Notes under the pieces: model-generated
What the model saw: the letters and a program-made list of their open reading frames with translations, nothing else
What the model was told of the DNA's origin: nothing
Databases searched by the model: none
Shown here: in pieces, positions 1-28,136 of the stretch
Numbering within the stretch: the stretch's first letter is position 1
Layout: the number at the start of each line of letters is the position of its first letter
Origin: a virus
Length of the DNA stretch: 28,136 nucleotides
Reading direction: 5' to 3' (one strand)
IMG/VR virus record: IMGVR_UViG_3300010318_000033
Location: 1-28,136 of that record
Position numbers and translations under genes: made by a program

Positions 1-16
1 CTCGTGCGCGGAAACC
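1..16. repeat. Terminal direct repeat, left copy; putative cos cohesive end
   Basis: The 16 bases CTCGTGCGCGGAAACC open the window and close it again at 28121-28136, with no mismatch. The junction lies 15 bp upstream of the small terminase start codon on the minus strand, which is where cos lies in lambda-type phages. A filled-in 16-base 5' overhang on a linear virion genome would produce exactly this. The alternative is a short assembler overlap of a circular molecule. The joined sequence carries an imperfect palindrome (TTCGCGC, TCGT, GCGCGGAA at 28115-28133), but its centre is not the centre of the 16-base repeat. Confidence 0.6.
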
Positions 17-88
17 TGCCTCTTATCTCCTTGTAAGAGATTACTTTGCAGGGGGGTGGTTGTTTGGTTTTTATTGTATAGTTTGCAA
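17..88. other. Noncoding strip between HTH gene and cos: hairpin and G-run
   Basis: This gene-free strip holds a perfect 6-bp inverted repeat with an 8-nt loop (CTCTTA at 20-25, TAAGAG at 34-39) and a run of six G at 51-56. Neither is followed by a T-tract in the direction of transcription, so neither looks like a terminator. Because the strip adjoins the putative cos, the hairpin could be part of a terminase-binding site; that is inference only. Confidence 0.4.
73..78 (-). promoter_or_regulatory. Possible late promoter -10 element
   Basis: On the minus strand TACAAT (5 of 6 matches to TATAAT) lies in an AT-rich stretch just downstream of the HTH gene and just upstream of cos and the terminase genes. 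No good -35 box is found 16-18 bp upstream. That is the pattern of an activator-dependent late promoter, but it could equally be chance in AT-rich DNA. Confidence 0.25.
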
Positions 89-352
89 TCAGAACGTGCC
101 CAAATGTTTCCGAAAGCTCTTTCGGTGCTTGAACACTGAGCTGCGGCTAACTCCGTAAATCTCAACGGCTTCGGTCGGCTTTAATCGCTTCAGCTCTACG
201 GCTATGGCTGCCAATCTGATTTGTGATTTTTGGCAACTAGAGCCACCGGCTAGGATATAGTTAATGATTTCCAAAAGCGCCGCGCTGCATTGGCTGGCGC
301 AGTCTGGCGCCTGTGGCTCTTCGTGGTCGTCGTATGTGTGCGGCTCTAGCAT
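89..352 (-). CDS. Small helix-turn-helix protein, last gene before cos
   Basis: This 87-aa protein has an acidic N-terminus and a basic C-terminus. Residues about 58-83 read as a helix-turn-helix (KPTEAVEIYGVSRSSVFKHR), with the YGVSRSSV turn and recognition helix typical of homeodomain-like/resolvase-type HTHs. Two Cys (C18, C22) and a third at C40 are present but form no clear zinc site. It is the last gene of the early transcript and is separated from the methyltransferase by 55 bp, whereas most other early genes overlap. Its position immediately before the packaging genes would suit a late-gene activator, or a second cos-binding packaging factor. Both roles are inferred from position; only the HTH is visible. 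Confidence 0.75.
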   Translation of the reverse strand: MLEPHTYDDHEEPQAPDCASQCSAALLEIINYILAGGSSCQKSQIRLAAIAVELKRLKPTEAVEIYGVSRSSVFKHRKSFRKHLGTF

Positions 353-407
353 TCAATGGTTGCAATTCTTTGGTGCAATAATCATTAAAATTAGTTGGCT
401 TTGTTGC
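353..407 (-). other. Short AT-rich intergenic gap before the HTH gene
   Basis: These 55 bp are AT-rich and contain no recognisable promoter pair or terminator. On the minus strand a TTGCA motif occurs twice (in TTGCACC and TTGCAACC), close upstream of the ATG at 352. This could be a binding site, but the evidence is weak. Confidence 0.2.
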
Positions 408-1139
408 TTATAGAATAGCGTTTATCCTGTTGTTAGCTAATTGAAAATATTCATCATCAATTTCAATTCCTATAAAGTTTCGGTTTGTGTTTTTGCAAGC
501 AATGCCCGTGGTTCCTGAACCCATTGCAAAATCAAGAACAGTATCGTCGACGTTGGTGTAAGTGTTTATAAGATATTCCATTAACGATACCGGTTTTTGC
601 GTTGGGTGAATTTTGCCTTTGTTGGGTTCCCATTTGCCAGATATTATGCTTGTGGGATTTTTGTGAGTGTATATGTATTGTGTGCCACTGTTGTGCCCTA
701 CTTGGTTGCTGGACTCCTTTTTGCTGTAGTTTTTTATTTTGACCGGCTTTTCCCTTTCTGTCATTTGTGGAAAATATCTAATCTTGCCTTTGCCAAAAAC
801 AACAACGTCTTCATGCTGCATCATCGGCCTATACCTTGCGCATTGAAAACCGCGCGGAATGTGCTTGTCCCACACCCAGCAGTATTTGAACATGCTGTAG
901 TTGCTGGCAATAAGTTTTGTTGTAAATGGTTGGCTTGCTGTGATAACTATTGCAGCGCTTTTCTTTGTTATTCTATTCAAGTGCTGCCACATAGGTTCAA
1001 AGGCTATGATTGCGTCCCATTTGCAAGCTGTAATGCCATATGGCACATCGCATAAAACCATGTCAACGCTTGCGTCTGTTATGTAATGCATCATTTCCAA
1101 GCAATCGCCGTGCATTAGTTTAATTTGGTCTTTGCTCAT
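408..1139 (-). CDS. Beta-class DNA methyltransferase (adenine-N6 or cytosine-N4)
   Basis: This is an amino-methyltransferase that would modify phage DNA with S-adenosylmethionine. Motif order is IV first (DVPYG, residues 31-35), then the target-recognition region, then a KPVSLMEYLI segment, and motif I last (DFAMGSGTTGIA, residues 203-214). This is the permuted beta-class layout. DVPYG is a variant of DPPYG and favours adenine-N6, though this is not decisive. I chose the ATG at 1139 (243 aa) because the protein then begins MSKDQIKLMHGDCLE, close to motif IV. An in-frame ATG at 1157 overlaps the upstream stop as ATGCTAG and is the main alternative. No cognate restriction endonuclease is recognisable, so it is probably an orphan that protects the genome or hides it from host restriction. 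Confidence 0.92.
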   Translation of the reverse strand: MSKDQIKLMHGDCLEMMHYITDASVDMVLCDVPYGITACKWDAIIAFEPMWQHLNRITKKSAAIVITASQPFTTKLIASNYSMFKYCWVWDKHIPRGFQCARYRPMMQHEDVVVFGKGKIRYFPQMTEREKPVKIKNYSKKESSNQVGHNSGTQYIYTHKNPTSIISGKWEPNKGKIHPTQKPVSLMEYLINTYTNVDDTVLDFAMGSGTTGIACKNTNRNFIGIEIDDEYFQLANNRINAIL

Positions 1140-1150
1140 GTTTTTTATTT

Positions 1151-1588
1151 CTAGCATGGGTTTTTGGTGGCTTGCTGTGCCCATTGTTTGCATAGTTGGT
1201 GCATCCCATCATTGTCGATTTCTTCGATATATTTCTCTGAAGGTTTCCCATTTTTTTTGCTAATAATGCGCAAACATGTGACTTCACCGCGCTGGTCATG
1301 GCCTGCTACGAAAACCGTGAATATACCAGTTTTTACCAATGCCCTAAATTGCCGCATCTGCCCTTTTGGGATTTGATTATATTTTACCAGCCCTTCAGAT
1401 TTGAATTCTAAACGCAAAAAGTGCCCGCCAATTTCCACTTCACCGTCGCAATCGCTTGGCAAAATGTTGCGCGGAAAGGCGCCTTTTAGCCAGTGAAACA
1501 TTTGCAGGCCTCTGCTTTGCATCCATTTTACTGGGTCGCGTATTCCGCTTTCATATGCTGAATCTAAAAAGTCTTGGATTTCCATCAT
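1151..1588 (-). CDS. Putative PD-(D/E)XK-fold nuclease
   Basis: This 145-aa protein carries an arrangement resembling the PD-(D/E)XK nuclease core: acidic residues in SDCDGEVEIGG (D46, D48, E50) followed by LEFK (E61, K63), then a Gln-rich helix (KGQMRQFRALV) and a FTVFVAG strand. Small phage nucleases of this type act as resolvases or as single-domain endonucleases. The family cannot be fixed by eye, so the substrate is unknown. It starts in an ATGA overlap with the dNMP kinase stop and ends against the methyltransferase start, so it is translated within the replication operon. A restriction-like partner for the downstream methyltransferase is conceivable but unsupported. Confidence 0.6.
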   Translation of the reverse strand: MMEIQDFLDSAYESGIRDPVKWMQSRGLQMFHWLKGAFPRNILPSDCDGEVEIGGHFLRLEFKSEGLVKYNQIPKGQMRQFRALVKTGIFTVFVAGHDQRGEVTCLRIISKKNGKPSEKYIEEIDNDGMHQLCKQWAQQATKNPC

Positions 1589-2097
1589 ATTATAGCTTGT
1601 GCAACTCGTTGCGCTGCTTCTATTAATTCATTCATGGTTCCGTTGTTGTAAATGTTTTGATTTGCCACTATTTGCGGAACCATTGTCTCGCTGACGTGTT
1701 GGCTTGCTGTTGTTTCAATGTTGTTTTCACGTTGAAGTTTTATTACATAACCTCCCATGCGCATGATAAAGTCGGCCTCAAATGGGAATCTTAAATCGTC
1801 GATAATAACGTGTTCTGTCCTGCTATCTATGCGCGGCTTGTGCTTAAACTCCACCATATTAAGCCAATAATTGCGCCCATAAAGTTGCTTCATAGTTTCG
1901 CCAATGGCTTGGTAAAGTGGCCTTATTTTTTCTTTATCTGCCGCATCGTTTCCATTCCTTGGCGCCGTTATGCCGTGCGCAAGCTCCTTAATTGGCGCTG
2001 CTAGGCTGTCAATTACGCTGTTTGGTAGTGCCTTGGATAAGTGACGTGCAAACGTGCTTTTGCCAGCTCGCATTTGTCCAGTGATTCCAATAATCAT
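1585..2097 (-). CDS. Deoxynucleoside monophosphate kinase
   Basis: This 170-aa P-loop protein begins with a Walker A motif in GITGQMRAGKSTFA (residues 4-17). Together with its length and the IIDDLRFPFEADFI segment (about residues 98-111), this matches phage deoxynucleoside monophosphate kinases, which phosphorylate dNMPs to dNDPs to supply the dNTP pool during phage replication. It acts in the cytoplasm. The gene starts in a 4-bp ATGA overlap with the end of dnaB and ends in another with the nuclease gene, so it is co-translated with replication functions. General adenylate-kinase-like NMP kinase is the alternative. Confidence 0.85.
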   Translation of the reverse strand: MIIGITGQMRAGKSTFARHLSKALPNSVIDSLAAPIKELAHGITAPRNGNDAADKEKIRPLYQAIGETMKQLYGRNYWLNMVEFKHKPRIDSRTEHVIIDDLRFPFEADFIMRMGGYVIKLQRENNIETTASQHVSETMVPQIVANQNIYNNGTMNELIEAAQRVAQAII

Positions 2098-3380
2098 AGT
2101 ATGTCTGTTTTTGGTTCGTTATATGTTGAGAATCTCCCGTTCCACTTTGTCCAATTAAGGCCAACTTTGCCAGTTCTGCCGTGCCTGTTTTTGCGAACAA
2201 GTAATTGTGTCAACTGCTCCTCGTTTGGGTCCATGTGCAGAAAACTCACGGTGTCGCTGTCCTGCTCAATGCTGCCGCTTTCGCGCAAATCCGAAAGGCG
2301 AGGCTCCCCGCTTCGCTCCTCTATGCTGCGGTTCATCTGGCAAAGCACAAGAAAAGGCACTTTTGTCTCAAGCGCTGCCTTTTTTAGCGCCTGCGATATT
2401 TCGCCAACTTCGCGCACGCGGTCCTTGCCTCTGTATGCTGGCGGTATCAGTCCCAGATAATCGACGACAAAAAGTTCTGCGTTGCGCTCACGCGCGTGGG
2501 TGCGTGCTTGGCTTCGCAGTTGAGTTATGTTGGTATCAACCTGGTCCTCTATTACAATTCTGCTCTGAGCGATGGCTTTTGTGCTTTCAATTATTTTTGC
2601 CGTGTTGCCCTGTCCCGTCTCCATATAGTGCCCCAAATCCTCCCCGCTATGGTTGGCCACCATTCGACTAATCACCTGCTCAAAAGGCATTTCGTAGCTC
2701 CAATAGACCACCTGCTTGCCTTGCATAGCGGCATTGAGCGCTAACTGGCAAGCAAGCGCTGTTTTGCCGCATCCTGGGCGCGCTGCCAGCGTGTTCATGC
2801 TTCCAGGCTTAAAACCTCGCAGGATGTCGTCAACCGCATCCATGCCCGTTCTAATGCCCGTTGATGGCAATCCGTTTGGGTAAGCTGTTTCGAGCAATTC
2901 CACGAAGTCCCGCCAGCGCTTTTTTTGGTCGCTCGCTTTGCCGCTATGGCCCGCAGTTATCTCGAAAAAGTCGCTTTCTAGCTTCGCCAATAGCGCCTTA
3001 GTGTCTGTTTCTGGGTCGCTCACCGCATGTAGCGCGTCATAATATCGTTGGTAAATCATTCGGCGCGTGGCAGTGTCTTGCAGCTCTGGAAGCCAAAAGC
3101 CAAGATTACTTGCCGTTGGCGCCTTCTCGATTGCCTCATAAAGCCAGAGGCCAAGCTTTGGCGCTTTCGCGCTAACGTTAACCTCGTTGATGTCTGAGCC
3201 AGCCTCCACCAAATCGGCCATAATGCGCCATGCCTCCAAAGCATTTAGCCCATAAAAATGGCGCTCTGAAACCCCCGCCGCAACTGCGTCCGAATATGCT
3301 CCCAAAATACAGCAACCAATTAGCCCCTTTTCGGCGCGGTCGCTGAAGGGAATCTCGGCAGGCATTATTAAATTGTTCAT
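2094..3380 (-). CDS. dnaB: Replicative DNA helicase, DnaB family
   Basis: This 428-aa hexameric helicase unwinds DNA ahead of the replication fork. The N-terminal DnaB domain occupies roughly residues 8-115. The RecA-like motor follows, with Walker A ARPGCGKT (200-207), the YWSYEMP segment (226-232), Walker B LFVVDYLGL (303-311), an LCQMNR sensor segment, and the ESGSIEQDSDTV and RKNRHGRTG arginine-finger regions. Length is near the usual 430-470 aa. I chose the ATG at 3380 because it overlaps the initiator stop as ATGA, the pattern used throughout this operon; an ATG two codons upstream is possible. No separate helicase loader is recognisable nearby, so the upstream initiator may load it directly. 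Confidence 0.97.
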   Translation of the reverse strand: MNNLIMPAEIPFSDRAEKGLIGCCILGAYSDAVAAGVSERHFYGLNALEAWRIMADLVEAGSDINEVNVSAKAPKLGLWLYEAIEKAPTASNLGFWLPELQDTATRRMIYQRYYDALHAVSDPETDTKALLAKLESDFFEITAGHSGKASDQKKRWRDFVELLETAYPNGLPSTGIRTGMDAVDDILRGFKPGSMNTLAARPGCGKTALACQLALNAAMQGKQVVYWSYEMPFEQVISRMVANHSGEDLGHYMETGQGNTAKIIESTKAIAQSRIVIEDQVDTNITQLRSQARTHARERNAELFVVDYLGLIPPAYRGKDRVREVGEISQALKKAALETKVPFLVLCQMNRSIEERSGEPRLSDLRESGSIEQDSDTVSFLHMDPNEEQLTQLLVRKNRHGRTGKVGLNWTKWNGRFSTYNEPKTDIL

Positions 3381-4042
3381 GCCCATTTTTCGGCCTTTCT
3401 GGTTGCAGGCCGGCGGCCTCTTAAATGCTCCATTCCTCCGAAAATCAGTGACAAAACATTGTCCTTGCCTTGAATGCCCTCAGAATCCTTTGTAACGGTA
3501 GCTTCTACTGACTCCGCTGTGTTCATACTGCTTCGGGCCTCTGATGCCTCCTTGGTGGCATTCTGTGCGTTTATGGCGGCACGTACGGCCGCTGCGCTAT
3601 GCTCCGAAACCTCTTTACCTTGAAAAGCAGCATTTTCTGTTGCATTGGCGATGTTGGTGGCTTTGTTTGGCTCTGTTTGCATTGGTTGCTCCCCTATAGC
3701 TGTACTATAGCTAAATAAGTTATTACTTTGTGGCGCCATTTGGCGCCATGTCTCCCGTTTGGGCGCATCAAGGCGAATACCAAGTTGGTCGGCTAATTTA
3801 TAGCATTTTGTGGCGCGTTTATTGGCGCCATTTGGCGCCAGCACTAGCCACTGGTGTGCTACTAATTCGCGCAGGATTTTGCCCACGTCGTGGCGTTCTA
3901 CGTGGATGCATTTTGCAATTGTGGCCTGCGATGCGTAGCACTGCCCGCGCCGCGCTACATAGCATAAAACAGCGATGTGGCGCGCGGTAAATCCCTGCTC
4001 AAATATCCATGCAGGGATGAATGGTGTTTTTATTTTCTCCAT
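3377..4042 (-). CDS. Winged-helix replication initiator (lambda O-like role)
   Basis: This 221-aa protein has an N-terminal winged helix (about residues 15-95) with the pattern FTARHIAVLCYVARRG, then SQATIAKCIHVERHDVGKILRELV and a wing in LVLAPNGANKR. The middle is low-complexity and Ala/Glu/Asn-rich, and the C-terminus is basic (RGRRPATRKAEKW). Its position directly upstream of dnaB, its DNA-binding N-terminus and its linker plus tail match phage replisome organisers such as lambda O. The gene contains iteron-like DNA repeats, as the lambda O gene does. A strong Shine-Dalgarno (AAGGAGGG) lies 4 bp before the ATG at 4042. Sequence homology to a named family cannot be shown by eye. Confidence 0.75.
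   Translation of the reverse strand: MEKIKTPFIPAWIFEQGFTARHIAVLCYVARRGQCYASQATIAKCIHVERHDVGKILRELVAHQWLVLAPNGANKRATKCYKLADQLGIRLDAPKRETWRQMAPQSNNLFSYSTAIGEQPMQTEPNKATNIANATENAAFQGKEVSEHSAAAVRAAINAQNATKEASEARSSMNTAESVEATVTKDSEGIQGKDNVLSLIFGGMEHLRGRRPATRKAEKWA
3691..3840. repeat. Iteron-like repeats and AT-rich flank: candidate replication origin
   Basis: Inside the initiator gene the 8-bp palindrome TGGCGCCA occurs four times as two pairs on a 10-bp step: 3731 and 3741, then 3823 and 3833. A fifth degenerate copy (TGGCGCGT) lies at 3811. The 18-bp pair TGGCGCCAAATGGCGCCA is translated in two different frames (LAPNGAN and WRQMAP), so the DNA rather than the protein is conserved. An AT-rich stretch at 3694-3730 with two CTATAGCT copies (3694 and 3705) adjoins the iterons. 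This layout parallels the lambda origin, which lies within O. Confidence 0.6.
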
Positions 4043-4194
4043 GTGCCCTCCTTAATAGCAGCTTTCCTTATAACGCTGTATGCATTGAGGCACTCTCGGC
4101 AGTGGTATTGTCTGCCGTCTGGAGCTAGCTTGTTGCGTGCAAACTCATCCTCTGGCTTTATCTGACCGCACCCTCCGCAGTGTTTGTGTTTCAT
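4030..4194 (-). CDS. 54-aa zinc-finger protein, HNH-type Cys knuckles
   Basis: This short gene encodes two Cys pairs, HCGGCG (C6, C9) and HCREC (C32, C35), separated by KPEDEFARNKLAPDGRQY. That spacing and wording match the N-terminal zinc knuckle that precedes many HNH endonucleases and also occurs as a free-standing small phage protein; no HNH catalytic part follows. A strong Shine-Dalgarno (GGAGGGG) lies just upstream of the ATG. The gene overlaps the initiator start by 13 bp and its last codons contain that gene's ribosome-binding site, so the two are translationally linked. It probably binds nucleic acid; the exact role is unknown. Confidence 0.8.
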   Translation of the reverse strand: MKHKHCGGCGQIKPEDEFARNKLAPDGRQYHCRECLNAYSVIRKAAIKEGTWRK

Positions 4195-4277
4195 ACTTTC
4201 CCCTCCATGATTTCTTTACAGAGTTCCTGCATGGCGTCATATGCCAGTTGCATCAGTTCGTGCCCATCATCCACCAT
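4191..4277 (-). CDS. Possible 28-aa leader ORF ahead of the zinc-finger gene
   Basis: This short open frame ends in an ATGA overlap with the zinc-finger start codon and contains that gene's Shine-Dalgarno sequence. It begins inside the end of the preceding 75-aa gene and encodes an acidic helical peptide (AYDAMQELCKEIMEGKV). The ATGA junction matches the style of neighbouring real genes and it fills a gap that would otherwise be empty. No clear Shine-Dalgarno precedes its own ATG. It may only carry translation through to the next gene. Confidence 0.35.
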   Translation of the reverse strand: MVDDGHELMQLAYDAMQELCKEIMEGKV

Positions 4278-4480
4278 CTTGGTCTTGGCTCTTGCAACTC
4301 CACCAGCTCCTCGGCGGTCGGGATTGGGAGCCACTCACCTTTCATGCTCTCTAAACGTATCCTGTCACTTACCCCGAAAGTGACAAAGTTCTCAGCTTTT
4401 GTTAAGTATACCACTGTCCACGCATCCCCGTCTTTCTCGCGCCAGTAATACGGACCTGATTTGGTTGGCAAATCACTCAT
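4253..4480 (-). CDS. Unknown 75-aa early protein
   Basis: I chose the ATG at 4480 because it overlaps the stop of the preceding gene in ATGAGTGA; a longer frame runs upstream. The protein is rich in aromatic residues at both ends (SGPYYWREKDGDAW and RPRWWMMG), with a beta-strand-like middle (TVVYLTKAENFVTFG). It looks like a small soluble beta protein. I do not recognise the family. It belongs to the short-gene cluster between the exonuclease and the initiator, where phages often carry host-takeover functions. Confidence 0.65.
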   Translation of the reverse strand: MSDLPTKSGPYYWREKDGDAWTVVYLTKAENFVTFGVSDRIRLESMKGEWLPIPTAEELVELQEPRPRWWMMGTN

Positions 4481-4751
4481 CAGTCGTCTCCTGTTTTTTA
4501 ACATCATCCATTATTGATGAAGTAAATTCGTGGAGTTTTTCACTTAATTCATAAAGCGAAGCAGTGATTGATGTGTTATTATAATCAAATGTCTGAGACA
4601 TGATACACGAAGATATAAGTTCTGGGTGCCGTTTTGCATACCCATTGCCTAGTCGTTTATCTATATCAACGATAGCTCGGGCGAGATATGTGTCCATTGT
4701 ATCTCCTGCTTGGAATACAGCATTCGTATCACTAATTGTTGGTTTTTCCAT
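4473..4751 (-). CDS. Unknown 92-aa early protein
   Basis: This is an acidic, mainly helical 92-aa protein without recognisable motifs. Its core is TYLARAIVDIDKRLGNGYAKRHPEL. An AAAGGA Shine-Dalgarno lies upstream of the ATG at 4751, after a 47-bp gap, so translation probably re-initiates here independently. It ends overlapping the next gene by 8 bp. Function is unknown. Confidence 0.7.
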   Translation of the reverse strand: MEKPTISDTNAVFQAGDTMDTYLARAIVDIDKRLGNGYAKRHPELISSCIMSQTFDYNNTSITASLYELSEKLHEFTSSIMDDVKKQETTDE

Positions 4752-4801
4752 TTAGTTCCTTTCTCAAGATGTCACTTCATCATCATCGATGCATCTAGTT
4801 T

Positions 4802-5086
4802 CTAAGTTTTGTTTATTTTTTTCAGCTTTTCTTTTAATTCTGGACAATTGCGCATTTTTAAGCCTTCCAACAAGCTCCGCGCAACTCCTGCGCCAATGCG
4901 TTTTTGCGACATTTCAAGCGCGTATTTTTCAAAGTCTGCCGCGTCATCCTTAATCAGAGGCGGTGCGAAGCAGTTGGGCAAATCATCGGGCGTTCCGGAT
5001 TTGATAGATTTGACCAAAAACTTGCGCACCACCTCTTGCATTAGAGGCTGAAGTTTGTGCCAGTGTTGCCGTTCAAAACGCTTCAA
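4802..5086 (-). CDS. Unknown 94-aa basic early protein with TTG start
   Basis: The start is TTG, overlapping the exonuclease stop as TTGA, the same 4-bp coupling that ATGA provides elsewhere in this genome. The protein is basic and helical (QEVVRKFLVKSIKSG and a Lys-rich C-terminus ending KLKKINKT). No conserved domain is visible. Its close linkage to the exonuclease gene suggests a recombination or replication accessory, but this rests on position alone. Confidence 0.65.
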   Translation of the reverse strand: MKRFERQHWHKLQPLMQEVVRKFLVKSIKSGTPDDLPNCFAPPLIKDDAADFEKYALEMSQKRIGAGVARSLLEGLKMRNCPELKEKLKKINKT

Positions 5087-5904
5087 TAAAGACTAAGCGT
5101 CATTGGTTTGTCGGGTGTGTAATCTGGCCATGTGTCGGTGTCAATGCACGTCAAAAGCCTGTCCATTCCTTCGGTTACTTCCTTGCCAGCAGCGAAAACC
5201 GTGTCAGCATCAAACTCATAAGACGAGGACAAAAAGTCCCCGCCAGTTTCGACTACCAACCAAATCCAGCGCTTGATTGGCAGCCCTTCGTGACGCGCTA
5301 AATGACAGTAATTCCACTGCTGCCAGTGGTATTTTAAATCGCGGCATTGCCTTGCAAACTTGCGCGGATGGGCGCCACCTGGCGCAATGGTTTTGATGTC
5401 ATAAACGGTTTCTGTTTTGGGGTCGTAGCCGTCAATGCGGCATTTGCTGCTAATTGGCCAGGCGCGTTTGCTAAAAACGCTGACCTCGTTTTGCCAGTCG
5501 CCAATTTTGTCAGTTCCTGGCAGCCTGAAAAATGCCGCTGCCATCGTTTTCAGTTTATTGAACTCTGGCTCGCGGATTGTGTTTTCATTGCCGTAACTAG
5601 CCCACCATTCTTTGCCTGCCTTGGTGCGTTTGTTAGAAAACTCGTCAGGGCAAACAGTCACTGTTTTTGCGAAAACATCAGGCTCAAGAATGTAAGTGTG
5701 AAACAGCGTGCCCAGCTTCATGGATTCACTGCGCTCCATAGCCGTGACACCTGTCGCACGCTGCCAAAATCGGCGCGGGTTTTCGATAAGTTTTAACTCG
5801 CTGGTCGATAGCGCAGGCTGGGCGCGGTAATCGCGTTCGTCCATGTTTTGGTGGACGCCGACAAGGTCGCAGTTGAAACTAAAACGGGATGCTATCGGTT
5901 TCAT
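5083..5904 (-). CDS. RecE/exonuclease VIII-like PD-(D/E)XK nuclease
   Basis: This 273-aa protein matches the C-terminal nuclease type of exonuclease VIII (RecE/YqaJ superfamily). It opens with LSTSELKLIENPRRFWQ (32-48) and continues with GTLFHTYILEP (H69), an E140 segment, CRIDGY (D158), VYDIKT (D169, K171) and the QWNYCHLA helix. It would chew dsDNA ends to give single strands for annealing or repair in the cytoplasm. The start at 5904 overlaps the upstream gene by 26 bp; an ATG at 5844 is an alternative and loses no catalytic residue. It works with the ssDNA-binding-like gene immediately upstream. No RecT-like annealase is recognisable. Confidence 0.88.
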   Translation of the reverse strand: MKPIASRFSFNCDLVGVHQNMDERDYRAQPALSTSELKLIENPRRFWQRATGVTAMERSESMKLGTLFHTYILEPDVFAKTVTVCPDEFSNKRTKAGKEWWASYGNENTIREPEFNKLKTMAAAFFRLPGTDKIGDWQNEVSVFSKRAWPISSKCRIDGYDPKTETVYDIKTIAPGGAHPRKFARQCRDLKYHWQQWNYCHLARHEGLPIKRWIWLVVETGGDFLSSSYEFDADTVFAAGKEVTEGMDRLLTCIDTDTWPDYTPDKPMTLSLY

Positions 5905-6472
5905 CGTCGGCGCTTTCTAAGTTAGCTTTTGCGGCTTTGTATTCAAGAGATGTGGCTACGCGCTCGCGGTGCCAGTCCAACAGTTTATCCCAATTTACTG
6001 TTGGGTTGCATGGGTCGAAACTCCACGGCTCCAAGTCAGTCTTTGGCACTGTAACGCCATCTGGAAGACTGGAAACGCTGCCAACACTGGCGCCCGTTTC
6101 GCCGTTTGCGCGTTCGTAGTGTGTGATGGTGACAAGCGCTTCTTTGCCCAGCATTTGAAGCGGGTCAAAATTGGCTAGTTCCTGCTCTGTTGGAGCGAGC
6201 CAAGCATCCACCACTTTGCGCAGTGTGCTTTTGCTGTTTAGGCTTGCGGCGAATTTCTTAGAAATGTGCATCGGCTTTTGCTCGCCTTCGATTTCGATGG
6301 TGCATTTTGGCAACGCCCACGTGACATTGAGCATCCGCCGCATTTTGGTTTCGCCTTTATAGGTTTCCTCTCCGGTTCCCAAGTCCACAATGCTAATGCA
6401 ACGCGCCACATGAGTTCCTTTTGGTGTGAGTTTACGTGATGAATTGGTTGGTTTGTCTGTTATGCTATTCAT
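5879..6472 (-). CDS. Phage ssDNA-binding-like protein, early recombination block
   Basis: This 197-aa protein has the layout of phage single-strand-binding-like proteins encoded next to exonucleases. A beta-strand series (GTHVARCISIVDLG, MLNVTWALP) is followed by HISKKFAASLNSKSTLRKVVDAWLA and LGKEALVTITHY, and it ends in an acidic tail that closes in DDETDSIPF. Acidic tails with terminal Phe are the protein-interaction ends of many SSBs. It probably coats single strands produced by the downstream exonuclease. The OB fold is inferred from strand pattern and context rather than from a decisive motif; a DUF669-like protein of uncertain function is the alternative. Confidence 0.7.
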   Translation of the reverse strand: MNSITDKPTNSSRKLTPKGTHVARCISIVDLGTGEETYKGETKMRRMLNVTWALPKCTIEIEGEQKPMHISKKFAASLNSKSTLRKVVDAWLAPTEQELANFDPLQMLGKEALVTITHYERANGETGASVGSVSSLPDGVTVPKTDLEPWSFDPCNPTVNWDKLLDWHRERVATSLEYKAAKANLESADDETDSIPF

Positions 6473-6475
6473 AGT

Positions 6476-6844
6476 TTATTTGTTGTTTTGTTGTGTCATT
6501 TTTCTGATTCGCAGCGCTTCCAAGTCTGCGCACTGCAAAATTTCTATCAGGTCATTAAGTGGAAGGATTGCATACCACGGCGCGTTATTTTTTCGCCAAG
6601 CAATGACAGGAATCTCTTCCTCTTTGGCGCCGCCTTTTGCTTGCGCAATCCAATCGTGCAGGCTGACTTTTTCGGTGCGCTTCACTTCCCAGTGTATTGG
6701 CAGCGCTTTACATTCAACATCTGCGGCTCCGTGGTTTTGTTGGCTTTGCATAAATCCAGTGCGCCGCGCTTCCCATCCACCTTGATGCGTCAGTATTTGC
6801 GCAATTTCGCGCTCCCCGCACTTGCCTTTGTTTTTACTGTTCAC
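6476..6844 (-). CDS. Holliday-junction-resolvase-like PD-(D/E)XK nuclease
   Basis: This 122-aa protein has a nuclease core: KGKCGEREIAQIL (E11, E13), GAADVEC (D42) and IHWEVKRTEK (E53, K55), followed by the Gln/Ala helix DWIAQAKGGAKEE and a PVIAWR strand. The order and spacing match archaeal Hjc-like and phage resolvase families that cut branched DNA before packaging. The start is GTG at 6844, overlapping the upstream gene by 11 bp; the next Met is at residue 32, which would remove E11 and E13. It sits three bases before the ssDNA-binding-like gene, in the recombination block. Confidence 0.8.
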   Translation of the reverse strand: MNSKNKGKCGEREIAQILTHQGGWEARRTGFMQSQQNHGAADVECKALPIHWEVKRTEKVSLHDWIAQAKGGAKEEEIPVIAWRKNNAPWYAILPLNDLIEILQCADLEALRIRKMTQQNNK

Positions 6845-7100
6845 GTTTTTTATTTATTGCGTTACGTGCAAATCTTCGGCGCGCTTCCTCGCCGCTGTAG
6901 TCTCCTCGGCTGGATAAAAACGCATCACAAGCGCGGTTTATTCCTGCCATGGAAATATGCGTCCAATCGTCGTGCGTCTCGAAATCCCAGTCTGGTTGTG
7001 GTTGGTTTACTTTCATTTTTAAGTGGGGCGGCGGTCTGTATCCAACGCGCCGCCGCCCCTGTCGTAGTTTGCACTGCCCGCAGGGTCGAATTTCAGACAA
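6834..7100 (-). CDS. Unknown 88-aa protein, start uncertain
   Basis: The frame is real by position but its start is unclear. A TTG at 7100 gives 88 aa with a CxxC and a basic N-terminus (RPCGQCKLRQGRRRVGYRPP). An ATG at 7016 gives 60 aa beginning MKVNQPQPDWDFETHDDWTH. Neither has a clear Shine-Dalgarno. The C-terminal half (SMAGINRACDAFLSSRGDYS and EEARRRFARNAINKK) is helical and basic. It precedes the resolvase-like gene with an 11-bp overlap. Function is not recognised. Confidence 0.55.
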   Translation of the reverse strand: MSEIRPCGQCKLRQGRRRVGYRPPPHLKMKVNQPQPDWDFETHDDWTHISMAGINRACDAFLSSRGDYSGEEARRRFARNAINKKREQ

Positions 7101-7102
7101 TG

Positions 7103-7252
7103 CTATTTATTGTTGTTTTGTTTTCGGTCCAGCACTCGCTGGGCGAAATTGCGCCGCCGGTGGGATTTCGAGATGCAGGAAACACGGTGGGATTTTGTAG
7201 TGTTTGTGGAGTTGTGGCGGCTTAAATTTGTTTCAGCTTGTATTTTATCCAA
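7103..7252 (-). CDS. Doubtful 49-aa basic ORF
   Basis: An open frame fills the gap between the ribbon-helix-helix gene and the 88-aa gene. It has no ATG after the upstream stop; TTG at 7252 is the nearest plausible start, and an ATG at 7291 would overlap the upstream gene by 70 bp. The peptide is Ser/Thr/Arg-rich with a repeated KSHR, encoded by a DNA repeat (CGGTGGGATTT at 7158 and 7185). It may instead be noncoding spacer. Confidence 0.25.
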   Translation of the reverse strand: MDKIQAETNLSRHNSTNTTKSHRVSCISKSHRRRNFAQRVLDRKQNNNK

Positions 7253-7383
7253 TCGGTGAGCGTCATACCCATTGCTCTGGCCATGCTCCACCAGTGCTTT
7301 TTGTCACTGGTTGTGCAGCGAATTTGAACGTGGTTGTCTAATGGCGCAGCTCCTTTAAGCGCGTTTTTATTTGCCGATTTCAT
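7222..7383 (-). CDS. Small ribbon-helix-helix DNA-binding protein
   Basis: This 53-aa protein starts at the ATG at 7383; a longer frame with TTG at 7416 also exists. A basic N-terminus leads into a beta strand (HVQIRCTTSD) and two helices (DKKHWWSMARAMG and TLTDWIKYKLKQI). This is the strand-helix-helix order of Arc/CopG-type regulators, which bind operators as dimers through the strand. It lies in the first part of the early operon, downstream of the 8.4-kb promoter, and could be the phage's own early-gene repressor. That role is inferred from fold and location. Confidence 0.7.
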   Translation of the reverse strand: MKSANKNALKGAAPLDNHVQIRCTTSDKKHWWSMARAMGMTLTDWIKYKLKQI

Positions 7384-7534
7384 CCAATGTAATGCGACCG
7401 TTTTCGATGTCTTCAATTAGTTCTAGCCTGGCCAATTTTAAGCAATTTTCGCACGGGTTGATGTCTGTCCCATTAAAGCAGTCAACTTTTGCTACCGTCA
7501 ATTTGCTTCCGCAAGCGTTGCAAAATATGTTCAT
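7367..7534 (-). CDS. 55-aa zinc-ribbon protein
   Basis: This short gene encodes FCNACGSKL (C5, C8) and PCENCLKL (C28, C31), a four-Cys zinc ribbon, followed by an acidic helix (ARLELIEDIENGRITLDEIG). It begins in an ATGA overlap with the stop of the SleB hydrolase and overlaps the ribbon-helix-helix gene by 17 bp, so it is firmly part of the operon. Single zinc-ribbon proteins of this size usually contact nucleic acid or RNA polymerase; the precise role here is unknown. Confidence 0.75.
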   Translation of the reverse strand: MNIFCNACGSKLTVAKVDCFNGTDINPCENCLKLARLELIEDIENGRITLDEIGK

Positions 7535-7941
7535 TTCAGTTTGTAAAATTTATGTTTTCCAACAATAGCAACAGGCTTTTTGCCGCGTGCCCAGTAGGGC
7601 GGTTTGATGTAGTCGGCAAAATAGTGGTCTGCATTGCCAATTTTGGCGCGGTTCATTCTTGTTATGTTGCGCTCAAGGTAAAGTGCCCAGGGCGCCATTG
7701 TGCTGTTGTATAAATGGGCAAGGTCAGATTCCGTTTTGCCGTTCCAGCATGAAAACTGCCACTTCTGAAGGCAAACGGCTTCCGCGCTGATGTTGCGGTT
7801 AATGGCTCTTTGATTAATCACCGCTGCAACCGCTGCCATGCCGTCCTGGCCTTCACCCCGCGCTTCGGCAAGTAGCGTGAGAGCTACAATGCCGGCGCGA
7901 AGGGGCGCGGTTGTTAGTAGTAGCAATAATAGGTGTTTCAT
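7531..7941 (-). CDS. SleB-type cell wall hydrolase with signal peptide (endolysin candidate)
   Basis: This 136-aa protein begins with a hydrophobic export signal (MKHLLLLLLTTAPLRAG) and continues with the Hydrolase_2/SleB core: LLAEARGEG (E26 in the usual catalytic position, E30), MAAVAAVINQR, QFSCWNG, and a C-terminal DHYFADYIKPPYWARG block. Such enzymes cleave peptidoglycan glycan strands, in the manner of lytic transglycosylases or lysozymes. The signal suggests Sec export rather than holin-only release. It is the second gene after the early promoter, in an ATGA overlap with the first gene, and is about 5.8 kb from the holin-like gene in the late operon. It may be the endolysin, or may act earlier on the host wall. 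Confidence 0.88.
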   Translation of the reverse strand: MKHLLLLLLTTAPLRAGIVALTLLAEARGEGQDGMAAVAAVINQRAINRNISAEAVCLQKWQFSCWNGKTESDLAHLYNSTMAPWALYLERNITRMNRAKIGNADHYFADYIKPPYWARGKKPVAIVGKHKFYKLK

Positions 7942-8354
7942 GCTTGGATGTAATAGCTGAGGTTGCTGTAGCTGTTGCTGTTATAATTTGGATACTCTAG
8001 TGTGTAACCACTGCCAAACCTGCCAGTGTAGCCGCTAATAATCCCGTCCGATTTGCGGCTTATGTAGCCACGCGTCAAACTGGTATGGTGTAAAGTGTAG
8101 CGGGCGCTGTGTTTTAAATCGCTGGGCGTTTGAATAAAGCACTTCAGTTTGTTGGCTACATCTGCAAGGTTTTTACCGGTCCACAATGCGCGTGATGGTT
8201 TGCCCTTGTCGTCAGCGCTGGCGTATATGCGCACAGTGTCAAGATATTTGCCGCTCATGCGGCTGTTGGTTTGGGTTAATACCATGCCGTGTTCTGCGGC
8301 TAGGGTTTTAAGTTCGTTGATTTTGCTAATGAGTTGCTTATTTAAATAGTTCAT
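7938..8354 (-). CDS. Unknown 138-aa protein, first gene of the early operon
   Basis: No known domain is recognised. Residues 1-30 form a likely amphipathic helix (NKQLISKINELKTLAAEHGM). The middle is mixed alpha/beta, and the C-terminus is Tyr/Ser/Gly/Asn-rich (SGYTGRFGSGYTLEYPNYN), resembling an adhesive or disordered tail. The ATG at 8354 lies about 36 bp downstream of the predicted transcription start. It is translationally coupled to the SleB hydrolase by ATGA, so it could modulate that enzyme or act as an immediate-early host-takeover protein. Neither can be shown from sequence. Confidence 0.7.
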   Translation of the reverse strand: MNYLNKQLISKINELKTLAAEHGMVLTQTNSRMSGKYLDTVRIYASADDKGKPSRALWTGKNLADVANKLKCFIQTPSDLKHSARYTLHHTSLTRGYISRKSDGIISGYTGRFGSGYTLEYPNYNSNSYSNLSYYIQA

Positions 8355-8378
8355 ATGGTTTTTACGTTTGTTTGTTTA

Positions 8379-8392
8379 CGTTGCTGTCAACG
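8379..8392. promoter_or_regulatory. Operator-like palindrome over the early transcription start
   Basis: A perfect 5-bp inverted repeat with a 4-bp centre (CGTTG, CTGT, CAACG on the plus strand) covers the region around the predicted start site of the 8.4-kb promoter and overlaps a second TTGACA. This is a natural place for a repressor dimer. The ribbon-helix-helix protein at 7222-7383 is a candidate ligand, by inference only. Confidence 0.35.
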
Positions 8393-8397
8393 GATGC

Positions 8398-8426
8398 AAT
8401 ATCTCATACGCATTTTCGTTTGTCAA
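8398..8426 (-). promoter_or_regulatory. Sigma70-like early promoter, tandem -35 boxes
   Basis: On the minus strand a perfect -35 box TTGACA (8421-8426) is followed after exactly 17 bp by GATATT (8398-8403, 4 of 6 to consensus). A second perfect TTGACA follows at 8385-8390, but its -10 region is poor. The promoter sits in the 117-bp gap between the end of the late genes and the start of the early operon. It is the only convincing promoter pair in a genome whose genes all point one way, so it probably drives the whole early operon from 8354 to 89. Confidence 0.7.
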
Positions 8427-8471
8427 TACAAACAAGCAAGTTTTTTTGACTTATTTTTTTGCTCTATGAAA

Positions 8472-8768
8472 TCACCATTTTTTGAGAGGGCACCCAAGCG
8501 CGGCCAAAGCGCTCTTAAACGCCAAAACGCAGCCACATTGGCGGCAGCGTTCGTGGTTTGTGTTAGCGCTTTCAATGTGTTTGCAATCGCGGCAAATGGC
8601 TAACCGGCGTTCGCGCTCCTCTTTGCTAGCTGTTTTGAGGCCTTTGGTCGCCAAAGTTTTGGCGCTTTCAATCAGGTTTTTAGCCATTGCGGAAAAGCCT
8701 GGCATTTCACCAGGTTTGCGATTTTTGAAACCTATCCGCTGTCGGCGTAGTTTAGCGCGGCGTGTCAT
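8472..8768 (-). CDS. Zinc-ribbon protein with six Cys, end of late operon
   Basis: I chose the ATG at 8768 (98 aa); a longer frame exists but would overlap the FN3 gene by 137 bp. The N-terminus is strongly basic (MTRRAKLRRQRIGFKNR). The C-terminal zinc region reads RLAICRDCKH, RCRQCGC and LGCPLKKW (Cys 59, 62, 75, 78, 80, 93). This Cys pattern with a closing CP-x-x-KW is a recurrent small phage protein seen near structural genes; its role is not established. It closes the late gene block. Confidence 0.75.
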   Translation of the reverse strand: MTRRAKLRRQRIGFKNRKPGEMPGFSAMAKNLIESAKTLATKGLKTASKEERERRLAICRDCKHIESANTNHERCRQCGCVLAFKSALAALGCPLKKW

Positions 8769-9201
8769 AGACGCCTGTTGCCCCTGCTCTTCCATCATGT
8801 ATGGTTGTGGTATGCGCGTTGATTGTCGCGGTTGTTGTGCTGTTGCTGTAGGTGTTGCTGACGTTACCGGTGCTAAGCTCAGTGTCAAGAACGCTGGTCG
8901 AGTTAACGTCCGCGCTTGTCAGCGCCGGCATGGTCACGCTGTCGAAAACGCCTGACGCTTCGCCGCCAGAGTCCCAGGCTGCCAGCTTATAATCGTAATC
9001 ATGAAGCGCACCGCTCACGGTGTAGTTGGGCACGTAATCTATATGTGAAAAAGTGCTGCTGTCGGCAGTATAAACTAACACATAGCCACCTGTGCCCGTG
9101 GCGCGATAAATGCGGTATTCGGTTGCCCCGCTCGAAGTCCACAAAAGCGACACTTTGCCCAAGCTTTCGGTTGCGGTGAATGTTGAAGGGTTGCTTGCCA
9201 T
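8752..9201 (-). CDS. Fibronectin type III-like virion protein
   Basis: In this 149-aa protein, residues about 1-95 form an FN3-like beta sandwich (TESLGKVSLLWTSSGATEYR, YRIYRATGTGGYVLVYT, YDYKLAAWDSGGEASG). A Ser/Thr/Asn-rich tail follows (STSVLDTELSTGNVSNTYSN), as in fibre tips or surface decorations. FN3 domains on phage particles are thought to bind carbohydrate or cell surfaces weakly. The start follows the stop of the 1225-aa gene by one base (TAATATG), so the two are made together and probably sit together on the tail. Confidence 0.7.
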   Translation of the reverse strand: MASNPSTFTATESLGKVSLLWTSSGATEYRIYRATGTGGYVLVYTADSSTFSHIDYVPNYTVSGALHDYDYKLAAWDSGGEASGVFDSVTMPALTSADVNSTSVLDTELSTGNVSNTYSNSTTTATINAHTTTIHDGRAGATGVYDTPR

Positions 9202-9202
9202 A

Positions 9203-12200
9203 TTAAACTAGCGGCACCGTCACAAGCGCTTGAATGCTGTTTGCTGTTATGTTGCGGTTGTTGCCAGCGCCGAGATAAAAGCCTCCGTCATACGTGTCCA
9301 CATAATCGCTGGCTGGTGGGTTGTCAGCTTCTAGCACGCCGCCGCTGCTCAAAACACATTCAGCTTCCCAATCGTCTGGTTCTTCGTCCCAATCCCAGTA
9401 GTTGCTATCGTGGACATAATCGGCTTCAGTGCCATTGGATGCTCCATCAACGCCGTAACCGCTGCCGCTCACCGTTTGCGTTTTTTCGGTGTCGTAAATT
9501 TGGTATTCGTCGATGCACGAAAAGCCTAGGCTGGTGTTGGTTTCAACAAGCGTCCGCAGGTCATCGGGCAAGCTCTCCAGCGCAAACATGACTAAACCAA
9601 ACCGGTAGTGCACATCGCGCCGTATGCATTCCAGCACACAGTCCCCATTGCTATCGGCTGAAATATAGCATTGCTTATACGCGTTTGCAGTTGGCGAAAT
9701 GCTAGTCCGCCAGTTTGCATCATAGCTGGTCAACGTCCATGACGCCGCGAAAATTTGCCCGTCTGCCCAGACTGCGCCAGTGCTGCAATTGGGCGTAGTT
9801 TGGCTATTAACCGCAATCGGTTCCTGGCTTATGTAGTCGTAGTGCTTATACTGGAAATCCACCGGCAAATAAATGCGAGCGCGGTTCAGTTTGTTGACTG
9901 CATTGACAATTTGATTGAAATGGTCTGCGTACGCAAGCATTCCAGGAAGCGGCCCAAAACCTTTAAAAGCGTCAGCGCGTTCTGTCGTTGGTAGCTCCCT
10001 GAAATGCGGTTTGCCATTGGCCGCCACCATTAGGTTTTCAAAAGTATAATCATACAAGCGCTTGTCGTAGCACTGGGTGCGTCCGTTGCTGTCAACATAT
10101 TGCCTTTGCCCGTTGCTGCTGGCTTCGTCAATAAATCCGCTGCAAATAGCCCTCAAGACACTCTCCAACCACGTCATTTCATCGCTGCGCATGAGCGTAT
10201 CATTGGTTTGGTATGTGTTGTTGCTGTCCTCGTAAACTTTTGGGATAAGGCGCGTGAAATAAAAACGCGGCATACATGCACCTTGTATGCTGCTGCTATC
10301 CCAGCCGCTGCCTGCATCTGCGTCTGGCGCAAAGTCTCCGATGCGCTGCCCGCAGTCTGCGCCACCGTCTACCGTATATCGCAGATATTCGACAACCGCG
10401 TTTTCGTGGGTGCGGTAGCCGCCATTTGTGGCGCCTGTGCTGTCTGCGCTAATATATGCACTGCGGCTGGCGCTGGTGTTTGCAATTGTGGCTGGCGCGT
10501 CCTCGTTGTATGCGAGGCGGCGGTCAAGCTCTACCCGCACCTGGTTGCTTCCTGCATCTCGAACGCTGACCACTCGGTAATCTGGTTCATACACTTTGCA
10601 GCTTTTGTAATGCGCTTCAACGCCTGTGCAATCGCCCTCTTCTTGTAGCGTGTCACAGTCTGCGCCGTTGGCTGCTGTAATCAGGTTGCTCTTCGAGCTG
10701 TATGCGTCCGGTGGTTCGTGGGTGTTGAGTAGGTAGCGGTATCCTGTGGGGTTTTCGCTGCGCTGCAAATAGGCTCCAGGATAAGGCGTCACAAATGGCA
10801 AAATTTCTTTGCCTGGCGGCGTTCCAGCGCCTGCAATGTTTGTCCAATCATCGGAAAACATAGCGCACCTGTCATGGCCCCATCCGATAATATCCGTGTA
10901 TGCGTCCGGTTTGTATGCGCTGCCGCTGGCGGCTTGGTAGCTCATGCTTTGCACAAACATAGACCACCTGTTGTCGTAGCCGCCTTCGGGCGCTGTGTTG
11001 CGTATGCCTTCGTATTCAAAAACCGATTCTGTGCCCGCTGTTTTAGTGTATGTTTTAACGCCAAAAACGCCGGTGAACTGAGCGCCTGCCGCTACGGTTG
11101 CGCCGTTGTAGGTGATGCTGGTCCCGCCGGTTACTGTGTATTCAACGCCTGATTGGATTGCGCCGCTAACCACTGCGTCAGGTGATGGGCCGATGCCTTC
11201 AAATTGGTCGGCATAAGACAAGCCGAAAGCGCGACGATTAAAATATAAAACGCTTTTGTTATTACTCACCTCATAGCCAACTAGACCGTGCCTGTCTACC
11301 ATGCGCAAACGCTCCCGAACTTTTTCGGCAACGCTCCGATAAACTGGGTTTTTGTTGAGGGAAACTGTATCATCCTGCACATCTTCACGGTTGCCGTTAT
11401 AAATCATGCCGTGGCGAAAATAGGCGTCGGAAATATCTTTGGGTTGGGTTGTGCTGGTGCCTTCCGCGTCGTTGGTAGAGTTGTCTGCGCTGGCGCAACG
11501 TAGCACCAAATAAGCGTCCTCGTTTTCTGGCAGGTATTCGAGAAGCTCGGCAATCTCAACATATGTTTCATCAGTCGCGCCCATGCCTGTGATGGTTTTT
11601 ACTTTGACTTGGCCGCCTGCTGGCGCTTCAAACCAAAGGCTTGCGCTGTCGTCGCCGTTGGCAATTGTCAGGCGCCCAATTTCGCTCCCGTCCACTTCAA
11701 TTGCAAATTCCTTGTCGCCGCTTCCGGCTTTGCGAAAAGCCAAAACTCCAGCCAAAACAAAACCGCTATGTATGTTGTAATATTGAAAGCCGCTAACAGG
11801 CAGGCTTCCATATGTGTTAGGGCCGTATGCGTTGTTAAACTCAAAACGTTCATAGGTCGCCTCAATTGTTCCGCTGCCATCGTCTTCACCGTATGCTGGC
11901 GCGAGGTAGTATTGCCGCGTAAAAAACCCCTCAAAGTCGAATGCTTTGTCCTGCACTTTGTAGACGCTGGCCGCTTGCTCTGCGGCAGTGCCTCGAAATG
12001 GCTCAATGAAATAGTTAAGCGCTAGTGCGAGTTGTTCGCCGTTTGGATGCTCAAGCGCTGCGTCATCAAATTCACCATCGTATGGCCCTTCCACATATTC
12101 GTCCGTTGGCAAATATGTTATTGTTCCATCCCAATTCAACAGCACGTAGTTTCTGGCAGTGCGCCACCAAGAGAACACAGCGCCAGCAACGCCTGGGCAA

Positions 12201-12880
12201 GTCGAATAGCTGGTTGTTGTGCTGGTTGTGGTGTTTTTAAATTTTAGTCCATAGCTTGGAAAGTCTGGCATGTCCGCACATTGGCCAAGGTAGGCAGGTT
12301 TAGGCAAAAAGCCGCCGTATGCACGTTGATACCATCGGAAGAATCCAAACGTAAAATGGCCGCGGGCAGCTTGGAAAGCGTTGGCAAGCGATAGGTCGCT
12401 GGTGTTGGCGCCGTCAACAACTCCGCGCTGATAGCGCCCAATATCCCACTTTTCCGAATCGGTAGCGGGTGCGCCTGCTACGTTATGCAGTAAGATACCT
12501 GTTTCATCGACGCCATCCCAAGACAAGCGCCCCGCTTCGCTTTTTATGCCTTGGTCGCTGTTGCCAAAAACAAATCCGTTTATGGGGTTGCCTAGAAAAG
12601 CGCCCTCCGGGTCTCCTGCGCTCGCTGTAGGGAAAGTCGCCTCGTCTGGTTGCACATGCGCGTAGATTTTCCACCATTCGTCCTCTGGCGCATACAAGAG
12701 GCCATTGTTTTGTCGAAGGTTGCGGAACAGGGAATGCCAAAAAAAATGGATACGATAAGTGGGGTCCCCAACGCCGCCAAGCAAGCGGTCGTTGACAGCA
12801 TCACAAAGTTTATTCCATTGCGTCGATGTTATCGCTGCGCCTTTGGCTACTGTCGCCGCGCGTGTGTATTGTAGCGCCAT
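9203..12880 (-). CDS. Large 1225-aa tail protein (fibre/host-recognition candidate)
   Basis: This is the largest gene of the phage. It has no signal peptide or long membrane segment, and is rich in Tyr, Asp, Gly, Ser and Thr like beta-rich tail fibres. The N-terminus (ATVAKGAAITSTQWNKLCDA) resembles adaptor helices that attach tail proteins. A central repeat-like segment (SGVEYTVTGGTSITYNGATV) is typical of receptor-binding fibres. Many Cys cluster in the C-terminal half (for example NGADCDTLQEEGDC and ECIRRDV), which is uncommon for cytoplasmically assembled fibres. No catalytic motif is visible. Location after the distal tail, lysis and 131-aa genes suggests a host-contact protein. Specific domain assignment was not possible. 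Confidence 0.75.
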   Translation of the reverse strand: MALQYTRAATVAKGAAITSTQWNKLCDAVNDRLLGGVGDPTYRIHFFWHSLFRNLRQNNGLLYAPEDEWWKIYAHVQPDEATFPTASAGDPEGAFLGNPINGFVFGNSDQGIKSEAGRLSWDGVDETGILLHNVAGAPATDSEKWDIGRYQRGVVDGANTSDLSLANAFQAARGHFTFGFFRWYQRAYGGFLPKPAYLGQCADMPDFPSYGLKFKNTTTSTTTSYSTCPGVAGAVFSWWRTARNYVLLNWDGTITYLPTDEYVEGPYDGEFDDAALEHPNGEQLALALNYFIEPFRGTAAEQAASVYKVQDKAFDFEGFFTRQYYLAPAYGEDDGSGTIEATYERFEFNNAYGPNTYGSLPVSGFQYYNIHSGFVLAGVLAFRKAGSGDKEFAIEVDGSEIGRLTIANGDDSASLWFEAPAGGQVKVKTITGMGATDETYVEIAELLEYLPENEDAYLVLRCASADNSTNDAEGTSTTQPKDISDAYFRHGMIYNGNREDVQDDTVSLNKNPVYRSVAEKVRERLRMVDRHGLVGYEVSNNKSVLYFNRRAFGLSYADQFEGIGPSPDAVVSGAIQSGVEYTVTGGTSITYNGATVAAGAQFTGVFGVKTYTKTAGTESVFEYEGIRNTAPEGGYDNRWSMFVQSMSYQAASGSAYKPDAYTDIIGWGHDRCAMFSDDWTNIAGAGTPPGKEILPFVTPYPGAYLQRSENPTGYRYLLNTHEPPDAYSSKSNLITAANGADCDTLQEEGDCTGVEAHYKSCKVYEPDYRVVSVRDAGSNQVRVELDRRLAYNEDAPATIANTSASRSAYISADSTGATNGGYRTHENAVVEYLRYTVDGGADCGQRIGDFAPDADAGSGWDSSSIQGACMPRFYFTRLIPKVYEDSNNTYQTNDTLMRSDEMTWLESVLRAICSGFIDEASSNGQRQYVDSNGRTQCYDKRLYDYTFENLMVAANGKPHFRELPTTERADAFKGFGPLPGMLAYADHFNQIVNAVNKLNRARIYLPVDFQYKHYDYISQEPIAVNSQTTPNCSTGAVWADGQIFAASWTLTSYDANWRTSISPTANAYKQCYISADSNGDCVLECIRRDVHYRFGLVMFALESLPDDLRTLVETNTSLGFSCIDEYQIYDTEKTQTVSGSGYGVDGASNGTEADYVHDSNYWDWDEEPDDWEAECVLSSGGVLEADNPPASDYVDTYDGGFYLGAGNNRNITANSIQALVTVPLV

Positions 12881-12889
12881 AAGCGCACT

Positions 12890-13285
12890 TTAGCTGATTG
12901 TGTAGCGTTTGACAACCTGCAAATGAGCGGCGCTGCTGGTGTTGGTCTCCACGTAAATAAAACCGTCATTGTGCTTGTAACGGCTATCCAGGCTTACCAA
13001 ATGTATTTGCCCAGCAGCAACAGTGATAGTTTTGTCGGTAAATGTGACGCCCAACGTTTGGTATTGTGCAGGCTCTGGCAAAAGCACGGTGTAGGTGATG
13101 CTGCCGCCGCTGCTATTATAAAGCAGCATCCAGCCCGCTTGAGAAAACTGAAACTTAACACCGTTTCCGCTCCCGCTTGTCAAAATAGTGTAGTCTGTCG
13201 AATCGGTCGCGTTTAAGCCCTGGTTGCCGTAAGTCGATGTTGCGAAGTCGCGAAAGAGTGATGTGGAAATTTCTGATGCTGCCAT
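12890..13285 (-). CDS. Beta-rich virion protein, unknown
   Basis: This 131-aa protein is composed largely of alternating strands (DYTILTSGSGNGVKFQFS, WMLLYNSSGGSITYTVLLP, DKTITVAAGQIHLVSLDS). Its short domain with polar N- and C-termini resembles capsid decoration or fibre-associated proteins. It lies nine bases before the 1225-aa gene, and its start follows the lipoprotein stop by one base in TAATATG. A role on the virion surface is inferred from composition and neighbours. Confidence 0.6.
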   Translation of the reverse strand: MAASEISTSLFRDFATSTYGNQGLNATDSTDYTILTSGSGNGVKFQFSQAGWMLLYNSSGGSITYTVLLPEPAQYQTLGVTFTDKTITVAAGQIHLVSLDSRYKHNDGFIYVETNTSSAAHLQVVKRYTIS

Positions 13286-13286
13286 A

Positions 13287-13730
13287 TTAAATCTTTTCTA
13301 GTATGCTTTTTATAAACGCAAAAGTGCCGTTTGATTTTTGCTGTGTTTTTAAGCCGCTCACGATGTCGGCAATTTTTGATTTGCCGTTTGTCTTGTCCAG
13401 TGCGCGTTTGAATTGTTGCCCAGCGTCCACCGCATCAACTGCGGCCTTTTTCCATTGGCGCCCGCGATAAGCGGCAAACGCTGCAAGCGCTGCAATAATG
13501 CCCTCGCTTAAAAAGCCGCCAGCGCCAGGTATTATGCTGCCCGTGATGCGCAAACCGTTTTCAACAGATGGCCGCACCACCCAATTCGTTGACGTTATTT
13601 CTTTGCCGTCCACAATTTGCGTTTGCACGTCCTGCTCAAAGGCCCAGCCAGTGGCTTTTTCAAGGGTGCTGCATCCGCTTAAGGTAATAATTGCCGTGCA
13701 TAAGAATACTAATTCAATCCACTTTTTCAT
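13287..13730 (-). CDS. Lipoprotein with lipobox, possible lysis or envelope protein
   Basis: The ATG at 13730 gives 147 aa beginning with a classic lipoprotein signal: MKKW, a hydrophobic stretch, then the lipobox LSGC with Cys at residue 20. A longer frame would use GTG at 13760. The mature part has a second hydrophobic segment (GIIAALAAFAAYRG) and then a basic helical region (RGRQWKKAAVDAVDAGQQFK). It overlaps the holin-like gene by 17 bp. An outer-membrane spanin-like role in Gram-negative lysis fits the context, but it is larger than typical Rz1 proteins, and superinfection exclusion is another option. Confidence 0.7.
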   Translation of the reverse strand: MKKWIELVFLCTAIITLSGCSTLEKATGWAFEQDVQTQIVDGKEITSTNWVVRPSVENGLRITGSIIPGAGGFLSEGIIAALAAFAAYRGRQWKKAAVDAVDAGQQFKRALDKTNGKSKIADIVSGLKTQQKSNGTFAFIKSILEKI

Positions 13731-13902
13731 TTTCGTTTTTAAAATAATCACGCGCCGCACTAGCAGCTTTAAACCCCATGTAAATCAGAGTTGCAAAGGC
13801 GATGCCAAGCCTAAGCCACTCGTCGAGTGTGCTGCCGGTGACGGTGAAGCCCACCGCCCCGACAAGCGACACTTTGAAGTTTTCAGCCCACCCGTTTTGC
13901 AT
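13714..13902 (-). CDS. Small membrane protein, holin-like
   Basis: This 62-aa protein has one or two membrane segments: residues about 9-24 (FKVSLVGAVGFTVTGS) and 30-48 (LRLGIAFATLIYMGFKAAS). They are followed by a highly charged tail (ARDYFKNENEKVD). Size, hydrophobicity and charged C-terminus match small phage holins, which permeabilise the inner membrane at lysis. It begins in a 1-bp overlap with the preceding gene (TAATG) and overlaps the lipoprotein gene, forming a small lysis-like pair. Holins have little sequence conservation, so the call rests on topology and context. Confidence 0.6.
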   Translation of the reverse strand: MQNGWAENFKVSLVGAVGFTVTGSTLDEWLRLGIAFATLIYMGFKAASAARDYFKNENEKVD

Positions 13903-14198
13903 TATTCGGTAGGCTCATCGGCTGGCACAATAACAGCGTCAAATCCAGCCAAGATGTCATCAACCGAATCCATCGTGATTTGATTGGCAGCGTTGTATGC
14001 AGCGACCGCACCTGACACTTGCATGAGCACAACTTCGGTTTTGGCACGGTTAACTGGTTCACTTAATTCCTCGCGTGCGTTCAGCAGTGCCTTGGCTTTG
14101 CCGAGCAATTGGAGGATGGTGGATTTGCCATTGTCAGCAGCGAGTTGCGCTTCAATGCCAGCTATTTGGCTTCGTAGATATGTGATTTTTGGGTCCAT
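13902..14198 (-). CDS. Unknown 98-aa helical protein after the LamG fibre
   Basis: This is a mostly helical acidic protein. The N-terminal half (TYLRSQIAGIEAQLAADNGK and LLGKAKALLNAREELSEP) could form a coiled coil. The C-terminus is DSVDDILAGFDAVIVPADEP. It lies between the LamG-type fibre and the holin-like gene. A fibre chaperone or assembly factor is a reasonable guess from location and helical content, but no family motif is present. Confidence 0.6.
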   Translation of the reverse strand: MDPKITYLRSQIAGIEAQLAADNGKSTILQLLGKAKALLNAREELSEPVNRAKTEVVLMQVSGAVAAYNAANQITMDSVDDILAGFDAVIVPADEPTE

Positions 14199-14219
14199 AG
14201 TATTTTTCTAAATTATATG

Positions 14220-15740
14220 TTAAACCACAGTCAAAACACCGCCGTTGCTCCACACCTCGCCAGCACTCAATCCAGCGGATGATGTTGGAAGGTTTTTCAA
14301 GTCGATGGTGTCGGCTGAGATGTGCCGCTGATTTCCGGTGAGCGTCACTGAAGTCCCAACGCCAACGAAATTATTGGAGCTTCGGTCCAACAGTTTGCTC
14401 GCTGATTCGTTGTAATCCTCTGCTCTGAAGTCTGCGATTTTTCCGAGCTGGGTGATTTTTACGTTTTTAATCGCAACCCAATCATCGCCACCTGAGTCAG
14501 AAACCGTGGTGCTCGGCCCATCCAGTGCCGTTATATAAACACGTTGGTTTCCTGTGGCTATACCTTCACCAGAAACCCTGAACACTGTATCTGTTGAAGC
14601 ACCTTCGTGAGTTGCGATTACTTCGGATGTTATTGTGCTGGACAGATTGGCTTTAACGCCATCCACATGTGAGTTAGTTGATGGTATGTAGCAATCAAAT
14701 TCAACCCTCACACGAGCACCCACTGGCATGACTTGTGGCGATAGTATTTGGTGGATAGCTGTGGATGTGTTAAGTGTTAGCTTCAACCAATCATTTTCAC
14801 CACCTATGCTATCCTCATTCCCTGTGACGGTTCCCTGTGAAGCTGCATAACCATCAGTGGTTGATGCAAAATTAGATGTATCCAGTCCCCCATGCGCCCC
14901 ACCCCATTCTTCAGAAAATCCCAAATCATTGCCACGGGCGAGTTGTGCGATTTCTGTGGCTGTGAGGGTTCTATTGAAAATTTTGCAGTCACGGATGGAG
15001 CCTTGTCCGAAGTAGCTTCCATCGGCGCCAATTTGGTATGATTGATTCCTCACAACCAGCCCCCCGTAGCTGGCATTATTTATTGGTGTAACAGTCTCAG
15101 CTACCCCATTGATATACATTTTTGTGCCGTTTTGGTTGGCGGGAAAATCGTTTGCGCTCTGAGGACCTGCCCCCGGGTAGGTGACAGCCACATGAGTGAC
15201 TTGGTTTAACGGTACGACCGTGCTTCCAAGCGCATATGTGTCATTGGTCCCGTCACTAAGTCCGAGTGTAAGTTTTCCGTTTGTATCGACATAAAAAACA
15301 ATCTCTCTGAAAGAGTACCATGCAGCCCATACGAAAAAATTTGTGGAGTTTGACCGCACCAAAATTGTGCCACTTATCGTCATTGGCAAATCATTGCCAT
15401 CGCCAACGAAGTCCAAAATAGATGAATTGGCCACTGTGACTTTTGAAGAACTCCCGTTTAAATACAAAGCAGGTGCCGTGACCTTCGTGCCATTAGCCTG
15501 TGCGTCCTCGTCAATGGAGTTGACGCTTAAATTTGTTCGCGCTGTGGCTGCGCTGTCCAAGTCGCTCAGGTTGTTTGCTGGCGTCAAACCTTCGGCGCTT
15601 GCTGGCACTGATAGCGTGCTTCTAATGTTGGTTTTGTCGGCCTCGCTAACTGGTTCGTTATCCAGAAAGCGAAGGATGCGCCCTTTGAGTCTGTATGCGC
15701 TGCCGTCCTCTTTGAATGCAATGAATTTTTCTGTTCCCAT
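14220..15740 (-). CDS. Tail fibre with LamG-like (concanavalin-type) domain
   Basis: In this 506-aa protein, residues 1-75 form the tail-proximal part, ending in NNLSDLDSAATARTNLSV, a segment common in phage tail fibres. Residues about 90-275 form a LamG/concanavalin-like jelly roll: YVDTNGKLTLGLSDG, QVTHVAVTY, KMYINGVAE and IGADGSYFGQGSIRD, with the closing helix LTATEIAQLA. Residues about 290-435 form a second beta-rich, carbohydrate-binding-like domain. It is probably a receptor-binding fibre recognising surface sugars. A Shine-Dalgarno (GGAGA) precedes the ATG. The middle and C-terminal coding sequence has visibly fewer GCGC/GGCG runs than its neighbours, as expected for an exchanged module. 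Confidence 0.85.
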   Translation of the reverse strand: MGTEKFIAFKEDGSAYRLKGRILRFLDNEPVSEADKTNIRSTLSVPASAEGLTPANNLSDLDSAATARTNLSVNSIDEDAQANGTKVTAPALYLNGSSSKVTVANSSILDFVGDGNDLPMTISGTILVRSNSTNFFVWAAWYSFREIVFYVDTNGKLTLGLSDGTNDTYALGSTVVPLNQVTHVAVTYPGAGPQSANDFPANQNGTKMYINGVAETVTPINNASYGGLVVRNQSYQIGADGSYFGQGSIRDCKIFNRTLTATEIAQLARGNDLGFSEEWGGAHGGLDTSNFASTTDGYAASQGTVTGNEDSIGGENDWLKLTLNTSTAIHQILSPQVMPVGARVRVEFDCYIPSTNSHVDGVKANLSSTITSEVIATHEGASTDTVFRVSGEGIATGNQRVYITALDGPSTTVSDSGGDDWVAIKNVKITQLGKIADFRAEDYNESASKLLDRSSNNFVGVGTSVTLTGNQRHISADTIDLKNLPTSSAGLSAGEVWSNGGVLTVV

Positions 15741-15809
15741 AATATCTCCAAATTTAGTTTAGTGCTAACTAGAGCCTTCTAATATATATATGCAAAATGT
15801 GTATTTTTA
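15741..15809 (-). promoter_or_regulatory. AT-rich gap upstream of the fibre gene; possible late promoter
   Basis: This 69-bp gap is one of few inside the structural block. It has an ATATATATA run at 15781-15789, which could supply a -10 region, and a Shine-Dalgarno at 15745-15749. No convincing -35 box is present. A separately controlled or module-swap boundary upstream of the fibre gene is possible. Confidence 0.25.
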
Positions 15810-16025
15810 TCATTGCCACCGCGCGGGCTGGTCTGTCGTCGGTGCTGCGCCGCCGCCACTTGTGCGGGCTAGTTTTGACGCGCGAATGTTTACGCCTTGG
15901 GGACTGTAGTCGATAAGCGTGCCGCTTGATTTTTGCGGCTGTAGCGCTTCAACAGCTTCCTGCAAAGCGCGAATGGAATCTAAAATGCCGCGCACCGAGA
16001 ACTGGCTTAATCGTCGAAATCTCAT
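15810..16025 (-). CDS. Unknown 71-aa distal tail protein
   Basis: This small basic protein starts in an ATGA overlap with the 292-aa tail gene, which strongly supports it being real. The N-terminal half is helical (VRGILDSIRALQEAVEALQP); the C-terminal half is Gly/Pro-rich and flexible (SPQGVNIRASKLARTSGGG). A connector between the tail tip and the fibre encoded next is likely from position. No family is recognised. Confidence 0.65.
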   Translation of the reverse strand: MRFRRLSQFSVRGILDSIRALQEAVEALQPQKSSGTLIDYSPQGVNIRASKLARTSGGGAAPTTDQPARWQ

Positions 16026-16900
16026 GAAAAAATCGGGTGCAATAAATAGTTCAGCTCTCCATCGTCGAAGTTTGTGAACTCCTGCACGATTTCAAATTTC
16101 CCGCCTGTCAGCTCATTGATAACTGGCGCTTCTTTGCGCCAATATGTGCCACTGAATTGTGTAAGTAAGTCGCCACAAATCGCGTATTTTGTTACGCTTA
16201 CTTTTTGGCTGAGAATAAGGTCAACAACTCTGTTGGTCGTCCACTGATAACCGGTGTAAATGTGGTTTACTGCAAGCGTAGTGTTGGCTGGCACTATGCG
16301 CGTGTTTCTTAAACTGTATTTGCTTACCTCGTATGTTTCCACATCGTTGATAAGCATCCAACAAAGGTCACGCGCTGCTTGTTTTTGTGATGCGCTTAAA
16401 CCGCTCACTGAGTCAATGTAAGTGATAAAGTCAGCGACTTCGCTTGGGTTTGTGAAGTCATTGCTTGAAGCGTTCGATTGCGATGTCGCCTTGTATGCTT
16501 CAACTGCCATCAGCAAGCGCTTTTTGTGCCCTGGCAAATTGCTTCCGCTCGTTATGCGCGCGTCATTTAGCACGTTGAAATAGGGCGCTTCCCATACGTA
16601 TTTTTGAACCTTGTAAGGGGTAAACGTCCAGTTGTCGGTGTCGGGCGTGTCGGTTGTGGTTTGCTCTAGGCTGTTATCGAGGCTTGCGAAAGTTACCTCA
16701 AGCACACCGTAGCCGCCAGGCTCCTGTTGCACGTTAACGCGCGAGGCGTTGCCAACGTAGGCCGCATTAGTTTTTGCAGCGTCGATGCTTGCCCATTGGC
16801 CCTTATAGCGGTAGACGCTCTCCCATCCGTTGCTCTCGCTGTAGCTCCGCTCAATGTTTTCTACAGTCAGCGCTGTGCTTCCTCTAAATTGTAGGCTCAT
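16022..16900 (-). CDS. Distal tail/tail-tip protein candidate
   Basis: This 292-aa protein has a mixed beta-rich composition: an N-terminal strand-rich region (GGYGVLEVTFASLDN, YKVQKYVWEAPYFNV), a helical middle (LSASQKQAARDLCWMLINDV) and a C-terminal region ending in DDGELNYLLHPIFS. It directly follows the tape-measure gene with an ATGA overlap, the position of distal tail proteins in siphoviruses. No catalytic motif is visible. The assignment is by gene order; it could instead be a baseplate hub subunit. Confidence 0.55.
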   Translation of the reverse strand: MSLQFRGSTALTVENIERSYSESNGWESVYRYKGQWASIDAAKTNAAYVGNASRVNVQQEPGGYGVLEVTFASLDNSLEQTTTDTPDTDNWTFTPYKVQKYVWEAPYFNVLNDARITSGSNLPGHKKRLLMAVEAYKATSQSNASSNDFTNPSEVADFITYIDSVSGLSASQKQAARDLCWMLINDVETYEVSKYSLRNTRIVPANTTLAVNHIYTGYQWTTNRVVDLILSQKVSVTKYAICGDLLTQFSGTYWRKEAPVINELTGGKFEIVQEFTNFDDGELNYLLHPIFS

Positions 16901-17739
16901 CGGAAAATTAACGGCTTGGTGTTGGTTTCAATTGACCTCAAGGTTTTGGTTTGTTCTGCGAGTCGTTCTTCTAGCTTGCGCTGCATGAGCGTTGCCTGTC
17001 GCTCCTGCGGTGCGGTTGTTACGGCGCCCATATATGAACCCAATCCGCTGCCAATTAAGTCTGACCAGTATTTCATCGCATAAACGCTATAATCGGCGAT
17101 GTCGGCTTTTGTCTGCTCCAGTTCCCTATAAGCTGATGCGAATTCGCCGATTTGTTCGCCTTTGTATCTCACGCCACTCAAATCTAAGTTCTGGAAAAAC
17201 CCTTGCATAACTCCAAACGCTAAACGCTTGCCTGTGTCGCTCATGGTCTCGTCTAGGTCACGCAAAATTTGCCCTTGAGACAATCCGCTTTTTGCCATGC
17301 CCGTGGCAAATTCGCGGAACAAGTCCATTGGTTGCCGAATGCTTTTTGCACCCTCCTCAAATGTGATGCCGTAGCGCTCAAAGATTTTTTGCATCTCTTT
17401 GCTTCCGTCAATCGCATCATACTGGCGAACGTTTAAGTCGTTCATAGCATCAACCAAATCCTGCACATCCACCCCAGCCAAACGCGCTTGCTTTCCTAGC
17501 GCCTGATATTCGTCGGTGGAAATACCCAGCGCAAAAGCTTCTCTCTGTATTTGTGCAGCGTCCCGATAAAGGCCGCCAACGCTGCGCACTACATTTTCCA
17601 GCGCCATTGCGCCAGCGATTTGGCCACCAACGCCTTTTATTGCGTCCTTGCTCCAACTATTGAAGCTGGCGCGTGCTTTGGTTATACCTGCGTTGAATGC
17701 GCGGATGTCCAGACCAAGTTTGAAATTTAAAAAGCTCAA
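16897..17739 (-). CDS. Miniature tail tape-measure protein
   Basis: This 280-aa protein carries the region typical of tape-measure proteins: LGISTDEYQALGKQARLAG (71-89) and VQDLVDAMNDLNVRQYDAI, then ERYGITFEEG. A short hydrophobic stretch (GVGGQIAGAMALENVV) sits near the N-terminus and a charged helix near the C-terminus (MQRKLEERLAEQTKTLRSIE). Tape measures set tail length and pass through the tube during DNA injection; at roughly 0.15 nm per residue this one predicts a tail of only about 40 nm. It starts with TTG in a TTGA overlap with the tail-chaperone-like gene, consistent with coupled synthesis. Typical siphovirus tape measures are 600-1500 aa. Confidence 0.75.
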   Translation of the reverse strand: MSFLNFKLGLDIRAFNAGITKARASFNSWSKDAIKGVGGQIAGAMALENVVRSVGGLYRDAAQIQREAFALGISTDEYQALGKQARLAGVDVQDLVDAMNDLNVRQYDAIDGSKEMQKIFERYGITFEEGAKSIRQPMDLFREFATGMAKSGLSQGQILRDLDETMSDTGKRLAFGVMQGFFQNLDLSGVRYKGEQIGEFASAYRELEQTKADIADYSVYAMKYWSDLIGSGLGSYMGAVTTAPQERQATLMQRKLEERLAEQTKTLRSIETNTKPLIFR

Positions 17740-18305
17740 GGTTGCGCCTCCATTCGTGTTTGTTGCAGTTGCTGCAAAGCTGCCAATCCTGCTGCAAGTT
17801 CTCCGTGTATGATTTTTGCACCGCCCCGCATTTCGTTCCTTGCCAATATATCCCAGACCAATTGCCCAAAAGGAGCATCATTGATTTTGTCTGGTTGATA
17901 ATTCAAATGTTCTAAAGCGGTTGAGCGGATAATTTGCAGCAACGGCGCACCATAACGCGCACCGGCTTCAACGCTATCCTCGCTACCTAATAGTTCTGGC
18001 AATTGTTGAGCCTGCAACGCGTATTCCATCGCTTCCGCAAGTGCCGCGTTTTTGTCGCGCGGCATTGGTTTTCGTGCGTAATACCATTGGCCAACAGGCG
18101 ATAAATACCAGCCCAACCATTTGACGGCTTGCTCATAAGTGCGCGAGCAAATGCCGATAAAGCAATGGAACTCAAGCGGCGTCAGTATCTCGTTAAGGCC
18201 GATGCGCTCCATCAGCAGCGCGTGACCAAATGACAATGGGCGCAACTTAGCGCCGGCCACGTAGTGGTGACCTGGCGCACAAGTTTCGGTCCAGATGTTA
18301 GTCAT
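17736..18305 (-). CDS. Tail assembly chaperone-like protein
   Basis: This 189-aa mostly helical protein sits between the tail-tube and tape-measure genes, the canonical slot for tail assembly chaperones (lambda gpG/gpT). It reads LSFGHALLMERIGLNEILTP, then LEFHCFIGICSRTYEQAVKWLG, with a C-terminal Gln-rich helix (GLAALQQLQQTRMEAQP). Chaperones of this kind coat the tape measure during tail assembly. No obvious second overlapping product or slippery site could be confirmed, so no frameshift is claimed. Assignment is mainly from gene order. Confidence 0.55.
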   Translation of the reverse strand: MTNIWTETCAPGHHYVAGAKLRPLSFGHALLMERIGLNEILTPLEFHCFIGICSRTYEQAVKWLGWYLSPVGQWYYARKPMPRDKNAALAEAMEYALQAQQLPELLGSEDSVEAGARYGAPLLQIIRSTALEHLNYQPDKINDAPFGQLVWDILARNEMRGGAKIIHGELAAGLAALQQLQQTRMEAQP

Positions 18306-18892
18306 TAGTTGGTGGTAGTGTCGCCGGAGATGCCGTGGACAATGTTAAGATATTCAATGGCAGATATAGACCACTCAGCATAAGATGCACTGCTGCGCGT
18401 TTTTTCTGCGCTGGTGATGGTGAAATCTCCTAAGCCGCCGGTTTGTGAACCTATATTGTTCTCGGATGTTGGCGGTGTGTCCCGCGCGTTGATTTCGCTC
18501 CACTCGTGATGGTTGATTTTTAGTCTGCACCCAGCGTAATAGTGGGCGGCGAACATTGTGTTTGCTTTGTCTATGTTAGAATCTGTTCCTGATGGAACAG
18601 AAGTAGCGAACGCGTTTGAAAGTATGACACCCGTCAAATTTAAAACTTTCCGCTGGTTGTAAGTGCAATGACTGACATTCTCGCCGTCTCCGTTTGTTGC
18701 CTGGTTTGTGTCAGCTTCGTACGACAACCTTATTTCGCTGGCATACATTTCTCCGCGGAACAATGTTGTGTCACTGCCGCTGCTGTCGTCTATAATTTCA
18801 AGAGCAACAACGCCTTTGAGGTTTGCACTTGCTGCCGTTACCGGCCCGTGTGTTCCGAAAGTTATCGGCGTTCCTTTTGTAAATTTTGCCAT
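18305..18892 (-). CDS. Major tail tube protein
   Basis: In this 195-aa beta-rich protein the N-terminus (AKFTKGTPITFGTHGPVTA) and strands such as GEMYASEIRLSYEAD and RKVLNLTGVILSN fit the tail-tube fold. It lies between the tail terminator-like gene and the chaperone-like gene, as expected. Its length is close to the usual 150-250 aa. The ATG at 18892 follows a short noncoding gap; the stop overlaps the next start by one base (TAATG). The tube forms the DNA conduit of the short tail. Confidence 0.7.
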   Translation of the reverse strand: MAKFTKGTPITFGTHGPVTAASANLKGVVALEIIDDSSGSDTTLFRGEMYASEIRLSYEADTNQATNGDGENVSHCTYNQRKVLNLTGVILSNAFATSVPSGTDSNIDKANTMFAAHYYAGCRLKINHHEWSEINARDTPPTSENNIGSQTGGLGDFTITSAEKTRSSASYAEWSISAIEYLNIVHGISGDTTTN

Positions 18893-18913
18893 AGTTCTGC
18901 TTTTGTTTAATTG

Positions 18914-19333
18914 TTAAAAGTCGCCCAATGCTGCGGCCATTGAAAACGAAATCCGCTCTGTCAAAATGCTTCCGTCACTGTCGCGCTCAATGCCCGAAAT
19001 TTCGTTAATTCCAAAAATGTGCAAATCCGTTGACGTTTGATTGATGGCCATCAAATCGGCGTAAATAATCGCTTCTTCGATGGCGTCCACAATCTCGTTA
19101 TGTGTAGCCATTGCGCCAGGTTGCGCTTCCTCACCTACTTCGCTTGAGATGCTAATCTCAACGCTCAAATCCATGTTACCAGTGCGCGGCGGGTTTTCTG
19201 TGCCGCCCGTAAATGCGACAATGACACAAGGCATTTGTTTCACTTGGTCGCTGGTGCCTGTATAAACAGGAACGCTAACAAGCGCTTCGAGATAGTCCTT
19301 AATTGTTTCTTCTGCTTGGCTTCGGTAGCTCAT
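18914..19333 (-). CDS. Tail terminator/tail-completion protein
   Basis: This 139-aa protein begins YRSQAEETIKDYLEALVSVPVYTG. It continues with a MPCVIVAFTGG strand, a long acidic helix region (THNEIVDAIEEAIIYADL), and ends in RISFSMAAALGDF. The pattern of an N-terminal helix, a V/I strand, then a DAIEEAI helix is typical of tail terminator (lambda gpU-like) proteins that cap the tube and dock it to the head. The ATGA overlap upstream and the adjacent tail-tube gene support this. Confidence 0.65.
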   Translation of the reverse strand: MSYRSQAEETIKDYLEALVSVPVYTGTSDQVKQMPCVIVAFTGGTENPPRTGNMDLSVEISISSEVGEEAQPGAMATHNEIVDAIEEAIIYADLMAINQTSTDLHIFGINEISGIERDSDGSILTERISFSMAAALGDF

Positions 19334-19998
19334 CCTATTTTTAAGGAACTGGTGGTTCCAGTTCGGTCAATGGTTTTAATCTCTTTGGGGATTTTCCTGC
19401 GCAAGTATTTTAGCATGTCGCGTGTTTCCGCATTCATTGCTGCTCGTAGCGCGTTCCTTGCGCCCCTAACGTTGCTGCTCGCTGAAGAACCATGTTCTCC
19501 GCTCGCAGTAGGCTTTAAAGGTGAAATTCGTTTTTCTGGGCGGCCTTTGCCTTTTGGCCTTCCGATTACTGGCGCGCGAGACCTGACGCGGCGACGAGGA
19601 TAAACAAATGGCCCAATGTCATGCGCTACCCCCAACCATGCCGCCGCCATAAATGCGCGTCCAGCCACCCTGTGTTCAATTGCGCGGTCAACGGCTTTTT
19701 GCATCGGTTGCCCCCAAAGCCCTTTCTTGCCCTGCTTGCCTCTGTGGTAATTCGTCAAAATGGCGGCCAATGGGACGCGTTTCTTTTTTCCACCGCTTTT
19801 TGCGGGTTGAACATTTGCGCCTTTTAGCATCTCGCGCCTGATTTTCTGAGCGCTCACTTTTGGCGTTTTGCTGGCAGCTTTGAGCGCAATATTAAAAGCT
19901 CGCTTGTTTACTTCGTTGCCAAAATTTCGCCCGCTGTGTTTGATGTATGCATCAAGCACCTTGTTGATTCTCGCAGTGTTTACTTCCAGCTTAATCAT
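19330..19998 (-). CDS. HK97 gp10-like head-tail joining protein
   Basis: This strongly basic 222-aa protein has an N-terminal helix pattern (INKVLDAYIKHSGRNFGNEV), a KVSAQKIRREML segment typical of gp10-like tail-completion proteins, and a long Arg/Lys-rich region (YPRRRVRSRAPVIGRPKGKG). It begins and ends in ATGA overlaps within the neck gene cluster. These proteins join the assembled tail to the connector. The basic middle insert is larger than in standard gp10 family members, so family membership is probable rather than certain. Confidence 0.65.
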   Translation of the reverse strand: MIKLEVNTARINKVLDAYIKHSGRNFGNEVNKRAFNIALKAASKTPKVSAQKIRREMLKGANVQPAKSGGKKKRVPLAAILTNYHRGKQGKKGLWGQPMQKAVDRAIEHRVAGRAFMAAAWLGVAHDIGPFVYPRRRVRSRAPVIGRPKGKGRPEKRISPLKPTASGEHGSSASSNVRGARNALRAAMNAETRDMLKYLRRKIPKEIKTIDRTGTTSSLKIG

Positions 19999-20639
19999 TG
20001 CTTTTTCATCAACCCAAATTCAAACGCGCTTCCAAGTGCAACGATGTTTTCAATTTTGTATCGCTTGCCATTATTGGCTATTGTGGCGCCAACTATTGGC
20101 TGCACTGATGCGTTTACCCACTGAAGGCGCGAGCTGGTCAGCGTCACGTCATAGCCTTCAAGTAAACCACCGTCTTCGAGTTGGCGCGTCTCAGTGTTTC
20201 CGCTCCACATGCCGCGAAAAATGTTTCCTTGATAATCGAAAGTAACGCCTTGGATTTTCTCCAATGCCACTTGCTGCTCGAACGCTTGGCGCGTATGGGC
20301 GGCACCTTTTTCGATTGTGTAGCTGCTTTGGAATTGGGTGTGCGGCACTGGGTTTTTGTGGGAAACGCTATGGAAACAATCGGTGCGCGTTGTGCCGGTT
20401 CCGTCTGGGACGTTTAGCGTTATTGTGTATGCGTCTTCCCACTCCCCGCTTTCGTTGGTCCGCTGCACTGTGTAAGCGCTCGCGCCGTATTGCGCCGCGT
20501 CAGCAGTCACTCGGAAAATGGTTTCACCAGCCGCAAACGTGTAACCCTCGCTCACTGTTGTGAACGTGGTCGGCGTTTGGTGGTCTGCTTGTTCGTAAAG
20601 CCACCCACTGCGCAGATTTATGATGCGGTTGTTTGCCAT
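19995..20639 (-). CDS. Unknown neck/head-completion protein
   Basis: This 214-aa beta-rich protein includes GYTFAAGETIFRVTADAAQY, NESGEWEDAYTITLNVPDG and a C-terminal strand cluster (KRYKIENIVALGSAFEFG). No known family is recognised, but its place between the small head protein and the gp10-like gene corresponds to head-completion or stopper proteins. It could also be a decoration protein. A GC-rich hairpin stands just upstream of its start codon. Confidence 0.55.
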   Translation of the reverse strand: MANNRIINLRSGWLYEQADHQTPTTFTTVSEGYTFAAGETIFRVTADAAQYGASAYTVQRTNESGEWEDAYTITLNVPDGTGTTRTDCFHSVSHKNPVPHTQFQSSYTIEKGAAHTRQAFEQQVALEKIQGVTFDYQGNIFRGMWSGNTETRQLEDGGLLEGYDVTLTSSRLQWVNASVQPIVGATIANNGKRYKIENIVALGSAFEFGLMKKQ

Positions 20640-20647
20640 AGGGAAAT

Positions 20648-20684
20648 GGCGGCGCCCAGGATAACCAAAAACCTAAGCGCCGCC
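20648..20684 (-). other. GC-rich hairpin in the leader of the neck gene
   Basis: A perfect 8-bp inverted repeat (GGCGGCGC at 20648-20655 and GCGCCGCC at 20677-20684) with a 21-nt loop lies in the 53-bp gap before the ATG at 20639. No T-tract follows on the minus strand, so it is unlikely to be an intrinsic terminator. In the mRNA it would fold next to the start region and could dampen translation or mark an RNA processing site. Confidence 0.4.
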
Positions 20685-20692
20685 CGTTTGTA

Positions 20693-20917
20693 TTACCCTT
20701 TTTTGCTGGAGGTCTTTTTGGGCTTTTCCAAAATGGCAATGTCGGCGCGTTTCCAATAAGGCGGCTTACGATAAACGGCGGCGCTGACATATTTGCCGCT
20801 GGGATTTTCGCGCTCGTTAGTGAACGCTTGCTTGCATGTTTCAGCGTCTCCAACTGCGATGATGTGAGGCGCTCCGCTGGCGTCAATGCCGACGCAAAAT
20901 GAAGGTTTAATAATCAT
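20693..20917 (-). CDS. Small 74-aa head-region protein
   Basis: The ATG at 20917, four bases after the stop of the second capsid gene, gives 74 aa; a longer frame would overlap the capsid gene. The sequence has a beta-strand start (KPSFCVGIDASGAPHIIAVG), a central helix (AETCKQAFTNE) and a Lys-rich tail (LEKPKKTSSKKG). Small basic proteins right after the capsid gene often serve in head completion or DNA contact. No family was recognised. Confidence 0.6.
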   Translation of the reverse strand: MIIKPSFCVGIDASGAPHIIAVGDAETCKQAFTNERENPSGKYVSAAVYRKPPYWKRADIAILEKPKKTSSKKG

Positions 20918-20921
20918 GTTT

Positions 20922-21806
20922 TTAAATGTCGGTGATTCTAATGAGTGAATTTGAAAGCCCTTTTGCAACTCCGTAGAGTATGCCGCAAGTTATGTAATAC
21001 TTACCTTCGCGTGGGCTGAAAAATTTTCTAAATTGTATGGGCAAACCTGTGCGCGGCTCTATAACGTCAAGTATTTCAGCGCCGCCATAAGTTGGTCGCG
21101 CAATCTGTCGCGCTGCTATGCAAAGAGCGCTTGGGTGCGCGTAAAAGCCTTGTAAATTGTTTGCCGTTGGAATGCCTTGATATTCGGAAATTCCAAAACC
21201 GTGAACGGTCGAAATGACGTTTTCTTGAATCGGAAGCGGATTTCCAAATGCGCTTGCCACCCCGATGGCCCCGTCTTTTGAAAGGCTGGAAGTGTATTGC
21301 GGGTTGAGCATACAGCTCCGCAAGCCGCGCGGCACTTTGTTTGTCGTCATTGTTGCCGCCGCATCTGCTAGGTCGTCGGAATCAAAATTGGCGGCGGTGC
21401 GCACTTGTGTGGTTGGGAAATTTGTTGGCGTAACAAGTGCAAGTAAATCGTCGGCCACTGCTTTTGCTGTGGCGTCAATGGCTGGACGCGTAAAAACGCG
21501 TTCGAGTATAGTGGCGCTCTTTGCTTTGGAAATTTCAAATTCCGTGAACGCCATTGAAAAGCCTTTAAAATTTGAAAGCGAAATTTCTATTTCGGTGCTT
21601 GTCACATCGCTGGCGGTATAGCCATTTGATAAGTCGAGAACTGACACACTGGCAGGAACGCGGGTAATTGTGCGGTCCCCGCGCTCTCGGATGCTGTCGC
21701 TGAAATTGCGCGCAAAAAGCGAGAACACCCAAAAATTATCACCTAACAAATCAAGCGTTTGTTCGCTGATTTGGTCGAGTGTAACTCCTGCCAGTGTGTT
21801 GCTCAT
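20922..21806 (-). CDS. Second major-capsid-like protein (paralog B)
   Basis: This 294-aa protein is clearly homologous to the gene just upstream: shared blocks include GYTASDVTST, KG-SMAFT, DDLLALV, TAANFD, HPSAL, TGLPIQ and LYGVA, with overall identity near 45% by eye and nearly equal length. It therefore has the same fold, presumably that of HK97-type major capsid proteins. It starts five bases after the stop of paralog A, so both are made from one message. Both copies look intact, which argues that both are functional. Possible roles are a vertex protein, a mixed-lattice partner or an alternate capsid; sequence alone cannot choose. Confidence 0.85.
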   Translation of the reverse strand: MSNTLAGVTLDQISEQTLDLLGDNFWVFSLFARNFSDSIRERGDRTITRVPASVSVLDLSNGYTASDVTSTEIEISLSNFKGFSMAFTEFEISKAKSATILERVFTRPAIDATAKAVADDLLALVTPTNFPTTQVRTAANFDSDDLADAAATMTTNKVPRGLRSCMLNPQYTSSLSKDGAIGVASAFGNPLPIQENVISTVHGFGISEYQGIPTANNLQGFYAHPSALCIAARQIARPTYGGAEILDVIEPRTGLPIQFRKFFSPREGKYYITCGILYGVAKGLSNSLIRITDI

Positions 21807-21811
21807 ATTAC

Positions 21812-22699
21812 TTATGCGGATTTGATGCGCTTGAGTGCGGCACCATTACCAACGGCGACACCGTAGAGAACGCCCATTGTCAAATAGTGCTTGCCGGCCA
21901 CGTTGTCATAAAAGGTGCGCAACTGAATAGGCAAACCAGTTGATGGGTCAACAATGTCTTGCACGTTTACGCTACCATCCGCAGGCGCGGCAGGTGTGCG
22001 GGCAGCCAACAACAAAGCGGAAGGATGCAGCGCGATGGCTGCAAGGTTTTCGCTATTGGTTGGGATGCCGGTGTATTCGTAGAGGTTGAAACCGTGAACG
22101 CGTTGGGCGGCGTTTTCCTGCACAGCAGAGGCGGCGCCATAGCTGGAAGCATCTTGAACGATGGCGTCCTTCTGAACGCTCGCGTAGTAGCTAGGCGGCA
22201 GAATAAGCGCACGCTCGCTTTTGGGCACTTTGGCAGTCGTCAAGTCGGCGGCAAGGTCGGCCACTTCGTCAGCGTCAAAGTTGGCAGCGGTGATGACTTC
22301 GTTTGCGGTGTAGTTGGCATTAAGAACCAATGCCAGCAAATCGTCCATGACCGCGTCCAGTGTGACTTCCAAAGCGGGGGCCAAGAAGACAGAAGACAAC
22401 CAATCAAAGTTTCCACTCTTGGAAACTTCCATGTCGGTGAAGGCCATGCTGTAACCCTTGAATTTGTTCAAGGTAATGGTCTTCGCTGTGCTGGTGACAT
22501 CACTCGCAGTGTAGCCACTGGAGAGGTCGGATGCGGTCATGCTGGAAGGAACGCGCGTTGTAACGCTTTCTCCTTGCCCTGAAATCTCATCACTAAAATC
22601 ACGCGCAAATGCTCGCAAAGGATGAAATTGTGTTGATAAGTAGTCGAGACTTTGCTCGGCTACTGCGGCCAAATTAATGCCGTTGAGTGTGTTAGCCAT
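21812..22699 (-). CDS. Major capsid protein (paralog A)
   Basis: This 295-aa protein directly follows the scaffold gene, the standard capsid position. It is soluble, Ala/Asp/Ser-rich and without signal or membrane segments. The N-terminal region (SLDYLSTQFHPLRAFARDFS) and the GESVTTRVP and KGYSMAFTDMEVSK stretches resemble HK97-fold shell proteins. Length is similar to short capsid proteins of siphoviruses. No obvious N-terminal delta domain is present; the separate coiled-coil protein upstream supplies scaffolding. It is the better candidate for the main shell subunit because it is adjacent to the scaffold. Confidence 0.88.
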   Translation of the reverse strand: MANTLNGINLAAVAEQSLDYLSTQFHPLRAFARDFSDEISGQGESVTTRVPSSMTASDLSSGYTASDVTSTAKTITLNKFKGYSMAFTDMEVSKSGNFDWLSSVFLAPALEVTLDAVMDDLLALVLNANYTANEVITAANFDADEVADLAADLTTAKVPKSERALILPPSYYASVQKDAIVQDASSYGAASAVQENAAQRVHGFNLYEYTGIPTNSENLAAIALHPSALLLAARTPAAPADGSVNVQDIVDPSTGLPIQLRTFYDNVAGKHYLTMGVLYGVAVGNGAALKRIKSA

Positions 22700-22705
22700 A
22701 TATTT

Positions 22706-23125
22706 TTAGTGTTTGTTTTTGATGTTTTTTAGATAAAAAGCGCGGCGTTCGTCTTTGCCCTCAATGGCGTTGTATTGCTGCCATAATGCGCCAAGGCTTA
22801 GTGCCGGTGCTTCCTCTTCTGTGGCTTCCTCAACTGGAGCGTCTACGCCAACGCTTGCCGCGATTTCAACGGCCTTTTCGTCCGCGCTCTTTTGCTGCTC
22901 CTCAAGAAGCAAATTTGCTTCCTCCAAAACCTTGATTTTGCTCTCAAGGCTTTCGATGTCTTGGGCGTGTTGTGCGCCAAGTTTTGCTACTTCCTCCGCA
23001 TGAGAAGCGCTTGCTTCTTCAATGCGGGTTTGAAGTGTTTGGTTAGCGGCGGTTGCTTCCTCCAGCTTTCCAGCTAGGTTGGACAACTCCACGTTTGCTT
23101 TTACTAAATCAAGGATTGTTTTCAT
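22706..23125 (-). CDS. Scaffold-like coiled-coil protein
   Basis: This 139-aa protein is highly charged, with a long coiled coil over about residues 8-85 (KLEEATAANQTLQTRIEEAS and IESLESKIKVLEEANLLLEE). An acidic linker follows (VEEATEEEAP), then a conserved-looking C-terminal patch (LWQQYNAIEGKDERRAFYLK). Coiled coil, flexible linker and a basic tail that docks to the capsid is the layout of head scaffolding proteins. It lies between the S49 protease and the capsid genes; the protease would remove it during maturation. Confidence 0.8.
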   Translation of the reverse strand: MKTILDLVKANVELSNLAGKLEEATAANQTLQTRIEEASASHAEEVAKLGAQHAQDIESLESKIKVLEEANLLLEEQQKSADEKAVEIAASVGVDAPVEEATEEEAPALSLGALWQQYNAIEGKDERRAFYLKNIKNKH

Positions 23126-23129
23126 GTGT

Positions 23130-23909
23130 TTATAAATTTGCCATTAGGCCAATGACTTCGTTCAAATCGTTGACCACCCCGTCAGCAAGCCCAGCTTCCA
23201 CCGCTTCCATTCCTTCGTAGGTTTGGCCGGTCATGCTGGATTGCGGCACGGTGCGTTTGTTGTTTATCTCTGCCTTAAAGCGCTCATGCCATTTGTTGAC
23301 GTTTGCTTGCAGTCTCTCCCGCGCTTCATCGCTCAATGGTTTAAAGTCGGCGTAGTCCAGCTTGTTTTCGCCTGCGCTGACTGCGTTTACTTTTAGCCCC
23401 ATTTGTCGCAAGTATTCAGTTTGGTCTAGGAGCGCCACGTAAACTCCAACGCTCCCAACTTCAGCGCTCTCGCTAAGAAGCACACTGTCGGCTTGGCTCG
23501 CTATCCAATATGCGGCGCTGGCGGCTGTGCCTTCGGTGTATGCCACCAATGGCTTGCTGACGTTGCGCAGTTTTGCAGCCAGCTCTGGCAGTCCAGTAAT
23601 GGTTCCACCTGGGGAATCAATGTGAAGCAAGATAGAGTTGATGTTTGGGTTTGCGTCCGCATCCGCAACTTGCTCGGCAATGTCGTCGTAGTCGGTCATA
23701 CCAAACATGCGCTCGTAGTCGGTTAGCATTTTCCCAACGGCGCCGTGAATGTGGATAATAGCAACGCCGCTTTCCTCTTCTGGCCGCGGCAAATCGTAAC
23801 CGTTGCCGGTATATTCATGCTCGTCTAACTGCGTTGCTAGCGCTCGGTGGTAGTCGGGCAAAATGGCCCAAACGTCATTATTTAATTTATGCGTCAGTTT
23901 CGCTGTCAT
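23130..23909 (-). CDS. S49-family head maturation protease
   Basis: This 259-aa protein is a SppA/ClpP-fold serine protease like lambda gpC. Motifs are HIHGAVG (53-59), LLHIDSPGGTI (94-104), the nucleophile region GTAASAAYW (S131) and the Lys of the Ser-Lys dyad in GENKLDYADF (K183). It degrades scaffold and trims head proteins. I chose the ATG at 23909; a TTG two codons earlier is possible. It overlaps the portal gene by 23 bp. Unlike lambda gpC/Nu3, the scaffold is a separate downstream gene rather than an internal in-frame start. Confidence 0.93.
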   Translation of the reverse strand: MTAKLTHKLNNDVWAILPDYHRALATQLDEHEYTGNGYDLPRPEEESGVAIIHIHGAVGKMLTDYERMFGMTDYDDIAEQVADADANPNINSILLHIDSPGGTITGLPELAAKLRNVSKPLVAYTEGTAASAAYWIASQADSVLLSESAEVGSVGVYVALLDQTEYLRQMGLKVNAVSAGENKLDYADFKPLSDEARERLQANVNKWHERFKAEINNKRTVPQSSMTGQTYEGMEAVEAGLADGVVNDLNEVIGLMANL

Positions 23910-25335
23910 TATCAAAAACTGGGTTTGGCGTGCGCTGGCTTAACAAATGCAACGCGGTGTCCATTTTAATCTCGTAGGTTTCAGAAAGACGCTTTGCCCG
24001 CTCAAGTAAGTCGCTTGCTTCGCGCTCCACTTGGTTGCGTATGTCTTGCCAGTCATGGCCGCGTTCGCCAGTGTCTTCGCGCATTGTGCGCAGCCCCATC
24101 TTTATGGCGTCCTGGTTGGCTTTTGATTCGCGGCCAAGGTCAACGGTGATTTTCTTGGGTGCTTGCCAATTGACGCGCCACCAATCGGAAGACGCTGGCA
24201 AGTCGCCACGCTTGATGCCTCGCGCAATAACCCAGCCCCAAACGCGATTGCAAAACCGGCTGGTGATGAGAGCTTGGCGCTCTTCAAATCTTCGTGCGGC
24301 TTTTTCGAGGATAAACCTTGAAGCGGTCCCCTGTTTTGATGGTTCCACGATGAACTCGTATGGAACGCCAAGCCCTAAAGCTACATCACGCAAAAGGTAT
24401 TCCAAAAACCCAGCAAAGGCGGCGCTTGGTTTGTTGCTCGCAAAACTCTCGATTGATTCGCCAATCTTAAGACGTGGAACCATGCCAGGCTGGAATGTGT
24501 CCCATGCAACTGTGCCCGTATCGGCGGCACTATATCCGTCCTCGATTAAGCTGCTGCCATCGTCTGCAATGCCGCCTTGCGTGGTAATGGCCATGCCTAT
24601 GGCGCTGTTCATTTTGACGCCAACCTTTTCAAATTCGAGGATGTCGGTCGCATCGCGGATGTGGTCGATTGCGTGCGCTAGTGCAGAAACGCCGCGCAAT
24701 TGCGCAACGCGGTCTGGGTCATAAACGAGGATAAAGTTGTTTGCTGAAATGCTGCGGAATTCATCTCCGCTTTTGACGTTGTAGGCTGTAGGTTTGCCGC
24801 TTGGGCTAACCATTACGCCGTCATGCCCTGCCTCGTTGTATTTGAGCGATTCGCTGGCGATATTGTGAGATTCAATTAATTGCAGTTGAGGGAATGCGTC
24901 CTGCCTGCCAATCATCAAAAATCCAATGTCACCGTCAACGTCCATTCGGATAGATGCCATCCGCTGCATTTGCGCAAATGTAAATTGGCCCGCCACATCG
25001 CACACCTTGCTCCATTCGGCAAAATAATCTTCGTATGCCTTCGCCTCGGCGCTTTGGCTTTGTGGTGTTAAGCCTGTGCCTAGTGCGTATCGCGCAACGT
25101 CATTCACCGCGCCCCTGACCATTCCGTGATTTGCATACAGCCACCGCGAAAACGCCATCAACCGGCGACGTGTGCCTCGGTTAAGCGTTTGATTTATGTC
25201 GGCGGCAATGTATGGCAGCGAAGTGCGGAATCGGTTTGATTCGGTGCCTCGGTAGTGGCTGTTAATGGTTGCGCGTTTTCGCGGTTGTGGCGCCGCAACA
25301 ATTGGTCTGCCGTTGTGGTCTACAATTTGGCTCAT
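23887..25335 (-). CDS. Portal protein, lambda gpB family
   Basis: In this 482-aa protein, N-terminal PLNRGTRRR-like wording (NQTLNRGTRRRLMAFSRWLY) and NHGMVRGAVNDVARYALGTG match the lambda-type portal family. DRVAQLRGVSALAHAIDHIR, the LGLGVPYEFI segment and a late RIL-like helix (ASRFILEKAARRFEERQAL) are typical too. The portal forms the dodecameric ring at one capsid vertex for DNA entry and exit. Length is close to the family's 500-530 aa. It begins in an ATGA overlap with the gpW-like gene. Confidence 0.95.
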   Translation of the reverse strand: MSQIVDHNGRPIVAAPQPRKRATINSHYRGTESNRFRTSLPYIAADINQTLNRGTRRRLMAFSRWLYANHGMVRGAVNDVARYALGTGLTPQSQSAEAKAYEDYFAEWSKVCDVAGQFTFAQMQRMASIRMDVDGDIGFLMIGRQDAFPQLQLIESHNIASESLKYNEAGHDGVMVSPSGKPTAYNVKSGDEFRSISANNFILVYDPDRVAQLRGVSALAHAIDHIRDATDILEFEKVGVKMNSAIGMAITTQGGIADDGSSLIEDGYSAADTGTVAWDTFQPGMVPRLKIGESIESFASNKPSAAFAGFLEYLLRDVALGLGVPYEFIVEPSKQGTASRFILEKAARRFEERQALITSRFCNRVWGWVIARGIKRGDLPASSDWWRVNWQAPKKITVDLGRESKANQDAIKMGLRTMREDTGERGHDWQDIRNQVEREASDLLERAKRLSETYEIKMDTALHLLSQRTPNPVFDNDSETDA

Positions 25336-25589
25336 CGCGCAAACCTTGCAAAAGTCATTCTTGTGGGTTTAGTGGCGCCGTTGGCTAACCCCTTAGCAAT
25401 CAAAACCGTGGTTAATTGTGCGGCCAGTTCGTCGGTTGGCATGACAAGTTGCATACTCCCACTCTGAGATGCGTTGCTGAAAGAGACAGTGACACTGCCA
25501 GCCAAAATAGCGTCAGCTACCCTTTCCTTTAAGGTCAAAAGGTATCCGTCGCTTTGCAAATTAAGAAATGCAGTGATGTCGCTTGCCAT
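25332..25589 (-). CDS. gpW-like head-tail joining protein
   Basis: This 85-aa protein lies between terminase and portal, the lambda gpW position. It has a helix (GYLLTLKERVADAILAG), a central hairpin-like strand pair (GSVTVSFSNASQSGSMQLV) and a second helix (TDELAAQLTTVLIAKGL). This alpha-beta-beta-alpha order matches gpW, although at 85 aa it is somewhat longer than the 68-aa lambda protein. gpW seals the portal after packaging. The stop overlaps the portal start by ATGA. Confidence 0.65.
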   Translation of the reverse strand: MASDITAFLNLQSDGYLLTLKERVADAILAGSVTVSFSNASQSGSMQLVMPTDELAAQLTTVLIAKGLANGATKPTRMTFARFAR

Positions 25590-25631
25590 CTGTAAAGATG
25601 GGGAAAATGTGTAAAAGAAACATGCGCAAAT
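25590..25631 (-). other. Leader of the head operon
   Basis: These 42 bp between terminator and gpW-like start are AT-rich (minus strand: TTTCTTTTACACATTTTCCC) and contain no convincing promoter pair or Shine-Dalgarno. If the terminator is efficient, some promoter must lie here or overlap the terminator. Confidence 0.25.
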
Positions 25632-25661
25632 AAAAAAGCGGCAACGATTAATCGCTGCCGC
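25632..25661 (-). terminator. Strong intrinsic terminator between terminase and head genes
   Basis: On the minus strand a 12-bp self-complementary stem (plus-strand 25638-25661, one G-U pair, no long loop) is followed directly by six T (plus-strand A-run at 25632-25637). This is a textbook rho-independent terminator facing the late genes, placed 43 bp upstream of the gpW-like ATG. It would separate terminase transcription from head-gene transcription unless read-through or antitermination occurs. Confidence 0.85.
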
Positions 25662-25681
25662 CCTTGCTTTTGTGGTTTATG

Positions 25682-25711
25682 TTTTTCTTATTCCGCAGTG
25701 CTAAATAGTTT
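25682..25711. repeat. Direct repeat, downstream copy of the terminase 3' end
   Basis: These 30 bp repeat positions 25862-25891 with one mismatch at an offset of exactly 180 bp. The right-hand copy encodes the last codons of the large terminase (KLFSTAE plus stop). This copy is a displaced 3' end that still ends in a stop triplet (TAA instead of TAG). The layout is what remains when DNA inserts at a gene's 3' end and duplicates it. Confidence 0.9.
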
Positions 25712-25841
25712 CAGTGGACCAGTGGACCAAGTTCCCGAGTTGCTGAGAAATTAGGACGCAATCTTTCCATCCAACTGAAAAGCCAATAACAAGACCTTAA
25801 AAGTTCTAGAACTCACAAACAGAGTCCACTGGTCCACTGAA
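25710..25841. repeat. 132-bp segment bounded by perfect 18-bp inverted repeats
   Basis: TTCAGTGGACCAGTGGAC at 25710-25727 is the exact reverse complement of 25824-25841. Each arm contains a tandem repeat: GTGGACCA twice in the left arm, one and a partial copy in the right. The 96-bp interior has no ORF over 30 codons and contains a 12-bp palindrome AGTTCTAGAACT at 25802-25813. The segment lies between the two copies of the terminase 3' end. It could be a miniature non-autonomous mobile element, a recombinase site pair, or a structured noncoding RNA on the late transcript. I know of no family it belongs to. Confidence 0.8.
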
Positions 25842-25861
25842 CTTGTGCCTTGTAATTCATA

Positions 25862-25891
25862 TTTTTCCTATTCCGCAGTGCTAAATAGTTT
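25862..25891. repeat. Direct repeat, upstream copy within the terminase 3' end
   Basis: This is the partner of 25682-25711, with one mismatch. It covers the final codons of the large terminase and the first bases after its stop codon. Confidence 0.9.
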
Positions 25892-27589
25892 TGCAATACT
25901 CGCCGCTACAACTTGCATAAGTTCGCAATCCCAGCCGTGATTTGCGCGGAAGGAAACCCAGCGCAAAGTCGTTCTGCCGTGCTTGTCCAGAACCTCTTTC
26001 TTCCGCTCGGAGTCAATTTGTTTTGCATATTCGTCGGCCATTTCGCCGAGGTCGCAAACCTCCCAAGGATGTGATTTGCCGCTTTTGAGCAACTGCAATA
26101 CGTCTTTGGTTGTTGGGTTGCTCCATCTAAAAACAGGCGGCGCCGTGCGCCCTGTTGCGCTGACGCGTGTTGGCTTTGAAAACATGCGGCGCACGGTGTG
26201 CCCGTTTATGCTGTGCGCGTAGTCGGTAGTGTCTTCACCGCGCATACCCATCCATCCGTAGCGCCCGCACTCCGCCAAAACCCTGGCGCGTTGGTAGCCG
26301 ACATCCAAGAAAGTCCGTTGTGGTGCTATGTTGAATTCCTTGCGCATTGCTTCGATTTCATCAAACGAAGTCAAGCGGCGAAACGAAAGCAAACGGCTGG
26401 CGCCTGTTTTGCTCCAACTGCGTGCCACCGCCCAAAATTCCTCAAGGTATGCTTGCACGTCTACAGTCAAAAATCGCGTTGCCTCGTCCGCCCATTCGGC
26501 GCTTGGTTCGTAGTCTTTGACAACCACTTTTTCAATGTCTACGTGATTTGTAGCTTTCCAAGGCTCCGCAAGTCGCAGCGTCACGAATTCGCGCAATGGC
26601 TGAATGTAGCCACCGGCGGCGTGCTGTTTAGCTCGCAGGAAATCGACAACCAAATCCGCCCAAGGCATAACTGAAGGCGGAAGAGCCAACTGGTTGAAAC
26701 TAAACGAGCGCACCCGTGGCGTTGGGTTGTCGTTAGTGGCTATGTAGCCTCCCTTGCTCATCGCCCGCCAATTGGTTTCGGTGTTTTCGTGCTGGTGTCC
26801 ACAATGCGGGCAAACCATGCGCACCGTTTCGCTAACTGCTTCAAAGTCCCAGACGCCAGCTGGTTTTGTTTTTTCGTTAGTGTCCCATTGGAGGCAATCG
26901 TAAAATGCTGGCATGAAAAGCTCACTGCATCCAATGCACTTGAGGTGCCAATGCTCGCAGGTGCCAGCCTTGTATGCGCCATCGAAATCGCTGCCCTCTT
27001 CTTCGGGCGTGCTACTTAGCCAGTGCTTGCGGTTCCAGTAGCGCGTAGTTCGTGCCCGCGCTCGCGCCAACATGCCAGGCTTCCAAGCGCTGACTTCGTC
27101 GCCAAACAGCCAGCGAATAGACCAGCTGCGAAGAAAGTTATTATTGGCGGCGCCCAGTTTTAGCGTGCATGTAGTCAGAAAAATTTCGGTGTTGGTTTTT
27201 TTGTGGCGGTCTGTTGGAAACTGACGGCGCAGTGTTGCACAACTCTCCAACATCGGCATAAGGCGCTCCTTGGAAAAATCCTTGGCGGCGTCTTCGTCCT
27301 GAATCACCGTCATGGTTGGCCCTGGATGGTTTGCCAGCGCCCAAGCTATGGCTACTTGCATTGAAACTGTTTTGCCAGTTTGGGCAGCGCAATTTAACAC
27401 AACCTCCTCAGTGTTGGGGTCTGCAAACGCGGTCAACGGTTCCAATAACCAAGGCGTTTCGGTAGCGCGGAATTGGTTGCCGTATGGTGATTCTCGAAGG
27501 CGGATGTTATCAAGCGCCCAGTCTGGAATGGTTGCTTTTTGCTTTTCTGCAAATGCCGTCGCCAAGCATTCCCTTATTATGTTTTCCAT
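25868..27589 (-). CDS. Terminase large subunit, GpA family
   Basis: This ATP-driven DNA packaging motor and nuclease is 573 aa from the ATG at 27589, which follows the small-subunit stop by 13 bp; a longer frame to 27655 would overlap it. The ATPase has Walker A CAAQTGKT (67-74) and Walker B WLFGDEVSAW (160-169). A zinc-binding region has CIGC (218-221) and CPHCG (260-264). The nuclease half includes RFLTVDVQAYLEEFWAVA. Lambda gpA is 641 aa. Motif order and zinc region match GpA enzymes that cut at cos and leave 5' overhangs, fitting the terminal 16-base repeat. Its 3' end is duplicated 180 bp downstream. Confidence 0.95.
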   Translation of the reverse strand: MENIIRECLATAFAEKQKATIPDWALDNIRLRESPYGNQFRATETPWLLEPLTAFADPNTEEVVLNCAAQTGKTVSMQVAIAWALANHPGPTMTVIQDEDAAKDFSKERLMPMLESCATLRRQFPTDRHKKTNTEIFLTTCTLKLGAANNNFLRSWSIRWLFGDEVSAWKPGMLARARARTTRYWNRKHWLSSTPEEEGSDFDGAYKAGTCEHWHLKCIGCSELFMPAFYDCLQWDTNEKTKPAGVWDFEAVSETVRMVCPHCGHQHENTETNWRAMSKGGYIATNDNPTPRVRSFSFNQLALPPSVMPWADLVVDFLRAKQHAAGGYIQPLREFVTLRLAEPWKATNHVDIEKVVVKDYEPSAEWADEATRFLTVDVQAYLEEFWAVARSWSKTGASRLLSFRRLTSFDEIEAMRKEFNIAPQRTFLDVGYQRARVLAECGRYGWMGMRGEDTTDYAHSINGHTVRRMFSKPTRVSATGRTAPPVFRWSNPTTKDVLQLLKSGKSHPWEVCDLGEMADEYAKQIDSERKKEVLDKHGRTTLRWVSFRANHGWDCELMQVVAASIAKLFSTAE

Positions 27590-27602
27590 GCGTTCAATTA
27601 AA

Positions 27603-28106
27603 TCATGCTTTTGTATGCGCTCGCAGTGTTTCGCGCAGTTTGTCGTTGTACGCAATTATGACCGGTTGAGCTTCGGTTGGCGTCAAGCCTGCCACCATTG
27701 GCGCCAGCTTGCTTTCCATCTCGTCAAGGTGTTTGGCGAACTCCATGCAAAGCGCCATTGTCGCCCGCCTCACTTCTTCGCGGTCCAACATTTTGCCGCG
27801 CAGGCCGTCCAGTTCCACGTCCAGTTTTTCAACCTGCCGGCGGATTTTCTCGACCTCGTGCCACTCTTTGGTGCCAGGTTGCGCTTCGTTGCCGCTTTCG
27901 TTGGCGCTTGTTTTCCGCGCTTCGGTGACTGCTTCCAGCGTGTAGAGGTTCGCTCCCCGTGCGCCAGTTTTTGCTATAGGAACGCGTATCAGAAAGTTAC
28001 GCGCTTCATGGTAACTCATGTCTAATTTTTGCGCCACATCGGCTATGGTGAGCAGGGGCGGCGTGCTGGAACTCTTTTTGCGTGTAGGTTTTGCGGGTTT
28101 GGTCAT
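27603..28106 (-). CDS. Terminase small subunit, Nu1-like
   Basis: This 167-aa protein has a Lys-rich N-terminus, then a winged-helix DNA-binding domain (about residues 18-65: LLTIADVAQKLDMSYHEARN and NLYTLEAVTEARK). A coiled coil follows (EVEKIRRQVEKLDVELDGLR), with a helical C-terminus for contact with the large subunit. It recognises the cos site and recruits the large terminase. The gene starts 15 bp inside the 28121-28136 repeat, as lambda Nu1 lies just past cos. The ATG at 28106 has no strong Shine-Dalgarno. Confidence 0.88.
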   Translation of the reverse strand: MTKPAKPTRKKSSSTPPLLTIADVAQKLDMSYHEARNFLIRVPIAKTGARGANLYTLEAVTEARKTSANESGNEAQPGTKEWHEVEKIRRQVEKLDVELDGLRGKMLDREEVRRATMALCMEFAKHLDEMESKLAPMVAGLTPTEAQPVIIAYNDKLRETLRAHTKA

Positions 28107-28120
28107 GGCTTTTGTTCGCG

Positions 28121-28136
28121 CTCGTGCGCGGAAACC
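28121..28136. repeat. Terminal direct repeat, right copy; putative cos cohesive end
   Basis: This is an exact copy of bases 1-16, just upstream of the small terminase gene on the minus strand. See the left copy for interpretation. Confidence 0.6.

Follow-up and report, generated by a model that had tools for sequence, protein, structure and literature searches.

The window (the whole stretch of viral DNA analyzed here, 28,136 nucleotides) carries the gene for a gpA-type terminase large subunit (TerL) close to its right end and the phage's own replication genes close to its left end (Table 1). By its terminase, the nearest named phage is Verrucomicrobia phage P8625, with 27% identity. Positions 1-16 and 28121-28136 of the window are identical (CTCGTGCGCGGAAACC). 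Relatives with lengths of 28,976 and 29,463 bp have their ends at this sequence as well, and dozens of related contigs covering the TerS side stop exactly at it, just 5' of TerS, while some read through it. Such termini are a signature of cos ends, so the window is probably a complete cos-ended genome. The related contig 3300005512_000238 (5512 in what follows) starts with an Illumina-adapter-like sequence (TGCTCTTCCGATCT; L136, 1-14) placed directly before the genome end. An IMG/VR search for satellites carrying the cos sequence of the phage turned up nothing beyond members of its own group. The genes for the lambda-O-like initiator and the DnaB-type helicase are kept in more distant relatives. 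Within the lambda-O-like gene TGGCGCCATTTGGCGCCA occurs twice, 92 bp apart, and this pair is a candidate for the native origin; 5512 has a near-identical pair, and the exact TGGCGCCA was not found in the fetched part of 3300025889_000667. With seven SF3/primase proteins as queries, neither the window nor the fetched portions of related contigs yielded a relative.

Table 1. Features of the window discussed in the text
Feature	Position	Strand	Remarks
DnaB-type replicative helicase	2094..3386	minus	phage's own
Lambda-O-like replication initiator	3377..4042	minus	phage's own
TGGCGCCATTTGGCGCCA pair	3731..3748, 3823..3840		inside the lambda-O-like gene
Intrinsic-terminator-like hairpin	25634..25665	minus	common to filled and empty relatives
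Direct-repeat copy R2	25670..25711	minus	non-coding duplicate, runs straight into the common downstream sequence
Iteron array, opposed arm	25710..25729	plus	TTCA + two GTGGACCA units; 25710-25727 in the perfect inverted repeat
138-bp insert	25712..25849		missing in empty-site relatives
Insert interior	25730..25823		about 95 bp, 39% G+C (genome 50%); candidate melting region
Iteron array, one arm	25824..25841	minus	GTGGACCA and GTGGAC units; minus strand reads TTCAGTGGACCAGTGGAC; whole arm in the perfect inverted repeat
Direct-repeat copy R1	25850..25891	minus	genuine terminase 3' end (stop at 25868) plus 18 bp
Terminase large subunit (gpA type), TerL	25868..27655	minus	

The end of the terminase gene is present in two direct copies of 42 bp, 88% identical and spaced by 180 bp. 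An earlier note, made from the letters of the window, had described a 30-bp repeat with one mismatch and this spacing, which proved to be the core of the longer one. It had also stated that both copies keep a stop codon; an in-register TAA is indeed found in each, but only R1 is coding because TerL ends at 25868. The segment between the copies measures 138 bp instead of the 132 bp first given, contains no gene and thus lacks the integrase expected of an integrated element. A sigma-70-like promoter was sought in the insert region and none was found. The ends of the insert form a perfect 18-bp inverted repeat built on the GTGGACCA unit, just as had been noticed, and this repeat runs on imperfectly to 32 bp. 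Each arm consists of two GTGGACCA-like units (inverted array motif, GTGGACCAGTGGAC). Judged from its sequence, the palindrome is made up of two iteron-like arrays in opposed orientation, arranged as in an SF3-type replication origin, a point that the earlier note missed. GTGGACCA has three occurrences in the window, all of them within the insert region, a count reached by one of 100 shuffles. Exact 14-mer inverted seeds at most 200 bp apart were six in the window and zero in 29 of 30 shuffles, and comparable inverted or direct repeats were almost absent from shuffled windows.

To gather related IMG/VR contigs, we used the terminase, the gene next to it and the repeat as queries. Eight of them carry the insert at the same site, and four close relatives (three distinct sequences, 7-8% divergent) have an empty site, in which a single terminase end is followed directly by the shared terminator; more distant relatives likewise lack the insert. 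The comparison of related phages proposed in the earlier note thus revealed empty sites and upheld its view of the segment as an insertion: the direct repeat restores the gene end and relatives have empty sites, as in an element placed at a gene 3' end. Trees of the flanking sequences group the empty phages together, with AU p values of 0.22 and 0.33 for one filled clade. The empty sites may be either ancestral (the insert was never gained) or restored (the insert was lost), both histories being compatible with the flanking trees. In 5512 the inner unit of one insert arm is altered. This phage carries a second iteron-like palindrome (L008, about 3510-3640), made of CCGACAATAC units with a short interior, which separates the GTGGACCA insert from the terminase end. 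Only two other contigs with the CCGACAATAC motif were found (L117 and L118), and in these DUF5906/VapE-type helicases are encoded about 3 kb away.

Inverted ends and empty sites could also belong to a transposable element bounded by terminal inverted repeats, MITE-like or of another kind, and a minimal self-moving element had been suggested before. We give this explanation almost no credence. Neither the short target duplication nor the dispersed copies of a transposon or MITE were found: the duplication is of 42 bp, unusual for a transposon, no recombinase is present, the insert occurs once in each genome, its site does not vary, and the arms found at other loci (see below) enclose unrelated interiors. 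The proposed search for copies elsewhere, a BLASTN comparison of the insert with named phage and plasmid records, gave no match.

The insert might instead be a structured RNA, or a processing or termination element that ends the terminase transcript. Its location just after the stop codon and its strong minus-strand fold (z -5.4) are in line with this, the strength of the fold being accounted for by the inverted repeat alone. However, the covariation check that the earlier note had called for to support an RNA function showed compensatory changes in none of the 48 predicted pairs (in only five closely related sequences), the variant arm of 5512 is uncompensated, an Rfam search gave no match, and the terminator common to the empty-site phages already lies downstream. 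An RNA role is therefore quite improbable.

Over 128 aligned bases of the insert, most phages differ from each other by 0-4%; pairs that include 5512 differ by as much as 6.2%, and the differences lie mostly outside the arms. Adjacent DNA shows mostly about 4-12% divergence and the terminase third positions 14-25%. Part of the similarity is due to recombination, because the window and 25769 have a recently exchanged downstream flank in common. The lower divergence of the insert relative to its flanks suggests constraint, and recent spread may explain part of it. This bears on the possibility of a passive scar, that is, the remnant of a satellite or plasmid that would have recombined, homologously or site-specifically, into the terminase 3' end, decayed to its origin and no longer have a function. 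The 42-bp duplication is as would remain after a Campbell or att-type insertion, empty sites exist and the partner gene is absent, all of which agree with a scar. Yet the insert has preserved its arms and most of its interior, with greater divergence in the adjacent DNA and at synonymous sites, and we consider a functionless remnant rather unlikely.

The same architecture was found at other loci. A scan for the two-arm pattern returned one locus from a collection of species genomes and three from IMG/VR besides the group of the window, and further loci were added by one-arm and three-unit scans. Eight loci (seven independent) were compared, and in six of them the opposed TGGACC arrays follow the 3' end of a helicase-primase gene of the D5/VapE/Prim-Pol type at a distance of 2-425 bp. 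This association is based on few loci, mostly found by their motif, and had an informal control only. These genes are VapE in Sulfitobacter brevis and L110, a D5_N gene in L106, a relative of the latter in L107, a Prim-Pol gene in L017 and the gene for a RepB_primase-like protein in L010. All five copies of the TGGACCACTGGACCA unit pair in the 4.2-Mb S. brevis genome are located no more than 242 bp downstream of the VapE gene. The array interiors, unrelated in sequence to one another, are 55-106 bp long with 23-40% G+C, against 49-62% for the contigs (measured loci, with the main L107 pair excluded). L113 and L114, which are mutually similar, have arrays without a recognized replication gene beside them. 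The opposed-array pattern had no match in 398 Pseudomonadota genomes, though the exact pattern also misses the known S. brevis site. Two-unit matches appeared in six other Rhodobacteraceae genomes, where five resemble chance single sites and the other (L125, from a short contig) is an array of three units; no replication-protein match was found near these six sites.

Three further occurrences of such arrays were recorded: 1) Contig 3300034152_000329 (L133, 7918-8044) has opposed TGGACC arrays around AT-rich DNA, with a tail gene on one side and an exonuclease gene on the other, and no primase/SF3 gene was recognized near them in this incomplete contig; they are possibly another orphan origin. 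2) Multi-copy TGGACCA arrays are found in a phage group with a Toprim primase and a DEAD helicase, directly 3' of the primase gene in L109 and L112 and farther off in L108, L111, L115 and L116. 3) In contig 3300028388_003961 (L130, 10994-12199) an IS605 OrfB/TnpB-like gene is situated between the terminase genes and TGGACC arrays.

We also took related helicases in named phages, rather than the motif, as the starting point and read the gap downstream of the helicase gene for opposed tandem arrays. Such arrays, made of other motifs, were observed in all seven examined phages with a non-coding gap of at least about 270 bp after the helicase gene. A fixed detector was positive in five of them (Yuna, Dulem virus 37, phiFL4A, IME1320_01 and StAB), and the arrays of 4995_2 and 2638A were seen by eye. 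Phages without such a gap behind the helicase gene showed no opposed arrays. Applied to the window, the same detector marked two places only, the insert and the lambda-O-like gene, and it marked 0 or 1 in 20 shuffled windows.

Since the phage has its own lambda-O-like/DnaB replication and no SF3-type initiator gene was found in its probably complete genome, the insert is best read as an orphan, probably a replication origin of the SF3 helicase-primase type that sits behind the terminase gene in a phage of the cos type. That it derives from an origin is, on the present comparisons, very likely; that it is active today is somewhat doubtful. Like the origins of SF3 replicons and PICIs, it has two sets of iterons flanking an AT-rich stretch, but it follows the terminase gene rather than lying directly 3' of its own initiator/helicase-primase gene. 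Against the origin reading stand the missing initiator gene, the only two units per arm, the only moderately AT-rich interior, the L113/L114 arrays and the altered unit of 5512. No donor element for the insert was found. A cognate initiator would come in trans from another element of the host cell (a satellite, a plasmid or a prophage), bind the iterons and melt the AT-richer interior, and as an outcome extra phage replication would be fired or the initiator would be titrated. The 42-bp duplication could have arisen when a larger circular replicon inserted, by a Campbell-type single crossover or in an att-like manner, and then lost everything but its origin; att-like integration at the gene 3' end is a possible route of arrival.

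This probable orphan origin suggests that phages acquire foreign origins and perhaps make use of them. These could even serve as cis-acting bait that recruits or titrates the initiator of a competitor, with the terminase 3' end as a docking site where origins accumulate, an idea for which the second, different palindrome at the terminase 3' end of 5512 can be cited and which we put forward as speculative and on balance unlikely. If the insert works, the phage would have a second origin answering to the initiator of another element, a hijack or counter-satellite strategy of which no description was found in the literature searched. The sequence rule itself (short tandem arrays in opposed orientation, 3' of an SF3 helicase-primase gene) could be used to locate satellite and phage origins, as well as orphans, in metagenomes.

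The origin of satellite phage P4 contains repeats recognized by the primase-SF3 helicase initiator alpha (summarized in PMC4234260). The insert would be an origin of this initiator-recognized repeat type, a likeness drawn from the general description of the P4 origin, and it differs in that P4 has its own alpha gene. In PICIs the origin, located 3' of rep, always consists of an AT-rich region with a set of iterons on either side, and a plasmid test showed one PICI-type replicon to be functional (PMC6092414). The insert shares the two sets of short iterons around an AT-rich stretch; however, the PICI origin is placed directly 3' of rep on the satellite, whereas the insert has no rep and its carrier phage has other replication genes. 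Plasmid pRN1 depends on a stem-loop, about 100 bp in size and located 3' of the primase-helicase gene, and this element still works when moved within the plasmid (PMC4234260). The insert resembles it as a palindrome of about 100 bp typical of a primase-SF3 helicase replicon, but it has tandem short iterons, and the initiator gene of pRN1 is on the same plasmid. Phage ICP1 encodes Odn, an origin-directed nuclease with an initiator-like DNA-binding domain that acts against PLE satellites (PMC8263062). ICP1, a lytic phage, exploits the specificity of the origin and the initiator of a satellite by means of this nuclease; the insert-bearing phage would do so by a copied origin.
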